Of a stretch of DNA of 64,000 nt, positions 1-64,000 are shown in pieces. The notes under the pieces are model-generated. The model had not been told where the DNA came from. It did not search any database and was given only the letters and a program-made list of their open reading frames with translations. The DNA comes from Zhaonella formicivorans. Its GTDB lineage: Bacteria; Bacillota; DUOV01; Zhaonellaceae. The translations under genes were made by a program, and so were the position numbers. The DNA is taken from assembly GCF_004353525.1 (NCBI RefSeq), contig NZ_CP085524.1, positions 1,894,142 through 1,958,141 on the forward strand. Reading direction: 5' to 3'. Within the stretch, counting starts at the first letter, position 1, and each line of letters begins with the position of its first letter.

Positions 1-149
1 GCCAGTGGGTGATTAATCAGCCTGTGCCCCTGGTGGATAAAATTTCTTGCTTGTAGCAATACGTCCCGCAAAGTACCTTCAAGCTTATTAGTCCCCGGGA
101 AATCCCGCCAAACCATTGGGTTGTTGCTCAAGATAAAAACTTTTTCCAC
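1..149 (-). CDS. grdX: GrdX-family protein, 3' end beyond window
   Basis: The frame is open from a GTG at 149 to the window edge, giving the first 49 residues. The start is fixed by an in-frame TAG immediately before the GTG and by a strong GGGAGGTGG ribosome binding site. The N-terminus reads VEKVFILSNNPMVW and is followed by LEGTLRDVLLQAR and a GHRLINHPL segment, which is the pattern of GrdX. GrdX is a small protein of unknown function encoded at the head of glycine/sarcosine/betaine reductase operons. The tandem glycine riboswitch directly upstream agrees with this. The rest of the reductase operon presumably lies left of the window; that is inference. Confidence 0.8.
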   Translation of the reverse strand, partial: MEKVFILSNNPMVWRDFPGTNKLEGTLRDVLLQARNFIHQGHRLINHPL

Positions 150-250
150 CTAACCACCTCCCGCTTTTAAACATCAACCTGCTAAATAGCCTAGCCCCAA
201 AAAAGTTAGACCAAACACTGGCGCTTGTGAAAAATGGCACGAGCGTTGTA

Positions 251-299
251 TAAATAAAAACAGAGGTACAACAGCTAAAACCAGCTGCCGTGCCTCTGT
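251..299 (-). terminator. Riboswitch-associated intrinsic terminator
   Basis: On the minus strand, arms CAGAGGCACGGCAGCTG and CAGCTGTTGTACCTCTG form an imperfect hairpin followed by TTTTTATTT. It lies between the glycine riboswitch and grdX, so it is the likely expression platform: glycine binding would decide between termination and read-through into the glycine reductase operon. Confidence 0.7.
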
Positions 300-305
300 C
301 TACTT

Positions 306-468
306 ACCTGAGAGATTAATAGGGCTTAAAGCCTTTTTGCTCCTTCGGTGTCCTGAGACTTTCCAGAGTTGAGTCTAAATACGGTCCTTTGAGCCTGAGA
401 GTTTCACTCTTGGTCCGGCTTACCAAGGTTTGCTCCTTCGGCGTCCTAATGGGACTCTCCCGCATTTA
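306..468 (-). promoter_or_regulatory. Tandem glycine riboswitch
   Basis: Two similar aptamers lie in series on the minus strand. Each has the conserved GGAGAG/CTCTCAGG-type paired core and a CGCCGAAGGAGCAAA or CACCGAAGGAGCAAA segment, joined by a short linker. This is the classic cooperative gcvT-type glycine riboswitch. A terminator hairpin and grdX follow, so it should control glycine reductase genes rather than the glycine cleavage operon. Confidence 0.92.
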
Positions 469-742
469 TCATTCTCCTGTATTGAATTGACTGCAACATT
501 ACGAACTGTACATTCTAATTTCGACACATTGTAATTTCACAGTGAAGAGACGCAAAACTCATATTGTATATGTATGCCAACTCATAAATCTTGTGAAAGA
601 ATTCTCTTTCTTTAAGCTAATTCTATCATTTAGTACTTTCCTTGTAAAGTGTCATTTAACATATTTCGTTGCCTTTAACAGAAGTTTTATTTTTCAGTAT
701 TTTTTTTATAGTTAGGAGCAATTAAATAAAATTTCTTTATCA

Positions 743-1336
743 TTAGTGCTTTTTCCGTACACCTACCCTGTTCTCCGTACCCTTAAAGAGACGCTGAATA
801 TTGGAGCGATGCCGGTAAATTACAAAAGCCACCAGGCACCAGGAGGCAATTATCAAGATAATGTGCATCTGGAAAGCCCAGGTAAGCACAGCCACAGTAA
901 TGGCTCCGGCTATAGAAGCTAAGGAAACATACCTGAAAACTGCCAGCGTAATCCCAAACACTAAAGCGCTCAAGATTATAACTTTGGGTGCAAGCACCAA
1001 AAAGACGCCTGCTCCGGTAGCCACTCCTTTGCCCCCTCTAAATCCGGCAAAAAGCGGGTAACAATGCCCCAGGGCGGCTGCCAATCCGGCCAGCATACCC
1101 AAAACCTCATTACCACCCCAGAGACCGATATAGGTTGCCAAGGCTCCTTTCAAAATATCAGCCCCGATTACGGCCAGGCCCGCCTTCCAGCCTAGAACCC
1201 GAAACGCGTTTGTCCCACCCAAGTTGCCGCTGCCATAATTTCTGATATCTTTTCCGCTTACTGCCTTCCCCGCAATCAATGCAAAGGGAATAGAACCAAG
1301 CAAATAGGCCAAGAATAGTGTTCCAACAATTCGCAC
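743..1336 (-). CDS. plsY: Acyl-phosphate glycerol-3-phosphate acyltransferase PlsY
   Basis: PlsY is an integral membrane enzyme that transfers an acyl group from acyl phosphate to glycerol-3-phosphate, the first acylation of phospholipid synthesis. All three family motifs are present: SGNLGGTNAFR near residues 40-50, GGKGVATGAG near 100, and HRSNIQRLFKGTE near the C-terminus, between several hydrophobic segments. The length (about 197 residues) is normal. The frame is open to a GTG at 1345, but that codon overlaps the AAAGGGTG ribosome binding site, so the second GTG at 1336 is the better start. It lies upstream of the glycine riboswitch with a 270-base gap and is probably a separate transcription unit. 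Confidence 0.93.
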   Translation of the reverse strand: MRIVGTLFLAYLLGSIPFALIAGKAVSGKDIRNYGSGNLGGTNAFRVLGWKAGLAVIGADILKGALATYIGLWGGNEVLGMLAGLAAALGHCYPLFAGFRGGKGVATGAGVFLVLAPKVIILSALVFGITLAVFRYVSLASIAGAITVAVLTWAFQMHIILIIASWCLVAFVIYRHRSNIQRLFKGTENRVGVRKKH

Positions 1337-1503
1337 AACTTTCACCCTTTAGCATTATTTTGATTAAAAGCGACCTCTAATGTTTGCTTTTTCCCATTAT
1401 TTCTTACCTCCATATATTATAGCATTTCTTAATAATTTTAAAGTCTAAATCGCATATTAATAAGGGAATGTTTGCACACAAGATAGATTTGGGAGGTGCT
1501 GAT

Positions 1504-1788
1504 TTGTCCGGCTTTGTAACAGGGAAATTACCCGTAAGGAGTAAAGGCAGGGAACTTAAAGAACAGTTGCAGAATCTGGGGTATGAGTTCAAAGAAAATA
1601 TGCATCACTATGAGTTCAGCAAAGAAGCAGATCTTGAGGAAATTATCGATGAAATTGCGCCCCTTTGTCAGTCCTTAGGTTGGAACATAGAAAATGAACT
1701 TACTTTAGTCGAAACCCACGGAGACTTAGCCATGCGCAGTATTTTTGACCACGGCAGGATTGTCAGGGAGTTTCAGCGAGGCAGCTAG
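1504..1788 (+). CDS. Small hypothetical protein
   Basis: I do not recognise this protein of about 94 residues. It is acidic in the middle (EFSKEADLEEIIDEIAP) with no signal peptide or membrane segment, so it should be cytosolic. A TTG at 1504 preceded six bases upstream by GGGAGGTG is a better start than the ATG at 1468, which has no well-spaced ribosome binding site. It is divergent from plsY and ends at a strong hairpin. The fold could be a small alpha/beta domain, but no family motif supports a function. Confidence 0.6.
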   Translation: MSGFVTGKLPVRSKGRELKEQLQNLGYEFKENMHHYEFSKEADLEEIIDEIAPLCQSLGWNIENELTLVETHGDLAMRSIFDHGRIVREFQRGS

Positions 1789-1817
1789 TTTCAGCCAAGT
1801 CGCAACTTGGCTGAAAC
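1788..1817. terminator. Perfect 13-bp hairpin after the small gene
   Basis: GTTTCAGCCAAGT and its complement ACTTGGCTGAAAC flank a CGCA loop, overlapping the stop of the preceding gene. No T-run follows, so it may stabilise the 3' end or act as a weak terminator. The stem shares AGCCAAGT with the hairpin at 2630-2664. Confidence 0.5.
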
Positions 1818-1964
1818 AGTCATTAGTTATTAGTTATTAGCCTTTATTCTTGGTCTTTAGGCCTTGTTAGTCCCCAACAGTGACCTACGGTTGAGTTCCC
1901 AGTCGCCAGTAACTAGCCCCTGATAGCTGACGGCTGATAGCTGATGGCTGAAAGCTGAAAACTA
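1818..1964. repeat. Degenerate short-repeat tract 3' of a corrinoid gene
   Basis: This non-coding stretch holds CAGTCATTAGTTATTAGTTATTAG, then CCCAGTCGCCAGTAACTAG, then a run of about seven-base units (AGCTGAYGGCTGATAGCTGA type) ending right at the stop codon of the corrinoid protein gene. The same kind of tract occurs at 17945-18190, 19245-19515 and 38950-39130. No open reading frame is credible here. Confidence 0.75.
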
Positions 1965-2606
1965 TTAAACACTTTCCCGGAGCAATTTATTGACCAGTTC
2001 CACTGCCCGCCTGGCGTCAGGTGCATAACCGTCAGCATTGATAGCTTTGCAGTACTCAGAGGTGACAGGGGCACCACCTATTATTACTTTTACTTTTTCC
2101 CTCAAATTAGTCTCTTCCAGAAGTTTAATTGTACTGGCCATCATTGGCATAGTGGTAGTGAGCAATGCAGACATGCCTACTATTTTAGGCTGATGCTGCG
2201 ATACCGCTTCCAAGAAATCCTGGGGATGCACGTCAATACCTAGATCAATGACCTCATAGCCGTTAGCTCTTAAAAAAATAGTCACCATATTTTTACCTAT
2301 ATCATGCAAGTCTCCGGCTACAGTTCCGATTACAACTTTACCGGCAGCCGGATAGACCTTATCCAAGAGCAGTGGCTTCACAACCCTCATCCCTGCGTGG
2401 ACCGCCCTGGATGATGTCAACACGTCGGGAATATAAAATTCTTCGTTGCTAAAGCGCTCACTGACCTTAGTCATGCCCGCTACCAAACCCTGAAAAAGAA
2501 TGTCCACAGGCGAAACGCCTTCACTTATGGCTTCTTCCGTTAAGGATTTTACCTGTGCCGCTTTTCCCTCTATTACAGCTGCCGCAATCTGACTTAACTT
2601 CCCCAA
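1965..2606 (-). CDS. Methyltransferase cognate corrinoid protein
   Basis: This 213-residue cobalamin-binding protein accepts a methyl group from a substrate methyltransferase and passes it to a second methyltransferase. The N-terminal four-helix cap domain (about 1-90) is followed by a Rossmann-like B12 domain with the base-off signature GDLHDIGKN near 100-108, the MSALLTTT segment near 146, and IIGGAPV near 175. It is closest to the corrinoid protein at 9911-10570 (same MGxLxQIAAAVIEG start). Each of these two is followed upstream by a PocR-AraC regulator gene, so corrinoid protein plus regulator looks like a duplicated module. It is the last gene of the methyl-transfer locus. Confidence 0.92.
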   Translation of the reverse strand: MGKLSQIAAAVIEGKAAQVKSLTEEAISEGVSPVDILFQGLVAGMTKVSERFSNEEFYIPDVLTSSRAVHAGMRVVKPLLLDKVYPAAGKVVIGTVAGDLHDIGKNMVTIFLRANGYEVIDLGIDVHPQDFLEAVSQHQPKIVGMSALLTTTMPMMASTIKLLEETNLREKVKVIIGGAPVTSEYCKAINADGYAPDARRAVELVNKLLRESV

Positions 2607-2629
2607 ATCTAACCCTCCAAGGTTAAAGA

Positions 2630-2664
2630 AACTTGGCTTGCGCCAAGCTGGCGGAAGCCAAGTT
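2630..2664. repeat. Hairpin between corrinoid gene and PocR gene
   Basis: Ten-base arms AACTTGGCTT and AAGCCAAGTT enclose a GC-rich centre. It sits just upstream of the corrinoid gene ribosome binding site on the minus strand and could attenuate or stabilise that message. The arm sequence resembles the hairpin at 1788-1817. Confidence 0.5.
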
Positions 2665-2723
2665 GCACTTATTCGTCCTGAAATTTATACCTACTTAATG
2701 ATACCGCCTATATCCCTAACAAG

Positions 2724-4043
2724 TTAAAATGCTTTTTCCCTGTACTGACTGGGAGTTATCCCCTCACTGCGCTTAAATACTTTGGTGAAGTAACCGGGGT
2801 CCCTAAACCCTAGATCATCGGCTACTTGAATAACATTATATTTCGGGTCCCGCAAAAGCTTTTTAGCTTCTTCTATTCTGATTTTAGTTAAAAACTCCAT
2901 AATAGTACAGCCTAATTCCTGCTTAAATATTTTGCTAAGATGGCAGGGGCTTAAATACACAGCCTGGGCGACATCTTCCAATGTAATTTTTTTGCGGTAA
3001 TTATTGCGCATGTAATCGCCGGCTTTCTGGATGACCTGTAAATTTCGTGAACCTTTGCTTTCCTCAATGCAGATAATAAACTGCTGTGTAACATTTTCAA
3101 TCCAATGACAAGCTTCTTCCACGGTAGTTAACCGGGTAAATTCTTCCACATACTGGGAATTAAGTGCCAGAAGTTGTTTGAGCGAGGCCCCGCCTTCTAC
3201 TGCTGCCCTGGAGATCAAAACCACCAGTTCCAAAATCCTGGCTTTTACTTCCTTAACGTTGCCTAAATAACGCTGCAAGATCTCGGCCAGGATTTCATTG
3301 AGCAGGCGCAGCGCTCCTGCCCCATCCCCTTGTCGAACCCTGCTGACCAGTTCCCGTTCCTTTTCCAAAGAGTAACCGCGGACCGAGAGACTGTCCATTT
3401 TTTTCAAAGCCTCTTCCAGTTTTTTTCTGGCTTGTATTTCTTCCCCCAGGCGTGCCTGCTGTTCGCTGATAGCCCTGCGCTGCTGCAATGTAATCATTCC
3501 GGTCTTCATGATATGGTTAGCAACCACAAATAACAAATCAGCAGCAGCCTGGATTTTCTCTCCGGAGAGAACTTCCAATTTCTGGGCGCACTCTATGAGT
3601 TTACTCACATCTACCCCAAGTCCCCGTGTCATTTCCTTGATCTCTTCCCAGAAGAAATCCTCCGGTTCCCAGGCCAGCACCTGCCCGCAGACAATGGCCC
3701 CCAGATAGTTCTCTTCGATTAGAATAGGGGCGGCCCAGGCAATTAACCCTGCATGGCAGCGGAAAATATATGGTTTGCCATACTTGCTGGCTTCCAGGCC
3801 TGCCCGGGCATAAGAACGCTTGCACTTATATACGCCTGTTTCCGATGTTCTCACCATTTGACAAAATTCACAATATTTTTCTTCTTTTTCCGAGGTAACA
3901 ATTGTTTCTCCCTGTGAATCCACTATACTTGCCTGTAACCCCGTTGCCTTGCTGAAAGAGGATAAAATTTGCCGTAAGACACTTTCCTCTCCGAGCTCCT
4001 GGATTTGGTGCCTGTTAACCCCGTTCAGAACTCCATCTAGCAT
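2724..4043 (-). CDS. PocR-domain AraC-family transcriptional regulator
   Basis: The 439-residue protein has an N-terminal PocR sensory domain (about 20-180) with cysteines at 58, 61, 74 and 96 and the ACAGLIAWAAP-like stretch near 96-106, a coiled-coil region around 205-230, and a C-terminal AraC double helix-turn-helix (about 340-439) ending GITPSQYREKAF. PocR domains sense small ligands and are common beside cobalamin- and methyltransferase-related genes. Start is ATG with AGAGGTGA upstream. It is strongly similar to the regulator at 10607-11926 and probably controls the neighbouring corrinoid methyltransferase genes in response to the methylated substrate; that ligand is inferred. Confidence 0.88.
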   Translation of the reverse strand: MLDGVLNGVNRHQIQELGEESVLRQILSSFSKATGLQASIVDSQGETIVTSEKEEKYCEFCQMVRTSETGVYKCKRSYARAGLEASKYGKPYIFRCHAGLIAWAAPILIEENYLGAIVCGQVLAWEPEDFFWEEIKEMTRGLGVDVSKLIECAQKLEVLSGEKIQAAADLLFVVANHIMKTGMITLQQRRAISEQQARLGEEIQARKKLEEALKKMDSLSVRGYSLEKERELVSRVRQGDGAGALRLLNEILAEILQRYLGNVKEVKARILELVVLISRAAVEGGASLKQLLALNSQYVEEFTRLTTVEEACHWIENVTQQFIICIEESKGSRNLQVIQKAGDYMRNNYRKKITLEDVAQAVYLSPCHLSKIFKQELGCTIMEFLTKIRIEEAKKLLRDPKYNVIQVADDLGFRDPGYFTKVFKRSEGITPSQYREKAF

Positions 4044-4306
4044 CCAATCACCTCTGAAAGAGTTATACTTAAAACCAACTTACGGCTAGTGTATATTAAT
4101 AGCGAAAGCGGCACTTGCTCCGTTCAATATCACGATCATTCCTGCTCAAAATGTATTAATTAGTTAAAATATTTGCTATTTTAACGTGAATTCCTGCAAA
4201 ATTTCGAGATTTTCTGAAAGTAGTAGATAACGAAAGAAAAGGTACAGATAAGCTGAAGTCAGTTTTAACCTCAGGATACCCGCACCTTCCCAAAATAGAA
4301 ATGCTT

Positions 4307-6163
4307 TTACCGGCTAACGCCCTGCCTGCTGCCTTCTTGTGCCCAACGGGGGAAATAAATAGCTTCCATAAACCTCTCCTGAAATTCTTGTCTTGCCGAC
4401 AGTTCTATATACCTTACCTTATCTGCTATCTCATAAGCATTTTGCCTGGCTTCTTCCGAAACCAATACAAGCTGGGAACCAACACCGGCAGCATTGCCAA
4501 CGGCTCTGATGCGTTCCAGTCCTAAATCGGGTACAAGACCTATTCTCCAAGCGCTTTCCTTTCTGATATAAGTACCGAAAGCGCCGGCCAGCAGCACTTC
4601 CACAATATCCTTTTCATCTATACCCAGCTCCTGTTGCAACACCTGGATACCGGCCAGGATGGCACCTTTAGCCAACTGCAGTTCCCGGATATCCTTTTGA
4701 GTCAGCACCAAGTCTTCTTCCAGCCCGTTCTCTGCGCGGTAAGCCAGAATAAAATCAAAACCGTTTGTTCCTTCCACGATGCGCCGGCGAACCTTGACCG
4801 GCAGGTGGGATGCACTTTCCGGATCCAGAATGCGACCCGTATAATCAATCACTCCCACCTTCAACATTTCGGCAACGGCATCAATAAGGCCGGAACCACA
4901 GATACCTATAGCAGGCAGAGAATTTATAGTTTGAATCTTGACATCATCAGCAATATCGACTCTTTCTATCGCGCCCGGCGCGGCCCGCATGCCAAACTTG
5001 ATTTGGGCACCTTCAAAAGCGGGTCCTGCCGCAGTGGAGCATGCATACAGACCTTTTTCCGAACCTAAGACTATCTCGCCGTTGGTGCCGATATCGATGG
5101 CCAAGCGTATTTCTTTGCTTTTATCCAAATTGGTAGCCAATACCACTGCCACAGTATCTGCGCCCACAAACCCTGCTATATTAGGAACTACTATGCAGTA
5201 ACCTGCTGGGTTAATTTTCAGACCCAGCTCTACCGCCCGCACATCTGCCACCGATTTAACAGCAGCCACGTAAGGTGCTTGAGCTAGGTAAACGGGGCTG
5301 ATTCCCAAGAACAAATGCAGCATGGTAGTATTTCCTACTACAGTAACTTCGTAAACCATCTCCGGCTTAATCCCTGCTTCGGCAGCAAGCTTCTCAATGA
5401 TGCCGTTTAGTGCGTCGATGACTTTAGTTTGCAGCGTCTCCAGGCCCTTTTCTTCGCTGCTCACATAAGAAATGCGGGAGATGACGTCGGCTCCGTAAGC
5501 CCGCTGGGGGTTTCCTTCGGAATGGGTTGCCACAATGTCACCTGTCAAAAGATTAATCAGAGAGCCCACTAAAGTAGTCGAACCAATATCAAACGCAACC
5601 CCGTACAGATCCTGACTGGTATCACCTGGCTCGATGGCAATCACTTCGCTCCAACGGGTAACTACCGTAACTTCATGGCTGTTTTGGCGGAGTACTTCGG
5701 GCAAATTGCGCAGTGCCCTCAAATGCCTGGGGTAAAAAACACCGGTATTTAATGCGTTCCAAAGCCTTTCCTGATCAGAAAGCGGGTGTTCCAGGGTAGG
5801 TTTAGATACTTTTAACGCCAGCTTTTGTACTCTGCTATGCCGCTTATGGCCGCTTAATTTTAGCTGCAGTGTGCTTTTCCGGCTTTCTTCCAGCTTAACG
5901 GCAGGCACGGAAATCACCAGGTCCTGTTTGACCTCCAGCCTGCAAGCAAGTTTAGTCTCTCCTTTAATGTCATGCTTTGCACCTTTTTTAAGCAAAGCTT
6001 TTGGATCAAGCACCTCAATTTTGCATTTGCCACACGTGCCACGACCGCCGCAAGGCCCTTCCAGGTATATCCCTGCTTCAAGCAATGCTTTCATCACCGA
6101 AGTGCCCTGGGGTACTGCAAGCTCAATGCCATGGGGCAGAATTTTCACCTTATAGTTTTTCAT
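4307..6163 (-). CDS. Corrinoid activation protein (ferredoxin-ASKHA, RACE type)
   Basis: This 618-residue protein matches the reductive activators of corrinoid enzymes. Cysteines 38, 44, 47 and 74 (CGGRGTCGKC pattern) make an N-terminal [2Fe-2S] ferredoxin domain. After a linker comes a large ASKHA ATPase-like region (about 190-600) with FDIGSTTLVGS, AIDIGTNGEIVLGS and GICGSGLIDA motifs. The family uses ATP and a low-potential electron to reduce inactive Co(II) corrinoid back to Co(I). It lies directly after the methyl-H4folate methyltransferase gene with a 60-base gap, so it should service the corrinoid proteins in this locus. A [2Fe-2S] rather than [4Fe-4S] domain places it with the acetogen activators, not archaeal RamA. 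Confidence 0.9.
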   Translation of the reverse strand: MKNYKVKILPHGIELAVPQGTSVMKALLEAGIYLEGPCGGRGTCGKCKIEVLDPKALLKKGAKHDIKGETKLACRLEVKQDLVISVPAVKLEESRKSTLQLKLSGHKRHSRVQKLALKVSKPTLEHPLSDQERLWNALNTGVFYPRHLRALRNLPEVLRQNSHEVTVVTRWSEVIAIEPGDTSQDLYGVAFDIGSTTLVGSLINLLTGDIVATHSEGNPQRAYGADVISRISYVSSEEKGLETLQTKVIDALNGIIEKLAAEAGIKPEMVYEVTVVGNTTMLHLFLGISPVYLAQAPYVAAVKSVADVRAVELGLKINPAGYCIVVPNIAGFVGADTVAVVLATNLDKSKEIRLAIDIGTNGEIVLGSEKGLYACSTAAGPAFEGAQIKFGMRAAPGAIERVDIADDVKIQTINSLPAIGICGSGLIDAVAEMLKVGVIDYTGRILDPESASHLPVKVRRRIVEGTNGFDFILAYRAENGLEEDLVLTQKDIRELQLAKGAILAGIQVLQQELGIDEKDIVEVLLAGAFGTYIRKESAWRIGLVPDLGLERIRAVGNAAGVGSQLVLVSEEARQNAYEIADKVRYIELSARQEFQERFMEAIYFPRWAQEGSRQGVSR

Positions 6164-6223
6164 AGCATGGCACGTCTCCTTTTAATAGTATTGCTTCAGA
6201 ACCCAGTTGTTCTTGGAAAACGT

Positions 6224-7027
6224 TTACGCAGTCTCGTACAAACCGTTGCGATGGGCGGTCAAATACTTCATACAGAACTCGTCCTTACCCAGCAGAGCTT
6301 GGGAAGCATAAACGAACCCCATCATTGTCTTGTCCAGCGGATCCAAAATATAGGCATCCATGCCCATGGTCATGGTTTGAATCATGAAAGCCTGGTTGAG
6401 AACCTTGCGGTTGGGCAAGCCGTAGGAGATGTTGCTTAAACCGCAAATCCCGTGAACTTTGGGGTAGAGAGCCTTGATACCGTAAATAGTCTCCAAGACT
6501 TCCATTCCTGCCCTGTCACCGGTGCTGATGGGCTTAACTAAGGGATCAAGGTAGATGTCGTCTTCCGGAATTCCAGCTGCTGTTAAGTCTTGGACCAGCC
6601 TTTTTGCAATCCGCAGGCGGTCTTCTGCGGTTTCCGGCATGCCGGAATCATCCATACACAAAGCTACTATTTTCGCTTTATATTTAGTCACTAAAGGCAG
6701 GATAGTTTCAAATCTTTCTTTCTCTGCAGTGATGGAATTGATCATGGGCTGGCCGTATTTAGCTAAAGATAATCCTACTTCCAATGCCTTTGGATTCGGG
6801 CTGTCGATACAAAGAGGAGCCTGAACTTTTTCCTGGATTGTCTCCACCAGCCAAGCCATTGTTTCGGGCTCATTGAAAACCATTGTTCCGCAGTTTACAT
6901 CCACATAATCGGCGCCGGCGTCCACTTGTTTTTGAGCGATATCCTTAATAAATTCTGCATCCCTGCCCTCCACTGCCGGCTTGATAGCCTTTCTGCTAGT
7001 GTTAATCAATTCGCCAACGATAAGCAT
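6224..7027 (-). CDS. Methyltetrahydrofolate:corrinoid methyltransferase
   Basis: The 267-residue protein has the pterin-binding TIM-barrel pattern of AcsE/MtgA enzymes: GELINTSRK at the N-terminus, ADYVDVNCGT near 40-50, LCIDSPNP near 72-79, NSITAE near 96 and CGLSNISYGLPNR near 195. In a substrate-demethylation locus such a protein moves methyl from methyl-Co(III) corrinoid to tetrahydrofolate, feeding the Wood-Ljungdahl pathway. It is the size of MtgA rather than the longer MetH domains. The ribosome binding site AGGAGGAACAGCAG precedes the ATG. It lies between hyuA-like and activator genes. Confidence 0.9.
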   Translation of the reverse strand: MLIVGELINTSRKAIKPAVEGRDAEFIKDIAQKQVDAGADYVDVNCGTMVFNEPETMAWLVETIQEKVQAPLCIDSPNPKALEVGLSLAKYGQPMINSITAEKERFETILPLVTKYKAKIVALCMDDSGMPETAEDRLRIAKRLVQDLTAAGIPEDDIYLDPLVKPISTGDRAGMEVLETIYGIKALYPKVHGICGLSNISYGLPNRKVLNQAFMIQTMTMGMDAYILDPLDKTMMGFVYASQALLGKDEFCMKYLTAHRNGLYETA

Positions 7028-7086
7028 CTGCTGTTCCTCCTTTTAGTTCTGACTTCAATTTATTTTGAGGATAAGCTAAAATACGC

Positions 7087-9060
7087 TTAAGCAACCTCAT
7101 CGTCCCATCTGGGACGACCTATAGCAGTTACCTCAATTCTTGTTTCCAGATAAACTTCATCTTGCCAACTGGTATTGGTACTGCTGTACACATCCTCGCT
7201 GTTTACCATCAGCTGGTAGTCAGCTGCGCCTGCCTTTTCGGCCATGGCCGCTGCCCTTTCCTTAGCCTGCTCCAAGGCGTATATTTTGGCATCCTCCAAA
7301 TGCATATAAGCTTTGCGCTCCCAGGGAGCATGGATAATAAATCCGCCTTCCGAGCCGGGTTTAATCAAAATCCTAACGGTTTCCATAACTTTTCCGGTAG
7401 CCGCCCCGATGGCGTTGGCAACTTCTGCATGTTCGGGAATAATCAACTCCGCATTTATTTTTTCAGCCACCTGAGGCAAATAAGCCTGCACCGGTGCTCC
7501 TATGGCCACAACCGGAATTTTGATCCGGGCAGTGCAGTCCATGGTATCCTCTTCTTTAGGGGCAAGAATCTTATCAACAAAATACCTGGCACCGGCATTA
7601 TCCTTAATCCAGAGTGAACTGCCTTCAAAACCGGCTATGCTTTGTATGATTGCCAGAGCTAATTCCCTGATGATACCCTCCATAGCCAGTTCCAAAAATT
7701 CTGTGAAAGTTCTACCAATTTTCCTGGCCAAGATTTGTACGCCTACGGTAGAAGCCGCTGCGTTCCACTGTTTGTAAGTACCGTTGGCATGCAAGATATC
7801 AGTCGGCGTAACTGAAACTTTTGCCAGAGTGCCCAGGTTAACCAGATTTTGCAAATTTATTAAATTAGGGTCTTTTTCCAGTCTCTGCGCCAAGAAAAAC
7901 AGTGAATGGGGACCTGTTTGCAGAATATTCAAAGCCCCCTTCTCGGTTTCAGTCAATTGTCCGGGTACCGTCTCTTTTAAAAGCATGAAGCAGTCCGTTG
8001 GCTGGGCAAATAGCAATTCCTCTTCGTTTTCCGCAAGTCCCCGCAGCTCATCCACCAGGTAGGGATGTTCATGTGCTACTACAGCTAACGGCCAAACCCT
8101 CTGGGGTCCGAAGCAAAGCTGTCGGTCTTTGCCGATCTGCACGTAACTGTCACCGCCCAAACCGTAGGTATTGATTTCCGCGGCCTGTACCCGGGTCAAC
8201 CAACCCCCTACTACAGCTCCCTCTTTGTTCACCTTTGGCATTCCGTCCCTGAGAATGGCTATATCCGTAGTTGTGCCACCCATGTCCAGAACCAAAGCCT
8301 CTTTAGTTTCCGTTATGAAAGTTGCACCCACTATGCTTGCCGCAGGGCCCGAGAGGATGGTATCTATTGGCTTTTCCCTAGCCAGCTTATCACTCATCAG
8401 GCTGCCGTCGCCTTTGACAATCATTATGGGAGCACTTAGTTGCAGCTCGGCCAGCACCTTTTTCACCGACTCCAGCAGTTCGGCAATGATGGGAATCAAC
8501 TTAGCATTTAAAGCTGCAGTTACTGTACGCTCGTGAAAACCCAAGGATGTAGTTAATTGATGGGCGCATACCACAGGCACATCCAGTATTTCTCCTACCA
8601 GTTCCCGAAGCTGAATTTCATGTTCAGGATTCCTGATACTCAAGTAACCGGAGATTGCCACTGCCCCGACTTTTCCTTTAAACCCTGCAATGGCTTTTCT
8701 GGCTGCTTCAAGATCAAGCTCTGCCTGGGGTTTCCCTTTGATGTCGTGACCACCTTTTACTACCGCCCAGTGCTGCACGGGTAATTTTCCGATAGGTTCG
8801 TGGCCTATTAAAAGCAACCCCACTTCAGAGCCTCGGCCTTCTACAATGGCATTAGTAGCCAGGGTTGTAGATAAAGATACCAGTTTAATTGCTTTATAAT
8901 CTTCAAAGTTTAAGGCTTTAATGCAATTGCGAATGCCTGTTGTTAAATTTTCCCTGGTAGTAAGCGCTTTAGCTTTGGTAATGATTTTTTGCTTTTCTAA
9001 GTCCATGATGACACCGTCGGTATATGTACCACCGGTATCTATGCCTAAAACTAACGACAT
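7087..9060 (-). CDS. HyuA-like ASKHA protein (hydantoinase/oxoprolinase family)
   Basis: This 657-residue protein belongs to the hydantoinase A/oxoprolinase family. It starts with the phosphate-1 loop LGIDTGGTYTDG, followed by LSTTLATNAIVEGRG near 65, SGPAASIVGA near 245 and LVLDMGGTTTDIAIL near 265. No HyuB partner is present, so it is not a complete hydantoinase. Its place between a corrinoid gene and the methyl-H4folate methyltransferase suggests a role in the methyl-transfer system, for example an ATP-dependent activator or a substrate-opening enzyme; neither is proven. A paralogue with nearly the same architecture is at 30747-32759. Confidence 0.8.
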   Translation of the reverse strand: MSLVLGIDTGGTYTDGVIMDLEKQKIITKAKALTTRENLTTGIRNCIKALNFEDYKAIKLVSLSTTLATNAIVEGRGSEVGLLLIGHEPIGKLPVQHWAVVKGGHDIKGKPQAELDLEAARKAIAGFKGKVGAVAISGYLSIRNPEHEIQLRELVGEILDVPVVCAHQLTTSLGFHERTVTAALNAKLIPIIAELLESVKKVLAELQLSAPIMIVKGDGSLMSDKLAREKPIDTILSGPAASIVGATFITETKEALVLDMGGTTTDIAILRDGMPKVNKEGAVVGGWLTRVQAAEINTYGLGGDSYVQIGKDRQLCFGPQRVWPLAVVAHEHPYLVDELRGLAENEEELLFAQPTDCFMLLKETVPGQLTETEKGALNILQTGPHSLFFLAQRLEKDPNLINLQNLVNLGTLAKVSVTPTDILHANGTYKQWNAAASTVGVQILARKIGRTFTEFLELAMEGIIRELALAIIQSIAGFEGSSLWIKDNAGARYFVDKILAPKEEDTMDCTARIKIPVVAIGAPVQAYLPQVAEKINAELIIPEHAEVANAIGAATGKVMETVRILIKPGSEGGFIIHAPWERKAYMHLEDAKIYALEQAKERAAAMAEKAGAADYQLMVNSEDVYSSTNTSWQDEVYLETRIEVTAIGRPRWDDEVA

Positions 9061-9098
9061 GCCGCTCCCTCCAGGGGCAAAGGTATAAAAGCTTGCAA

Positions 9099-9128
9099 AG
9101 CGGCTACCTGAAAATACAGGCAGCCGCT
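9099..9128 (-). terminator. Intercistronic hairpin
   Basis: Arms AGCGGCTGCCTG and CAGGTAGCCGCT pair around TATTTT, between the corrinoid gene at 9138 and the hyuA-like gene. TTTGCAAGCTTTT follows on the minus strand. It could be a partial terminator or a processing site that makes corrinoid protein more abundant than the downstream enzymes. Confidence 0.5.
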
Positions 9129-9137
9129 ATTTATCCC

Positions 9138-9767
9138 TTAAGCTATTAGCTGCTTGCAAAGTTCTGTAGCAGAAGCTGCGTCGGGAGCAAATCCGTCAGC
9201 ACCGATTTCATCAGCAAAATCCTTGGAAATGGGGGCTCCGCCAACCACTACTTTTACTTTATCCCTCAAACCTTCTTCTTTAAGAACCTCAATAGTGTCC
9301 TTCATAGACAACATCGTTGTAGTGAGGAGTGCTGACATAGCTACTACATCAGGGTTGTGCTCCTTAACAGCCTGGACAAATTTTTCGGGAGAAATGTCAA
9401 CGCCCAGATTAATTACAGTAAATCCTGCACTTTCCATCATCATAGCTACCAAGTTTTTACCAATGTCATGCAGGTCGCCTTTGACAGTGCCGATGACAAC
9501 CTTACCAACGGAAGGCAAATCCGTGTCAGCAATTAAAGGTTTCACGATGTCCAGACCGGCGCTCATGGCTCTAGCCGACATCAAAACTTCCGGAACAAAC
9601 ATCTCGCCGTTTTTGAAACGAGGACCTACAATATTCATTCCGGCGATTAAGCCTTGGTTGATGATTTCCAGCGGATCGCTACCTGCATCCACCATGCTTT
9701 TTGTTAATTCCTTGACTTTAGCTTCATTGCCACTGACTACTGCTCTGCAAATTTCTTCGTAACTCAT
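9138..9767 (-). CDS. Methyltransferase cognate corrinoid protein
   Basis: This corrinoid protein of about 209 residues has the helical cap domain, GDLHDIGKN with the cobalt-ligating histidine, MSALLTTTMLS, and VVGGAPI. It is nearly the same over its length as the corrinoid protein at 15431-16063, including the end ATELCKQL, and differs from the two PocR-linked corrinoid proteins. This pair therefore is a separate subclass that probably serves the MttB-family enzymes. ATG at 9767 with AGGGGG upstream is preferred over the TTG one codon earlier. Confidence 0.92.
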   Translation of the reverse strand: MSYEEICRAVVSGNEAKVKELTKSMVDAGSDPLEIINQGLIAGMNIVGPRFKNGEMFVPEVLMSARAMSAGLDIVKPLIADTDLPSVGKVVIGTVKGDLHDIGKNLVAMMMESAGFTVINLGVDISPEKFVQAVKEHNPDVVAMSALLTTTMLSMKDTIEVLKEEGLRDKVKVVVGGAPISKDFADEIGADGFAPDAASATELCKQLIA

Positions 9768-9910
9768 CAAAAAACCCCCTTGCTAAATTGTTAAATAGTT
9801 TTGAACTATATAGAAATTTCTTGAGAACGTGAAAGTTCCCTGTGTAAGATAGCATGATCTGTGGTAATTTATAATTAAGCTCTACATACCTGAAGAGACA
9901 CAATTACACT

Positions 9911-10570
9911 TTAACATACCTGCACCTCTTTATTCAACTCCTTAATACAGACGGCGGCCAGCTCCACGGCACTCCTGGCATCAGAGGCATACCCGTCAGC
10001 CCTGATATTTTTGCAGTAATCCCGGGTTACCGGGCCACCTCCTACAATTATCTTTACTTTATCCCGCACATTGGCCCGTTCCAACAATTTCACAGTCTCA
10101 GCCATCATGGGCATAGTTGTCGTGAGCAGCGCAGACATGCCCAGCACTTGTGGTTTATAGCGCAGCACCGCTTCCAAAAACTGCTCGGGATGGACATCTA
10201 TCCCTAAATCTACTACCTCATAGCCTTTGGCTTTTAAAAACATGATGACCAAATTTTTGCCGATGTCATGCAAGTCCCCGGCCACTGTTCCAATCACTAT
10301 CTTGCCGTGAACAGGCAACACATTATCCACGAGCAAGGGCTTAATAACCCGCAGCCCGGCATGGATTGCTCTGGAAGCCATCAACACTTCCGGAACAAAA
10401 AATTCGTTTTTTTGAAAGCGCTGGCTGACTTTATTCATCCCCACAATTAAACCTTGAAATAGAACATCCGAAGGAGGAATGCCGTCGCTCATGGCCTCCT
10501 CCACCAATTTTTTAACAAGTGCTGCTTGACCCTCAATTACAGCGGCAGCTATTTGTTGTAATTCCCCCAC
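9911..10570 (-). CDS. Methyltransferase cognate corrinoid protein
   Basis: A corrinoid protein of about 219 residues with GDLHDIGKN, MSALLTTT and IVGGGPV. The frame extends to a TTG at 10585, but that codon overlaps the GGAGGG ribosome binding site. GTG at 10570 gives MGELQQIAAAVIEG, aligning with the start of the corrinoid protein at 1965-2606. It follows a PocR-AraC gene by 36 bases, as its paralogue does, so the corrinoid-regulator pair has been duplicated within this locus. Confidence 0.9.
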   Translation of the reverse strand: MGELQQIAAAVIEGQAALVKKLVEEAMSDGIPPSDVLFQGLIVGMNKVSQRFQKNEFFVPEVLMASRAIHAGLRVIKPLLVDNVLPVHGKIVIGTVAGDLHDIGKNLVIMFLKAKGYEVVDLGIDVHPEQFLEAVLRYKPQVLGMSALLTTTMPMMAETVKLLERANVRDKVKIIVGGGPVTRDYCKNIRADGYASDARSAVELAAVCIKELNKEVQVC

Positions 10571-10606
10571 AAACCAGCCCTCCAAGCTAGATATGCTTTT
10601 TACTGA

Positions 10607-11926
10607 TTAAAGCGCTTTTTCCCGGTATTGGCTGGGAGTAATACCTTCGCTGCGTTTAAACACTTTGGTGAAGTACCCCGGGTCTTTAAAGCCCAGCTCA
10701 TCTGCCACCTGCACCACATTAAACTTAGGATTGCGCAACAGCTTTTTGGCTTCTTCTATCCTCACTTTGGTCAAAAACTCAACAATAGTGCACCCTAGTT
10801 CCTGCTTAAAGACTTTGCTTAAATGGCAAGGGCTCAAGTAAACAGCTTTAGCTATGTCTTCCACTGTAATCTTGTTGCGGAAGTTCTTTCTGATATAATC
10901 GCCCGCTTTTTGCACAACTTGTAATTTTCGTACCTCTTTTCCTTCGTCAATACTGGAAATAAACTGTTCCGTAACCTTAATGATAAAATGACAGAGGTCC
11001 TCGCTGGTTTCCAAACGAGTAAATTCTTCCACATACTGGGAATTTAAAGACAGCAGGCTTTTAATCGCTGCCCCGCCTTCAACGGCTGCCCGAGACAAAA
11101 TAACCAGAAGTTCCAGAATCCGCGCCTTTACTTCCTTGAGGTTCCCTGAATACCGCTGAAGGATTTCGGCCAGAAGCTCATTTAGCAGGCGGTACGCCTC
11201 GGTCTTTTCACCTTGACGCACCGTGCGCACCAATTCCTGCTCCTTTTCCAGGGAATAGCTGCGGGCCGACAAGTTATCGATTTTTTTCAACGCCTCTTCC
11301 AGGATTTTTCTGTTTTGTAGCTCTTCGCACAATTTAGCCTGCTGCTCAGCGATGGCCCGGCGCTGCTGCAAGGTCACCATCCCGGTTTTCATTACATAGT
11401 TGGCAACCACAAAAAGCAGGTCGGCAGCTGCTTGAATCCTCCGCCCCGAGAGAACTTCCAGTTTTTGGGCGCTTTTTATCAACTCAACTGCATCTAGCCC
11501 CAGATCACGGGTCATATCTTCAATTTCTTCCCAAAAAAAATCTTCCGGTTCCCACATTAAAACCTGCCCACAGACGATGGAGCCCACATACTGTTCCTCA
11601 ACCAGGAGAGGGGCAGCCCAGACAATTAGGCCGGCGTGACAGCGAAAAATATAAGGTTTCCCGTATTTACTTGCCTCTATACAGGCGCGGGCATAGGAGC
11701 GCTTGCATTTAAACATCCCTTCCTGATTTGCCCTTACCAATTGGCAAAATTCGCAGTATTCTGCCTGCTCATCCGGTTGAACAAGCACTTCCCCTTCCGG
11801 ATCAACAATATAGGCCCGAAGACCGGTGGCCTGGCAAAAAGACGACAATATTCGCTGTAGCACATTAATCTCTGCTACCTCTTGAAGCTTTAACGCGCTA
11901 ACCTTGCTCAAAACCTCTTTGCGCAC
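10607..11926 (-). CDS. PocR-domain AraC-family transcriptional regulator
   Basis: Paralogue of the regulator at 2724-4043: a PocR domain with CEFCQLV and CKRSYAR cysteine motifs, a central helical region, and a C-terminal AraC double helix-turn-helix ending GITPSQYREKAL. The frame is open to 12013, but the best start is the GTG at 11926, six bases after GAGGTG, which gives a length (439 residues) equal to that of the paralogue. It lies between the BCCT transporter and a corrinoid gene. Having two similar regulators suggests sensing of two related methylated substrates, or cross-regulation; the ligands are unknown. Confidence 0.87.
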   Translation of the reverse strand: MRKEVLSKVSALKLQEVAEINVLQRILSSFCQATGLRAYIVDPEGEVLVQPDEQAEYCEFCQLVRANQEGMFKCKRSYARACIEASKYGKPYIFRCHAGLIVWAAPLLVEEQYVGSIVCGQVLMWEPEDFFWEEIEDMTRDLGLDAVELIKSAQKLEVLSGRRIQAAADLLFVVANYVMKTGMVTLQQRRAIAEQQAKLCEELQNRKILEEALKKIDNLSARSYSLEKEQELVRTVRQGEKTEAYRLLNELLAEILQRYSGNLKEVKARILELLVILSRAAVEGGAAIKSLLSLNSQYVEEFTRLETSEDLCHFIIKVTEQFISSIDEGKEVRKLQVVQKAGDYIRKNFRNKITVEDIAKAVYLSPCHLSKVFKQELGCTIVEFLTKVRIEEAKKLLRNPKFNVVQVADELGFKDPGYFTKVFKRSEGITPSQYREKAL

Positions 11927-12049
11927 GCCATTCACCTCTGTATATGGCAGAATTATAGATACACTCCCCACCACAATTTCTTTAAAATTTGGAAATATAT
12001 ATGAATATTTCACCTGGTGGCAGAAAATCCTGCTCCTAGTTTTTACCGG

Positions 12050-12083
12050 CCCGGGGAGGACCGGAAACCTGCCTCTCCCCGGG
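12050..12083. terminator. Strong GC hairpin after the transporter gene
   Basis: CCCGGGGAGG and CCTCTCCCCGGG arms form a stable stem in the gap between the BCCT gene stop and the PocR gene. No T-run follows on the minus strand, so full termination is uncertain. Confidence 0.45.
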
Positions 12084-12105
12084 AAACAATAACTAAATTT
12101 TGGTG

Positions 12106-13659
12106 TTACATTGCTACATCGGCAGATTGTGGTTTACCGCTGGCTTTTCCCTGGGAAGTCAACCCTATTTCTCCCTTGAAAGCTTTTACTAAGGAAATCA
12201 TCATAAAGACCATCACTATCATAAAAGGAAAAGCCGATACAATCGAGGCAGTCTGCAGCGCGCTCAACCCCCCGGCGAGCAGCAAGACCGCAGCCACTGC
12301 TCCCTCGGTCACACCCCAGAAGATTTTCAAGCCCGCTTTAGGCTCCAGGTCGCCCCCGGAAGTGAGCATGCCCATCACAAAGGTAGCCGAGTCGGCGGAA
12401 GTAATAAAGAATGTGCCTATTAACACACAGGCAAGAGTAGATACCAGTGCTGTCAGAGGCAGGTTTTGAAACATGGCAAACAGGGCCGTAGATACATTCT
12501 CAGAAACCGCTTTGGCAATCCCGGCATCACCGGAAAGTTCCATGGATACTGCAGTACCTCCGAAAATTGACAGCCAGATAAAGCTCAGTAAAGTAGGAGC
12601 GATCAACACGCCCAGAATAAATTCCCGCACAGTCCGCCCCTTGGAGATCCTGGCGATAAACCCACCTACAAAGGGACCCCAGGCAATCCACCAGGCCCAG
12701 TAAAAGATGGTCCAGCCGCCTACCCATCCGGGGTTGGTTCCGTACGGATCCGTCCAAAAGCTCATCTGCACAATATTTTGGAGGTAAGTGCCGATGGTAT
12801 CAGTAAACACATTGAGAATAAATTTGGTAGGTCCTAAAAACAGCACAAACAGCATGATTAAAAAGGCAAGGTACATGTTGACATTGCTCAGCCATTTAAT
12901 CCCCCTGCTGATGCCGGTAACGGCAGAAGTAATAAAAAGCACAGTAATTACGGCAATAAGCACAACTGTCACACTTGTAGAATTGGGAAGCTTGTAGACA
13001 TAGTTTAAACCGCTGTTGATCTGCATAGCCCCCAGGCCCAGGGAGGTGGCGACTCCGAAAAGGGTCGCAAAGACTGAGAGAATATCCACAGCTTTACCAA
13101 TTGGGCCCTTAATTCCTTCTTCGCCTAACAGCGGGTACAAAGTAGAACTGATTAATGCGGGCAACCCTTTTCTAAACTGGAAGTAGGCAATAGCCAGTCC
13201 TGCCACGGCAAAAACCGCCCAGGGGTGGAGCCCCCAATGCAGAAAGACATAGCGCATGGCTGTTGCTGCTGAGGCCAAAGTGGAACCTTCCCCAAAGGGC
13301 GGACTGGCATAGTGGTACATTGGTTCCGCCACGCTCCAAAACACCAGGCCGATGCCCATGCCGGCACTGAACAGCATGGCAAACCATGTCCAGGTGCTGT
13401 ACTCCGGCGCTTCGTCATCTTTTCCAAGTTTAATATCGCCAAATTTACTAAAAGCCAGCGCAACGCAAAATACCAGGAAAATAGTGACCACCAGCATGTA
13501 GGACCAGCCAAAATAATCCGTAAAGAACTTTAAGGCTGCTCCGAAAGATTTACCTGCTTGTTCCGGAGTAAGAGCCCCCCAGAGTACGAAGACGATGGAA
13601 ATAACCGCGGAAATGCCGAAAATCTTCTTGTCAATTTTGCCGAAAAAGCTGTTCTCCAT
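12106..13659 (-). CDS. BCCT-family betaine/carnitine/choline transporter
   Basis: The 517-residue protein has about 12 hydrophobic segments and the BCCT signature: SAGMGIGLVFWSVAEP near 97-112 and the tryptophan-rich WAWWIAWGPFVGGFIARIS near 320-340. BCCT carriers import quaternary amines such as glycine betaine, carnitine or choline. Its location between PocR and MttB-family genes indicates catabolic uptake of a methylated amine for the corrinoid pathway rather than osmoprotection only. The ATG is preceded by AGGGAGGGCACTT. It has a short C-terminal tail without the long osmosensory extension of BetP. Confidence 0.93.
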   Translation of the reverse strand: MENSFFGKIDKKIFGISAVISIVFVLWGALTPEQAGKSFGAALKFFTDYFGWSYMLVVTIFLVFCVALAFSKFGDIKLGKDDEAPEYSTWTWFAMLFSAGMGIGLVFWSVAEPMYHYASPPFGEGSTLASAATAMRYVFLHWGLHPWAVFAVAGLAIAYFQFRKGLPALISSTLYPLLGEEGIKGPIGKAVDILSVFATLFGVATSLGLGAMQINSGLNYVYKLPNSTSVTVVLIAVITVLFITSAVTGISRGIKWLSNVNMYLAFLIMLFVLFLGPTKFILNVFTDTIGTYLQNIVQMSFWTDPYGTNPGWVGGWTIFYWAWWIAWGPFVGGFIARISKGRTVREFILGVLIAPTLLSFIWLSIFGGTAVSMELSGDAGIAKAVSENVSTALFAMFQNLPLTALVSTLACVLIGTFFITSADSATFVMGMLTSGGDLEPKAGLKIFWGVTEGAVAAVLLLAGGLSALQTASIVSAFPFMIVMVFMMISLVKAFKGEIGLTSQGKASGKPQSADVAM

Positions 13660-13934
13660 AAGTGCCCTCCCTTTGGTTTTTTGAATTTTTCATTATTTTA
13701 AAAATTTATAAAAGTTCCGCCAACAACCAACCGAAGGCATAAATCGAGTTTTATAAAGACAGTAACGCACACGTAAAAGCAGGAGCTGTAAACTGGAATG
13801 ACATCCAGATCATATCACAGCTTGAACCGAAAGGCTAGATTGAAGGTGTTGGTTGATCACGGAACGTATTGTAAGCATACAATCAATTTTGTATTTGAGG
13901 CTGCCTGCCGGAGGCAGGCAGCCATAGAAGTAAC
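13660..13934. other. Intergenic region with GC hairpin and small palindrome
   Basis: The gap between the MttB-family gene and the transporter gene holds a perfect GGCTGCCTGCC/GGCAGGCAGCC hairpin at 13899-13923 just after the mttB stop, and an ATTGTA-AGCA-TACAAT palindrome around 13869-13884 that could be an operator or a small hairpin. It probably separates two transcription units. Confidence 0.5.
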
Positions 13935-15401
13935 TTATACCGCCTTGTTCAGTTTGTTTTCCGCCCGTTCCACAACTGCCCTAATCTTCTTCTGAACGTC
14001 TTTGGGCAGGGGCTCGGGCTCGTAGTTTAGAATAATATCTTTAACTTTTTCGTTGGCTACTTCAGTTAAAGTCTTACTGCCCGCAGCCTGCCACAGTTCA
14101 TAGCGCTGGCGGTTGATTATGCTGGGGAACCAGGATTCGGTCTTGAAGTGCTTGAATGTATGATCTTCAGCCAGGAAGTGTCCGCCGGGCCCCACCTTAT
14201 CGATCAAGTCCACAGCCAAGGTATCTTCATCCACTCTGATGCCGCGCACCAGCCTCCTGGCCATGCCGATAATATCGTTGGCGATAGTTAAGAGCTCCAG
14301 GCTTGCTGTGGAACCATATTCCACATAACCCACGTCATGGTTCAGGTTTGGCCCGGACATGGCTGTCATGGCAATGGATATAGCTGCTTCAATAGCGGCT
14401 TGCTCGTCAGGAATGCAGGAATCGGTGCAGCCTGCGGTGCCGAACATGGGCAGCTTCAGGTAGTGGGCCATATCGGCCAGAGCCGACATCAGCAGGTTGA
14501 ATTCGGGAGAACCATAGGAGAAAATGGTAGTTCCCATATCCATAATGGTAAAGACGCCGCCCATGATAAAGGGAGCCCCTTCGCGGGTGTTCTGGTGCAA
14601 CACCAGTCCGCTCAAACTTTCCGCCAGACCGTTAACTAATACTCCAGCCATAGTAGCAGGAACGGTGCCTCCGGCCATAACGCAAGGTGTATAGACTACC
14701 GGCAGGGCTTTCTTAGCAGCCAAAATCAATTTGGAAGCTGCTTCCCAGGCATGCTGCAGCGGTGAAATAGGTTCGGCATAAAGGGTCATAAATGGATTCT
14801 TGCGCAGTTCTTCCTCGCCGCCGGCAATGATTTCACACATTTCAATGATGTCTGCAAAGCCGTAGATGTCATGGGCAGTTGTGACAATAGGTTTGCCGGT
14901 GTTTAAGACCTGCACTTCAAATTGGTGCCTGTCGGAGATTAAGAGGGGCACATCCTGTACGATACCCAGTGACATTACAAAGTCCAGGTTGGGCAGCGCA
15001 TCGATGACTTTGCAGGCCCAGCCCACCGATTCTTTAGTTGAGCGCTTTCTTTCACCGGTAAAGGGGTCATAGAAAAACGGAGTATCGGAGCCTGTGCCAA
15101 AGTAGGCATTATGTCCTTCTAACAGCACATCCCGGGAACCGGTGCGGCTGTTGCAGAGTGTCACCCGGTGCGGTACTGTTCTCAAGGCCCGGTCCACCAG
15201 GTAGGACGGAATTCTGACACGAATACCGTCTACGTAGCAGCCGGCTTTCTTTAAAATTTCCAACGCCTCGTCATCGTGGAAAGTAACACCGGTACGCTCC
15301 AGCACTTCTTCTGCAGCCAAAAATATTTCTTCGCACTGGCTGGGGGAAAGAATGCTTAACATGGTGCTGGCGTTTGCTTTATAATTACTTCTGGTTCTCA
15401 C
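13935..15401 (-). CDS. MttB-family (non-pyrrolysine) methylamine/betaine methyltransferase
   Basis: This 488-residue protein is a full-length MttB superfamily enzyme (TIM barrel) read without any in-frame TAG, so it lacks the pyrrolysine of archaeal trimethylamine methyltransferase. Family features include GTGSDTPFFYDPFTGER near 100, the GTAGCTDS segment near 320 and DKVGPGGHFLAEDHT near 420. Non-Pyl members such as MtgB demethylate glycine betaine; others use proline betaine, carnitine or butyrobetaine. The start is GTG behind AAGGAGAG. It forms one unit with a corrinoid gene (15431) and a second mttB-like gene (16093), next to a BCCT transporter. The exact substrate cannot be read from sequence. 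Confidence 0.9.
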   Translation of the reverse strand: MRTRSNYKANASTMLSILSPSQCEEIFLAAEEVLERTGVTFHDDEALEILKKAGCYVDGIRVRIPSYLVDRALRTVPHRVTLCNSRTGSRDVLLEGHNAYFGTGSDTPFFYDPFTGERKRSTKESVGWACKVIDALPNLDFVMSLGIVQDVPLLISDRHQFEVQVLNTGKPIVTTAHDIYGFADIIEMCEIIAGGEEELRKNPFMTLYAEPISPLQHAWEAASKLILAAKKALPVVYTPCVMAGGTVPATMAGVLVNGLAESLSGLVLHQNTREGAPFIMGGVFTIMDMGTTIFSYGSPEFNLLMSALADMAHYLKLPMFGTAGCTDSCIPDEQAAIEAAISIAMTAMSGPNLNHDVGYVEYGSTASLELLTIANDIIGMARRLVRGIRVDEDTLAVDLIDKVGPGGHFLAEDHTFKHFKTESWFPSIINRQRYELWQAAGSKTLTEVANEKVKDIILNYEPEPLPKDVQKKIRAVVERAENKLNKAV

Positions 15402-15430
15402 TAAAATCTCTCCTTTCTTGGCCTACAGGC

Positions 15431-16063
15431 CTAGCTTACCAGCTGCTTGCAGAGTTCAGTTGCAGAAGCCGCGTCGGGAGCAAATCCGTCAGCGCCGATT
15501 TCGTCGGCAAAATCTTTGGAAATGGGTGCCCCCCCTACGATTACTTTTACCTTATCCCTTAAACCTTCTTCTTTTAATACCTCGATGGTATCCTTCATGG
15601 AAAGCATTGTGGTAGTTAAAAGCGCTGACATGGCCACTATGTCCGGATTGTATTCCTTCACTGCCTGGACAAACTTGTCGGGAGCAATATCCACCCCCAA
15701 GTTGACTACTGTGAATCCGGCGCTCTCCATCATCATGGCCACCAGATTTTTGCCAATGTCATGCAGGTCCCCTTTTACTGTTCCAATTACCACCTTGCCT
15801 ACGGAAGGCATATCTGTATCGGCAATTAAAGGTTTTACTATTTCCAAACCGGCGCTCATAGCCCTGGCCGACATCAGTACTTCCGGCACAAACATTTCCC
15901 CGTTTTTAAAGCGGGCACCCACTACGCTCATTCCGGCAATTAATCCCTGATTGATAATTTCCAGGGGGTCGCTGCCTCCATCTACAAAACTCTTGGTCAA
16001 TTCCCGGACTTTTGCTTCATTACCGCTGATTACTCCTTTGGACAGTTCATCGTAGTTAGCCAT
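15431..16063 (-). CDS. Methyltransferase cognate corrinoid protein
   Basis: A 210-residue corrinoid protein with GDLHDIGKN, MSALLTTTMLS and IVGGAPI, strongly similar to the one at 9138-9767. It is sandwiched between two MttB-family genes with gaps of about 30 bases and is presumably their shared methyl carrier. Its ATG follows GGGGGAG. The close pair suggests a recent duplication that supplies one copy to the methyltransferases and one to the MeTr/activator half of the locus. Confidence 0.93.
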   Translation of the reverse strand: MANYDELSKGVISGNEAKVRELTKSFVDGGSDPLEIINQGLIAGMSVVGARFKNGEMFVPEVLMSARAMSAGLEIVKPLIADTDMPSVGKVVIGTVKGDLHDIGKNLVAMMMESAGFTVVNLGVDIAPDKFVQAVKEYNPDIVAMSALLTTTMLSMKDTIEVLKEEGLRDKVKVIVGGAPISKDFADEIGADGFAPDAASATELCKQLVS

Positions 16064-16092
16064 TATAATCTCCCCCTCAAAATCTTATTCCT

Positions 16093-17577
16093 CTATTTCC
16101 TTTTTCGGGCTGCTTCCCTGGATTCGGCCCTTTCCACAATTGCTTTAATCTCCGCTAATGTTTTTTCCGGCAAAGGCTCAGGCCGGTGGTTATTGATAAT
16201 ATTCTGAGTCTTTTCCTTAACACGCTGCGCCATGGTCTTGCCGCCATTTGCTTTCCATTCATCGTAACGGAACCTGTTCATCAGAGTAGGCCACCAGAAT
16301 TCACTTCTAAAATGCTTCATTGTGTGTTCATCGCCTAAATGATGTCCTCCAGGTCCAACCCGATCGATCACGTCAACAGCCATTGTTTCATCGTTGACAG
16401 GAATGCCTTTCAGAATTCTCTTCACCATTCCGATGATCTCGTCATCCATCACCATTAATTCCAAGGAACTGGTTGCGCCATATTCCATATAGCTGCAGTC
16501 GTGGATGATATTGGCACCGCTTAGTCCGGAAATCAAAATGGAGAAAGCTGCTTCCAAGCCCATTTGTGCGTCAATGACTTTGGAATCTGTGCAGCCGGCT
16601 GTGCTGAAACTGGGAATCCCCATCCAGCGGCAGACATTGGCCAGGCCTGCCGAGAGCAAGCTCAGTTCCGGAGCCCCGTAAGCCAGAATGCTGCTGGACA
16701 TATCCATGGTGGAAATTAAACCGCCCATGATGAACGGAGAGCCTTCCCTGATCAGTTGACCGGCTACCAAGCCTACCAGGCAATCAGCCACCGAAATCAG
16801 GATGGATCCTGCCATGGTAGCGGGTGCTACGCCACCGGCAAAAGTACAAGGAGTATAAATGCATGGGATGTTATTCTTCGCGGCAAAAATTGCTTTATCA
16901 ATTGCTTCATCTGAATGGCGGAGCGGAGGGCTGGATTCAGAGTAGAGAATAATGAAAGGATTCTTTTGTAATTCGCTTAAACCGCCTCTCACTGCTGCTG
17001 CCATATCCAGGATATCCTGGTACTGGTCTACACCAAACCCCCAGTGAATTATTGGCTTTGTGGTATTGGTCAACATTGCTTCAAAAGCATGAACGTCGGC
17101 CAAAGTCGGCGTTACATCCATAGGTGTTCCATGGTCCATGGCATAATCGATATTGGGCAATGCATCAGCTACCAAAGCGGCCCGTGCATTATCTGACTTT
17201 TTCGGCCTTCTTCTCTCGCCGGTGAAAGGATCCAGCACGAAGTTGTTAGTCGGACCTGGGCCGTAATAAATATTATCTCCTTCTAAAAACATGCAGCGCT
17301 TGCCGTTACGGTCACTGATTACGATGCGGGAAGGAGCGGTCCTGACGGCCCACTCCACTAACCGGGAGGGGAATCTGACCCTGTTTCCGTCTACCCAGCA
17401 GCCGCCTTTGGCAAATATCTCCAGAGCCTCTTTGCTGTACACATCGGCACCGGTTCTTTCCAAGGCCTCCAGTGCACCTAAATAAATCTCTTCACACTGG
17501 TCATCGCTCAATACTTTGAACTGCGGAGTCTGGTTAACTTCATAATTCGCCCGCACATACAAACTCTTATTGGTCAC
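16093..17577 (-). CDS. MttB-family (non-pyrrolysine) methyltransferase
   Basis: A second MttB superfamily enzyme of about 494 residues, clearly divergent from the one at 13935 but colinear: GPGPTNNFVLDPFTGER, STAGCTDSK, and DRVGPGGHHLGDEHT. No amber codon interrupts it. The frame reaches 17598, but an ATG at 17583 lies only two bases from AAAGGAGAG; the GTG at 17577 has the better spacing. It is the promoter-proximal gene of the methyl-transfer locus. Two different MttB enzymes sharing one corrinoid gene suggest successive demethylations or two alternative substrates. Confidence 0.9.
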   Translation of the reverse strand: MTNKSLYVRANYEVNQTPQFKVLSDDQCEEIYLGALEALERTGADVYSKEALEIFAKGGCWVDGNRVRFPSRLVEWAVRTAPSRIVISDRNGKRCMFLEGDNIYYGPGPTNNFVLDPFTGERRRPKKSDNARAALVADALPNIDYAMDHGTPMDVTPTLADVHAFEAMLTNTTKPIIHWGFGVDQYQDILDMAAAVRGGLSELQKNPFIILYSESSPPLRHSDEAIDKAIFAAKNNIPCIYTPCTFAGGVAPATMAGSILISVADCLVGLVAGQLIREGSPFIMGGLISTMDMSSSILAYGAPELSLLSAGLANVCRWMGIPSFSTAGCTDSKVIDAQMGLEAAFSILISGLSGANIIHDCSYMEYGATSSLELMVMDDEIIGMVKRILKGIPVNDETMAVDVIDRVGPGGHHLGDEHTMKHFRSEFWWPTLMNRFRYDEWKANGGKTMAQRVKEKTQNIINNHRPEPLPEKTLAEIKAIVERAESREAARKRK

Positions 17578-17750
17578 TGTCATCTCTCCTTTCTTCACTT
17601 ACAAGCCTCAGCTTACAAGCTGCTTCACCATAGCCAGCCATCCAATCCCTCCTATAATGCTGTTTTGTTCCCTTTCTGCAGGTTATTCTTCCCCTCCCCT
17701 CAGCCGCAAGCCCATATTTAAAACATTTCTTAAATTAGAAAAATTTTGTT

Positions 17751-17769
17751 AATGCATTAATTATGCATT
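17751..17769. promoter_or_regulatory. Candidate operator palindrome upstream of mttB-like gene
   Basis: Perfect seven-base arms AATGCAT and ATGCATT are separated by TAATT, about 170 bases upstream of the MttB-family start, in AT-rich sequence. Such a site could bind a dimeric regulator, possibly one of the two PocR-AraC proteins; this is inference from position and symmetry only. Confidence 0.4.
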
Positions 17770-17885
17770 CGCTTTTTCTGTGGAATACATTCTGTTTTTT
17801 AATAAAGTCCCCTATGTAAAAATAAGCGATTAGTTGTAATTTTCTGTTTAATGCAAAGAAATTACCATTCAGCTAAATATCGTGC

Positions 17886-17917
17886 AAAAAAGCTCGGGCT
17901 AACCCCGAGCTTTTTTT
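17886..17917. terminator. Bidirectional intrinsic terminator
   Basis: AGCTCGGG and CCCGAGCT pair around a five-base loop, with AAAAA before and TTTTTTT after. It can end the glycosyltransferase transcript on the minus strand and any plus-strand transcript. Confidence 0.85.
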
Positions 17918-17944
17918 ACCATTAGCTGTAAGTTTTCTGTTTTT

Positions 17945-18185
17945 AGTCCCCGGTTATCAGTTATCAGTCCCCAGTCGCCAATAGCGGCTGCGACCCTGTC
18001 CTCAGTCCTTAGTTGGTATATATCATGACAGTGTAAGCGTCGGCAGAAGCCAAGCCGCCCTTATGCGGTCGTTGATAAAGCTTGCATAGAGCCTTTAGCG
18101 CTCTTGGGGAAGTCATTCCAAGCAGCGAACACAGGGATTACATTTTCGAGATAGCTAATAGCTGACAGCTGCCGGATGATGGCTA
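17945..18185. repeat. Intergenic repeat tract, partial copy of a dispersed element
   Basis: This gene-free stretch begins with TTAGTCCCCGGTTATCAGTT and CCCCAGTCGCCAATAG units. From about 18030 it continues with CGGCAGAAG, CGCCCTTATGCGGTCGT, GCTTGCATAGAGCC and AGCGCTCTTGG, which recur in inverted order and opposite orientation at about 51085-51215. It ends in AGCTGACAGCTG-type units abutting the glycosyltransferase stop. No protein is credible here. Confidence 0.7.
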
Positions 18186-18190
18186 ACAGC

Positions 18191-19171
18191 TTACCTGAAT
18201 TTTCCTGCCAGCATATCCTCGTAAATCTGTTCATGGGCCGCAACCATTTTATCGGCGGAAAAATTTTCGACTACATGACGGCGGCACATCAGACGGTCAA
18301 TTTTTCCCACTTGCCGCACCGCCTCCACCATTTCTTCTTCCGAGGTGACAATAAAGCCTGTTTTACCGTGATGGATCAACTCCATGGCCGAACCTTTATT
18401 AAAGGAAATAACCGGGGTGCCGCAGGCCATGGCTTCCACCATTACCAGCCCGAAGGGCTCCTCCCACAGGATAGGCATCAAGAAACATTTGGCCTTTTTG
18501 ACAATCTCATTTTTGCGCTCATCCATTTCTCCCAAATATTCAATTTTACCGCCCAAATGGGGTTTAATTTCCTGTTCATAGTAAAAAACGTCACCAACCA
18601 CTCCAATCAGCTTCAGAGGCATATCCAGCCTTTTTGCCACCCGGATGGCATGGTGCACTCCCTTTTCCGGGCAAAACCGTCCCACCCAAACTAAATAATC
18701 TTCGCAATCAGGGGAAAAGGGAAATTGCTCGATTTCCAGGCCGTGGTAAGCCACCCTCACTTTTTTAAGGTCCCGGAAAATAAAGCGCTGCCTGTTGCTG
18801 ATGCAAATATATAAACCATCTTTATATTGCCTGTAGGAATCGCTCAAGCTGTGGATAGTAGTAACGGTAGGTACGGGACTGTCCTGGACTAAAGGTAACC
18901 CAAGGTAGGAGTGGTTATGGACTATTTCGAACTTTTTAGCTTTAGAAAAAGCATACCTGGCATGAGCCGCTTCTTTTTCCCAGGACCACTCCGGATGGGG
19001 ATACAAATAGTCTAACTCAGCTGTTGTTTTTGAATCGCCGGTGGCAAAAAGCGTTACCTCGTGACCTCTTTTTACCAATCCTTCAGTAAGTATGCTGACT
19101 ACCCGCTCTGTTCCCCCGGATTTGGCAGGCGGGGTGGTTAAGAAAGTGGTGGAAATCATAGCTATTTTCAT
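18191..19171 (-). CDS. GT4-family glycosyltransferase
   Basis: The 326-residue protein has the GT-B fold pattern of family 4. The N-terminus MKIAMISTTF is followed by SGGTERVVSILTEGL, the middle by VWVGRFCPEKG near 180, and the donor-binding EPFGLVMVEAMACGTPV near 240-256. Such enzymes transfer a sugar from a nucleotide sugar to a lipid, glycan or small molecule. It has no membrane segment. Gene order gives no pathway: it stands alone between repeat tracts. Its substrate is unknown. Confidence 0.87.
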   Translation of the reverse strand: MKIAMISTTFLTTPPAKSGGTERVVSILTEGLVKRGHEVTLFATGDSKTTAELDYLYPHPEWSWEKEAAHARYAFSKAKKFEIVHNHSYLGLPLVQDSPVPTVTTIHSLSDSYRQYKDGLYICISNRQRFIFRDLKKVRVAYHGLEIEQFPFSPDCEDYLVWVGRFCPEKGVHHAIRVAKRLDMPLKLIGVVGDVFYYEQEIKPHLGGKIEYLGEMDERKNEIVKKAKCFLMPILWEEPFGLVMVEAMACGTPVISFNKGSAMELIHHGKTGFIVTSEEEMVEAVRQVGKIDRLMCRRHVVENFSADKMVAAHEQIYEDMLAGKFR

Positions 19172-19244
19172 TGGCCACTTGCTCCCTTCAAAATACTAAG
19201 CCGATATTATACTATATGACCGGGGCAAGCCCTTGGTGTTGACC

Positions 19245-19515
19245 TCAGTTTAATCAGCTATCAGCTATCAGCGCATTATGCTCCATATAGTCATACGCTG
19301 CCAAGAAAAATAAAAAAAGGAACGTTTATTTTCTACGTAAACGCTCCAAACCCTGAAAATGTAACCTTTGTGTCCGCTGCTCCAATGACTATCGCCAAGA
19401 GCGCTGCAGCTTAAGCGTTTGACTTCCAGCGGCTGATAGTGGATAATTGCTATTGGCTAACCGCTGATGGCTGACAGCTGAAGGCTGACTGCTGATGGCT
19501 GATGGCTGGCGCCAC
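19245..19515. repeat. Degenerate intergenic repeats 3' of lipoprotein gene
   Basis: CAGCTATCAGCTATCAGC is followed by a CCGCTGCTCCAATGACTATC + GCCAAGAGCGCT segment (also at about 51109-51140), GTTTGACTTCCAGCGGC (also at about 51296) and a long run of GCTGATGGCTGACAGCTGAA-type units that ends beside the stop of the lipoprotein gene. The remaining bases hold no gene that I can support. Confidence 0.7.
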
Positions 19516-19518
19516 CGG

Positions 19519-20385
19519 CTACTGGATAGTGAGCGGAATAACTTTCATATTTGCTTCAGCACCATTGGTGCGGCTGACAGAAAGCACTTCCAAGCGCCCT
19601 TTGGTTGGTTGTTGGGGTTTTTCGTAGATCAAGACAGCCTTGAATGCACCTCCGCCCGAGTTTCCTTGCCCAGCCACAGTCTCTGTTTCCGCCAGAATAT
19701 TGCCTTCACCGTCCCTCAGTCTCACTTTAACAGCCCCTGCTGATACCCTGGCTTTGCCGGTTACTTCCAGAGGGCTTTCTACCTTGGCCCCCGGTTCCGG
19801 CTGTTCCACCTCAATAAATTGCTGGACCTCTTTAGGTTGGGCTTGAGGCACTGCGGCTGCCTGCTTGTTTTTGGGCGGGGCTGTGCCTTGAGCCCCATTC
19901 TCCTTCTCCTCTGCTTTTTCCTCTTCTTCGGTATAAAATACCGCGCCGCTGGAAAGGGCGTTAGTATTGAGCTTGGCAATTAAGGGCTCCTGTTTACCGT
20001 TTTTGCCCTGGCTTTGCCCTTGACTTGCTTCTTGCTCCGCCAGTTTGATTTCTAAAACAGTGGTATGTTCGTTGATTACCCTCCGGATAACCTCTTTTAC
20101 CTGCAGCTTCTCATCCTGGTCTTCAGAAGCAGCTACAACCCACACATTGCCATCAGCCAGCAGCGCCAACCGGGCATCCTTACCGGCAAACCTTTCGACT
20201 AAATCTTTTACTACCGGCGGCGCAGCGGCCTTGTCCACCTGTTCAAAAAAGACCTTGGATACTTCCGGAATAACCACTCTTTCCGGTTCAGCCGGTTTCC
20301 TGGCCGGACACCCGGCAAGAGCGAAACTAACCGCCAACAATGTTAACAACAACAAAAGAGCGGGCTTAAACTTTTTCCTACCCAA
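19519..20385 (-). CDS. Lipoprotein with Gmad2 domain
   Basis: The 288-residue protein starts (TTG after AGGGAGG) with a lysine-rich head, a hydrophobic stretch and a lipobox LAGC at about 22-25, so it should be anchored outside the membrane. Residues about 45-110 resemble a sporulation-lipoprotein-like domain (RLALLADGNVWVVAAS, VIRRVIN). A low-complexity linker follows. The last 100 residues match the immunoglobulin-like Gmad2 domain found in spore germination proteins (VEQPEPGAKVESPLEVTGKA). It lies 74 bases after the ABC permease gene and is probably part of the sigma-factor operon. A role in the cell envelope or sporulation is inferred. Confidence 0.75.
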   Translation of the reverse strand: MGRKKFKPALLLLLTLLAVSFALAGCPARKPAEPERVVIPEVSKVFFEQVDKAAAPPVVKDLVERFAGKDARLALLADGNVWVVAASEDQDEKLQVKEVIRRVINEHTTVLEIKLAEQEASQGQSQGKNGKQEPLIAKLNTNALSSGAVFYTEEEEKAEEKENGAQGTAPPKNKQAAAVPQAQPKEVQQFIEVEQPEPGAKVESPLEVTGKARVSAGAVKVRLRDGEGNILAETETVAGQGNSGGGAFKAVLIYEKPQQPTKGRLEVLSVSRTNGAEANMKVIPLTIQ

Positions 20386-20459
20386 TCTTAATGCCTCCCT
20401 TGGTTTTTGCTTCTATTATTTCCCAACCAAGGAAAGTTAATACACCAGGATACAGGAAG

Positions 20460-21293
20460 CTAGATATCCCTTGTACCAAACCGGCGGACTGCCAGATAAA
20501 CGAAGAGGCCGATATACAAAAGGGTATATACCACCATCCAGACGCTGGGCTTTGTTATGCCGCCAAATGGGCCGCTGGTCAAAAAGTTGATGGCCCCTGT
20601 GCCGAAAAGGCTGCCTACCATCTTGCGGTAAACAGCATCAGTAGGCATGATCAGGCTGGAAATTATCCCGATTTTGACCAGCGTAGCATTATGCATCACA
20701 GTGCCCAGCTGCTCCATTATGCCTCCAATCATTCCCAAGCCGTAAAGCATTACCAGCAAAATGCCGTTGCCTATGGTAGGCAAAAAAGTGGTCCCCCACA
20801 TGCCCACGCCTAAAAGAACAATAGGCTGCAGGCAAAACAGCAGCAGCGCCTTAACCAACCCCTGGGGCGTTAAAAAGCTTAAGCCCCAGCTGCTGGCCAG
20901 CTGATTGAGCAAGAGGATGGAGCTGAAAAAAGCGGCACTGTAAACGCCGAGCATGATTCCAAGCCCCACAAACTTGCCTAACACGATTTCGCCTCGTTTA
21001 AGGGGTTTTGGCACAATGGCATAGAGGGTACCGTTCTCGATTTCCCCCGAAATAGTGCCTGCCGAAGCCACCACGACCAAGAAAGCATTGATGAAGCTGG
21101 CAAAGTAGAGGCCCGCCGAATATAGTTGGGTCAGCATGATGTTCCTGTACATGGCATCAGGCGGGCCGTTTTTATTGGCAAAATATAACCCGGTTCCGTA
21201 GAGGGCCAAAAATGCCAGCGTTAACAATATCACCAGGACAAATACCTTTTTACGGAACATCTCACGAAAAGATTGGGCCGCAATCACCAGCAT
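20460..21293 (-). CDS. ABC-2 type transporter permease
   Basis: The 277-residue protein has about six membrane segments and the SGEIENGTLYAIVPKPLKRGEIVLGK stretch (read in two parts: SGEIENGTLYAIV and KPLKRGEIVLGK), typical of ABC-2 export permeases. Its start is two bases after the stop of the ATPase gene, with GGGGAGGG upstream. With the ATPase it forms an exporter whose cargo is unknown. It sits in an operon led by an ECF sigma factor and its anti-sigma factor, suggesting stress-responsive export. Confidence 0.88.
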   Translation of the reverse strand: MLVIAAQSFREMFRKKVFVLVILLTLAFLALYGTGLYFANKNGPPDAMYRNIMLTQLYSAGLYFASFINAFLVVVASAGTISGEIENGTLYAIVPKPLKRGEIVLGKFVGLGIMLGVYSAAFFSSILLLNQLASSWGLSFLTPQGLVKALLLFCLQPIVLLGVGMWGTTFLPTIGNGILLVMLYGLGMIGGIMEQLGTVMHNATLVKIGIISSLIMPTDAVYRKMVGSLFGTGAINFLTSGPFGGITKPSVWMVVYTLLYIGLFVYLAVRRFGTRDI

Positions 21294-22196
21294 TTATTTT
21301 CCCTCCCCCTTCACCAGCTTTACAAATAGTTCTTCCAGTGAATTCCTGGCCGTCAGTTCATAAAGCAGCCCGTGATGTTTTACTACCAGTTCACTCAAGC
21401 CGGGAATATCCTCTTTGCTTGCCAAATGAACGGTTACCCGGCTGCCTTCCACCGTCAGCCCCTCCCCGTAATTCTCCAAAGCAGCAAGCAGCGCCGGATT
21501 TAAATTGCCCAGCTTAAGCACAACCTCCACAGCGCCTTTTAAGAGTTCATCAATAGTGCCGGAGGCGATGATCCGGCCTTTGTTGATAATGGCAACCTGG
21601 TGGCAAATAGCTTCAACTTCGCTTAAAAGGTGGCTGTTCAGGAATACTGTTTTTCCCTCCCGGGAAAGGTTCATGATGATTTCCCTGACCTCCCGCCTCC
21701 CCAGCGGGTCCAGAGCTGAAGTGGGCTCATCCAAAAACAAAAGCTGGGGATCGGGCAAAAGAGCACAGGCCATGCCGATGCGCTGCTGCATTCCCTTGCT
21801 GTAAGTACCCACCCTTTGTTTTTCAAATCCTTGCAAACGCACCAGCTCCAACACTTCCGGTATCCGCCTTTTTACGGTGCCGGGCGGCATTTTATACAAA
21901 GCCCCATGGAATGAGAGCAGGTCATAACCGGTCATCCATTCGTGATAGCGAAAATTTTCCGGTAAAAAACCTATTTTCTTTCTGGCTTCCAGGTCACCTA
22001 GAGGCCTGCCTAACAGCCATGCTTTGCCGGAGGTGGGAAAGAGCAGCCCTACCAAAGTTTTGACAAAAGTGCTTTTGCCGGCTCCGTTGGGCCCCAAAAA
22101 ACCAAAGATTTGCCCCTCGGAAACCGAGAGGCAAACATCCTGGCAACCGCCCTTGCCGTTGTACTGTTTCGTCAACTTATAAGTCTCGATAATCAT
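21294..22196 (-). CDS. ABC transporter ATP-binding protein
   Basis: A 300-residue ATPase with Walker A GPNGAGKST near 36-44, signature YSKGMQQRIGMACAL near 128, Walker B LLFLDEPTSALDP near 150 and the H-loop NSHLLSEVE. The C-terminal extension of about 90 residues is usual for ABC-2 exporter ATPases. It pairs with the permease immediately downstream; the anti-sigma gene ends four bases upstream. Confidence 0.93.
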   Translation of the reverse strand: MIIETYKLTKQYNGKGGCQDVCLSVSEGQIFGFLGPNGAGKSTFVKTLVGLLFPTSGKAWLLGRPLGDLEARKKIGFLPENFRYHEWMTGYDLLSFHGALYKMPPGTVKRRIPEVLELVRLQGFEKQRVGTYSKGMQQRIGMACALLPDPQLLFLDEPTSALDPLGRREVREIIMNLSREGKTVFLNSHLLSEVEAICHQVAIINKGRIIASGTIDELLKGAVEVVLKLGNLNPALLAALENYGEGLTVEGSRVTVHLASKEDIPGLSELVVKHHGLLYELTARNSLEELFVKLVKGEGK

Positions 22197-22200
22197 CCTC

Positions 22201-23316
22201 TTACCTCAACCGTCCCGCCAGATCCAAGGCTTTTTCCAGGCTAAAGTTGCCCTGGAGCATGTTAATTACCCCGTCTTTTTGCCAGATTAAAGTGCCATAG
22301 CTGCTGCCCTTATTAGAGATGAATACTCCCTGGGTTCCGTCCACAGCAACTTCTTGGGACGAACCGTTCAAATCCGGAATCAGGACTGTATGCTGCCAGT
22401 CTTCCACGGCTGCCAATTGTTTGCGCAGGTTATCGGGTAAAAAGGGCAGTTCTAAAAGTGCCTTGCGCAGGGCCAGCACATCCACTCCTTTTGGTACCGC
22501 CAGCTGAGGACTTTGCATTTGTCCATGGGTGAACCCCGTTTTTGTTTGCGCATCAAAGTAGTCTGTCATGTAGGCATCTTGAATAGTGATGGTAAATTCT
22601 TTACCCTCCAGGCCATCAGGCAGCAGTTCCTTGCCACCCAAGGATTTGATAACTGCGTTGACTTTGTCTACATGGAGTTTCAGGCTGACCTGGTTGCCGC
22701 CCTCTTTAAACACCCTTTCAACTTGTTGTTCGTAGCCTGCTATAACCCGAAAGGCAAATCCCGCTTCCTCTTTAGCCTGCTCCAAGGTCAATTCCCGGCT
22801 TTCCTGTTTGTTTGCAACTATAAATTCGCCGAAATTATCTAAATTGAATTGGCCTTCTGAACCGGACAGCCGCCAGCGAAGTTCGTTCAGGTCGTCTGCA
22901 TTAATGCTGATGGTCTGAATTTTTTCCACCCGGAAAATGTTCAAGAAGTCTGCGGCAAAACTCCTTACGGAGCTGATACTCAAAGCGCCGCTCAGCACCG
23001 CCACTCCGGCAGCCACAGCGACCGCCTTTTTGTATTTGTTAAACATTGTCAGCACACCCTTTCTTACGCTATTCTCACGGTAATCGGTTGCAACAACCAA
23101 CTTTTCCCAGGCTGCCTCCCTGTTTATCTGTGCTTTTTGCAGCTGGTTAGCATAACTGGCAAGCCGCAACTGGGCAAAATCCAGGTTTTCCCGCAACCGG
23201 GCAAGCTTCAACTGACAGTGGGAGCAGGAGTGTAGGTGTTGTTCAACTGCTTTAAGTTCCGTGTCAACTAATTCGCCATCCAAAAACGCTTGTAATGTTC
23301 CCTCTGCAAAACACAT
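22201..23316 (-). CDS. Anti-sigma factor with zinc-finger HC2 domain
   Basis: The 371-residue protein begins with a zinc-binding anti-sigma motif (HLHSCSHC near 27-34, with C2 earlier), then a single membrane segment at about 94-115 (VAVAAGVAVLSGAL), and a long extracytoplasmic region resembling DUF4367 with the closing LIWQKDGVINMLQG. It should hold the co-encoded ECF sigma factor inactive at the membrane. The sigma stop and this start are nearly adjacent, so the two are translationally coupled. The extracytoplasmic domain may sense envelope state; what it senses is unknown. Confidence 0.85.
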   Translation of the reverse strand: MCFAEGTLQAFLDGELVDTELKAVEQHLHSCSHCQLKLARLRENLDFAQLRLASYANQLQKAQINREAAWEKLVVATDYRENSVRKGVLTMFNKYKKAVAVAAGVAVLSGALSISSVRSFAADFLNIFRVEKIQTISINADDLNELRWRLSGSEGQFNLDNFGEFIVANKQESRELTLEQAKEEAGFAFRVIAGYEQQVERVFKEGGNQVSLKLHVDKVNAVIKSLGGKELLPDGLEGKEFTITIQDAYMTDYFDAQTKTGFTHGQMQSPQLAVPKGVDVLALRKALLELPFLPDNLRKQLAAVEDWQHTVLIPDLNGSSQEVAVDGTQGVFISNKGSSYGTLIWQKDGVINMLQGNFSLEKALDLAGRLR

Positions 23317-23318
23317 GC

Positions 23319-23810
23319 TTATTCATCCCCCTTCTCTCTGCAATACTCCTCTTTAAAGCGGCGCAATGCCCTGACCAGGATGGTCCCGACGGAACTCTTC
23401 TCCACCCCGATTACATCAGCTATTTCACTGTAGCTGTAGCCGGAAAATTTCAACAGCAGGCAAACCCGGTCCCTGACTGCCATTCGCTTTAAAACAGCCC
23501 GCACTTGCCTTACCTCCTGGCTGCGGATGAACATCTCATCGAAGGAAATGATGTTGCTGATTCGTTCATATTCTAAGTTTGTCTCCCTCTCTTTGCGGCT
23601 TTTCTCACTGCGCAGGTAATTATAGGCCAGGTTGGTAGCTACTCTGGCCAGCCACCCGCCAGGATTGTACAAATCCCGGGGAGGGCAAGAATAGAGTTTA
23701 AGAAAAGTCTCTTGTGCCAAATCTTCCGCAGCCGTTTGCTCGCCCACCAAAAAATACAGTTGCCGGTAAACGGCAATGTAATAGGTCTCAAAAAGCTCTT
23801 TAAAATTCAT
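23319..23810 (-). CDS. ECF RNA polymerase sigma factor
   Basis: A sigma-70 family protein of about 163 residues. Region 2 shows AAEDLAQETFLKLY and region 4 shows YSYSEIADVIGVEKSSVGT, with no sigma 1.1 or region 3, as in ECF factors. The frame extends upstream to 23984, but ATG at 23810 gives the usual ECF N-terminus MNFKELFETYY and has AAAGGA upstream; the extra residues are unlike the family. It heads the operon with anti-sigma, ABC exporter and lipoprotein genes, which it probably autoregulates. Confidence 0.9.
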   Translation of the reverse strand: MNFKELFETYYIAVYRQLYFLVGEQTAAEDLAQETFLKLYSCPPRDLYNPGGWLARVATNLAYNYLRSEKSRKERETNLEYERISNIISFDEMFIRSQEVRQVRAVLKRMAVRDRVCLLLKFSGYSYSEIADVIGVEKSSVGTILVRALRRFKEEYCREKGDE

Positions 23811-23964
23811 CCGGGTAGAATCCTTTTCACCCTTGAGCTGTTTTTGAGGAATAATTTCGTACACCTCCCCCAAGATTTTCGCAATCGCGATTACATTATT
23901 ATAACAAACTGCAAGCAGTATTTGTGACAGTTCGCTGATAAATTTTAAATTAGATCCGACGACG

Positions 23965-24000
23965 GAAAAGCCCCGACCTCGCAAGTGAGGTCAGGGCTCT
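23965..24000. terminator. Intrinsic terminator after selenoprotein gene
   Basis: AGCCCTGACCTC and GAGGTCGGGGCT pair around a six-base loop just after the selenoprotein stop on the minus strand, followed by TTTTCC. It separates the selenoprotein gene from the sigma-factor operon. Confidence 0.8.
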
Positions 24001-24004
24001 CCTT

Positions 24005-24289
24005 TTAAAAACTAATGCCTTCTACTACCAGGCGCCGGTAGATTCCATCGCCTTTTAAATCTATTGTTACCCCGTCGGGGTCATAAGAGGTAAACTTAGG
24101 GGTGTAGACCTGCAAATCTCCGAGATCATGCTGATCATAGTTTTCGGGATCGGTCGGCTTACCTGCAAACACGGCAGGTACAAAATAAATGCCCGCTCAG
24201 CCCCCGTGTCTCTCTAAATTTACAAAAATGCTGTCGGTTTTACCCGTGATATATTCTTTGGCGGTATCGCTGACGTTAACTTTAACCAT
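24005..24289 (-). CDS. Selenoprotein with in-frame UGA (HesB-like/CC-Se motif type)
   Basis: Ordinary ORF calling misses this gene because codon 31 is TGA (24197-24199). Reading it as selenocysteine gives a 94-residue protein: MVKVNVSDTAKEYITGK at the start, FVNLERHGG-U-AGIYFVPAVFAGKP around the Sec, and YTPKFTSYDPDGVTIDL near 62-78, ending YRRLVVEGISF. Coding character continues on both sides of the TGA in one frame. The ATG has GAGGTG upstream, a terminator follows, and a hairpin suited to be a bacterial SECIS lies 17-37 bases after the TGA. The length and the Gly-rich redox position resemble the small HesB-like selenoproteins of Clostridia. Sec use fits an organism with a glycine reductase locus. 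The function is unknown, perhaps redox or metal binding. Confidence 0.85.
24160..24180 (-). promoter_or_regulatory. Bacterial SECIS-like hairpin
   Basis: Just downstream of the in-frame TGA, TACCTGC and GCAGGTA form a perfect seven-base stem with the seven-base loop CGTGTTT. The loop carries a GU and lies about 24-30 bases after the UGA, within the spacing known for bacterial SECIS elements read by SelB. Confidence 0.7.
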
Positions 24290-24439
24290 AATTTTCACCT
24301 CTTCAGTCCGATTTGTTTATATTATACTCTTTGTATTTTTCGCTGTAAATATATTTAATGATACTTTTATTTTTCTTGAAAGCATATTTCCCTGTATTTA
24401 ATTGCAAAATAGGAAAAGAAATCTGGAAAAGGTGAAAGC

Positions 24440-25297
24440 ATGCGAATAAACCAACTGCTCAATTACCTAAACAGGGAAGTCTTGATTATTGGTGGCACTT
24501 TATTGGCAGCTTTGGCCGTAAACGGGTTTTTATTGCCTCATAAGCTGTTAAGCGGAGGCATCAGCGGCGTTAGCATAATCTTGCAGCAGCTTACTGGCTT
24601 CCCGGCAGGCCTGTCGGTCTTTCTTTTAAATGTGCCCATTTTTATCTTGGGTTATAAAAAGATTGACCGGGATTTCGTAATTTTCAGCCTGATGGGTATG
24701 GGGCTGTTTTCCGCTTTTCTGCTGCTCACCAAGAACATAAGCCGCTCAATAGTTTTGGATGATACCATGTTAGCGGCGATTTTCGGGGGAGTAATTAACG
24801 GTATTGGTCTGGGCCTGGTTTTCCGCAGCCGGGCATCAATGGGTGGTTCAGATATACTGGCCGTAGTCATCAGGAAAAAATCTTCCATAAATATGGGTAC
24901 AATCCTCTTCGCCTTTAACTTTGTAATCGTCCTCTCCGGTTCCCTCCTTTTTGGGTTAAAACCCGCTCTCTTTACGCTGATTTCCATGTACCTGTCAGCC
25001 GTATTGCTGGATAGGGTTCAAGAAGGATTTGACCGGAAAAAATCGGCGCTAATCATCACCAGCGAACCGGAAAAAATCTCTCAAGCCATCATGCAGGAAG
25101 TCCACCGCGGTGTGACCATTTTTTTCGGGGAGGGAGCCTTTACCCATCATAACCGGCACATTCTTTACACCGTGGTTACCACCCGCCAGCTGGCAAAGCT
25201 CAAAGCAATTGTTGAAAGCCTGGATCCCGGCGCCTTTATGACTGTCAGCGATACGGCGGAAGTGCTGGGCAAGGGGTTTCACCGCACGGCATTATAG
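24440..25297 (+). CDS. YitT-family membrane protein
   Basis: The 285-residue protein has five to six membrane segments in the first 190 residues (GGTLLAALAVNGFLLPHKLL, GGISGVSIILQQLTG) and a C-terminal cytosolic DUF2179 domain with RGVTIFFGEGAF. This is the YitT/DUF161-DUF2179 architecture, widespread in Firmicutes and of unsettled transport function. ATG with AAAGGTGAAAG. It is divergent from the selenoprotein gene across a 150-base AT-rich promoter region. Confidence 0.88.
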   Translation: MRINQLLNYLNREVLIIGGTLLAALAVNGFLLPHKLLSGGISGVSIILQQLTGFPAGLSVFLLNVPIFILGYKKIDRDFVIFSLMGMGLFSAFLLLTKNISRSIVLDDTMLAAIFGGVINGIGLGLVFRSRASMGGSDILAVVIRKKSSINMGTILFAFNFVIVLSGSLLFGLKPALFTLISMYLSAVLLDRVQEGFDRKKSALIITSEPEKISQAIMQEVHRGVTIFFGEGAFTHHNRHILYTVVTTRQLAKLKAIVESLDPGAFMTVSDTAEVLGKGFHRTAL

Positions 25298-25479
25298 TCA
25301 ACCAGTCCTCAGTCACCAGCAATCCTGCCGCAGCTGTAATAATTATATAAATTTTTAAATTAAATCACGTAAATCTGTCTCCCAGTTCCGTTTTTTTGGC
25401 TTGTAGTACGAATCGGGTTAAATGCTTACTGCGGGAAGAGTAAAACAGCCAAATATTTGCCAACCTAAAATACTGTATT

Positions 25480-26187
25480 CTAACAATTTTGGGCAAACTT
25501 GTTCATATTGCAAGTTTTTTGTAAGCTGCAAAAGTCGCAGTGGTCTTTCCCCTTGAAATCGGGCAGATTACGTCCTACCCCTAATACCATTGCAATGGAC
25601 TTTCGGGGCATCATTAGGTTTGAGTCTGTCAAGCGCAGGCCGATGGATTCCGCTTTAAGTAAATGATAGATGGTTCGCAAATCTTCCAGCCCACTCCAGT
25701 ATGAGTGACCGGGACCCATGGGAAATGTTGTTTTTATGCCAGCGCTATGAAACCCCTCCTCAATTTTCGCCAGTGCCGCTGCTGCGCTTTTGGCTACAAA
25801 TGCTGATCCGGCTGCATCCAGGGTAAAAGCTTCCAATAATTTGCCAGCCTTCTTATATGCATCCACACGGTCGTCTAAGGCACTTCCTATTGTCAGAGCG
25901 TAAAGGATTAACTTCTCAGCCGGTCCTGCCACCTTCACCAAAAGCCTGCTGGTCAGCTTATGCCCTTCCTCCAGAAAAAGTTCCTTTTCCCCGGCTCCCG
26001 CTACGCTGACCTCACGCCAAACCACAATGGGGCGAACCAATGCAGAGGCTTCGAGCAAAATACGGCGGTGTAATTCAACCATACCCGGACGGGGAGAACG
26101 GTTAGTAAAGTCAGACCCTTCTGCTCTAAAAACATCTTCCATACTCACGTCCGGCAAGTCCATTTCCCATATTTTCGGTTCTGTCAT
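25480..26187 (-). CDS. Stand-alone MetH-activation-domain-like protein
   Basis: A protein of about 235 residues resembling the reactivation (AdoMet-binding) domain of cobalamin-dependent methionine synthase, without the other MetH domains. Recognisable parts are the YALTIGSALDDRVD segment, FPMGPGHSYWSGLEDLRTIY (20 residues, near 150-170) with the PGYG-like turn, and a C-terminal cysteine group CDFCSLQKTC. The frame runs to 26274, but ATG at 26187 follows AGGAGGTGG. In acetogens and dehalogenating Clostridia such proteins occur apart from MetH. It may help a split methionine synthase or reactivate a corrinoid enzyme using SAM; this is inferred. Confidence 0.8.
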   Translation of the reverse strand: MTEPKIWEMDLPDVSMEDVFRAEGSDFTNRSPRPGMVELHRRILLEASALVRPIVVWREVSVAGAGEKELFLEEGHKLTSRLLVKVAGPAEKLILYALTIGSALDDRVDAYKKAGKLLEAFTLDAAGSAFVAKSAAAALAKIEEGFHSAGIKTTFPMGPGHSYWSGLEDLRTIYHLLKAESIGLRLTDSNLMMPRKSIAMVLGVGRNLPDFKGKDHCDFCSLQKTCNMNKFAQNC

Positions 26188-26436
26188 AAGCCACCTCCTA
26201 CTTGGTGTTATTGACTGCAATTTGAAAATATTACTTTCCATATTCTTTTCTAAATACCTCCCTAATTTGAGCAAAAAAATTGTTTCACAAAAGCGCTGGT
26301 CCTAAGTCACGGAGACACCTTTTGCCAGCCGGATTAAATGGGACATGGTCATACCGCAAAGCCCCCTAGCTTATTGCCCTTTATACCGTCATAATATAAA
26401 ATCTGTAATAAAAGAATAATACAAGGGGTGAACAGC

Positions 26437-27102
26437 ATGCACATCCTGGTCATAGATGATGATGAGAAGATTACCGCCCTACTGCGCCGGAGCCTAAAGT
26501 TTGAAGGATTTAAAGTTTCCACTGCCAGGGACGGTCTGGAGGGACTGGGAAAAGCTATGGAAGAACAACCGGACCTAGTCATTTTGGATTTAATGCTTCC
26601 CAGCCTGGACGGCTTTGAAGTTTGTCAAAAGATTCGGGATTTCAGTTCCGTACCCATCCTAATGTTGACTGCCAAAGATGAAGTCAGAGACCGGGTTAAA
26701 GGGCTGGATCTGGGGGCTGACGATTACCTGGTCAAACCTTTTGCCCTGGAAGAACTGCTGGCCCGGGTAAGAGCCCTGCTGCGCCGGACAGGGCAAGAAG
26801 CCGGAACCCGTCTAACTTATGCCGATCTGACCTTGGACACGGAAACCAGGGAAGTTTGGCGCGGCGGGCGGGAAATCCAGCTGACCTCCAAGGAATTTGA
26901 CCTTTTGGCACTTTTTCTCCGGCATCCCCGTCAGGTTTTAACCCGGGACACTATCATGGAAGAAATATGGGGCTATGATTATAGCGGCGAGTCCAATGTG
27001 CTTGAAGTCTATATCGGCTACCTGCGTCAAAAACTGGAAGCGGCCGGTGAAAAGCGGCTGCTCCATACTGTCCGCGGCGTGGGCTATACCTTGAGGGAGT
27101 GA
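26437..27102 (+). CDS. OmpR-family response regulator
   Basis: The protein of about 221 residues has a receiver domain with the acidic pair DDDEK, phospho-acceptor aspartate in [16 protein letters not shown] lysine, and a C-terminal winged helix ([26 protein letters not shown]). GTG at 26428 lies within the AAGGGGTG ribosome binding site, so ATG at 26437 is the start. The histidine kinase gene follows after four bases, and an HtrA protease comes next, so the pair probably handles envelope stress. Confidence 0.94.
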
Positions 27103-27106
27103 GTCT

Positions 27107-28522
27107 ATGTCCCTGCGACTGCGCCTGACTATTCTTTACACCGCTATCCTAGCCTTAACTTTAACCTTGTTCGGCACTTTTCTCTATTTTTATTTGCAGC
27201 ATAACCTGAGCTCGGAAATTGATAACTCCCTTGCCACCAAGGCAGTGGAGGTGTTTAATTCTATTAAAATCATAGATACCTACCCTTACCCCCTGCAAAG
27301 AGTGGTCCTGCCTGATGTGGACATCTTTGCCGCTGCCCCCGATATCTACCTACAGGTAACAGACAAAAACGGTCACATTGTGGCCAGATCAAGCAACTTA
27401 GGACAGCAAAGCCTGCCCGTAGGGAAGGAAACTATATTACTTGCTGCCCAAAAAGGCTATCTTTACGAAACTTATAGCTATAAAAACGGCCGTCTTCGGC
27501 TCTATAACCTCCCCCTCTTTTTAGACGACAGGCTGGTGGGCATTCTGCAGGTGGGACGTTCCCTGCATTCCGCATCCCAGGCACTAAGGAACTTACGCCT
27601 GCTGCTGTTTTTCGGGGCAGCCCTGGCACTTCTTGCTGCAGCCAGCTCAGGATGGTTACTGGCCCGTTCAGCTTTAAAACCCATTGAGAAAATCACCAGG
27701 GAAGCCAAATCCATTGGTGAACGTCAGGATTTAAGCCGGAGGGTGCCTTACGCCGGCCCTCCCGATGAAGTGGGACAGCTGGCCTCCACCTTTAACGATA
27801 TGCTAGCCCGCCTGCAAAGCGCCTATGAAAAATTAGAGGCTTCCTATACCGCTCAAAGGCGCTTTGTGGCAGATGCGTCCCATGAACTGCGTACCCCTTT
27901 GACCACTATCAGAGGTAACGTGGAGTTACTGCAAAAAATGGGGGATGAAGACCCTGAGGTCAGGGCGGAAGCACTGCAGGACATTAAAAGCGAAGCCGAA
28001 CGCATGTGCCGTCTGATCAATGACCTGTTGGCACTGGCCCGGGCCGATGCGGGTCAGCAGCCGGAAAAACACCCGGTAGCCTTGGCTCCCTTGCTGCAGG
28101 AAATCTTTCGCCAAGCCCAATTGTTGAAGGGACAAGTTAATTTTGAGCATGATGATCCCGAAATGCTGGGCGAAGCTAAACTCTTAGCAAACGCCGATTA
28201 CCTCAAACAACTGTTTTTAATCCTGTTGGATAATGCTTTTAAATTCACACCACCCGGTGGCACTGTAAAATTTAGCTTCCATCAGGCAGGCAACAGTTTA
28301 TCCTTTGCAATAGAGGACACAGGCCAAGGAATTTCGCCTGAAGACCTGCCCCACATTTTTGAGCGTTTCTACCAAGCCAACAAGACTCGGGGAGGTCAGG
28401 GCACGGGCTTGGGCTTAGCTATAGCCAAGTGGATTATGGAAATTCACGGTGGCGAAATCAAGGTCAAGAGCGAACCGGGCCGGGGCAGCACCTTTACAGT
28501 AACATTTTTTAACATTTTTTAA
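27107..28522 (+). CDS. Sensor histidine kinase
   Basis: A 471-residue membrane kinase with membrane segments at about 7-30 and 165-185, an extracytoplasmic sensor loop between them, a HAMP linker, HisKA with ASHELRTPLTTIRGN, and an HATPase domain with LLDNAFKFTPPGG and GTGLGLAIAKWI. It forms a two-component system with the response regulator directly upstream. The signal is unknown. Confidence 0.94.
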   Translation: MSLRLRLTILYTAILALTLTLFGTFLYFYLQHNLSSEIDNSLATKAVEVFNSIKIIDTYPYPLQRVVLPDVDIFAAAPDIYLQVTDKNGHIVARSSNLGQQSLPVGKETILLAAQKGYLYETYSYKNGRLRLYNLPLFLDDRLVGILQVGRSLHSASQALRNLRLLLFFGAALALLAAASSGWLLARSALKPIEKITREAKSIGERQDLSRRVPYAGPPDEVGQLASTFNDMLARLQSAYEKLEASYTAQRRFVADASHELRTPLTTIRGNVELLQKMGDEDPEVRAEALQDIKSEAERMCRLINDLLALARADAGQQPEKHPVALAPLLQEIFRQAQLLKGQVNFEHDDPEMLGEAKLLANADYLKQLFLILLDNAFKFTPPGGTVKFSFHQAGNSLSFAIEDTGQGISPEDLPHIFERFYQANKTRGGQGTGLGLAIAKWIMEIHGGEIKVKSEPGRGSTFTVTFFNIF

Positions 28523-28602
28523 TCTTTTTTTAATTTTATTTTCAGCTTTCTTGGTTATCTTGTACTTGTAAATGAGAAACTTATTAGCAAGAGGTGAGCA
28601 AA

Positions 28603-29784
28603 ATGTTTGGTTTTGAATCAAGGCGGTCTTTATTTCTGTATACTGCTTTTATAGTCATCCTGGCTGTGGTTGTTTCCGTAGGTGTGGTTACTTTTTACGG
28701 AAACGGCGGTAACCTGCCTGTAGCTTTAGCTAATAACGAGCAGCCTGCAGTAACTGCGGAAAAAGCGTCGCTGACACCACCGGGTTTAAATCCTGATACT
28801 ATTGCTGATATGGTTGAAGCCAGCGGACCGGCAGTAGTCCTAATCGAGACTACTTCAAAAATTAATCACCCTAACGTCAGCAGTCCTTTTTTCAATGATC
28901 CTTTCTTCCGCCAATTTTTTGGCTATGACTTTGAACCGCAACCAAGGGTGGCCACTGGATTGGGTTCAGGCTTTATTATCTCCAAAGACGGCTACATTCT
29001 GACCAACGAGCACGTCATAGCCGGAGCAACCGATATCCAGGTGCAGGTAACGGGTTATAAAGAAAGCTTTCCTGCCAAAGTCATAGGTAAAGATTTTGAC
29101 CTGGACCTGGCAGTCTTGAAAATCGAAAGTAAAAAAGATCTGCCAACCTTAAAACTTGGTGACTCAGATAAGGTTAAAGTTGGGAACTGGGTTGTGGCCA
29201 TCGGCAACCCCTTGGGACTGGACCATACTGTCACTGTAGGGGTGATCAGCGCCAAAGGCCGCCCAATTGCCGTAGAAGACCGCCAGTATAAAAACTTGCT
29301 GCAAACAGATGCTTCCATTAACCCCGGCAACAGCGGCGGTCCCCTGTTAAATCTGCAAGGCGAAGTAATCGGTATCAATACAGCGGTCAACGCCTCTGCC
29401 CAGGGCATCGGCTTTGCCATCCCCAGTTCCACGGTCCAGGAAGTCTTACAGGACCTGATGAACAAAGGTAAGGTGAGCAGGCCGTGGATCGGGGTTTACC
29501 TCCAACCGGTAACCAAAGAGCTTGCTGATTATTTCGGATTACCTAAAGAAGAGGGAGCCGTTGTCACTTCGGTAATCCCAGGCAGCCCTGCCGATAAAGC
29601 AGGCCTTAAGCGGGGCGATGTAATCCTGGAGTTTAACAAAAAGCAGATCAAAACAACCACCGATTTGCAGGAAGCAGTGCAGCAGGTAAAAATAGGACAA
29701 AAGGTAGTAGCGTTGATCTGGCGGGATAAAAAGACTTCCTATGTAACCCTGACTATCACTGAGAAGCAGGACATGCAGCCTTAG
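28603..29784 (+). CDS. HtrA/DegP-like serine protease (S1C)
   Basis: The protein of about 393 residues has a signal anchor at about 9-30, a trypsin-like domain with catalytic His (LTNEHVIAG), Asp (DFDLDLAVLKI) and Ser (NPGNSGGPLL), and one C-terminal PDZ domain (GSPADKAGLKRGDVILEF). It degrades or refolds damaged proteins outside the membrane. GTG at 28594 is in the ribosome binding site; ATG at 28603 is preferred. The 80-base AT-rich gap after the kinase gene may hold its own promoter. Confidence 0.94.
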   Translation: MFGFESRRSLFLYTAFIVILAVVVSVGVVTFYGNGGNLPVALANNEQPAVTAEKASLTPPGLNPDTIADMVEASGPAVVLIETTSKINHPNVSSPFFNDPFFRQFFGYDFEPQPRVATGLGSGFIISKDGYILTNEHVIAGATDIQVQVTGYKESFPAKVIGKDFDLDLAVLKIESKKDLPTLKLGDSDKVKVGNWVVAIGNPLGLDHTVTVGVISAKGRPIAVEDRQYKNLLQTDASINPGNSGGPLLNLQGEVIGINTAVNASAQGIGFAIPSSTVQEVLQDLMNKGKVSRPWIGVYLQPVTKELADYFGLPKEEGAVVTSVIPGSPADKAGLKRGDVILEFNKKQIKTTTDLQEAVQQVKIGQKVVALIWRDKKTSYVTLTITEKQDMQP

Positions 29785-29883
29785 CTTAGTCGTTAGTCGA
29801 TCCAATTTTTAGCGTAAGCAATGGGGAGCTTTTAGGTCAGAAAAAGTGAAATAAAGGAATAGGGAAAGGTTTATTACACCTGA

Positions 29884-29910
29884 AAAGCCCGGGGCAAAAC
29901 CCCGGGCTTT
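29884..29910. terminator. Bidirectional intrinsic terminator
   Basis: AAAGCCCGGGG and CCCCGGGCTTT enclose a CAAAA loop between the convergent htrA and GntR genes. It can serve both strands. Confidence 0.88.
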
Positions 29911-30549
29911 CTAAAGAAGTTCTTTTTTTATTTGTTCCACAAACCTGTCTATGTGCTCCTTTGCCGCTTGGTCAGCTTTGGCAACATCCCTGGCTTTAAG
30001 GGCCTCTACCACATTAGCCAGCGTATCATAAAACAAGTTTTTGTCAGTTATATCCCTTTGGACATAAAACCACAGTCTTTGGGTATGCATATGCAGTTCA
30101 TGAAGAAACTCAATCAGACAAGGGTTGCCGGAACTTTCATAGACAATTTTATGAAAAAGATCATCAGCAATAATAATCTCTTTATAATCATTTTCCAGAT
30201 CGTACTCTTTAATTCGCTCTGTAATTGCTGCAAGCTCTGCAATGCCGTTTTCCGAGATTCTTTCAGCCGCCAGTCTGGTAGCATACCCCTCAAGCTCCCG
30301 CTGCACTTCAAACACAGACTTCATGTATCTGAAATCAATGGTAGCCACTTGGGCCCCAAATCTGGGAATGATATTCAGCAATTTATTGTTTTTTAGCTGT
30401 TCGAATACTTTTCTCACCGGCGTTCTGCTGATCTTAAACTCGTTGGCAATATCCACTTCATTTAATACCTGGCCTGGCGCATACTCCAAATTAATTATCC
30501 GCTTTTTTAGGATCTCGTAAATTTCATTTGTTTCCAGCTTATCCTGCAC
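29911..30549 (-). CDS. GntR/FCD-family transcriptional regulator
   Basis: The protein of about 212 residues has an N-terminal GntR winged helix (EIYEILKKRIINLEYAPGQ, FKISRTPVRKVFEQLKNN) and an all-helical FCD effector domain with metal-binding residues typical of FadR/LldR relatives (DDLFHKIVYESSGN). The frame opens at 30579, but the GTG at 30549 is eight bases after AAGGAG. It lies downstream of the second HyuA-like gene on the same strand, so it may regulate that gene in response to an acid metabolite. Confidence 0.88.
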   Translation of the reverse strand: MQDKLETNEIYEILKKRIINLEYAPGQVLNEVDIANEFKISRTPVRKVFEQLKNNKLLNIIPRFGAQVATIDFRYMKSVFEVQRELEGYATRLAAERISENGIAELAAITERIKEYDLENDYKEIIIADDLFHKIVYESSGNPCLIEFLHELHMHTQRLWFYVQRDITDKNLFYDTLANVVEALKARDVAKADQAAKEHIDRFVEQIKKELL

Positions 30550-30746
30550 GTTTTTATCTCCTTGCTCCTTAAGAGGCATTTTTCCTCAAAATGTAACTTT
30601 ATCACTCAAAATTTTATCACTAGCACCCGCTGATTACAATATTATCAGCATTATCAGCTATAGATTTTCTACTCAGCCCATCCGGTAAAAAACGACGCAA
30701 AAATTCGCCCGGATTAGTGCTTATTTCAACCTTGGGGGATACAGGA

Positions 30747-32759
30747 CTAGCAGCCGACAGTGTCCACAAAAAATTTTTCTCTTTCTTTTTCCCTTTCCCA
30801 TTCCGGGCGACCAACAGCAGTAACTTCGATCCTGGACTCCACGTAAATGTCTTTTTCCGCGCCGGCTGATCCTGTATAGATTTCATCATGATTTACAACC
30901 AGCTCGTAATCTAAGGCACCGGCTTTTTCCGCCGCCAGAGCGGCTTGCTTTTTTGCTTCTTCTAAAGCAAAGGCTGTAGCCTCTCCCAGTTGCAGGTATG
31001 ATCTCCTCATCCAGGGGGTATGCACGATGTAGCCGCTGCCCCCTTCTCCCGGCTTAATCAATATTTTAATGCTTTCCATGATCTTTCCGGTAGCTGCCCC
31101 TACCGCATTGGCCACTTCAGCGTTTTCGGGTATCAACAGTTCTGTGCAGAGCTTCTTGGCCACCTGCGGCAGCCAAGCCCGTACCGGTGCCCCTATACCA
31201 ATTATGGGCATGTTTACTTTTAAAACACAGTCCAAGGGCTGATGTTCTTTTGGCTTTAGGGCTTTGTCAATAAAATAGGAGGCTACGGCATCGTCTTGCA
31301 ACCAAAAATTTTTGCCTTCGCTACTCACCAAGCTCTGCAAAACTGTCAAACACAAATTTTGCACTATGGTTTCGCTGGCAAATTCCAAAAACTCATCCAA
31401 GGACATGCGCAACCTGCGGGCTAAAAAACGAGCCCCCAAGGCGGCAGCATCCCTGTTCCACTCAGTGTAAGTCCCCTTGGCATGCAAAATATCGGTGGGA
31501 GTCACCGAGATCCTGGCTACAATCCCCAGGTTGATCAACCGCTGCATATTAAAATTAAATAAGTTGGGATCCTTGCCAAGAGCGGCAGACAAATAAAATA
31601 TTGAATGGGGCCCCGATTCAAGGGTTGCCACAATTTCTTTCTCTACCTCGCTTAATCCTTCCGAAGTTGAGGGCTTTAAGAGCATGAAACAGTCGGTTTC
31701 CTGAGCAAACATCAACTCATAGTTTTTATCCAAATTGCTGCGCAGTTCCTCAACAAGGTATGGGGATTTGCAGGCTACCACCGCCAGCGGCCAAACCCTT
31801 TGCGGCCCTACGAGCAGCTTACCCTCTTTGGACACATGCAGGTAACTGTCGCCGCCTACACCATAGGTGCTAATTTCCGCCGCCTGAACGCGGGTCAGCC
31901 AGCCGCCTACCATGGCTCCTTCCTTGTTGATTCGAGGCACACCGTTATGCAGGATGGCAATATCCGTAGTTGTTCCACCCATATCCAGCACTAAAGCCTC
32001 GGATATATCCGTTAAAAAAGTAGCGCCAATAATGCTTGCCGCCGGCCCCGACAGAATCGTGTCAATTGGTTTTTCCCGGGCCAGGGTTTCACTCATTAAA
32101 CACCCGTCGCCTTTGACAATCATGATTGGTGCATCGATGCGCTTCGACTTAAGTACTCTTTTTACCGATTCAATTAACTCGGCGATTATGGGTATCAACC
32201 TGGCGTTCAGGGCCGCAGTTACCGTTCGTTCGTGAAATCCCAGGGAAGTGGTGAGCTGGTGCGCGCAGACCACCGGCACATCCAGTATTTCCTGGACAAG
32301 ATCCCGCACTATTAACTCATGCTCCGGGTTGCGCACACTGAGGTACCCGGAAATAGCCACCGCGCCAACCTTACCCTTAAACTCCTTGATGGCTTCCCGA
32401 GTTTTTTCCATATCCAGGGGAGCCAAAGGCTTTCCTTTGATATCGTGTCCGCCAGGCACGACCGCGAAATGCTCAACCGGGAGCTTCTGAACCGGCTGAT
32501 GCCCGATTAAGATGAGGCCAACTTCACATCCCCGCCCCTCCACTATAGCGTTGGTAGCCAGGGTAGTAGAGAGGGACACCACGCTAATTTTTTTAAAATC
32601 CATAAAACTCAGATTATTAATGCAGTTGGCAATGCCTAAAGCCAAGTCTTCGCGGGTAGTAAGGGCTTTAGCCCTACTAATAATTTTTTTGCCGGCTAAT
32701 TCCACCACAACCCCGTCAGTATAAGTTCCACCGGTATCGATGCCTAGGATTAAAGACAT
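30747..32759 (-). CDS. HyuA-like ASKHA protein (hydantoinase/oxoprolinase family)
   Basis: A 670-residue paralogue of the protein at 7087-9060, colinear from LGIDTGGTYTDG to the ESRIEVTAVGRPEW end. LSTTLATNAIVEGRG, SGPAASIIGA and LVLDMGGTTTDIAIL are conserved. No HyuB gene is nearby and the neighbour is a GntR regulator, not a methyltransferase. Its C-terminus carries an extra basic tail (EREKEREKF). The two copies share all nucleotide-binding elements, so both should bind ATP. A hydantoinase function is doubtful without HyuB. Confidence 0.8.
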   Translation of the reverse strand: MSLILGIDTGGTYTDGVVVELAGKKIISRAKALTTREDLALGIANCINNLSFMDFKKISVVSLSTTLATNAIVEGRGCEVGLILIGHQPVQKLPVEHFAVVPGGHDIKGKPLAPLDMEKTREAIKEFKGKVGAVAISGYLSVRNPEHELIVRDLVQEILDVPVVCAHQLTTSLGFHERTVTAALNARLIPIIAELIESVKRVLKSKRIDAPIMIVKGDGCLMSETLAREKPIDTILSGPAASIIGATFLTDISEALVLDMGGTTTDIAILHNGVPRINKEGAMVGGWLTRVQAAEISTYGVGGDSYLHVSKEGKLLVGPQRVWPLAVVACKSPYLVEELRSNLDKNYELMFAQETDCFMLLKPSTSEGLSEVEKEIVATLESGPHSIFYLSAALGKDPNLFNFNMQRLINLGIVARISVTPTDILHAKGTYTEWNRDAAALGARFLARRLRMSLDEFLEFASETIVQNLCLTVLQSLVSSEGKNFWLQDDAVASYFIDKALKPKEHQPLDCVLKVNMPIIGIGAPVRAWLPQVAKKLCTELLIPENAEVANAVGAATGKIMESIKILIKPGEGGSGYIVHTPWMRRSYLQLGEATAFALEEAKKQAALAAEKAGALDYELVVNHDEIYTGSAGAEKDIYVESRIEVTAVGRPEWEREKEREKFFVDTVGC

Positions 32760-33094
32760 TTTCCTCCACCTCTAGCCTTAATGAAATTGCAGATTAGTAT
32801 GGTTTTAATTTTTTTATATTTTCAATTCTATATGTAACTCAGTAATTCCTCTATTTTTCTCGAAAAAATATTTTACTGAAATTCTTATGATATACAATAT
32901 GTTCATCAGTCGAACTTTGCTAATCTTATATGCAGACGCCCAAAAAATACCGCTTGGCAACCTGTTTCTTAGCCGGGACTGCTTCAACTCATGACTATCT
33001 TCTATATAATATGTCTGTTTTTGGGTTAAAGGGATGGTACCTTCCTGTTTTACCATTCATATCCTATATTAGGTTAAGAAAGGGGGGAATAGCA
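32760..33094. other. Intergenic region with divergent promoters
   Basis: AT-rich sequence between the divergent hyuA-like and Met-rich genes. On the plus strand it contains a candidate SigK-type promoter (separate entry). I see no gene, riboswitch or strong hairpin in the rest. Confidence 0.5.
33039..33066 (+). promoter_or_regulatory. Candidate SigK-type sporulation promoter
   Basis: AC at 33039-33040 is followed after 17 bases by CATATCCTA at 33058-33066, an exact match to the mother-cell SigK -10 pattern CATANNNTA. The start codon of the Met-rich protein lies 29 bases downstream of the -10. Confidence 0.5.
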
Positions 33095-33538
33095 ATGACA
33101 GACAAAAAGTGCCCTAAACCAGAAGAACATGAGGAAATGATGGAAATGATGCATAAAATGATGCATGAGCATATGGACGAAATGCGCCATGAGATGTACT
33201 ATATGATGGTCAGAATGATGGGAGATGCATTTCATGAAGCCGGCGACTATATGTGCCGCCGTGCCATGATGGGAATGATGCCCGGCATGCCGAACGGCAT
33301 GTATGGAAACATGTGCAACGGCAATATTTACGGTGGCTATATGCCCGGTATGGGCGGGGATATGTACGGCAAGATGTACGGAGGCATGTACAACGGAGGC
33401 TATATGCAACCCGGCATGTATGAAGACCTGTACGGAGGCATGCCCGGAATGGGTAATGACATGTACCCCGCTATGGGCGACAGTGGCCTGTACCCCGGTA
33501 TGGATAGTTACGAAAACCGTAAGCGCAAGAAAGAATAA
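33095..33538 (+). CDS. Methionine-, glycine- and tyrosine-rich small protein
   Basis: I do not recognise a family. Of 147 residues, 34 are methionine. The N-terminal third is an acidic helix with His and paired Met (MMHKMMHEHMDEM), followed by short GMYGNM/GMYNGGYM-type repeats and a basic KRKKE end. There is no signal peptide or membrane segment. ATG with AAGGGGGGAA is preferred over the upstream open frame, and a SigK-like promoter precedes it. Met/His clusters suggest soft-metal (copper) binding, and Gly/Tyr repeats resemble spore-coat proteins; both are inference. A terminator follows. Confidence 0.75.
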   Translation: MTDKKCPKPEEHEEMMEMMHKMMHEHMDEMRHEMYYMMVRMMGDAFHEAGDYMCRRAMMGMMPGMPNGMYGNMCNGNIYGGYMPGMGGDMYGKMYGGMYNGGYMQPGMYEDLYGGMPGMGNDMYPAMGDSGLYPGMDSYENRKRKKE

Positions 33539-33571
33539 ACTCCTGCGCCCTGGTCCAGCAGTATATACAGC

Positions 33572-33596
33572 AAGGGTGGCCCAGCCACCCTTTTTC
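33572..33596. terminator. Intrinsic terminator
   Basis: AAGGGTGGC and GCCACCCTT pair around CCA, followed by TTTCT on the plus strand. It lies between the convergent Met-rich gene and the gene at 33596 and overlaps the latter's stop. Confidence 0.85.
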
Positions 33597-34036
33597 TACA
33601 ATTTGAACACCAGCCTGGAAGGGATCTGACCGCGAAGCAAAATCTGCCCCGGGGATACTTTTCCCGATTTCATTTCTGCAGTTATCACCACTTCGTAATA
33701 AAACTGAAGCGTTGTTTTGCCGATTTTCACAGGGTTAAACCAGGCAATATGACTCCCTTGTCCGTTCCCCAATACGTTAAAGGCGCCCAGGCTGGTCCAG
33801 ACCTGTTCTCTGCTGTTTACCAACCAGGCTTCATAATAATGATAAGGCGGGAGCCGGACCGCGTTTAACTGGCGCAAATTATCCACTTGGATGACACAAA
33901 CAGCCTCTGTGGCCTGGACATCAATATGGACTCTTCCCCAGCTGGGGTAAGGCGGCAGCACTCTGAACTGGTCGCTCTCCTCTGTAAGGAAAACTACCAA
34001 ACGGTATGCAGGCAGCTTAATCTCCTTGTCCTTCAT
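33596..34036 (-). CDS. Hypothetical protein, possible beta-sandwich
   Basis: A 146-residue protein with no signal peptide and no recognised family. Alternating hydrophobic strands (YRLVVFLTE, VHIDVQATEAVCVIQV, YYEAWLVNS, LQFYYEVVITAE) suggest a beta-sandwich, and part of it recalls the anti-sigma-K (RskA) fold in which a methyl-rich strand is followed by an AWLVN-like segment; this is weak. The end PGQILLRGQIPSR resembles the PGEIILRGRMPRR of the small protein at 41258. ATG with TGAGGTG. It neighbours small spore-like genes. Confidence 0.65.
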   Translation of the reverse strand: MKDKEIKLPAYRLVVFLTEESDQFRVLPPYPSWGRVHIDVQATEAVCVIQVDNLRQLNAVRLPPYHYYEAWLVNSREQVWTSLGAFNVLGNGQGSHIAWFNPVKIGKTTLQFYYEVVITAEMKSGKVSPGQILLRGQIPSRLVFKL

Positions 34037-34230
34037 CCGTGCACCTCAAAAAAAGTTTTTCGCTACATCATATTTTCGGATTCAGTACAAAGTGCAAAGC
34101 CACATCATGGTTCATCTTCCATCACATACATGTACTGGTAAACATATACTGTCAGTGAAGAAATATTTTATACTAATCTCCTTAACCTTATTAACCTATT
34201 AAGAATTAAGCTGGAAAGGAGGTTCAATCA

Positions 34231-34425
34231 ATGGATATGGAACAAAGTCACTCTTACAAGGACCATACCGAATGTAAACCTAAAGAATGTTACCATTTTC
34301 ATCACTATTTTCATATGGGCGGTTCCCATGGCAATCCTGACGACCCCTTGTTTTTCGGGTTCCCTTTTTTCCATCCTTTCTTCTTCTTTGGATTTCCATT
34401 TTTCTTCCATCGTAGGTTCTTCTGA
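34231..34425 (+). CDS. Small His/Phe-rich protein
   Basis: The 64-residue protein has a hydrophilic N-terminus with two cysteines (CKPKEC), a His cluster (YHFHHYFH) and a C-terminal half made almost only of Phe, Pro, Gly and His (FFHPFFFFGFPFFFH). The ribosome binding site GGAAAGGAGG is excellent, and a terminator follows 30 bases later, so it looks real. It resembles no named family, but its composition recalls small coat or crust proteins of spores. Confidence 0.65.
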   Translation: MDMEQSHSYKDHTECKPKECYHFHHYFHMGGSHGNPDDPLFFGFPFFHPFFFFGFPFFFHRRFF

Positions 34426-34456
34426 ACCAAGCGTGTATTGCTGGTCATTCAGCAAA

Positions 34457-34483
34457 AAAGCGGGTGTTCAACCCGCTTTCGTA
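34457..34483. terminator. Intrinsic terminator
   Basis: AAAGCGGGT and ACCCGCTTT pair around GTTCA just after the His/Phe-rich gene; A- and T-rich flanks allow use on both strands. Confidence 0.8.
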
Positions 34484-34514
34484 CTTATAACGCCGCAAGC
34501 TTTCATAAAAGCTT

Positions 34515-34703
34515 TCACCGTAAGTATCGGTATTTGATTTTCAACCACCTGGCCCGCCATTTAAACAACGTATTCCAAGTTTTAATCAGCAGGTAGCTTT
34601 GAATTTTGCGCTTAAAAAGAAACCAGCCGGCCATCTTCATCACCCTGAGAGCGCCAAAACCAAGGCGCAGAATATACTTCATTGTATGATAAAACCTAAA
34701 CAA
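34515..34703 (-). CDS. Small basic hypothetical protein, uncertain
   Basis: A 62-residue frame (or 55 from the inner ATG at 34682) encoding a very basic, aromatic protein with MKMAGWFLFKRK and WRARWLKIKYRYLR. No good ribosome binding site precedes either ATG. The composition could suit a membrane-associated spore protein, but it may also be a chance frame. Confidence 0.35.
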   Translation of the reverse strand: MFRFYHTMKYILRLGFGALRVMKMAGWFLFKRKIQSYLLIKTWNTLFKWRARWLKIKYRYLR

Positions 34704-34748
34704 AGGTGATTGCCAAACTAAGCTGAAAATTTATAATTTCTAAAACTA

Positions 34749-34784
34749 TAAACGGACTCCGCTGCCTCAAGCAGAGTCCGTTTA
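34749..34784 (-). terminator. Intrinsic terminator of CAP gene
   Basis: AAACGGACTC and GAGTCCGTTT pair around a smaller inner stem just after the CAP gene stop, followed on the minus strand by TTTATAGTTTTAG. Confidence 0.85.
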
Positions 34785-34787
34785 AAA

Positions 34788-35507
34788 TTATCTGCCTACA
34801 AAAAGCTGTGTCCAGTAGCTGCCGTAGCTTCCGCCGTTCACATAGCCCACACCGATGTGAGTATAGTTGGCGTTTAGGATGTTTGCCCTATGTCCGGAGC
34901 TGTTCATCCAGGCCTTCACCACATCCTCGGGAGTTTTCTGCCCGGCGGCAATGTTCTCACCTGCATATTTATAGCTGATTCCGAACTGCTTCATCATCTC
35001 AAAAGGTGAGCCATAGGAAGGTGACTGGTGGGAGAAATAATTCTTGTCCCGCATGTCAGCTGATTTTAAACGAGCCACCTTGGCCAGTTCTAAATCCACT
35101 TTTAATGGCTGTAAGCCATTCCGCTGTCTTTCTGCATTGACTAAATCCACTACCTTTTGCTCGTAAGCATTTAAACCCTGTCCTTCAGGTGCAGGTTCGG
35201 GCGCCGGTCCGGGAGTCGGTACCGGCTCCGGTTTTGGCTGCGGTTGTGGCGCCGGGGCCGGTTCAGGAGCTGGCTGCGGAGCCGGTTCCGGCTTCGGAAC
35301 AGGTTGTTGCGGTGTAGTGGCAGGCCTGTAGGTGACAATTCTATAGGTAATCTTGTAAGGCGAAGTAGATGAATAATAGGTAGTACGGTAAATGCTGTAG
35401 CGATAAGTTAAGGCATTGGCTGCTTTAGGTGGTATGAAGGAAGTAAAAGCGGCCAGCGCTATAATCACGCTTAAAAGGCAAGCAAAAAACTTTTTGGATG
35501 CTTTCAT
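34788..35507 (-). CDS. Secreted CAP-domain (SCP/YkwD-like) protein
   Basis: The 239-residue protein has an N-terminal signal peptide (about 1-32), a YRSIYRTTYYS-type tyrosine-rich region, a long Pro/Ala/Glu linker (about 65-115) and a CAP domain with VNAERQRNGLQPL, YFSHQSP, AGENIA and SGHRANILN, with His/Glu metal-site residues. Such proteins act in the cell wall or spore coat. A c-di-AMP riboswitch about 155 bases upstream controls it, as in other Firmicute wall-related genes. Confidence 0.9.
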   Translation of the reverse strand: MKASKKFFACLLSVIIALAAFTSFIPPKAANALTYRYSIYRTTYYSSTSPYKITYRIVTYRPATTPQQPVPKPEPAPQPAPEPAPAPQPQPKPEPVPTPGPAPEPAPEGQGLNAYEQKVVDLVNAERQRNGLQPLKVDLELAKVARLKSADMRDKNYFSHQSPSYGSPFEMMKQFGISYKYAGENIAAGQKTPEDVVKAWMNSSGHRANILNANYTHIGVGYVNGGSYGSYWTQLFVGR

Positions 35508-35664
35508 GTGTCCAAACCCCTTTCATGCTTGTTGCTTAAGATCATAGAAGCCTGTGAAGCGACCAGCTACAAACCATACTAGATCTGTAACACTGCTTTT
35601 TGTGCATTAGCGAACAATAAACTTTAAGCGCCAGGGCTTGGACGGATTACATGCAACAAAATAA

Positions 35665-35800
35665 CAACACCTCTCTTTCAACGCCGACGAGGTTAGCTGA
35701 CGGGTTCGGGCCGAAAGAGCTGCCCTACCTTTAGGATTCACCCCAAAAGATTGGTTTCCCCGTTTCCCTGCAGGGAATTAGGCGTTTGGCTGAAATGACA
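35665..35800 (-). promoter_or_regulatory. Cyclic di-AMP riboswitch (ydaO/yuaA type)
   Basis: On the minus strand the conserved core runs ACGGGGAAACC, TTGGGGTGAATCC, then GGGCAGCTCTTTCGGCCCG, then AACCCGTCAGCTAACCTCGT, closing with GGCGTTGAAAGAGAGG. This matches the ydaO leader consensus in order and spacing. It precedes the CAP-domain wall protein gene, a typical target. These riboswitches usually turn genes off when c-di-AMP is high. Confidence 0.9.
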
Positions 35801-35892
35801 AGTATTAACTTTTTTCGTCAAATTCATCATATCATATTCGTTTAATAATGGCTTGCGGTAAATCTTGCCATCGTTGAAACGTGCAACACAAG

Positions 35893-36822
35893 TTACAGCC
35901 CCTCCTTACCTAACACCTCTAAAAACGCTTTAACCACTTCAGGGTCGAATTGTAGTCCTACGCCCTTTTGCAATTCCCGGACCGCCACCTCCCGCGGAAG
36001 GGCTTTACGGTAAGCACGGTCTGAAGTCATGGCATCAAAGGCGTCGGCCACAGCTATAATCCTGGCCTGCAAAGGTATTTCAACTCCTTTCAGCCCATCG
36101 GGGTAACCGGAACCGTCATACCTTTCATGGTGGCTGCGCACTCCTGCCAGCACCGGAGCCAACAGCTTCAATGGTTTCAAGATCTGTTCTCCCACCTCCG
36201 GATGAGTGCGGATCTGCTCCCACTCCCTGTCGGTCAGCGGCCCTGGTTTAGTTAAAACCTGCTCCTGAATGCCAATTTTGCCTATATCATGCAACAGGGC
36301 TGAGTACCGGATCATTTCCAACTCCTGGGGCGAAAAGCCCAATACCGCGGCAATATGGCGGGCATAATGGGCAACTTGGCTGGAGTGTCCCCTTGTATAA
36401 AGGTCTTTGGCTTCTATTGCCTCAATTGCAGCTTCTACAATCTCCGTTGTAATCTCACCGCCATTTAGCGAGGTATAGACGCTGCCGGCAAAATCAGCAA
36501 ATCCCTTCAGCAGAGTCATAATCAGAGCCAACTCTCTAGGAGTGCAGTCCTTGACGTTCAAAAGCAAAATAAATCCCAGATTGCGCACTGAGCCTACCAC
36601 AGGGTAGAGCAACCCTACTTCTCCGGGCTCAAAATAACCGGGCAACAGCTCATGCATGGCTACAAACCGGGGCTTGGACCCCATCCTGTCTATTTCCTCC
36701 GTCAGTACCTGCTTTAAATTTTGGAGCCGCTCAAAACTGCTGCAGTTGTGCACTTCATAGGTGAAAGCCTCGTTAACCCGAATACTTATAAAATATCTAA
36801 AGCCAGTCTCCCCATTCACCAT
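35893..36822 (-). CDS. HD-GYP domain protein (cyclic-di-GMP phosphodiesterase type)
   Basis: The protein of about 309 residues has an N-terminal GAF-like region and a C-terminal HD-GYP domain (about 145-305): HSSQVAHYARHIA, LLHDIGKIGI, SHHERYDGSGYPDGL and VADAFDAMTSDRAYR. All metal-binding histidines and aspartates of the active form are present, so hydrolysis of c-di-GMP or a related dinucleotide is likely. ATG at 36822 behind GGGGGGTG is used. It is not clearly in an operon with the CAP gene. Confidence 0.9.
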   Translation of the reverse strand: MVNGETGFRYFISIRVNEAFTYEVHNCSSFERLQNLKQVLTEEIDRMGSKPRFVAMHELLPGYFEPGEVGLLYPVVGSVRNLGFILLLNVKDCTPRELALIMTLLKGFADFAGSVYTSLNGGEITTEIVEAAIEAIEAKDLYTRGHSSQVAHYARHIAAVLGFSPQELEMIRYSALLHDIGKIGIQEQVLTKPGPLTDREWEQIRTHPEVGEQILKPLKLLAPVLAGVRSHHERYDGSGYPDGLKGVEIPLQARIIAVADAFDAMTSDRAYRKALPREVAVRELQKGVGLQFDPEVVKAFLEVLGKEGL

Positions 36823-36928
36823 CTCACCCCCCAACCAATACAGGTATTTTTTATAAAAATACTATATTATTTATCTTATACTATTTAAAGCGTAAAAGAA
36901 TAATTTTAAGAAAACTTTTATCAAGAAA

Positions 36929-36955
36929 TTGAAAAAGCGGCCAATTGGCCGCTTG
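36929..36955 (-). terminator. Intrinsic terminator of mini-gene
   Basis: AAGCGGCC-AATT-GGCCGCTT followed by TTTTTC on the minus strand, 15 bases after the 27-residue mini-gene stop. It supports that gene as a real transcription unit. Confidence 0.85.
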
Positions 36956-36969
36956 CTTTCTGTTTAGCA

Positions 36970-37053
36970 TTAATTTGCAAAAATGAGCAGTATAAGAATC
37001 AAGAACACCGCAAAAGCTACACGATTACCAAAAAACCCAAAACCGTCTGGCAT
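36970..37053 (-). CDS. 27-residue membrane mini-protein (WAFAVFLIL type)
   Basis: This short gene reads MPDGFGFFGNRVAFAVFLIL followed by ILLIFAN. It has an AGGAGGT ribosome binding site seven bases from the ATG, a SigK-like promoter and a terminator. Its hydrophobic core matches the mini-protein at 37645 and the tail of the protein at 38582. The shape (short Gly/Phe head, one membrane helix) resembles YjcZ/KapB-type small sporulation proteins, but the family is not certain. Confidence 0.75.
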   Translation of the reverse strand: MPDGFGFFGNRVAFAVFLILILLIFAN

Positions 37054-37094
37054 AAAACATACCTCCTTCAGACGCTAAGTTTTGTTTTCAAGAT

Positions 37095-37121
37095 TATCAT
37101 ATGAACCACAGCGGAAATGGT
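37095..37121 (-). promoter_or_regulatory. Candidate SigK-type sporulation promoter
   Basis: On the minus strand, AC (37121-37120) is followed after 16 bases by CATATGATA (37103-37095), matching the SigK -10 CATANNNTA. It lies 42 bases upstream of the 27-residue mini-gene. Confidence 0.5.
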
Positions 37122-37278
37122 GCATCGATCCGCGATGTTAAGATTTACCATAAAAAAGCCTGCTTTGCCTTTTTGCTCGTCGACCTTAGTTTTCCATGAA
37201 GAAGTATTATGCTTGCCAAATCTATATTCTGAACATCTTTGGTAAAAATAAAGTCAAGAGCTATTGGGAGAGAACAAA

Positions 37279-37602
37279 TTGTCAAGTTCTGACTATTACC
37301 GGCACTTGCAGCGCCGGGTGCAATTTGAAATAGCTAAAATGACCTGGGACGGCACATTGGTGGACAAGATTGAAGACTTGCCTGAGAAACTAGCCGAACA
37401 AAAGTCCAGGTTAGAAGACGCTTTGCTCCGTGGCCACATTAGATTAGCTATGGGCCAGCCGCCAAGTAACAAAGGCACCCTGGCAGACTCGGCCCGGCAG
37501 GCATTACATGATTGGCAAAACTCCACTGACATCATTAAGGTGATGTCAAAGATCCCCTTAAAGTACCCCTCCCCTCCCCAAAGTGTCAACCATCATAAGT
37601 AA
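37279..37602 (+). CDS. Hypothetical protein
   Basis: Protein of about 107 residues, not recognised. The TTG at 37279 is preferred because GGGAGAG lies six to seven bases upstream. A basic helical N-terminus (YYRHLQRRVQFEIAKMTW) is followed by LPEKLAEQKSRLEDALLRGHIRLAM and a Pro-rich end. No signal peptide or membrane span. It lies 43 bases before the 31-residue mini-gene and is probably co-transcribed. Confidence 0.6.
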   Translation: MSSSDYYRHLQRRVQFEIAKMTWDGTLVDKIEDLPEKLAEQKSRLEDALLRGHIRLAMGQPPSNKGTLADSARQALHDWQNSTDIIKVMSKIPLKYPSPPQSVNHHK

Positions 37603-37644
37603 TGAATAGTATATATTAAACCACCTGAAAGGAGGGATTATATA

Positions 37645-37740
37645 ATGGGTACCGGATTTGGCGGTTTTGGTAACATGTGGGCCTTTGCTGTGTTCTTAAT
37701 CCTGATTCTTTTGATTTTCTCCAATGGTGCACTCTGGTAA
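37645..37740 (+). CDS. 31-residue membrane mini-protein (WAFAVFLIL type)
   Basis: MGTGFGGFGNMWAFAVFLIL then ILLIFSNGALW. The ribosome binding site GAAAGGAGGG precedes the ATG. It is nearly the same as the mini-protein at 36970 in the membrane segment and shares WAFAVFLIL with the C-terminus of the protein at 38582. Two copies on opposite strands plus a fused version indicate a real family. A role in spore membranes or coat is inferred. Confidence 0.75.
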   Translation: MGTGFGGFGNMWAFAVFLILILLIFSNGALW

Positions 37741-37859
37741 AAGGTAAAAGCCGTTACCCATTCCTTTCGGGGATCTTCCTTGCGGAAGCTCCCCTTACAT
37801 AACAATCTTTTCCTTGCCAAAAGTTGGCTAAGGTAGAATAGCGTATTAATTTTGTTCGT

Positions 37860-37890
37860 GGCCTTCCCAATTGGGAGGGCCTTTGATTTT
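37860..37890 (+). terminator. Intrinsic terminator
   Basis: GGCCTTCCCA and TGGGAGGGCC pair (one wobble) and are followed by TTTGATTTTTG, ending the transcript that carries the 31-residue mini-gene. Confidence 0.7.
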
Positions 37891-37996
37891 TGTGGGAGCC
37901 ACTCATTTTCAAACGTCACTGTCAAAAACCTTCTTTTAGCATATGATGAAGTAGGTCCTTTTACTTTTCCAAAGCGCAATTAGCGAGGGATGCAGG

Positions 37997-38566
37997 ATGA
38001 GGTTTTATCAAGTTAATCAAGAGATTGTACAAGTGATAAACAGCCTCAAGCCTTTTGTCGGAGAAAAAGGAGTAGTTGTTCTTGACGCAGTTGATGCCTT
38101 AAGCCAACTGGCGGTGCTTGCGCAAAAAGCAATAGAAGCCTTAAAGGGCGTTGCTCAACTGGTAAGCAATGAAAATTTTCAAACCCTATGTAGTCAAATC
38201 CTTTCCCAACCACAGTTTTCGCAGCAGGCCTTTCTCGGTACCAGGCTACCCGAAACTTATCCGCATTTCGGTTCAAAGGAGGAAACCGGCAGGAACAGTA
38301 CTTTAGACATGGAGATGATTGGCAAAATCGCCTCTTCGCTGCTGGGAAGCGGTAGTTCCGGTTCTGCGCCTGAAATAGGCAATACCATAAATTCTATTCC
38401 TCAACTGTTGAGCAAGCTGCAAAAAGTGTTACATCGGGGGATATTGTTGACTCCTATGACAGAGCAGTCAACAGTGCTTTTATTTCTGGTATTAATAATC
38501 TTTTTAAAGCTCAAAATGTGGGGGAAGCCACAGCACCCCGCCTTTAATCCGGTTACGGATAATTAA
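37997..38566 (+). CDS. Hypothetical protein with C-terminal membrane segment
   Basis: The 189-residue protein is not recognised. Residues 1-60 (VNQEIVQVINSLKPFVGEKG, then VVVLDAVDALSQL) align with the N-terminus of the next gene (VNQDMMNLMMSLKPFLNDKG), so the two are paralogues. A low-complexity GSGSSGS segment precedes a C-terminal membrane segment (about 158-172, LLFLVLIIFLKLK). The ATG lacks a strong ribosome binding site (GAGGGATGCAGG). Together with the following gene it forms an operon in the small-protein cluster. Confidence 0.65.
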   Translation: MRFYQVNQEIVQVINSLKPFVGEKGVVVLDAVDALSQLAVLAQKAIEALKGVAQLVSNENFQTLCSQILSQPQFSQQAFLGTRLPETYPHFGSKEETGRNSTLDMEMIGKIASSLLGSGSSGSAPEIGNTINSIPQLLSKLQKVLHRGILLTPMTEQSTVLLFLVLIIFLKLKMWGKPQHPAFNPVTDN

Positions 38567-38581
38567 GTAGAAAGGAGGATT

Positions 38582-38884
38582 ATGATGGACGGCTGGCAAG
38601 TAAACCAAGATATGATGAACTTAATGATGAGTTTAAAACCTTTCCTAAATGATAAGGGTAAAAACTTGGTGGATGCAGGTGAAGCTTTTGCCCAGCTTTT
38701 TACTACTGAACATGCGGCCCGTGCTATGCAATTAATGAAAGAATTATCGGGATCAAACCCAGCTATTGTCAAGGCTGATACCACTGGAAACTTTTTGCAG
38801 GGATTATTTAAGGGCAATTGGGCGTTTGCAGTCTTTCTAATTCTTGTGCTGCTATTCTTCTCGGCTGGACCGCTGAAAACCTGA
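38582..38884 (+). CDS. Hypothetical protein carrying WAFAVFLIL membrane tail
   Basis: The 100-residue protein has an N-terminal domain paralogous to the preceding gene and a C-terminal membrane segment GNWAFAVFLILVLLFFS at about 78-94, which is the mini-protein motif of 36970 and 37645. It thus looks like a soluble helical domain fused to that membrane peptide. The ribosome binding site GAAAGGAGG is strong. The 15-base gap to the previous gene indicates co-transcription. Function unknown. Confidence 0.7.
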   Translation: MMDGWQVNQDMMNLMMSLKPFLNDKGKNLVDAGEAFAQLFTTEHAARAMQLMKELSGSNPAIVKADTTGNFLQGLFKGNWAFAVFLILVLLFFSAGPLKT

Positions 38885-39264
38885 CAGTCTAAAAAAACGC
38901 TAATAGTTTAGATGGATAAACGCATTTTGGGGATAAAACCGGTGAATTATAGCAGTCTAGCAGTAAGTCACCATTTCCCAGCCCCCAGTTGCGGCCTGCG
39001 ACCGCGTCTTTAGTCGTTAGTCCTTAGCACCGGCCTTCGGCCGAGTCATCAGTCCCCAGTAACTAGCCACTGAAAACTGGGAGCTGATGGCTGACAGCTG
39101 AAAGCTGAAAACTAACGACTCAGCCCTACTGGCTGGGGGTATGTCCCCTGACTTCTGCCCCGAGCAGTTGGTGCTCTTGATTCAGACAGTGGGAGCGACA
39201 GGACATAGACGTGCATAGTTATTTTCATGGTAATCCGGCACGACAAATGTCGTGCTTTTATCAT
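38885..39264. repeat. Intergenic repeat region
   Basis: The 380-base gap contains CCCAGCCCCCAGTTGCGGC, TTTAGTCGTTAGTCCTTAG, a CCGGCCTTCGGCCG hairpin, and GAGCTGATGGCTGACAGCTG + AAAGCTGAAAACT units near 39080-39110. A GCACGAC-AAAT-GTCGTGC hairpin followed by TTTT lies at 39239-39260, close to the MFS gene stop. No gene is supported. Confidence 0.65.
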
Positions 39265-40464
39265 TCACGCATTTGACTCTTTAGGCAAAAAGAATGCCAG
39301 CAAAGCACCCAATAAAGGCAGCAAAGCAGTTGCCACCATAGCTACATGTTCGCTGGTTGCATCGGCTAACACCCCTAACAGGGTTACACCAATCCCGCCC
39401 GTTCCGATGGCAAATCCGATCATCAGCCCCGATGCGATACCTACGTTGTTCGGCAGGTATTCCTGCCCCAGGACGATAGTGGTGGAAAAAGTGGAAACCA
39501 GTACCGCCCCGGCCACGAACAAGGCTGCCATGGACAAGAGCGACTCAGCGTAGATAAAGGTTAAAACCAGCGGGGGCACAAGCAGCATGGACGCAAAAAT
39601 TAGTTTTTTGCGGCCAAAGCGGTCGGAAAGCGGGCCCCCGATGATAGTACCCAGGGCCCCGGCTAACAAGAAAATAAACAGTATAGTGTTGGCATAAAGC
39701 TCATCAGTTTTCAGGTAGTTAATATAATAAAACGGGATATAAAATGTCAAACCGGATTGCACCCAAGAGCGGATAATAACTACCGTCATTAAGGTAACCA
39801 GCGGCCAAAACCTGCTCGGGGCCGGAGCTTCCCCGGCTTTTTTCTTCACCTCACCAGTGCCCTCCCCGTAAGTAATCTGGGCTATTTTAGAGTAGAGCAA
39901 AAGCGCAACCAGGGAGCCGGGGACCAGAAGGTACAAGCTGGCCGACAAGCCACCCAGGTATAAAAGTTCGGCCATAATAATGGAACCAAAAGCAAATCCG
40001 AAGTTTCCTCCTACGGAAAAAACTGACATAGCCGAAGCCCTTTGACCCCCGGCTGCAAAATGGGCAGCCTTGGCAGCTTCCGGGTGAAAAGCAGCCGTCC
40101 CTAATCCGCTGAGCAGGATCAGCAGCAAAATTAAGAGGTAATTGCCGGTTATACCCAAAAAACCTACCCCAAAAGCGGCGGCAAAACACCCTAGCGGCAA
40201 AAGCCAGCGGGTATTAAAGCGGTCGCTCAGCAGGCCAAAAACAGGTTGAATAATTGATGAGCTAAAAGTGGCTACTAAGGGAATAAGACCAACTACCGTA
40301 TATGAGAGATTATAGGTTTCCTTTAAAACAGGCAGCAGTGCCGGTAAGGCTCCCTGGTTCAGGTCAGTGGCCAAGTGACCTAGGCTCAGGAGCAGCAGTA
40401 TTTTAAAATTGGCTGTTGGCTGAATATTTTTTTCAGTGATGGTCGATGAAGTTACACTGCCCAA
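39265..40464 (-). CDS. MFS transporter, fosmidomycin-resistance (Fsr) type
   Basis: The protein of about 399 residues has 12 hydrophobic segments and MFS loop motifs (GLLSDRFNTRW near 70-80, GPLSDRFGRKKL near 275). The opening LGHLATDLNQGALPALLP is typical of the Fsr subfamily, which exports fosmidomycin and other compounds. The frame is open to 40527, but the TTG at 40464 is seven bases after AAAGGAG. The natural substrate cannot be told. Confidence 0.85.
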   Translation of the reverse strand: MGSVTSSTITEKNIQPTANFKILLLLSLGHLATDLNQGALPALLPVLKETYNLSYTVVGLIPLVATFSSSIIQPVFGLLSDRFNTRWLLPLGCFAAAFGVGFLGITGNYLLILLLILLSGLGTAAFHPEAAKAAHFAAGGQRASAMSVFSVGGNFGFAFGSIIMAELLYLGGLSASLYLLVPGSLVALLLYSKIAQITYGEGTGEVKKKAGEAPAPSRFWPLVTLMTVVIIRSWVQSGLTFYIPFYYINYLKTDELYANTILFIFLLAGALGTIIGGPLSDRFGRKKLIFASMLLVPPLVLTFIYAESLLSMAALFVAGAVLVSTFSTTIVLGQEYLPNNVGIASGLMIGFAIGTGGIGVTLLGVLADATSEHVAMVATALLPLLGALLAFFLPKESNA

Positions 40465-40638
40465 TTCAATGCTCCTTTCAGTATGGTTTAAATACTTAAC
40501 ACATCTTAATTCTGCACCTGGGCCCATCTTCCTGCCAGGCGCAATGTAATTTTATTACTAAATTTAACCTGCTAAATCCCTGGGGCTAGGCTAATCAGAT
40601 TAAAACCCGATTCGGGAAACTCGGAGGCTGTTCCAGAC

Positions 40639-40665
40639 ACCAATTGATTTTTGGATCATATTATT
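40639..40665 (+). promoter_or_regulatory. Weak candidate SigK-type promoter
   Basis: AC at 40639-40640, 16 bases, then CATATTATT at 40657-40665, one mismatch from CATANNNTA. It is 34 bases upstream of the ATG at 40699. Confidence 0.3.
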
Positions 40666-40698
40666 TAACTAGACAGTACTGTTAGAGGAGATAATATT

Positions 40699-41196
40699 AT
40701 GCCCCCCATCATAGTTCCTGGTACGAGAAATATCGACAGTATACCTGTCTTATTTGAAGATGTAAATGCTCTGGTGTCCGTATTTAACAGCTTAACTGAC
40801 AACTACCGTCTACTGGTCGGAGCGGCGGAGGAATTAACCAGAACCCCCGGTGCCAGTCAACAAGCGGTTAATCTGGCTCTGGAAAGAGTTTATAATACAG
40901 GCTCATTGATTGATATAACTTTATTGGCACTGGCAGTTAAGCTTGATTTTGTTGCTGAAGTTTTGGCAGTAACAGGCATACCTCTAAATTTACTTATAGC
41001 CGCTTTAGCACTATTCTTAGCTGATGATCCCTCGCAGACCACAAATCTTGCAAACCCTGGGGCAAGCCAGTTCACCCCCCAGACAGCCGGTGGGAATCCC
41101 CAAATATTAGCCAAGTGGGACAAAAGAAAAAAACAGTGGGAAGCACGGCAAAAAAAATGGGAGGCCCGTAAGATGTTCTGTAAACGCAAGTATTAA
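40699..41196 (+). CDS. Hypothetical protein with Trp/Lys-rich C-terminus
   Basis: The 165-residue protein is not recognised. It has a short Pro/Ile N-terminus, helical middle (LVSVFNSLTDNYRLL, SLIDITLLALAVKL), a hydrophobic stretch LNLLIAALALFLA near 100-112, a spacer rich in Ser/Thr/Pro/Asn, and a basic tail with spaced tryptophans (KWDKRKKQWEARQKKWEAR). It could be a membrane- or coat-anchored structural protein. AGAGGAGA precedes the ATG. The gene at 41258 follows by 61 bases. Confidence 0.65.
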   Translation: MPPIIVPGTRNIDSIPVLFEDVNALVSVFNSLTDNYRLLVGAAEELTRTPGASQQAVNLALERVYNTGSLIDITLLALAVKLDFVAEVLAVTGIPLNLLIAALALFLADDPSQTTNLANPGASQFTPQTAGGNPQILAKWDKRKKQWEARQKKWEARKMFCKRKY

Positions 41197-41257
41197 TACC
41201 TCGTCGCAATTCGCGGCTCATTGCTTCCCGGTAGGTTGAACAAGGAGGATATTTGAA

Positions 41258-41473
41258 ATGGCATTACAGCCTTTTAGAACCCGCCTGGTAGCTGAAATTT
41301 TTGAGGAACTGTACCTCTTTCCCGAATTGGTTACTGAAGTAACCACGTCTATTACTGTTCCAACCGGCAGAGTTGTTCCTGGCGAAATAATACTTCGGGG
41401 AAGGATGCCCCGGCGCTCGTTTAGCCCGACTACAGGTCAAGCCACCGTTACCCCAACTACCACTTCAACATAA
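41258..41473 (+). CDS. Small hypothetical protein
   Basis: A 71-residue protein with an excellent ribosome binding site (CAAGGAGGA). After a helical start (TRLVAEIFEELYLFPELV) it contains PGEIILRGRMPRRS and a Thr/Pro-rich tail. The PGxIxLRGxxPxR element also ends the protein at 33596, hinting at a shared family. Function unknown. Confidence 0.65.
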   Translation: MALQPFRTRLVAEIFEELYLFPELVTEVTTSITVPTGRVVPGEIILRGRMPRRSFSPTTGQATVTPTTTST

Positions 41474-41516
41474 TAAAAAACAATTCATTAAAGACCGGCC
41501 TTTGCTCGGCATTGGT

Positions 41517-41550
41517 GCTTAAAAAAAGTCTCCTCACCTGTGGTGAGGAG
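41517..41550 (-). terminator. Intrinsic terminator of metY
   Basis: CTCCTCACC and GGTGAGGAG pair around three bases; on the minus strand ACTTTTTTT follows. It lies 100 bases after the metY stop. Confidence 0.85.
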
Positions 41551-41648
41551 CAGGAAGGAGTGTATATAAGGGGTATCTATTGGGGGCTATTATAACTATA
41601 CCAATATTATAACCGATACCTCGACAGCTTTCAACAGATAATGACATC

Positions 41649-42977
<1,329 letters not shown>

Positions 42978-43014
42978 TTATCGTTTCCTTATAACCCTAG
43001 CGCAATCCAATAAA

Positions 43015-43041
43015 CCAAAAACCTCTTCGCTAAGAAGAGGT
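43015..43041 (-). terminator. Expression-platform terminator of SAM riboswitch
   Basis: ACCTCTTC-TTAGC-GAAGAGGT hairpin followed by TTTTTGG on the minus strand, between aptamer and metY. SAM binding should favour this hairpin. Confidence 0.88.
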
Positions 43042-43056
43042 TTTATGCATTAGTAC

Positions 43057-43169
43057 TCTTCTTATCTCCCAAGGAATCCTCCTTGCTGGAATTAGCACCT
43101 TGTTGAGCAATTGACTCAACCGGTTGCCGGGTTTCATAGGGCCAGTCCCTCCGCCTGCTCTCGATAAGA
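43057..43169 (-). promoter_or_regulatory. SAM-I riboswitch (S-box)
   Basis: Minus strand CTTATCGAGAG, GGCGGAGGGACTGGCCC, TATGAAACCCGGCAACC, GTGCTAATTCC and AGATAAG are the conserved S-box blocks in order, with closing stem CTTATC/GATAAG. It controls metY. Confidence 0.96.
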
Positions 43170-43475
43170 ACAAAGGTTTTCAAGTTGTTGTGCTTATTAT
43201 AGAATTCCGGTCTGTTTTTGTCAATTATTTTTTTTACCGCACCACCAGTCTAAGGAGACTTTTCTTTTGCCCATTGAGACACCCCCTCCGCGCGGGTAAG
43301 CTAGAAAATTTCCGCTAGTTAATAATATTTATTTTGCTGCCTGTTTGTGAAAGAATAGAGATGTCTAAGGTTATTGAATTTATGGATTATAACGCCGGGA
43401 TTTCTGCAAAATAGAGGATAGATTGTCAGAATGGCAAATATAGATAATATTGGTCAAAATACAGGAGGTGAGATC

Positions 43476-44294
43476 TTGCAGCAAGCTGAATTTAAAGCGC
43501 TGGCACTGGCCAATGAAATCAACCTGAACAGCATTGCCGGACACTTCGGCATCGATAAAAAGTTCAAGTGGGAAGAACCATTGGTGCTGTTTGATAATCA
43601 CTTAAAAGGGATTATCAATTCCCCGGAGGGTAAAGCTGTCTATATTTTCTCCTTCGGCAGCCTGGTCTGTATCAACTGCCAGTTTCATGAGATTACCGAT
43701 ATCTTGAAGTATCTGAAAAAAATTGAGCCAGGACTGAACATTCAATCGACTTTTAATTTCAGCGACGATTACAAGCTGGAAATCGGCTCGGAACAACCCC
43801 TTTCCCTCAACTATGAGTATATGACAGCCCCGGAGCTCAAAAACTATCACCGGGAAATCGTGGCCACTGTCCTGGCGAAGTCCGTGGCTTTGGAACGGAT
43901 TGAGCACGGCATCAATTTACTTTTAGATGCTATCGAGGATAAAATCGATCATTTGGAAAAGGGGCGGCTTAATATCCCCGATAACCGTTTGGCCAAAACC
44001 TCGGCCCAGATCCTGCGCTTTAAATATAATACTATCTCCTATCTGATGCTTTTGGATAAACCGGACATCGCCTGGGTCAGCGAAGAAGCGGAGGAGTTTT
44101 TTCTAAACTTAAGCGAACTGTTTGAACTGGACGACCGCTATGAAGCCATCAGGCACAAATCGGAGATCCTCATGGATATTACCGAGGTGTTTACCAGCCT
44201 CACCCATGCCCAGCGAGGCACCAGACTGGAGTGGATGATCATCATTTTAATCAGCATCGAACTGCTTTTATCGCTGCTGGAAAAAATATTTTAA
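43476..44294 (+). CDS. RMD1/DUF155-family protein
   Basis: The protein of about 272 residues matches the RMD1 (sporulation-protein-like, DUF155) family: VYIFSFGSLVCINCQ near 55-70, long helices with ERIEHGINLLLDAIED and KTSAQILRFKY, and a single C-terminal membrane segment (LEWMIIILISIELLLSLLEKIF region). The TTG at 43476 with AGGAGGTGA five bases upstream is a better start than the ATG at 43431. Bacterial members have no settled function; yeast RMD1 is needed for meiotic division. Confidence 0.85.
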   Translation: MQQAEFKALALANEINLNSIAGHFGIDKKFKWEEPLVLFDNHLKGIINSPEGKAVYIFSFGSLVCINCQFHEITDILKYLKKIEPGLNIQSTFNFSDDYKLEIGSEQPLSLNYEYMTAPELKNYHREIVATVLAKSVALERIEHGINLLLDAIEDKIDHLEKGRLNIPDNRLAKTSAQILRFKYNTISYLMLLDKPDIAWVSEEAEEFFLNLSELFELDDRYEAIRHKSEILMDITEVFTSLTHAQRGTRLEWMIIILISIELLLSLLEKIF

Positions 44295-44295
44295 A

Positions 44296-44322
44296 AAAGG
44301 GCGATCAGTTAAATCGCCCTTT
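44296..44322. terminator. Bidirectional intrinsic terminator
   Basis: AAAAGGGCGAT and ATCGCCCTTTT pair around a short loop between the convergent RMD1-family gene and cbiO. Confidence 0.9.
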
Positions 44323-45178
44323 TGATCTTCTTCTCACCATATTCCTTTGACTGCATCAAGCTAAACAATTCCTCTTTTGTTCTGGGAGCCGGGCTGTTTA
44401 ATGGAATCCACCCTTTTTGCTTCATCTCCTCATAAACTTCCAACACCCATGGTTTAGTCAAATCAGCGTGCTCAAGCAATGCGCCATCCTGGAAAATCTC
44501 CTGAGGTTCCCCCATTCCTGCCACTTGCCCGTTGATAATGATATAAATATAGTCGGACCAGGAATAAGCCAAATCCACATCGTGGGTAGACAGGATAATA
44601 GTCTTCCCTTCCCGGTTAAACCTATTAATTAAGTCAATAATCTCCTTGGAATGCCTTGGGTCCAGCCAGGCAGTAGGCTCATCAAAAATCAGCACCTCCG
44701 GTTCCATTGCCAGGATGTCGGCAATGGAAACCCTTTTCTTCTGGCCGTAACTCAACAGGTGGGTAGGCTTATGCTGCAAATGGCAGATTTCCGTAGCCTC
44801 CATTGCAGCTTCAACACGGCGCAGCACCTCAACCTTGTCCAGGCCCAGGTTTAAAGGACCAAAGGAAATCTCCTGCCGGACGCTGGCGGAAAAAAGCTGG
44901 CTATCCGGGTCCTGGAAAACGATGCCCACGTTTTGGCGCAGTTCCATCAAGGCGCTGTGCTGATAGGATATATCATTCCCAGCAAAACGGACCTTACCGC
45001 TGGCTGGTTTTAAAACGCCGTTAAAATGCAAAAACAGGGTCGACTTCCCCGCACCGTTAGGGCCTAAAACCGCAACCTTCTTCCCCCGCTCGATGGCTAA
45101 ATTTATGCTATTTAACGCCTTGGTGCCATCGGGGTACGTAAAACTCAAGTTCACTGCCTCCAAAATCAGATCAGCCAA
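44309..45178 (-). CDS. cbiO: Cobalt ECF/ABC transporter ATPase CbiO
   Basis: The 289-residue ATPase has Walker A GPNGAGKST near 39-47, the signature LLSYGQKKRVSIADI near 143, Walker B VLIFDEPTAWLDP near 162, and a H-loop STHDVDLA. It powers cobalt uptake through CbiMNQ. It starts at a TTG that overlaps the end of cbiQ by 13 bases. It is the last gene of the cobK-cbiMNQO operon and supplies cobalt for the many corrinoid proteins in the window. Confidence 0.95.
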   Translation of the reverse strand: MADLILEAVNLSFTYPDGTKALNSINLAIERGKKVAVLGPNGAGKSTLFLHFNGVLKPASGKVRFAGNDISYQHSALMELRQNVGIVFQDPDSQLFSASVRQEISFGPLNLGLDKVEVLRRVEAAMEATEICHLQHKPTHLLSYGQKKRVSIADILAMEPEVLIFDEPTAWLDPRHSKEIIDLINRFNREGKTIILSTHDVDLAYSWSDYIYIIINGQVAGMGEPQEIFQDGALLEHADLTKPWVLEVYEEMKQKGWIPLNSPAPRTKEELFSLMQSKEYGEKKIKRAI

Positions 45179-45957
45179 GCAAGCCCACCCCCTAAATATA
45201 ACGCCAGCAAGACCATTGCCAGATCAATAAACCCGATTACCGCCAAATTTCTTTTCGATAAGACATACTCATTATCCAGTACATTGATGGCATCGGTATA
45301 GCATCTGGCCATCATTGTCACCGTCAATTCCCGGGATTTTTGCAAGGATTTGCCGAACAGGTTGACAACCAACCCTCCCAGCGAATGATAGGAGTTTCTC
45401 CAGGAGGCGTAACCCAGCCTGGTGGCCTGTGAAATATACATCCTGCCCGCAGTGTCCAATAAGACAAAAATAAAACGGTAGATGAGCCCCATCAGTTCCA
45501 GGAACAGCCCGGGAGTCTTCAATTTCTTCAATACCCAAATCAGATCGACCATAGGCGTGGTTAAAACAAGAAAATACAGGCAACTGACAGCCCCCAGGGA
45601 TTTAAAAAAGAGATTTACTGCCAAAACCATGTCTCTATAGCGTACACCGATAATAACCGCTCCCAGATTAATTTCCTGCCAGTAACCGGCAGCCCGGTCC
45701 CCGAAGGAAAGCATGACGGTCAAAACTCCCGGCAGCAGAAAGGCCAAAGGCATGAGCAGCATTTTAGCATAATAACTTCCGGGAATCCTGGCCATACCCA
45801 CTGTGGCTATGGCCGCTAAAGCAATCACAATTACAGAAATGACCAGTGAATCAGCCAGCAGGCAAATTAGCAATAAGCTTATGGCAAAGATGAATTTTTC
45901 CACAGGATGAACATCTTTAAGTGCGCTGGAATAGGCATACTGGTCGATGCTCAGCAT
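45166..45957 (-). CDS. cbiQ: Cobalt transporter membrane subunit CbiQ
   Basis: The 263-residue membrane protein begins LSIDQYAYSSALKDVHPVEKF, usual for CbiQ, and has about five membrane segments and the ATPase-coupling AxxxRG-like region (SRELTVTMMARCYTDAI). It couples CbiO to the CbiM/CbiN substrate unit. It is two bases from cbiN. Confidence 0.95.
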   Translation of the reverse strand: MLSIDQYAYSSALKDVHPVEKFIFAISLLLICLLADSLVISVIVIALAAIATVGMARIPGSYYAKMLLMPLAFLLPGVLTVMLSFGDRAAGYWQEINLGAVIIGVRYRDMVLAVNLFFKSLGAVSCLYFLVLTTPMVDLIWVLKKLKTPGLFLELMGLIYRFIFVLLDTAGRMYISQATRLGYASWRNSYHSLGGLVVNLFGKSLQKSRELTVTMMARCYTDAINVLDNEYVLSKRNLAVIGFIDLAMVLLALYLGGGLAWLI

Positions 45958-45959
45958 TG

Positions 45960-46250
45960 TTAAATATTCCCCTTGTTTTTAGCCTTAGCCCGTGAAGCCC
46001 CTATGTAATAGCCAATAAAGCCGGCGCCTAAAGCCGCCTGCAGCGCAAAGAGCAAGCTCTCGATTTCCCCGCTGGGCGGCTCCCAGATGGGCGAGGCCCA
46101 TGCTTGGTATTCAGGATTTAATTCACTAATAACCGCTTCTGCCTGGCCGTCGGCACCGCCAAACTCAGCCCCGCTCTTCAACAGTAAAGGAACAACAGCT
46201 AAGATAATAACCAATAAAATAAGCATCATGTTTTTGGCTGTAGTACTCAT
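45960..46250 (-). CDS. cbiN: Cobalt transporter auxiliary subunit CbiN
   Basis: The 96-residue protein has two membrane segments (about 7-24 and 68-86) around a loop with [14 protein letters not shown], as in CbiN. It inserts into CbiM to allow cobalt loading. Its start overlaps the cbiM stop (ATGA). Confidence 0.94.
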
Positions 46251-46999
46251 GCCTTTGCCTCCTTCTTTAGAACCGCCAGTTCCTGCAGTTCATTTTTGTT
46301 ATAGGCGCTAAGCGTGTTAAAAACAAGTACTGTAAGCAAGCCTTCGCTGATAGCTAAGGGGAGCTGGGTTACGGCAAAAATAGCCATAAATTTGGCCATT
46401 GAAACCATAAACCCTCCTGTAGAAGCCGGGAAGGCCAATGCTAACTGTAACGAGGTAGTAACATAGGTTAACAGGTCTCCTATAGCGGAGGCCAAAAATA
46501 CAGATAACCACACAGGCGCGCCTAATTTATCCCCAAGCTTATATATACCATATGCAGCAATAGGACCAACAATTGCCATCGAAAAAACATTGGCACCTAA
46601 CGTGGTTAATCCGCCGTGGGCCAAAAGGAGCGCCTGAAAAAGAAGCACAATGCTTCCTAGAACTGACATAGCGGCAGGTCCAAAAATAATGGCTCCTAAC
46701 CCCACTCCCGTCGGATGGGAAGAGCTTCCTGTTACGGAGGGCATTTTTAGGGCAGAAAGAACAAATGCAAAAGCCCCCACTACTCCCAACATCAACTTTA
46801 GATTTGGATTCTGCTTTGTTATTTTTTTGATGGACTTTAAGCCCAAAAGAACAAATGGCAAACTTAACAGCGTCCAAAAAACAGCCCAAGGAGCCGGCAA
46901 AAATCCTTCCATAATATGCATAGCGTAAGCTGCCTGCGGAACCGTCAAAAATGTCGCCATAAAATACAGAATATACATTGACCTTTTGGTTGCTTTCAT
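46247..46999 (-). CDS. cbiM: Cobalt transporter substrate-binding subunit CbiM
   Basis: The 250-residue membrane protein carries the N-terminal metal site [10 protein letters not shown] (His within the mature N-terminus), [16 protein letters not shown] and [17 protein letters not shown], all CbiM hallmarks. It has a cleavable leader before MHIMEG. It determines cobalt specificity. ATG with GATGAGGTGA; seven bases after cobK. Confidence 0.96.
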
Positions 47000-47005
47000 T
47001 TTGAG

Positions 47006-47776
47006 TCACCTCATCTTTTTAAATTGGGCCACTGCCGCCAGCAAAGCCTCATAGTTTTGAACTTCGTTGCCCCAGCTTAAAGCAGGCCGTTTAATCACCA
47101 CAACGGGGATTTTTAAACTTAAGGCTGCGGACATCTTTGTTTCCGTCCCTCCAGCCCGACCGCTTTCTTTAATAACCACTACGGAGGCGTTAAAAGTCTT
47201 GAACATCAGCCTGTTCATTTCTTTGGAAAAGGGGCCTTGCATGGCGATGATATCTTTTGGCCTTAAACCCAATTCCTGGCATTTTTTCACGACGTTATGA
47301 TCCGGCAAAACCCTCACCACTATTCTTTTCCCCTTGGCGGCCGGGTGTCCAAGGAAAACTTCCAGGTTATTGCTGCCGGTAGTGAGAAACACCGTACTGC
47401 CCAGCTTAAAAGCCTTTTCCACCCCTTCTTCCCAGGAGTTGACAGGATGAATTAAAGGATGCCGTGGAATGTTTACTCTTTCCCTGACATAACGGACATA
47501 GGGGAGCATTTTATCCCGACAAAAACTGCCAATCAGCTGTGAGGCTGAGGTAGCAAAAGGGTTAGAAGCATCAACTACCAGGTCTATGCATTGCTTTTCA
47601 TGTACCCGGCTCAAATTATCGTATGATAATTCACCGGGAAATATCTCCCCTGCAGTTTCAGTTGCCAGTTCCTTGCCGTAGTCGGTAAGAGCAGCCACCA
47701 TCACCTGCAGCCCTTCCCGGCTTAAGAGGTTGACGATTTCCCTGCCTTCCTTCGTACCGGCCAAAACTAAAATCAC
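47006..47776 (-). CDS. cobK: Precorrin-6A reductase CobK/CbiJ
   Basis: The protein of about 256 residues has an N-terminal ILVLAGTKEGREI nucleotide motif, VVDASNPFATSASQ, and the C-terminal VIKESGRAGGTETKMSAAL that marks CobK/CbiJ. It reduces the macrocycle in cobalamin ring synthesis. An ATG at 47800 lacks a ribosome binding site; GTG at 47776, five bases after AAAGGG, is preferred. It leads the cobalt-uptake operon under a cobalamin riboswitch, while other cob/cbi genes must be elsewhere. Confidence 0.9.
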   Translation of the reverse strand: MILVLAGTKEGREIVNLLSREGLQVMVAALTDYGKELATETAGEIFPGELSYDNLSRVHEKQCIDLVVDASNPFATSASQLIGSFCRDKMLPYVRYVRERVNIPRHPLIHPVNSWEEGVEKAFKLGSTVFLTTGSNNLEVFLGHPAAKGKRIVVRVLPDHNVVKKCQELGLRPKDIIAMQGPFSKEMNRLMFKTFNASVVVIKESGRAGGTETKMSAALSLKIPVVVIKRPALSWGNEVQNYEALLAAVAQFKKMR

Positions 47777-47837
47777 CGCTACCCTTTCCCCCTCGTCCAT
47801 GTTGTATAGAGTAAAAGCGCTGTTGTATGGTGTTCAA

Positions 47838-47866
47838 AAAAATACCCTAGTTTTACAAACTAGGGA
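47838..47866 (-). terminator. Second terminator before cobK
   Basis: CCCTAGTTT and AAACTAGGG pair around a three-base loop, followed on the minus strand by TATTTTTTTG. It lies between the riboswitch terminator and cobK, an unusual second stop. Confidence 0.82.
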
Positions 47867-48087
47867 GGATAAGCTTCAAAAAGGGCAGCCTTATCTAACC
47901 ACCTCCCCGGTCAGGTGAAGATGCGATTAGAACAGGCCGGACCGCTATTCAAGGATCACCAGGAATCCCAAGTAGAATTTTGGCATTCCCTCCCCTTGCT
48001 GTACATACGGAAAATATGAATAGCTTCCATTTACTCTTTATCCCTCGGGACAAAGAACCTATTCAAAAGTATAAGTTATAACAGCAA
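47867..48087. other. Leader between two terminators, possible 13-residue peptide
   Basis: Between the two terminators the minus strand holds ATGCCAAAATTC at about 47977, preceded by AAGGGGAGGG, and reads MPKFYLGFLVILE then stop. It might be a leader peptide linked to the second terminator, or chance. Nothing else is evident. Confidence 0.3.
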
Positions 48088-48120
48088 AAAGCCCTCCAAC
48101 CGACAGGCAGAGGGCTTACA
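48088..48120 (-). terminator. Terminator downstream of cobalamin riboswitch
   Basis: AAGCCCTC and GAGGGCTT pair around a 13-base loop, followed on the minus strand by TTTTTGC. It is the likely expression platform of the cobalamin riboswitch. Confidence 0.7.
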
Positions 48121-48174
48121 AACCGAAAAAAAATGTTAAGACTCACTCCCCATCTACCGTGGGTTCAACTGCGA

Positions 48175-48445
48175 GCTCAGAACAAGCAGGTTTCCTGGCT
48201 CAAGGTCATTGCCTTACTATGCCTTCCCATTCGGCACTTAACCCAATACTGACATTTTGGTTAAACTGCATACTGCCATACGAAGCAATTTACTTTCATA
48301 ACCCTTAAGTTAATACAAGGTTAATTGCCGAACAGTGGCTCAATATAGCAAGGCTACCTTTCACAGTGGCGGGACCGCGCCAGATTCCCACTGGCTTCCC
48401 TCTCGGCTTTGCATTTTCAGCAAAGCACTTGCTCCAAAGCTATTC
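48175..48445 (-). promoter_or_regulatory. Cobalamin riboswitch
   Basis: Minus strand shows GCCAGTGGGAATCTGGCGCGG, shortened here to the B12-box-like AGCCAGTGGGAATCTGGC, then GGTCCCGCCACTGTGA, and further 3' GGGAAGGCATAGTAAGGC and GAGCCAGGAAACCTGC, the standard order of cobalamin riboswitch elements. It precedes cobK-cbiMNQO, so cobalamin should shut off cobalt uptake. Confidence 0.92.
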
Positions 48446-48656
48446 TGTTTTCCCTAATTATACCAAAGACATAAGGTTTTAGCAATACCTTATAAAACTT
48501 TATTCAGTCACCAGTCGCCAGCAGCTAATGCCGTCAAAAGTACAGTCTTCGTAAAACAGTACGCCGGTACTGAATAAGTTTCGACCTCCTAACCTAAACT
48601 AACAGGGAATTAAAATATAAGGAGGTGTACTCTGGTTAATTTGGCCCAGAGGCTAC

Positions 48657-48869
48657 ATGAGAAACAATTCGGGTAAATCTAAGCCGCACAAAAAAAGCGG
48701 TGAATTACTGCAAGGAAAAGCCAAAGGCAAGGTAGGAAACACGAGACAATTGGATGCTTTGAAGCAAGAGGTGGCGGAAATCGGGTTGAACTCCAAAATA
48801 GAGATGGACCGGGAAAGAGGAGCTACCTCTCTTTTGAAAAACCTGAAAGCCAATAAAACAACAAAATAG
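48657..48869 (+). CDS. Small basic hypothetical protein
   Basis: The 70-residue, Lys-rich, soluble protein (SKPHKKSGELLQGKAKGK, then LDALKQEVAEIGLNSKIEMDR) has GAGG five bases before the ATG and a GGAGGTG further upstream. It resembles small acid-soluble spore proteins only in size and in the LKQEVAEIGL helix; the key SASP motifs are missing. It ends at a hairpin that starts the repeat element. Confidence 0.5.
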   Translation: MRNNSGKSKPHKKSGELLQGKAKGKVGNTRQLDALKQEVAEIGLNSKIEMDRERGATSLLKNLKANKTTK

Positions 48870-48874
48870 TAAGC

Positions 48875-49053
48875 TGGGGAATCCTCCCCAGCTCAGGCTG
48901 TCGACAAACTATTATCAGCCAGCATGTATTATGGAGCGGGACTGGTTTCCACAGCCGTCGGCAGCTATGCTGCCGGTAACGGCGTAGGAGCTTGTCCAGA
49001 GCGAAATAATACATGCTGGCTTAGTCTACAAGCTGAATTGGGGAATATCCTCC
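48875..49053. mobile_element. Short element with inverted ends, left copy
   Basis: A gene-free unit bounded by CAGGCTGTCGACAAACTATTAT on the left (read as CAGGCTGTCGACAAA + CTATTAT) and TTAGTCTACAAGCTGA on the right, which are inverted relative to each other. Each end abuts a CTGGGGA/TCCTCCCCAG hairpin. Inside is a second inverted repeat, AGCCAGCATGTATTAT (48917) with ATAATACATGCTGGCT (49006). The same ends occur at 51055-51475. It looks like a non-autonomous MITE- or REP-like element. Confidence 0.6.
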
Positions 49054-49063
49054 CCAGCTTTCT

Positions 49064-50959
49064 TTATATGCCCAGGTGTTTCCTTCGCTCCATGATGAAG
49101 TTTTCAATGCCGTCTGCCACTTGGACCGGGTCGTCGCCCAGAGCCACCCTGCCGCCGGTTATCTCAACCAAATCTTCAGTCAAGAGCTTCACCAGTTCCG
49201 GGGCTCCGGTGACCGGTGGGGTCGGTGAAAGGTGGGTATACAACCCGAAGGCCAAAGCAAAAATTCCATCAATAGTCGCTTTTTGCTCCATGTATTGGGG
49301 AGCAGTCACCGCCACCGGCAAATCAGCCGTATCCACATCTAATGCTTTGGCAAGCTCACTTACCAGAACAGCTATGCGACCGGTGTCGGTACACGTACCA
49401 AAGCTCAATACCGGTGGAATGTTCAGGGCGCGGCAAACTTCTTGCAACCCCTTTCCAGCCCATTCTATTGCCTCCAAGCTGGTAAAGCCGGCAACTTCCA
49501 GCGCCTGATTGCCGCATCCTCCCGAAATCACGCAGATGTCTCTTTTGATCAGTTCCCTGGTTAACTCGGTAGTCATGTAATCATGGGGACCGTTGGCCAA
49601 AGTAGTGCAGTTAACAAGTCCCACCGCACCCTTCACTTTTCCTTCGGCAATTACCCTAACCAGAGGTTGGATAGTGCCTCCCAGAGCTTTCAAGATGGCT
49701 TCAACGCCAAAACCGGAATACCCCTTTTGAATTCTTTGGGGCACTCTGGGCTCTACCTTACCTTTGCGCTTTTTGAAATTTTCAATAGCTGCCAAAAGCA
49801 TATCCCTGGCCTGACCCTCTACCTCTTGCGGCTTATAATCATAATGCTTCTCCACGCCTGGCACCCGTACCAGCCTGGTGGTTGACGCCAGGGTTACCTG
49901 ATATTTCTCTTGGTAAGGAGCAAGGTAAGGGGGCGAGCAGTTTTCACTCATGCCAAAGAAATCAACAGCCCCTGTAGCCAGTAAAGGCTCAATGGCAAGC
50001 CAGTTTCCTGTCAAACCTCTAAATACCTCATCTACCTCGAAACGCTGCACTATTTCCTGGCCGCTCTCAATAGAACCAATAACTCTCAGTCCCTTAGCAC
50101 CGGCTTGCCTTGCTTCTTCCTGGATTTCAGGATCATGGGCTTTCATCACCAGGGCTGCCCCGGTGAATGGTTCATGCCCGTTAAACACCACATTGACATA
50201 ATCGGGATCTAAAATACCCAGGTCGTACTGCACTTCGTGGGGATATGGAGATCCTAAAATGATGTCAATGGCCCACTGCCCGGTCAGTTGGGCCCCGTAA
50301 ATACATGCAATTCCGAGGCGCAGTGCTTTACGGGCCAAAGAAACATAATCGCCATCCACATTGGTAAGACAGCTTGCCGCTGTGTCTTTAATCTCATGCA
50401 AGGGACCTGATGGATACAGGGCAAGCTTTCTCCAGAGTTCAACCCTTTGCCGCGGGGCAAATACGTCAATCACTTTGGAGGGCTCATCATAGCCGCGGTG
50501 CAGTTCCCAATGCAGAAAATCCGCCAATCTTATTGCCACGTCATTCACCGAACCGGAAGTGTCCAGTTCCAACTGTTTGGCAAAGTGATACATTTTTTCT
50601 GTATCTTTGATTTTGTAGGGGGTCTGTCCTAAGGCGGTTGCCTTTAAAGTCCTGATTGCTTCGTAAGCCTGGTAGGAATAAGTAGATGTACCCATGACAT
50701 TGCGCAAGAGCATATCCCTCATTGCCATGGCGTTACGGTCTATGCCGCAAACCCCCAGTACCGCCTCGGCCTTATCAGAAATCCGGCAAGGGCCGTTAGT
50801 GCACAGTTGACAGCTGACCCCGGCAACACAAAAGTTGCAGCGAATTTTTTCCTGGGGCGAGAACCTGTCAAAAGTGTTTGATATTTTGTCCTCTTTCAAG
50901 CGCTCATACATTTCCTGAACGGAAGGATGTACACTGACTTTTTCCGTGGTAAATTTCAT
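49064..50959 (-). CDS. cooS: Divergent anaerobic CO dehydrogenase, CooS family
   Basis: The 631-residue protein is a CooS-type Ni-Fe CO dehydrogenase by length and layout. The N-terminal cluster motif has Cys 41, 44, 50, 53, 58 and 71; compared with usual CooS, the second D-cluster cysteine (CC pair) is Ser49, with an extra Cys44. For the C-cluster, His262, Cys341, Cys451, Cys482, Cys523 and Lys560 align, but the position of canonical Cys295 reads VIGSIESGQE with no cysteine. So one expected C-cluster ligand is missing and activity is uncertain. No cooC, cooF or acs gene is adjacent. It is flanked on both sides by the same repeat element and may have another redox role. Confidence 0.85.
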   Translation of the reverse strand: MKFTTEKVSVHPSVQEMYERLKEDKISNTFDRFSPQEKIRCNFCVAGVSCQLCTNGPCRISDKAEAVLGVCGIDRNAMAMRDMLLRNVMGTSTYSYQAYEAIRTLKATALGQTPYKIKDTEKMYHFAKQLELDTSGSVNDVAIRLADFLHWELHRGYDEPSKVIDVFAPRQRVELWRKLALYPSGPLHEIKDTAASCLTNVDGDYVSLARKALRLGIACIYGAQLTGQWAIDIILGSPYPHEVQYDLGILDPDYVNVVFNGHEPFTGAALVMKAHDPEIQEEARQAGAKGLRVIGSIESGQEIVQRFEVDEVFRGLTGNWLAIEPLLATGAVDFFGMSENCSPPYLAPYQEKYQVTLASTTRLVRVPGVEKHYDYKPQEVEGQARDMLLAAIENFKKRKGKVEPRVPQRIQKGYSGFGVEAILKALGGTIQPLVRVIAEGKVKGAVGLVNCTTLANGPHDYMTTELTRELIKRDICVISGGCGNQALEVAGFTSLEAIEWAGKGLQEVCRALNIPPVLSFGTCTDTGRIAVLVSELAKALDVDTADLPVAVTAPQYMEQKATIDGIFALAFGLYTHLSPTPPVTGAPELVKLLTEDLVEITGGRVALGDDPVQVADGIENFIMERRKHLGI

Positions 50960-51029
50960 CAGATCACCTCTCTAGTTTTTTCGAGGTTAGTATTTCCACT
51001 AGCCTGCAAAAAATGCTGGAATCGGTGAC

Positions 51030-51059
51030 AAAAAAAGAGGGAAGCTGTATGCTTCCCTC
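51030..51059 (-). terminator. Intrinsic terminator downstream of thiT
   Basis: GAGGGAAGC and GCTTCCCTC pair around five bases and TTTTTTTG follows on the minus strand. It joins the end of the repeat element at 51060. Confidence 0.8.
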
Positions 51060-51475
51060 AGACCGTCGACAAAGTATTATTAGCCCTCGCACAATTGTAA
51101 CCCTTGTACCGCTGCTCCAAAGACTATCGCCAAGAGCGCTGGCCTGCTCAGGCTCTATGCAAGCCTTATGCACGACCGCATAAGGGCGACTAGACTTCTG
51201 CCGGCCCTAAAGGACTGGAATTTCTATGCATTATGAAACATAATGCTAGAAATTCTGGCGCGCTCACGCTTGGCACAAGCCAAGTCTTCTTTACGTTTGA
51301 CTTCCAGCGGCACGCGGTGACGCGACTTCCTATCGCTCCACCGCTCTCGCGGCGTCCGTGCCGCTCGTCCGCTTCCAGTCAAACTCTTCGCAGAGCGCTC
51401 TAAGGCTTGTCATAATGTCGCAGCTACACACAATGGATTACAATTTTTGCATTTGTCTACAAGCTGAGGGAAGCC
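51055..51475. mobile_element. Repeat element with inverted ends, right copy
   Basis: About 420 gene-free bases bounded by CCCTCAGACCGTCGACAAAG and TTTGTCTACAAGCTGAGGG, inverted relative to each other and matching the ends of the element at 48875-49053. Inside are segments shared with 17945-18185 and 19360-19440 (for example ACTATCGCCAAGAGCGCT and ACGACCGCATAAGGGCG) and a long hairpin at 51218-51255 (GAATTTCTA-GCATTATG arms). It separates cooS from thiT. Confidence 0.6.
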
Positions 51476-51521
51476 GTAAACTCCCCTCTCCTAATCATAC
51501 TTCTAAACAAGTAATAACAAG

Positions 51522-52052
51522 CTACATCTGCTGAGCAACAAAATTTTTCAAGGGCTTATAAAGCACTCCCACTACCACAACAGAAATCACCAATTCGGGC
51601 AACAGGTAAGCGCCGTTATACAGGATTGAATAAACCCAAGGATTCATGCCGGGAGGAGCGTAGGATGCCCAGATAATTACCCCCGAAAGCACATGGGAAA
51701 CGAAGCGGCCGAAAACAGCCAAAACTACTCCGGCAAAAGCCCCGGCATAGTTTTTTCTGGCCAAGCCGGCCAACCCCAGGAGCCCGAATGCTACCACATA
51801 ATCGAGTAAAATTGAGAGTATATGGTAAGAATATTTTGGTCCCAGGATAAACTGGAGCGCCCCGTAAACCGCTCCGGCAAACAAACCAGGCCCGAGTCCC
51901 CACCTGAGGGCATAAATCATCACCGGCACCATGCTCCCTGCCGTTACAGACCCCCCGTAAGGGGCTTCGAAAATTTTTACATAGCTCAAAATTTGAGCTA
52001 AAGCAATTAATACTCCTGCCTCTACCATCGCTTTAGTCGACAGTTTCCCCAT
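51522..52052 (-). CDS. thiT: Energy-coupled thiamine transporter ThiT
   Basis: The protein of about 176 residues has six membrane segments and matches the ThiT substrate-binding subunit (ALAQILSYVKIFEAPYGGS, then SMVPVMIYALRWG, and the WASYAPPGMNPWVYS loop). It binds thiamine and works with ECF module proteins encoded elsewhere. ATG at 52052 behind AGGAGGT is used rather than the upstream 52100. A TPP riboswitch controls it. Confidence 0.92.
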   Translation of the reverse strand: MGKLSTKAMVEAGVLIALAQILSYVKIFEAPYGGSVTAGSMVPVMIYALRWGLGPGLFAGAVYGALQFILGPKYSYHILSILLDYVVAFGLLGLAGLARKNYAGAFAGVVLAVFGRFVSHVLSGVIIWASYAPPGMNPWVYSILYNGAYLLPELVISVVVVGVLYKPLKNFVAQQM

Positions 52053-52069
52053 AAGATACCTCCTACAAA

Positions 52070-52101
52070 TAAAAAAATGCTGCACTGGATAATGCAGCAT
52101 T
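52070..52101 (-). terminator. Expression-platform terminator of TPP riboswitch
   Basis: AATGCTGCA and TGCAGCATT pair around eight bases and TTTTTTTATTT follows on the minus strand, between the TPP aptamer and thiT. Confidence 0.88.
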
Positions 52102-52111
52102 GTAAGTAGCT

Positions 52112-52208
<97 letters not shown>

Positions 52209-52305
52209 TATGCAGTTCTAGACATATTTTACCATAAAGCTTTGTATTCTTCAATTATATTTTTATCTTTGTCGTGTTTATCTTTGTTATCAATAATCTT
52301 AATTC

Positions 52306-54186
52306 TTAATTCCCATATTCACAGGGAATCAGGCTAACGTACTCATCCAGCTTGGCATCGGAAAGGCAGGCTTCGATGATCTGCCGGCCAACGGGATGCA
52401 ACTCAGATGTCAGGAAATGTTGCAATTCCCGCTTAAAGAAATCAGTCAGTATTTTGGCTCCGGCTTGGTAACCTTCCTCCCCTACCTCCGGCTGCAGGTC
52501 AACCTGGAGGAACACTTTGGGCAGGTAGGTCCCGTCAATCTTCAGCGAATCCAGAGCATATCCCAAGAGAGGGCATTTGGCGGGAGTCAATTGTTCTTTC
52601 CTGAATTTGGAACTGCCGCGCCGGGCAATATACTCCCTGGCCATCCATTCAGCCATAAAGCCCACTCTAAAGACACCTATATACTGGTTGGGAATCAAAA
52701 TGTACCTGGTGCTTGGTGTATCCATAATTTGCTCCAGCAGGAGATTGGCCTGGTCCACCATTTTCCCGGTGGCAAAAGGCCAGTAAGAACCTACCCCTTC
52801 GCTGGTCATGCCCTCTGTATCAGTAATGCTGGGGTTGGAATGTCCCCTGGGGGCAACCAGCCTCCACAGCCAGGCGAGGCTAGGCGGCAGTACATGGAAC
52901 AAGCCGATAATGCCGTAGTTCGGATTATCCCTGGTGCTGGGCGGGGTCCTTACCCCGAAACTGCGAATGTTGACTTCCACCGGTTCATTGACAGTGTTCG
53001 GGAAAAACCTCCTAGGAACAATGACCCTGGGGTTTGGGCAGGGTTTCCCCGGTTCATCCAGGGTGTGCTCCCAGATCAAGCAGGTCGAACCCGGTGCAGC
53101 GTCAATATTTAAAAAGATCAAAGGAGCAGGCGGGTGGATAGTTAATTCCTCAATTTGGGGATCAGTACCGTACTTTTTAATATGGTCAACCCTGATAAAC
53201 CAGCCCGCTTCGGCATCGGTTACAACCAGCCGCTTTTTGCCGTCCTGCAGCCCTGGAGGACATAACGCCATGTCATCGGTCACAGGCTGCAGTTCAGAGC
53301 TGTCTGAAATTTCCAGGTAATGCCTTTCCCTGGTCACAATATTTTCTCCCAGCAGCACCTTACCGTCGGCTTCCCGGTGAAACTGCTGGAGCATCTCGCT
53401 CTTACCGCCGCCGCTGGCCCCTTCATGCATTATGGTAAAAATATTTTCGTAGGGAGTGATAACTTTAACGGTGGATCCATGCAGAGTAACCCAGCCTTCT
53501 GTTTCCCCGATGTTTAACAGCACGCCGTAAATGCCTTTTTTGGCGCTTGGCCCCGGATAGAGATTATAGGAGAAAAGCTCATGGATGTTTTCTCTCCTGT
53601 TATGCACCACCACCTGCTTATTGTCGAAATGGGTGTGGCGGAAAGGCGGCGCCACACAGACGATAGCTTTCGGGGTGAATTCAGGAGGGATACGGTCGGG
53701 AGACAAAAACTCCTGTAAATCAGCCAAAGCCGCTGCAAAAAAGCCGGCATTGGCGGGAGCAACCAAAAGGGCCGGGTACCCTAAGGTTGAGCCCCCTGCC
53801 ATAAAAGGCAGCACAATCAGGGGTTGCTGCTCCAGCCACTCAAAAGTTGCCGTGCGCAGCGGTTTGAAATCCTGACCGAAACGGTCTTTGTACCTCTCTT
53901 TATCCGTCTCCCCTTTGTCAGCAACAACCATGCAATCAGGATCTCTTCTTCTCATGTAAATATCGGTATAATTTACGGCTATGCCGTTCTTGCAGCGGGT
54001 AACGGTAGCTTCTACAATTCGCCCGATACCTGGGATGTCGTAAGCAACCTCATAAAAGTCCTTTCCTTTATTGCCTAGGGCCAGCTCCAGCAATTCTTCC
54101 CTGCTCCCGGGGATAATTACCTCGGTATTTTGTAAAATGTGCAGCAAATCCGGAGGCAACTTAAATTTAGCAAACATCTCTGTCAT
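52306..54186 (-). CDS. DUF4914 protein with PEPCK-like P-loop
   Basis: The protein of about 626 residues matches the DUF4914 family. It holds a phosphate-binding loop HEGASGGGKSEMLQQF near 258-273, recalling the kinase-1a loop of ATP-dependent phosphoenolpyruvate carboxykinase, and nearby acidic residues (FLNIDAAPGSTCLIWEH). A nucleotide- or phosphate-transferring role is likely but the substrate is unknown. ATG at 54186 follows GAGAGGAGAGGA; the upstream frame to 54261 is unlikely. It has no obvious operon partner. Confidence 0.8.
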   Translation of the reverse strand: MTEMFAKFKLPPDLLHILQNTEVIIPGSREELLELALGNKGKDFYEVAYDIPGIGRIVEATVTRCKNGIAVNYTDIYMRRRDPDCMVVADKGETDKERYKDRFGQDFKPLRTATFEWLEQQPLIVLPFMAGGSTLGYPALLVAPANAGFFAAALADLQEFLSPDRIPPEFTPKAIVCVAPPFRHTHFDNKQVVVHNRRENIHELFSYNLYPGPSAKKGIYGVLLNIGETEGWVTLHGSTVKVITPYENIFTIMHEGASGGGKSEMLQQFHREADGKVLLGENIVTRERHYLEISDSSELQPVTDDMALCPPGLQDGKKRLVVTDAEAGWFIRVDHIKKYGTDPQIEELTIHPPAPLIFLNIDAAPGSTCLIWEHTLDEPGKPCPNPRVIVPRRFFPNTVNEPVEVNIRSFGVRTPPSTRDNPNYGIIGLFHVLPPSLAWLWRLVAPRGHSNPSITDTEGMTSEGVGSYWPFATGKMVDQANLLLEQIMDTPSTRYILIPNQYIGVFRVGFMAEWMAREYIARRGSSKFRKEQLTPAKCPLLGYALDSLKIDGTYLPKVFLQVDLQPEVGEEGYQAGAKILTDFFKRELQHFLTSELHPVGRQIIEACLSDAKLDEYVSLIPCEYGN

Positions 54187-54660
54187 CTGTTCCTCTCCTC
54201 TCAGTACAAACCTACGCTGTACTTTTTTATTGAAAAAGCCAATAATAATAAGTACAGGCACTCATTATCATTGGCCTAAAAACTCTGATTTACCTGACAA
54301 AAACCGGCTAGCTAAGTTTATAAATTTTTATTATCATAACAAATCAGAGCATATCTTGCAATCCATTCCCGTTAAGTATACTGCATTACAGGCTGGAAAT
54401 GCTCCTATGGGTTATTTAAAAATTCAACTTTCGCAGAAACAAAAAGCTAATTTTTCCTTGAAACACTGGTTGAGCAGTCTGCCGACTTGATGTGCTTGCA
54501 AAAAATAGTTCGTTGTTTAATGTAGATACAAAAAAAGATAGGTTGAGAGTCCATAATCTCAACCTATCTTCAAAAAAAATTTACGTTTCAACGCAAGACC
54601 CTCTAAATCAGTCCTTGGCGGGTCCTGGGCCACCGGAAAATCAAGTTCAATATTGCAGTG
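54187..54660. other. Intergenic region between DUF4914 gene and malic enzyme
   Basis: AT-rich sequence with the DUF4914 promoter area on the left and the malic-enzyme operon terminator at 54532-54578. I find no credible gene or RNA structure in the remaining bases. Confidence 0.5.
54532..54578 (-). terminator. Intrinsic terminator of the aco-gap-pgk operon
   Basis: AAGATAGGTTGAGA and TCTCAACCTATCTT form a perfect 14-base stem, followed on the minus strand by TTTTTTTG, downstream of the malic enzyme gene. Confidence 0.92.
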
Positions 54661-55890
54661 CTACTTTATTGCAGCAATGGCGAAAGTCTTCTCTTCAATA
54701 TCAGACGGATCCACTTTTATTCTTGCTACTCCAGAATCCATTGCAGCCTGGGCCACAGCGGCAGCCACTTTAGGAGCAATTCGCTTATCAAAGGGATCGG
54801 GCATAACAAATTCTTCGCACAGTTCCTTATCGCTTACCAGCCCTGCAATAGCATGGGCTGCAGCTAGCTTCATTTCTTCGTTGATATCTTTGGCACGAAC
54901 GTCCAAAGCTCCCCTGAATATGCCGGGGAAAGCCAAGGAATTATTAACCTGGTTGGGAAAATCGGATCGCCCGGTACAAACCACCCTGGCTCCTGCAGCT
55001 TTTGCAATGTCAGGCAGAATTTCAGGTATAGGGTTAGCCATAGCCATGATTATAGGAGCCTTAGCCATTGATTTTACCATATCCTGATTAAGGACATTAC
55101 CTGTAGAGAGTCCGATAAACACATCAGCCCCAACTAATACTTCAGCTAGACTTCCCTTAACCTTTTGCTTATTAGTAAATTGACTAATCTCTTCCTTCTC
55201 TTTATTCATTCCCTCTGGCCGCCCGGCGTAGATCGCACCAAGGCGGTCACAAAGTATAGCATCCTTGACACCACTCTTCAACAGCAACTTGAGCACAGCA
55301 ATTCCGGCGGCACCTGCGCCATTAATTACTACCTTAACTTCATCAATTTTTTTGCCAACTAGTTTCACCGAGTTTAACATGGCTGCCAGGGTAACTACGG
55401 CTGTGCCATGCTGGTCATCATGAAAGATTGGTATATTACACTCCTCTTTTAATCTGCGTTCGATTTCAAAACAATTCGGCGCTGCTATATCTTCTAAATT
55501 TATGCCGCCAAAAGTAGGCTCTAACATTTTTACAGCCTGCACTACTTCTTCTACTTCCCTAGCCCGTATACAAATCGGAAATGCATCTATTCCTGCAAAC
55601 GTTTTAAATAATACGGATTTTCCTTCCATAACCGGCATGGCAGCCTCAGGGCCAATGTCACCCAAACCTAAAACAGCAGTGCCATTGCTGACTACAGCAA
55701 CCATATTTCCTTTGTTAGTATAATCGTAAACTTTATCTACATCTGCATGGATTTCTTTACAAGGTTCTGCCACACCAGGCGTATAAGCCAAGCTCAATTC
55801 ATACCCATTAGTAATTTGAACTTTCGGTTGGACCGTAATTTTCCCAGTATTCCTTTGATGTAGTTCTAATGCTTCTTCCCGTAAACCCAT
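54661..55890 (-). CDS. NAD(P)-dependent malic enzyme
   Basis: A 409-residue short-form malic enzyme: YTPGVAEPCKEIHAD near 35-49, GLGDIGPEAAMPVMEGK, FHDDQHGTAVVTLAA near 157 with the metal-binding acidic pair, and the NAD fold VVINGAGAAGIAVLKL. It oxidatively decarboxylates malate to pyruvate. It ends the operon, 36 bases after larA, and could feed pyruvate to the dehydrogenase complex encoded upstream. Confidence 0.94.
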   Translation of the reverse strand: MGLREEALELHQRNTGKITVQPKVQITNGYELSLAYTPGVAEPCKEIHADVDKVYDYTNKGNMVAVVSNGTAVLGLGDIGPEAAMPVMEGKSVLFKTFAGIDAFPICIRAREVEEVVQAVKMLEPTFGGINLEDIAAPNCFEIERRLKEECNIPIFHDDQHGTAVVTLAAMLNSVKLVGKKIDEVKVVINGAGAAGIAVLKLLLKSGVKDAILCDRLGAIYAGRPEGMNKEKEEISQFTNKQKVKGSLAEVLVGADVFIGLSTGNVLNQDMVKSMAKAPIIMAMANPIPEILPDIAKAAGARVVCTGRSDFPNQVNNSLAFPGIFRGALDVRAKDINEEMKLAAAHAIAGLVSDKELCEEFVMPDPFDKRIAPKVAAAVAQAAMDSGVARIKVDPSDIEEKTFAIAAIK

Positions 55891-55926
55891 TGTAAGCCCC
55901 CCAAAATAATTTGGTTAATGCAAAAA

Positions 55927-57177
55927 TCAAACCATTGCCCTTGGCAACGTCGAACCTCCATAGGGCATGGCCAGTACAGTGGCAAATTCCCCCAGCTTGG
56001 CAAATGCAGCATCCAATGCTGCCTGTGCAGAGGGCTGGGGCGTCAAGAAGATGCTTTTTACCAAAGAATCAGGCAGCTCGGACACCAGATAGATATCCGC
56101 TTTTTCCAAGACCATTGCTATGGCTGCGGCTTTGTGTCCACCCAATTGGAAATCACGACCGATTCGCTCGATCATAGAATGAGCATCGGGGGATTGTGTC
56201 ATCCACTGTTCAAAAGTATGCTCCCCAAGCCCCTCCTTACAAGAACCAATTAATATAATCACGCCCCCATCTTTCACCGCATGCTTTGCGTTATCCAATG
56301 CCTTTTGGGTCTGATATAGGTTCAAATCCTTGGGGGCCCCTCCCTGGGACACCAACACGATATCCGCTCGCTCAGGTATCTCTTTGAGATATAGTTTATC
56401 CAAAAAAGCGCAGCCCTCTCGATGCGCCTGCACTGGATGACCGGCTACGGCTTTGATGATTCTTTTATGTTCATCCAGCACGACGTTGAGTATGAAGTCT
56501 ATTTTACAAATGGTCGCAGCCTCTTCGATATCCTCTCGCACTGGATTTCCCTCCAGCCTGCCGGCGCAAGCCATTGGGTGCACCATAAGGCTGTGGTTCG
56601 ATTGGATGGCCGCACGGGTAGACACACCGGGCATGATGGCCTTGGCTCCACCGCTATATCCTGCAAAATAATGGTACTCAATGTTGCCCAGACAAATGCG
56701 CCTGTCGGCCTCCGCCACCACCCGCACAATATCCACAGGGGTGCCGCGGGACGTAACGCCCAGATGCACGCAGTCCGTTGGATCCCCGTCAATGCAAGCA
56801 ATTTGGGAGAATACCGACTCCCCGGCAAGCTTCCTCCGCTCTTCCTCGGTATGCATCCTGTGGCTGCCCAGGGCAAACACCAGCGTCACGTCCTCCGGTT
56901 TCACCCCGGCCTGGTCCAGTTCGTCAAGCAAAGCCGGCATCACCGCAGAGGTGGGCATGGGCCGGGTAATATCGCTGGTGACAATCACAACCTTTTCCCC
57001 GGGCCTAACGATTTCCCGGAGACGCGGCAGGCCGATGGGATGCTCCAGCGCATACTTGATGGCTGCCTCGCCTGTATGGGTATATTGTACATGATTCGGT
57101 GTGAGCACGCCCAGCAGGTTCTGTTCTGGCACCTCTACCGTTTGCTTCCCTGTACCAAACCCAAATTCCAACTTCAT
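55927..57177 (-). CDS. larA: LarA-type nickel-dependent lactate racemase
   Basis: The protein of about 416 residues keeps all residues known for LarA with correct spacing: His106 (GSHRMHT), His169 and Lys179 in YHYFAGYSGGAKAIMPG, and His195 (QSNHS), corresponding to His108, His174, Lys184 and His200 in the Lactiplantibacillus enzyme. It should use the nickel-pincer cofactor, whose synthesis genes larB, larC and larE are not in the window. ATG at 57177 overlaps the pgk stop (ATGA), so translation is coupled. It may racemise lactate or another 2-hydroxyacid. Confidence 0.9.
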   Translation of the reverse strand: MKLEFGFGTGKQTVEVPEQNLLGVLTPNHVQYTHTGEAAIKYALEHPIGLPRLREIVRPGEKVVIVTSDITRPMPTSAVMPALLDELDQAGVKPEDVTLVFALGSHRMHTEEERRKLAGESVFSQIACIDGDPTDCVHLGVTSRGTPVDIVRVVAEADRRICLGNIEYHYFAGYSGGAKAIMPGVSTRAAIQSNHSLMVHPMACAGRLEGNPVREDIEEAATICKIDFILNVVLDEHKRIIKAVAGHPVQAHREGCAFLDKLYLKEIPERADIVLVSQGGAPKDLNLYQTQKALDNAKHAVKDGGVIILIGSCKEGLGEHTFEQWMTQSPDAHSMIERIGRDFQLGGHKAAAIAMVLEKADIYLVSELPDSLVKSIFLTPQPSAQAALDAAFAKLGEFATVLAMPYGGSTLPRAMV

Positions 57178-58439
57178 AGGCATCTCTCCGCCGGAAATTT
57201 TTTGGCCCCATTGCGCAGCGCTTTGACCACAGGCAACTCCTCGCCCGTAAGAAAGCGGATGAGAGCACCGCCCCCTGTGCAAATATAGGACATTTTATCG
57301 GACAAACCGAACTTGGCCGTGGCCGTAATGCTATCACCGCCTCCCACCACGGTGTAGGCCTGTGTGCTGCCCAGGGCTTCCCAGACAATCTTTGTTCCCA
57401 GCTCTGTGGGTTCCTGCTCAAAAATGCCCATGGGGCCGTTGACGAACACAGTCTTGGCAGAGAGGATGGTGTTTGCGTACTCTGCAGCAGTCCCGCTGCC
57501 GATATCTGTTATGGCTGCATCCATAGGGATGTTCCCCATGGCCGCCTCATAACGCTTGCCCTGTTGCACGTAAGCCACATCCCTTGGCAGCATTATGTAT
57601 TGACCGTATTCTTCATATAAGGCCTTCGCTTTTTCTATATACTCGCCGTAGTTGGACTTCAGAATAAAGTCCAGGCTGCCTGAACCTATTTCTTCTCCCC
57701 GGGCCGCCAGCAGGATGTTGGCCACAAGTCCGCCCGTCAGCACCTTGTCGGCCACACCCCCTTTTAGCACCGTTTCCATCATGAGAAAAGCGTCTGCAAT
57801 TTTAGCCCCTCCCAAAACGAAGATGCAGGGGTGTGCCGGGCTTTCCATCAGCTCTGAAATAACGCAATACTCTTGTTCGAATAATCTGCCCATAGCTGAG
57901 GGCAACAACTGCTCAAAACCACACAGGGAAGGCTGGTCCCGGTGCGCTGCCGCAAAGGCGTCGCACACGTAGAGATCGGCCAGGGGTGCCAGTTTTTGCA
58001 CCAGCAGCGTTTGGGACTGCTGTTCATGGGTCAGGCAGAGCTTCAACTCAAAAAGCGTTTGCTCCTCGGCCAGAAAACGTACGTTATCCAGGAGCAGAAT
58101 CTCCCCCTCCGCAAGGCATTCTATTTTTGCCCGCGCAGCAGGGCCGCACACATCGTCGATGAACTGCACCTCACGGCCCAAAAGCTCTGTGAGCACCTGA
58201 GCATGGGGCCGGGTGGTATAAAAATTATTGTATTCGATATCGCTACCCTGGTGAGCCAGCAGTACCACCTTGGCCCCTTTATCCGCTAGTTCCTTGACGG
58301 TGGGTACACAAGCCTTGATTCTAGTAATATTTTTCAGCGTACCGGTTACCTTGTCCACCGGCTGATTGATGTCCACCCGACATAGCACGGTCTTGCCTTG
58401 CACATTAAAATCATCAATCGTATTGATACCAAAGCGCAT
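57174..58439 (-). CDS. pgk: Phosphoglycerate kinase, archaeal type
   Basis: The protein of about 421 residues is a phosphoglycerate kinase of the archaeal type: CRVDINQPVDK near 20, KVVLLAHQGSDIEY near 57, EILLLDNVRF near 118, then CDAFAAAHRDQPSL and FVLGGAKIADAF. VVGGGDSITA is the C-terminal nucleotide region. The wording AHQGS and FAAAHR differs from bacterial enzymes (SHLGRP, FGTAHR). GTG at 58448 overlaps the ribosome binding site, so ATG at 58439 is used. It lies between gap and larA genes in a dehydrogenase operon. Confidence 0.88.
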   Translation of the reverse strand: MRFGINTIDDFNVQGKTVLCRVDINQPVDKVTGTLKNITRIKACVPTVKELADKGAKVVLLAHQGSDIEYNNFYTTRPHAQVLTELLGREVQFIDDVCGPAARAKIECLAEGEILLLDNVRFLAEEQTLFELKLCLTHEQQSQTLLVQKLAPLADLYVCDAFAAAHRDQPSLCGFEQLLPSAMGRLFEQEYCVISELMESPAHPCIFVLGGAKIADAFLMMETVLKGGVADKVLTGGLVANILLAARGEEIGSGSLDFILKSNYGEYIEKAKALYEEYGQYIMLPRDVAYVQQGKRYEAAMGNIPMDAAITDIGSGTAAEYANTILSAKTVFVNGPMGIFEQEPTELGTKIVWEALGSTQAYTVVGGGDSITATAKFGLSDKMSYICTGGGALIRFLTGEELPVVKALRNGAKKFPAERCL

Positions 58440-58444
58440 GGCCT

Positions 58445-59482
58445 TCACCTCACCTTATTTCCACGACCGATGCCCAAATATTTGTTGGTTTCAGCAGTAC
58501 CCGTCTCCCTAGTCAACTGCATCTTGCACGCCGCGCGAATTGCATCTATAGTTTCGGGAATGGTAACGCTCTCCTGAGGAATGTTAATGGCATACATAAT
58601 ATCATTGCCGCTTTCCACGATGCTTTCTTCCCACAAGGCGATTTCATACATATCACCTCTGGGATTGCCTAAATCTCTGGCATAGCGGAAGAGGGAGGCA
58701 TTGCCCAGGAACCCGTCAGCTATACGGACCATGCGGATGCGGTCGTGCCTGCTGAATGCCTCTATAGCCATTTCCTTGGTTATCTTCTGCTTGCCGCTAG
58801 CCAGCACAGTGATAATGTGGCCATGGGTCACAGGGGTATGTACCAGTATGCCGGTAGCTTCAATATGGGGCATGATAGTCATCAAATCTACCGCCTGATG
58901 GCTGGGAGCTTTGTCAATCTGCAAGGCATTAGTAAGACCGCGATGGTAGTCGCCGGGATCCGCCACCCTGCGGATGATGGTGATAGCCACCTTCTCAATG
59001 CCGTAGGCGCGGTCCAGACAATCCACTGAACGAATCAAACCGGTGGTATTGCAAGAGGTCAGCTTAAGGTAGTCAGCGCCAACGCCCTTTTCGTAATTGG
59101 CATATCCATGGAAAAATACGTCCGCAACGGTGTTCTTCTCGCCACCTTGAAATACGGCCTTCACACCCTTTTTCTCGTACAGTTCCTTATTCTTGGCCCC
59201 TACGCCACCGGGTGAACTGTCCAACATGATGTCAACTTTTTCAACCAGCTCTTCAAATGTGCCGGATACGGGAATCTCCAAGGCATCAAAACGTCCTCTA
59301 TCAGCTCCCTCCACCAAGTACAAATCATAGGGCATGCCCTTTTCCTTAAGCGCACGAATTGACAAGGTAGGAGCAAGGTCCGCAATGCCCACCAGTTCCA
59401 TATCGCCTTGCAATGCTACGCCGTCAGCCAAGCGCTGTCCTATGACCCCGTATCCTGCTACACCTACTTTGATTTTTTTCAT
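58445..59482 (-). CDS. gap: Archaeal-type (type II) glyceraldehyde-3-phosphate dehydrogenase
   Basis: The protein of about 345 residues opens with a Rossmann motif KVGVAGYGVIGQRLADGV and has the catalytic Cys144 in LTSCNTTGL, unlike the bacterial SCTTN motif. VADPGDYHRGLTNALQ and VHTPVTHGHI fit type II enzymes, which accept NAD or NADP. It is rare outside Archaea. ATG at 59482 has GGGAGG upstream; the longer frame lacks family similarity. It is adjacent to an archaeal-type pgk, so the two were probably acquired together. Confidence 0.9.
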   Translation of the reverse strand: MKKIKVGVAGYGVIGQRLADGVALQGDMELVGIADLAPTLSIRALKEKGMPYDLYLVEGADRGRFDALEIPVSGTFEELVEKVDIMLDSSPGGVGAKNKELYEKKGVKAVFQGGEKNTVADVFFHGYANYEKGVGADYLKLTSCNTTGLIRSVDCLDRAYGIEKVAITIIRRVADPGDYHRGLTNALQIDKAPSHQAVDLMTIMPHIEATGILVHTPVTHGHIITVLASGKQKITKEMAIEAFSRHDRIRMVRIADGFLGNASLFRYARDLGNPRGDMYEIALWEESIVESGNDIMYAINIPQESVTIPETIDAIRAACKMQLTRETGTAETNKYLGIGRGNKVR

Positions 59483-59483
59483 G

Positions 59484-60896
59484 TTATTGAACCTCCCTCT
59501 TCTCCCATATATTTTTAACCTTTGGCATACTATGACAACACAGACCTTCAACGTCGTGGGCCGCCTCCATAATCACTTCGCTCACAGTCGGATGGGGATG
59601 GATCGTGGCGGCCAATTCCTCAATGGTGCCCTCACATTTCATAGCCACGCAAAGCTCCGCAATCATATCCGTTGCCCGAGGGGCAAAGAGCTGTGCGCCT
59701 AATATCTCACCAGTTGCTTCATCAGTTACCAGCTTTACTATCCCGCTTTTTGCACCCATGATCATGGCCTTACCGTTTCCGGCCACGTTAAAGGTACCGC
59801 ACTGCACAGCCTTGCCCGCTTCCTTGGCCTTTTCCTCCGTCATTCCTACAAAGGCAATCTCTGGAGAGGTATAAATGCAGGCGGGTACTATGGAGTAATC
59901 TATCTTTTCGTCCTTGCCCGCACAGTTGGCTGCGGCAACAAGACCCTGGGCAGTTGCCACATGGGCCAGCTGCATCTTGCCGGTGATGTCGCCAATTGCA
60001 TAAATGTTGGGGATATTAGTGCGCAGCCGATCATCTACTTCCACGAAAGAACGGGCCATCCTCACACCAAGAGCCTCTAGACCGATTCCTGCAGTCATGG
60101 GTTTCCTGCCTACACTGATTACGCAGCATGCGCCTGTGGCTGATTTAACCTGTCCGCTTTGCTCGTAGTTAACTTTTATTGTTTTACCCCCCTGGAGAGA
60201 GGTAACTCTGGCAGAGGTGACAAGCTCTACCCCTTTCTTCTGCAAGATCTGTGACAGCATCCTGACGATATCCCTGTCCACACCGGGCAAGATGGAAGGC
60301 ATCATCTCGATGACCGTTACCTTCTTGCCCAGTGCGGCAAACAGCGTTGCGAATTCCATGCCGATAACCCCACCACCAATGATAACAAAGGAGTCAGGAC
60401 ACTCTGTCATGGCCAGCACCTCGTCACTGGTAATGATATTCTCACCGTCGATTCCTGGAATAGGCGGTCGTGCGGGTGCGGAACCGGTTGCCAAGATGAT
60501 CTTCTCAGCATTTACCAAGTTACCATTTACATTGATAGTATGCGGGTCCTGCAATACTCCGAAGCCTTTGATTACCGTAACCCCATGGGCTTTTTCCAAG
60601 CTCGCGATCCCCGCCCGCAACTTAGCAACGATGGTATCCTTGCGCCGCGCCAGTGCTGCGTAATTAAAGCTAATCCCTCCGGTAAAAACCCCATGCTCCA
60701 TGGACTCCAGGGCGGATTCGTAGAGCTCGGCACAGTGCAACAGGGCTTTGGTAGGGATGCAGCCCCGGTTGAGGCAGGTGCCACCTAACTCATCTGCCTC
60801 GATTAACACGGTTTTCAGACCATACTGCGCACAACGTATAGCCGCAACATAGCCGCCTGGCCCACCGCCCAGCACTGCCACATCATATTTTTCCAT
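59484..60896 (-). CDS. Dihydrolipoyl dehydrogenase (E3)
   Basis: A 470-residue flavoprotein with FAD motif VLGGGPGGYVAAI, redox-active disulfide GGTCLNRGCIPTKALL near 40-54, NAD motif IIGGGVIGMEFA, IYAIGDI, and the C-terminal HPHPTVSE base. It reoxidises lipoyl groups of the E2 encoded just upstream (12-base gap). No extra N-terminal lipoyl domain. Confidence 0.95.
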   Translation of the reverse strand: MEKYDVAVLGGGPGGYVAAIRCAQYGLKTVLIEADELGGTCLNRGCIPTKALLHCAELYESALESMEHGVFTGGISFNYAALARRKDTIVAKLRAGIASLEKAHGVTVIKGFGVLQDPHTINVNGNLVNAEKIILATGSAPARPPIPGIDGENIITSDEVLAMTECPDSFVIIGGGVIGMEFATLFAALGKKVTVIEMMPSILPGVDRDIVRMLSQILQKKGVELVTSARVTSLQGGKTIKVNYEQSGQVKSATGACCVISVGRKPMTAGIGLEALGVRMARSFVEVDDRLRTNIPNIYAIGDITGKMQLAHVATAQGLVAAANCAGKDEKIDYSIVPACIYTSPEIAFVGMTEEKAKEAGKAVQCGTFNVAGNGKAMIMGAKSGIVKLVTDEATGEILGAQLFAPRATDMIAELCVAMKCEGTIEELAATIHPHPTVSEVIMEAAHDVEGLCCHSMPKVKNIWEKREVQ

Positions 60897-60908
60897 AGTT
60901 CTATCCTC

Positions 60909-62225
60909 CTAGATCAAAAGACCGGGACTTTCCAGCAAGGTTTTAATCCGTTTTAGAAATTGGGCCGCCGGTGCGCCGTCCACTGCCCTATGGTCATAGG
61001 TCAGGGAAAGCTGCATCATGGGCTTGACTAAAATGCTGTCATCCTCCTGCACTACCGCCTGCTTGCTGATTTTGCCTACAGCCAGTATTCCCACCTCAGG
61101 CGGATTGATTATGGCGGTAAAGCTGTCCACATCGAACATGCCCAAATTGGTGACTGTAAAGGTACCCCCGGTATAGTCTTCCGGCTGGAGCGCGCCGCTC
61201 TTGGCTTTTTGGGCAAGCTGAGCGGTAACCGCTGCAATTTGCGGCAAGGTCATCAAGTCGGCATCGCGGATTACAGGCACGATTAGGCCGCTATCCACTG
61301 CCACTGCCATGCCAATATGCACATATTCCTTTTGAATGATAGCCTGCTCAGTAAAAGAAGCGTTCATCATAGGGAACTCGGTCAGAGCTTTTGCCACACA
61401 GCGGATCACTATATCGTTATAGCTGACCTTGATGCCTGCTGCCTTTAGTTGCTCCCGCAGCCCCGTGGCCTGGGTCATATCCACACTCATGCGGTGGTTG
61501 GCCTGAGCCATGATTTGCAGACTCTCGTGCATGCGGGTGGCAATGACCTTGCGCATGCTGGAGAGCGGAATGACTTTTTCACCGCGTTCCACAGCACTTC
61601 CGGACTGGCTGAGCTTAGCCCTTACGTCCTCCAGTCTAATCTTGCCACGGGAACCGCTACCGGAAACAGCAGCAAGCTCTATACCTTCCAAAGCTGCCAC
61701 CTTTTTGGCCAAGGGCGTTGCCTTGGGCTCCACCGCTGCTGCAGGAGGTACATAACTCAATACGTCCCTTTCAATGATCAGCCCCTCGGGGCCGGTACCC
61801 GGCACAAGCCTGTAATCCAAGTTCCTCTCCTCTGCCCTGAGCCTGGCACGGGGAGTGGAGAAGATGCGCTTACCTTCTGTAGCTGCCACGGCTTCCTTTG
61901 CAACAGGCGGGATAACAACAGCCCCCTCTGCTGCCTCGCTGCCACCGGAAGCCGCACCTTCGTCCAAAAGAGAGCTGTAATCTTCACCCGGCTCGCCTAT
62001 GATGGCGATGGTTTCGGTAATGGGCACCACATCCCCTTCACCGCGAATGATCTTCAGCAGCGTGCCGCTGTGGGTAGCGTCTATGGTGATGGTCAATTTG
62101 TCCGTTTCCATTTCAAAGAGAGGCTGACCCTCGGTAACGGTGCCGCCCTCCTCTACCAGCCACCGGGTGATAGTGCCTTCTGTCATCTGGAGGCCTTGCT
62201 TAGGCATAATTACTTTCACTGCCAT
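60909..62225 (-). CDS. Dihydrolipoamide acyltransferase (E2)
   Basis: The 438-residue protein has one lipoyl domain with Lys43 in METDKLTI, two peripheral-subunit-binding-like segments (FSTPRARLRAEER near 118 and TPLAKKVAALEG near 170), and a catalytic domain ending in YDHRAVDGAPAAQF. It is the core of a 2-oxoacid or acetoin dehydrogenase complex. Single lipoyl domain and gene order E1a-E1b-E2-E3 match acoABCL. Confidence 0.94.
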   Translation of the reverse strand: MAVKVIMPKQGLQMTEGTITRWLVEEGGTVTEGQPLFEMETDKLTITIDATHSGTLLKIIRGEGDVVPITETIAIIGEPGEDYSSLLDEGAASGGSEAAEGAVVIPPVAKEAVAATEGKRIFSTPRARLRAEERNLDYRLVPGTGPEGLIIERDVLSYVPPAAAVEPKATPLAKKVAALEGIELAAVSGSGSRGKIRLEDVRAKLSQSGSAVERGEKVIPLSSMRKVIATRMHESLQIMAQANHRMSVDMTQATGLREQLKAAGIKVSYNDIVIRCVAKALTEFPMMNASFTEQAIIQKEYVHIGMAVAVDSGLIVPVIRDADLMTLPQIAAVTAQLAQKAKSGALQPEDYTGGTFTVTNLGMFDVDSFTAIINPPEVGILAVGKISKQAVVQEDDSILVKPMMQLSLTYDHRAVDGAPAAQFLKRIKTLLESPGLLI

Positions 62226-62245
62226 GGAAATGTCCCTCCCCTTTT

Positions 62246-63226
62246 TTACTTGTAGAGAGTTGCTTTAGAGGCTTTGATGATATCTTCCACTTGGGGCGTT
62301 GCAGCATTCTCCAAGCCAAGATTGAAGGGCAAGGGGCATGCCTTGGCACCTAAGCGGATAGGTGCTGCGTCCAAATAGGGGAATACGCGCTCAGTAATTT
62401 CGGCGGCAATCTCTGCACCCCAGCCAGCGGTACGGTGAGCTTCATGTACCACTACCAGTCTGCCAGTCTTTTTCACGGAGTTCACGATGGTTTCTATATC
62501 CAAAGGAACCAGGGTACGGGGATCGATTACCTCGGCGCTGATTCCTTCCTTTTCCAGCTCAGCTGCTGCTTGCAGCGCCCGACTTACATAGAGCAGGTTG
62601 GCCACAATGGTAACATCCTTGCCCTCCCTTTTTACATCGGCCCGACCGAAGGGGATGATAAAATCAGGATCGTCGGGCACTTCAAACTTCAGCGGGTATA
62701 GTGCTTTATGTTCAAAGAAAATCACGGGATTATCGTCCCGTATGGCAGCACGCAGCAGTCCAGCTGCATCGGCTCCGGTAGAAGGGCAAGCCACTTTCAA
62801 GCCGGGGATATGCATAAAGATGGTCTCCACGCTCTGGGAATGAGTGGCTGCGTTGCCGCGCCCAATACCCTGCTGCCCCCTGATAACCAGAGGAATACGG
62901 GCCTTACCACCAAACACGTAACGGGTCTTTGCCGCCTGGTTGAGCAGCTGGTCCATGGCTACAAAGGTAAAATCCATATACATCAGCTCCACGATGGGCC
63001 GCATGCCGGCACAAGCCGCACCAACTCCGGCGCCTACAATGCCCGCCTCGGATATGGGGGTGTTGCGTACCCGTTCAGTCCCAAACTCCTTGTACAAATC
63101 GCGGGTGCAGCCGAATACGCCACCCAGCGTTTCGATATCCTCGCCCATGATAAATACCCGTTCATCCCTGCGCATTTCCTCGGCGATGACGTCCCTGATT
63201 GCTGTCGCGTAAGTTTTGATGCTCAT
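62246..63226 (-). CDS. Dehydrogenase E1 component, beta subunit
   Basis: The protein of about 326 residues matches the beta chain of TPP-dependent dehydrogenases: GEDIETLGGVFG near 31-42, RNTPISEAGIVGAGVGAA, RGQQGIGRGNAATHSQS and VHEAHRTAGWGAEIAA. ATG at 63226 behind AGGGGGTG overlaps the E1 alpha stop. It forms a heterotetramer with E1 alpha. Confidence 0.94.
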   Translation of the reverse strand: MSIKTYATAIRDVIAEEMRRDERVFIMGEDIETLGGVFGCTRDLYKEFGTERVRNTPISEAGIVGAGVGAACAGMRPIVELMYMDFTFVAMDQLLNQAAKTRYVFGGKARIPLVIRGQQGIGRGNAATHSQSVETIFMHIPGLKVACPSTGADAAGLLRAAIRDDNPVIFFEHKALYPLKFEVPDDPDFIIPFGRADVKREGKDVTIVANLLYVSRALQAAAELEKEGISAEVIDPRTLVPLDIETIVNSVKKTGRLVVVHEAHRTAGWGAEIAAEITERVFPYLDAAPIRLGAKACPLPFNLGLENAATPQVEDIIKASKATLYK

Positions 63227-63227
63227 G

Positions 63228-64000
63228 CTACTGCACCCCCTCATAAAATACATCTTCCATTAAAGTTGCGGGGTCCGGCTCAGGGCTGTTCAAAGCAAAT
63301 TCTGCCGCATCGTCAGCTTCCTGTATGGCTGCCCGCTCGATTTCATCCAACTCCTCCGGAGTAAAGTCTCCCTCTTGCAGCATCCGCTCCCGCATCCGCC
63401 GGATAGGATCATTCTCCTGCTTCCACTTCTCTACTTCTTCTCTAGTGCGATAGGGTTGTGGATCCCCCGTCCAGTGTCCAAGATGGCGATAAGTTTTACA
63501 CTCAATGAGAGTAGGACCTTCCCCTGCTTTCGCCCTTATAATAGCTTGCTCCGCCACCTCATAGATGGCATAGACATCGTTGCCGTCCACCGTAAACCCC
63601 GGTATGTTGTACCCCGTACCCCGCACGCTGATATCCCCTACCGAGGTTGACTGCCAGGTAGGAACCGAAATGCCAAAGCCATTATTTTCGCAGACATAGA
63701 TCACAGGCAGTTTCCAGACCCCTGCCAGGTTCAAGGACTCATGGAAGGTTCCCTGGTTGGAAGCGCCATCCCCGAAGAAAGATACTGCCACCTGATCCGT
63801 GCCCCGGAGCTTTGCCGCCAGTGCCGCCCCTGTGGCAATAGGAATGCCTCCGCCCACGATGGCGTTTGCACCAAGGTTGCCCTTGGTGAAATCTGCAATG
63901 TGCATGGAGCCGGAGCGACCCTTGCAATAGCCTGTAGCTTTGCCCATGAGCTCCGCCATGGCCTTATCCATCCTTGCCCCCTTAGCTATACAGTGGCCGT
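63228..64000 (-). CDS. Dehydrogenase E1 component, alpha subunit (5' end beyond window)
   Basis: The frame is open to the window edge, upstream of the internal ATG at 63971, with GHCIAKGARMDKAMAEL matching the usual E1 alpha text, so the true start is off the window. The TPP motif is GDGASNQGTFHESLN, followed by VCENNGFGISVP and YRLGHWTGDP-like TYRHLGHWTGDP. It matches acetoin/pyruvate dehydrogenase E1 alpha (AcoA/PdhA). The closing tail is acidic. The 2-oxo substrate (acetoin, pyruvate or branched) cannot be set by eye; AcoA is favoured by gene order. Confidence 0.92.
   Translation of the reverse strand, partial: GHCIAKGARMDKAMAELMGKATGYCKGRSGSMHIADFTKGNLGANAIVGGGIPIATGAALAAKLRGTDQVAVSFFGDGASNQGTFHESLNLAGVWKLPVIYVCENNGFGISVPTWQSTSVGDISVRGTGYNIPGFTVDGNDVYAIYEVAEQAIIRAKAGEGPTLIECKTYRHLGHWTGDPQPYRTREEVEKWKQENDPIRRMRERMLQEGDFTPEELDEIERAAIQEADDAAEFALNSPEPDPATLMEDVFYEGVQ

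Follow-up and report, generated by a model that had tools for sequence, protein, structure and literature searches.

A UGA-recoded, cysteine-free member of the NF041239 selenoprotein family in Zhaonella formicivorans, with a covarying SECIS-like hairpin and a predicted IscA/HesB fold

Does a reading frame that continues through a TGA codon encode a single selenoprotein, and if so, what might its lone Sec residue do? The question is raised by positions 24005-24289 of a 64-kb window, the whole stretch of Zhaonella formicivorans DNA analyzed here, for which an original prediction made from the letters alone had proposed an overlooked selenoprotein gene without naming its strand. The gene is encoded on the minus strand; a plus-strand reading of the same positions was rejected, as it has other stops and contains nothing coding. 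The features of the locus are as follows.

24289-24005, minus strand: predicted selenoprotein gene of family NF041239, 94 codons plus TAA, a frame running through a single in-frame TGA
24199-24197, minus strand: the in-frame TGA, codon 31, predicted to be read as Sec; in homologues the aligned column holds TGA or Cys
24296-24303, minus strand: ribosome binding site AAGAGGTG, from the sequence, ending 6 nt before the ATG
24349-24321, minus strand: promoter-like, sigma-70-like site TTTACA-17-TATAAT, 11 of 12 matches in a consensus scan only
24180-24160 (loop 24167-24173), minus strand: predicted bacterial SECIS hairpin, 7-bp stem and 7-nt loop CGUGUUU, from folding and comparative evidence
24002-23965, minus strand: terminator-like hairpin, perfect 16 bp, 3' of the stop codon, RNA fold -29.8 kcal/mol

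The good ribosome binding site and the terminator that had been proposed were thus both found, as was the perfect 7-bp stem with a GU-containing loop 17-37 bases after the TGA. The terminator-like hairpin has a short T-run and is missing from the list produced by a simple T-run scan. Gene calling had been expected to split or miss the gene, and for this locus the table 11 ORF list indeed has nothing but a GTG-started fragment of 55 aa downstream of the TGA (24172-24005). A divergent YitT gene flanks the locus on one side, and a sigma-70-family factor, a zf-HC2 protein and an ABC transporter follow past the terminator. None of the relatives examined showed this arrangement. The gene is predicted to be monocistronic and to encode a 94-residue selenoprotein of NF041239. 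Elsewhere on the minus strand, the window carries riboswitches for glycine (372-472), c-di-AMP (35666-35794), SAM (43059-43170), cobalamin (48168-48447) and TPP (52101-52214). Also on the minus strand, a methylamine- or betaine-type methyl-transfer cluster occupies 12106-17598; it comprises two MttB-family methyltransferases, a corrinoid-protein-like gene and a BCCT transporter.

The translation has protein-like sequence on both sides of the TGA, as originally described. Its single NCBIfam match, NF041239 ("CC/Se motif family (seleno)protein"), scores 87.3 bits against a cut-off of 40 and covers residues 2-91 (model positions 1-90 of 91), spanning the TGA; Pfam gave zero matches. A 2026 review includes NF041239 in its Table 1, where the protein is called hypothetical and is predicted for Moorella thermoacetica, and enters it separately from the HesB-like family TIGR01911 (PMC13188914). 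The selenoprotein reading stands, but with the family already catalogued in NCBIfam and in that review, a description of the gene as overlooked or new is not supported in general. Sampling of 398 genomes in the phylum found NF041239 in 89, with exactly one in-frame TGA in most copies and none in a minority; all three genomes examined of the class have it, each with a TGA, and it was absent from all 14 control genomes. A scan of genome contigs with the window's single sequence returned zero relatives, the peptide patterns of one divergent sequence probably being too strict, and a search of plasmids gave none.

Homologues carry Sec or Cys at position 31, with conservation on both sides, in agreement with the check that the original prediction had proposed. 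Among 61 aligned members the best-conserved positions are A10 and C/U31 and, beyond the TGA, the four positions P38, G43, P45 and L87. At the site of U in the Sec forms, most of the forms without Sec carry CC. On a phylogenetic tree, which is poorly resolved and has few columns, 9 changes of the Sec label are required, and well supported branches force at least 3 of these; Sec and Cys have therefore interchanged more than once. The tree leaves the nearest kin of the window member unplaced. One locus (L060, G382:C13:22000-38000) holds two more family copies with an in-frame TAA or TAG, which are probably decayed; the same genome also has single-TGA copies. Additionally, two family paralogues (L069 and L072), in genomes of the family labeled f14, have TAGG at the CC/U site, neither Sec nor Cys.

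The hairpin after the TGA has stem arms UACCUGC and GCAGGUA around a loop that begins CGUG, placing a G within the first two loop bases as expected of a bacterial SECIS. Its folding energy is unremarkable against shuffles (z -0.39, single sequence). That the single-sequence fold is no better than shuffles is what speaks for an alternative in which the TGA is a genuine stop and the locus consists of two fragments or a decayed pseudogene. As a yardstick for this hairpin, folding energy was set aside as uninformative; the significance of the hairpin comes instead from comparison. The comparison set comprised 38 Sec homologues of equal spacing, in which the 45 bases from the TGA align gap-free. 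The core pairs CCUGC/GCAGG form 5 of 5 in all 38, three of them vary on both sides (pair 25-35 is GC, AU or GU in 22, 10 and 6 sequences), and RNAalifold recovers the same five. With the two outer pairs included, 87.6% of cells pair, versus 25-41% in slid controls. Within the stem, Pro38 is encoded by CCT in 36 homologues and CCC in 2, both CCC sequences being matched by a synonymous change of the opposite Val codon from GTA to GTG, and all 38 have GTG for Val40 in the loop, whereas Pro45, outside the stem, uses CCG (13), CCA (10), CCT (8) and CCC (7). This codon pattern therefore confirms a constraint on the RNA. Moreover, Thr for Ala at residue 39 goes with Val for Ala at residue 42, a change demanded by the stem. 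All five core pairs are present in 37 of 46 Sec forms versus 2 of 25 Cys or other forms, one of these 2 coming from a broken locus. Because shuffles are blind to relatedness among homologues, the stronger evidence is that of the slid controls and the codon contrast. The SECIS check that had been suggested thus returned a hairpin conserved with compensatory changes, and comparative sequence evidence identifies it as a putative SECIS.

Absence of selA, selB and selC from the genome had been named as grounds for abandoning the idea; all three are present, in one cluster in which selC encodes a tRNA-Sec with anticodon TCA, and selD is present as well. The selD gene itself has an in-frame TGA (AAGUAAKVGPG), and each of two formate dehydrogenase genes (fdhA) has one. 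A ribosome proceeding past UGA codon 31 would meet the hairpin starting 17 nt downstream, SelB with Sec-tRNA(UCA) would bind the CGUG-containing loop, and Sec would be inserted instead of termination. Comparative evidence from the RNA and the genome together make such SelB/SECIS decoding at codon 31 a strong inference. A true stop is hard to square with the same TGA in dozens of homologues and Cys in others, protein conservation downstream, the covarying SECIS and the full sel gene set; at the comparative level these observations already refute it, and we give it next to no credence.

The original prediction had likened the protein to HesB-like selenoproteins, and the likeness stood for the fold and the position of Sec and failed for family membership. 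An AlphaFold2 model built from the 61-row alignment has a pLDDT of 93.7. In a Foldseek search of the PDB its top 8 matches all belong to the IscA/SufA family at probability 1.00, with TM-scores (query) of 0.51-0.64 and E-values from 0.0016, both moderate. A profile search of PDB sequences returned chance matches only, so that the fold search was needed. By hhalign, the family profile aligns colinearly, Sec on Sec, with HesB-like selenoproteins of the same phylum (probability 97%, E 4e-11). Profile comparison with IscA proteins (92.5%) places Sec31 on the cysteine of the GGC motif, the first cluster Cys of IscA. Among the 61 members there are weak sequence matches to PF01521 (8) and SufA (TIGR01997; 9). 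The model and the profile comparisons together show a predicted IscA/HesB fold for the window protein, with Sec31 modeled at the tip of a beta-hairpin, at the site of IscA's first cluster ligand. The protein shares fold, Sec site and colinear profile with the HesB-like family TIGR01911, but lacks its UxGP motif and its Cys-bearing C-terminal tail and does not match its model up to E = 1; none of the proteins in the genome matches that model either. With the A-type carriers IscA, SufA and ErpA (PF01521) it shares the predicted fold and a GG[C/U]xG hairpin, but not the CGCG ligands. DsrR of Allochromatium vinosum (PDB 2k4z) is a weak fold match (rank 19, probability 0.69); its E-value of 0.5 is not significant, and DsrR has no Sec. 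We regard the identity of the gene as an NF041239 selenoprotein, with UGA recoding and an IscA/HesB fold and leaving function aside, as close to certain.

The fold and the location of Sec at the first IscA ligand position could also indicate an A-type iron-sulphur carrier with Sec as one cluster ligand; also in favor of this reading, the organism's own genome has zero PF01521 matches. The C-terminal CGCG ligands are, however, missing throughout the members examined, and the window protein does not match PF01521, so that a carrier role seems improbable.

The residues around Sec bear on the remaining possibilities. The window protein matches NF041239 at full length and above the curated cut-off, with Sec at the motif and equal length, yet where the review gives a CxxU motif (PMC13188914) it has HxxU (RHGGU), and its 94-residue translation contains zero Cys. 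CxxU does not define the family, because it occurs in just 16 of the 49 Sec members examined; UC is found in 14, UxxC in 7 and CxU or CU in a few. No other Cys is present in 5 of the 49, including the window's member and its family relative in G001. With zero Cys, an intrachain selenenyl-sulphide would therefore not be possible. The oxidized Sec would instead be resolved by an outside thiol, either thioredoxin or a low-molecular-weight thiol, or alternatively by the partner subunit of a dimer.

Neighbors of the family elsewhere suggest a thioredoxin-linked or a metalloid-binding role, which we rank first and second, respectively. A thioredoxin-type gene is the adjoining same-strand neighbor in three families (f14, f42 and f48): at five loci in f14, with gaps of -8 to 42, as a thioredoxin-like gene in f42, and as a thioredoxin-thioredoxin reductase fusion in f48. 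The linkage thus rests mostly on one family, f14, and the window gene stands alone between the YitT and sigma-factor genes, with no thioredoxin neighbor in the 64-kb window. A role of the selenolate as a redox nucleophile linked to thioredoxin is plausible, if somewhat short of an even chance.

Alternatively, Sec may serve as a soft ligand that holds arsenic, mercury or a similar metal or metalloid, making the protein a binder or chaperone and not a redox protein. One CC-form gene (L067) lies inside an ars operon, arsC - family gene - acr3 - arsR, as does one UC-form gene (L077; arsR - family gene - arsC - acr3), and most Cys relatives have a vicinal CC. Clear cases of this kind number just two among about 58 loci, and both are far removed from the window member, whose single Sec without Cys would presumably make a poor site for trivalent arsenic. 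For the window protein we consider metalloid binding possible and rather unlikely.

Returning to the redox role, a picture of the whole family can be offered tentatively: NF041239 may have branched off within the IscA/HesB fold, abandoned cluster binding and turned into a selenol protein linked to thioredoxin. The second chalcogen partner would shift around Sec (CxxU, UC, UxxC or CU; in one group of paralogues, UU). In the window member, which would work with one Sec and no Cys, that partner would be missing altogether.

The paralogue group with UU was encountered in 10 of the 398 genomes, in which NF041239 paralogues have two consecutive in-frame TGA codons (e.g., RGUUNAFYAPSG; loci L143-L150, L152 and L153, with the focal gene near base 1500; L151 is similar). 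No match to this group was found in the window's genome. Ten aligned sequences share a single SECIS-like 7-bp hairpin, 100% paired and with compensatory changes, and when read with Cys, 4 of 5 tested score above the NF041239 cut-off. An AFOR (aldehyde ferredoxin oxidoreductase)-like gene lies upstream at 6 of 9 loci examined, all 3 of those scanned matching Pfam AFOR_C, and an iron-only hydrogenase-like gene lies downstream at several. The paralogue is possibly a natural vicinal diselenide protein. We found no description of a tandem Sec pair in bacteria in the literature searched, a weak negative, and the group deserves separate study.

NF041239, only hypothetical in the 2026 review, thus gains a predicted fold, an active-site position and testable partners in thioredoxin and the ars operons. 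Its SECIS covaries, and the RNA stem can be seen to govern which codons are used and which residues change together (Ala-Ala to Thr-Val). The Cys-free member would be a simple subject for probing the capabilities of a single Sec placed on an IscA scaffold.

Follow-up and report, generated by a model that had tools for sequence, protein, structure and literature searches.

A gene of Zhaonella formicivorans with the outward features of a CooS-type carbon monoxide dehydrogenase (CODH) very probably encodes a close homologue of CooS-V, that is, a homodimer with the CODH fold that has no Ni-containing C-cluster and holds an Fe/S/O hybrid cluster. The gene occupies positions 49064-50959 on the minus strand of the window, the 64,000-nucleotide stretch of DNA that was analysed, in a genome that consists of a single contig of 3,314,304 bases; translation of the open reading frame gives 631 amino acids with no internal stop. 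Alignment, phylogeny, Pfam and fold search place the product in the CooS-V-type (group D-1) branch of the Prismane/CODH family, with Prismane as its Pfam family, and it is probably the orthologue of the Carboxydothermus hydrogenoformans protein. A sequence-only reading had noticed the loss of a C-cluster cysteine and a changed D-cluster motif. That observation is right but had been explained in print before, and the gene is a further example of a described group.

CooS-V of C. hydrogenoformans (CHY_RS00160) was solved by Jeoung et al. 2022 (PMC9311411) in a series of crystal structures (7B7Q, 7B7T, 7B95, 7B97 and 7B9A). The published account describes a Cys-to-Glu exchange and an extra D-cluster cysteine, a bridging [2Fe-2S] cluster, and a Ni-free, morphing Fe/S/O hybrid cluster that rearranges with the redox state, a gas channel opening on reduction (PMC9311411). 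The enzyme was reported to neither oxidize CO nor reduce CO2, to reduce hydroxylamine very slowly, and to show no NO reduction above background, and a C295E variant of CODH-II was Ni-deficient and inactive with CO (PMC9311411). The hydroxylamine turnover reported for CooS-V is 0.13 per second, and its hybrid cluster gives EPR signals at g 1.98, 1.90 and 1.80 when oxidized and at 2.12, 1.96 and 1.78 when reduced (PMC9311411). Inoue et al. 2019 (PMC6344411) named structural group D-1, within clade D of the Ni-CODHs, and defined it by a type III D-cluster, replacement of Cys by Glu, replacement of the acid-base His by Tyr, a retained Lys, and a Glu two residues before this Lys as in the hybrid cluster protein (HCP). 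The literature consulted (PMC9311411, PMC6344411, PMC13056359, PMC10502027, PMC12780646) yielded no assay in which a natural substrate of the CooS-V/D-1 group was used.

The residues of the active site and clusters were compared in an alignment of the window protein, CooS-V (7b7q), the canonical CODHs 6t7j and 6elq, 26 related loci, and the paralogues of the same genome (four other CODH-like genes and the HCP). The window protein, CooS-V and the 26 loci form a group of 28 rows. These loci were found by a scan that used peptides of the window protein as patterns and so favours close relatives, and counts of 28/28 do not stand for all of clade D. Excluded from the count were L001 and L038, both duplicates of the gene in the window, L034, L036, L037 and L039, which are paralogues of the same genome fetched again, L032, with an open segment limited to residues 269-631, and L033, which has only 79 residues and no match. 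His262, Cys341, Cys451, Cys482, Cys523 and Lys560, which had been assigned to the C-cluster site from the sequence, align with their counterparts in 6t7j, 6elq and CooS-V. The canonical Cys295 is absent as had been claimed, the column being occupied by Glu298 in the context GSI-E-SGQE (codons of Ile297 and Glu298 at 50064..50069, minus strand; codon coordinates are counted from the ORF start at 50959), and no neighbouring cysteine takes over the column. The C-cluster ligand set of one His and five Cys is thus incomplete, the first of the five cysteines being Glu298. Since all 28 rows have Glu at this position, neither chance nor a sequencing error accounts for Glu298. Cys41, Cys44, Cys50, Cys53, Cys58, Cys71, Asn340, Glu558 and Tyr94 are likewise common to 28/28 rows, which span bacteria and archaea.

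The altered N-terminal motif was also read correctly: it runs C41-x2-C44-x4-S49-C50, with Cys44 as an addition and Ser49 standing where the usual CC pair begins (Ser in 25 of the 28 rows and Arg in L024, L025 and L026). Written as C41-x2-C44-x5-C50, it corresponds to the type III D-cluster motif C-x2-C-x5-C; the codons of residues 41-44 (C41-N-F-C44), which include the type III D-cluster cysteines, lie with two further bases at 50826..50839 on the minus strand. The acid-base His is replaced by Tyr94, while Lys560 is kept and preceded two residues earlier by an additional Glu558 (codons of Glu558, Gln559 and the catalytic-type Lys560 at 49280..49288, minus strand). Position 97 is Gln in the window protein and in L014, and His in the remaining 26 rows. 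Four points had been overlooked in the sequence-only reading: that the vacant position is filled by Glu298, whose counterpart in the homologue is a cluster ligand; that Glu558 is the second Glu of the hybrid-cluster site; that the change in the D-cluster motif yields a motif already known as type III ([2Fe-2S]); and that the group has been named and characterized.

Sequence and fold searches converge on the same protein. The top PDB sequence match was 7b7q_A (phmmer, E 1.3e-287), followed by a chain at 1e-118, and over 626 columns the protein shares 65.5% identity with CooS-V, compared with 34.9% and 34.2% to the canonical 6t7j and 6elq. An AlphaFold2 model was built from alignment A1, which held 16 sequences (the window protein and 15 of 28 scanned loci). 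Its mean pLDDT is 86.2, but the values fall below 50 over residues 31-70, so that the model is uninformative on the D- and B-clusters. In a fold search with this model 7b7q_A came first (Z 60.6, rmsd 1.8, 603 residues aligned), followed by 6t7j_D (Z 58.0, rmsd 2.0, 591 aligned), and a class III HCP reached Z 29.4. Because the CODH fold is common to all of these proteins, the assignment rests on the sequence signature and on the tree.

A first tree of 35 rows that included the HCP placed its very long branch near L013, and because of this placement the Glu group needs two changes instead of one. The second tree held 33 rows after removal of the HCP (L035) and L004; it has no outgroup, and its root serves for drawing only. 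Here all 28 Glu rows fall to the same side of a branch that has 100/100 support and recurs in 100% of the 200 bootstrap trees. The window protein groups with L014, to which it is 84% identical, within a 100/100 set of 12 rows that includes CooS-V. The paralogue L002 of the same genome is the next to branch off. Two genomes of the same family, G001 and G002, also carry the CooS-V type (L048, 65%; L049, 60%).

It had been guessed from the sequence that the protein may bind a changed cluster or perform another reaction, and the crystal structures and assays of the 65.5%-identical CooS-V (PMC9311411) lend this support by analogy. The window protein thus most likely contains an iron-sulfur-oxygen cluster and has no activity on CO. 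With cluster type and mechanism carried over from CooS-V by homology, a subunit-bridging [2Fe-2S] D-cluster, bound by Cys41 and Cys44 of both subunits, would start the electron path, and electrons would pass from there by way of the [4Fe-4S] B-clusters (Cys50, Cys53, Cys58 and Cys71) to a 4Fe hybrid cluster with His262, Glu298, Cys341, Cys451, Cys482, Cys523 and Glu558 as putative ligands. On reduction, a persulfide sulfur on Cys523 would shift into the cluster and the gas channel would open, and the reduced [4Fe-3S] hybrid cluster could then bind and reduce a small oxidized substrate.

The alternative that the protein is a working CODH, in which Glu298 or another residue replaces Cys295 and the Ni C-cluster still forms, is very improbable. 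Lys560 and the rest of the C-cluster ligands are indeed retained, the NCBIfam CODH model TIGR01702 takes the protein at 766.7 bits against a cut-off of 478, and genetic hints of CO oxidation by a D-1 protein of Methanosarcina acetivorans are cited in the published work on the group (PMC6344411). However, CooS-V with the same residues contains no Ni and was reported inactive with CO and CO2, and the CODH-II variant with the corresponding Glu behaved likewise toward CO and was deficient in Ni (PMC9311411); moreover, the position of the acid-base His is held by Tyr94. The protein belongs to a group that is still labelled CO dehydrogenase in sequence annotation, and one practical consequence is that counts of CO oxidizers based on models of this kind wrongly include it. 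The proximity of the gene to cobalt-type ECF transport genes could also be taken to favour a working CODH, but CbiJ and a cobalamin riboswitch come next after these genes, so that they serve cobalamin.

The nine neighbours scanned with Pfam together with the protein itself consist of an ABC ATPase with CbiQ, CbiN and CbiM, then CbiJ/CobK, ThiT, a DUF4914 protein, malic enzyme and a DUF155 protein, so that the gene stands between cobalamin-related genes (from the ABC ATPase to CbiJ/CobK) and thiT. The cobalamin riboswitch lies at 48168-48447 with CbiJ/CobK and a TPP riboswitch at 52101-52214 with thiT. The DUF4914 protein (651 amino acids; 52306-54261, minus strand) scores 1078 bits, and further riboswitch aptamers were seen on the minus strand for c-di-AMP (35666-35794), SAM (43059-43170) and glycine (372-472). 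None of the ten scanned proteins is cooC, cooF or acs, in agreement with the sequence-only reading, and this absence is nothing unusual: according to Bohm and Land 2026 (PMC13056359), 64% of the genes in clade D lack an associated neighbour. Terminator-like stems found by a consensus scan on the minus strand, upstream (51037..51059) and downstream (48870..48895) of the gene, suggest that it is probably transcribed alone and apart from thiT.

The region upstream of the gene (51059-51490, minus strand) holds an interspersed repeat about 410 bases long, non-coding and built of modules. It has 68 match places in this genome, and its modules (query positions 54-227, 228-344 and 370-462) occur elsewhere alone or in tandem. 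The corresponding RNA forms a single long hairpin with branches (-177.6 kcal/mol, z -6.95). Scanning 50900-51600 against Rfam with permissive settings yielded no match for the repeat region, and short matches were present in only one of the 20 relatives searched (G002, at three places).

A solitary gene with one changed ligand might also represent a decaying pseudo-enzyme that has lost the CODH function. The intact frame and a signature that is invariant in every row of the group, across both domains, make this the least credible of the readings considered. A role as redox sensor or regulator with no real turnover, an idea put forward for clade D because its members co-occur with active CODHs, is less easily dismissed, although it too is unlikely. 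The redox-dependent rearrangement of the CooS-V cluster and the slow turnover (PMC9311411) are consistent with such a role, as is the presence in the same genome of four further CODH-like genes (five with the window gene) and one HCP (L057, 4698-6449; NF003658, 841.6 bits). Against it stand the gas channel, whose opening on reduction fits a reductase (PMC9311411), and the fact that no conserved regulatory partner was seen near the gene. When ORFs of at least 80 codons from the 26 loci and from window positions 43001-57000 were clustered (the cooS-V frame of L026 itself not being in the clustering), no neighbour family was common to the window and at least three of the 26 loci. Families found in at least three loci, other than cooS-V itself, were all confined to archaeal loci of Methanomethylicota type and none included the window, whose small links apart from cooS-V were single pairs, one with L024 and one with L014.

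For the preferred reading, a reductase with a hybrid cluster, we put at about an even chance that the protein serves to reduce a reactive nitrogen or oxygen species at low potential. This is a guess by extension from CooS-V, whose slow hydroxylamine turnover and background-level NO reduction leave such a role weakly founded. It is conceivable, though short of probable, that proteins of the CooS-V type, encoded by solitary genes in anaerobes that also possess ordinary CODHs and an HCP, are dedicated to some low-potential reduction that these other enzymes do not perform, and that the Gln97 line represented by the window protein and L014 is tuned differently.

Among the paralogues, the sister-type L002 (L056:6108-8111; C1 about 1187110-1188969) is 42-43% identical and has Cys at the position of Glu298, yet shares Tyr94, Asn340 and Glu558 with CooS-V; its site resembles a stage halfway from a C-cluster site to a hybrid-cluster site. 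Its neighbours include a ferredoxin-like protein (L056:5504-6001), an FAD/NAD oxidoreductase (L056:4234-5484) and a Crp/Fnr-type regulator (L056:8981-9670). The occurrence of L002 and the window gene in one genome is convenient for studies of the change from a Ni C-cluster to a hybrid-cluster site. The CODH-like L052 of G002 combines Tyr94, Val97, Asn340, Cys at 298 and Glu558 with Gln in place of Lys560.

Compared with known systems, the window protein shares with HCP the Prismane Pfam family and, by homology to CooS-V, probably a similar active-site cluster, but it is only 24.6% identical over 508 columns to the HCP of its own genome (L035) and scores 38.9 bits with the HCP model TIGR01703, below the curated cut-off of 360.8. 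With the canonical CODHs 6t7j (Thermococcus sp. AM4) and 6elq (C. hydrogenoformans CODH-IV) it has in common the fold, His262, four C-cluster cysteines, the B-cluster cysteines and Lys560, whereas these enzymes have Cys at 298, Gly at 44, Cys at 49, His at 94 and Gln at 340. The likeness to CooS-V extends to Glu298, the D-cluster motif, Tyr94, Asn340, Glu558, Lys560 and all remaining ligands, and Gln97 in place of His is the only functional difference found. With group D-1 as defined by Inoue et al. (PMC6344411) no difference was seen, and the protein displays every one of the defining features given there.
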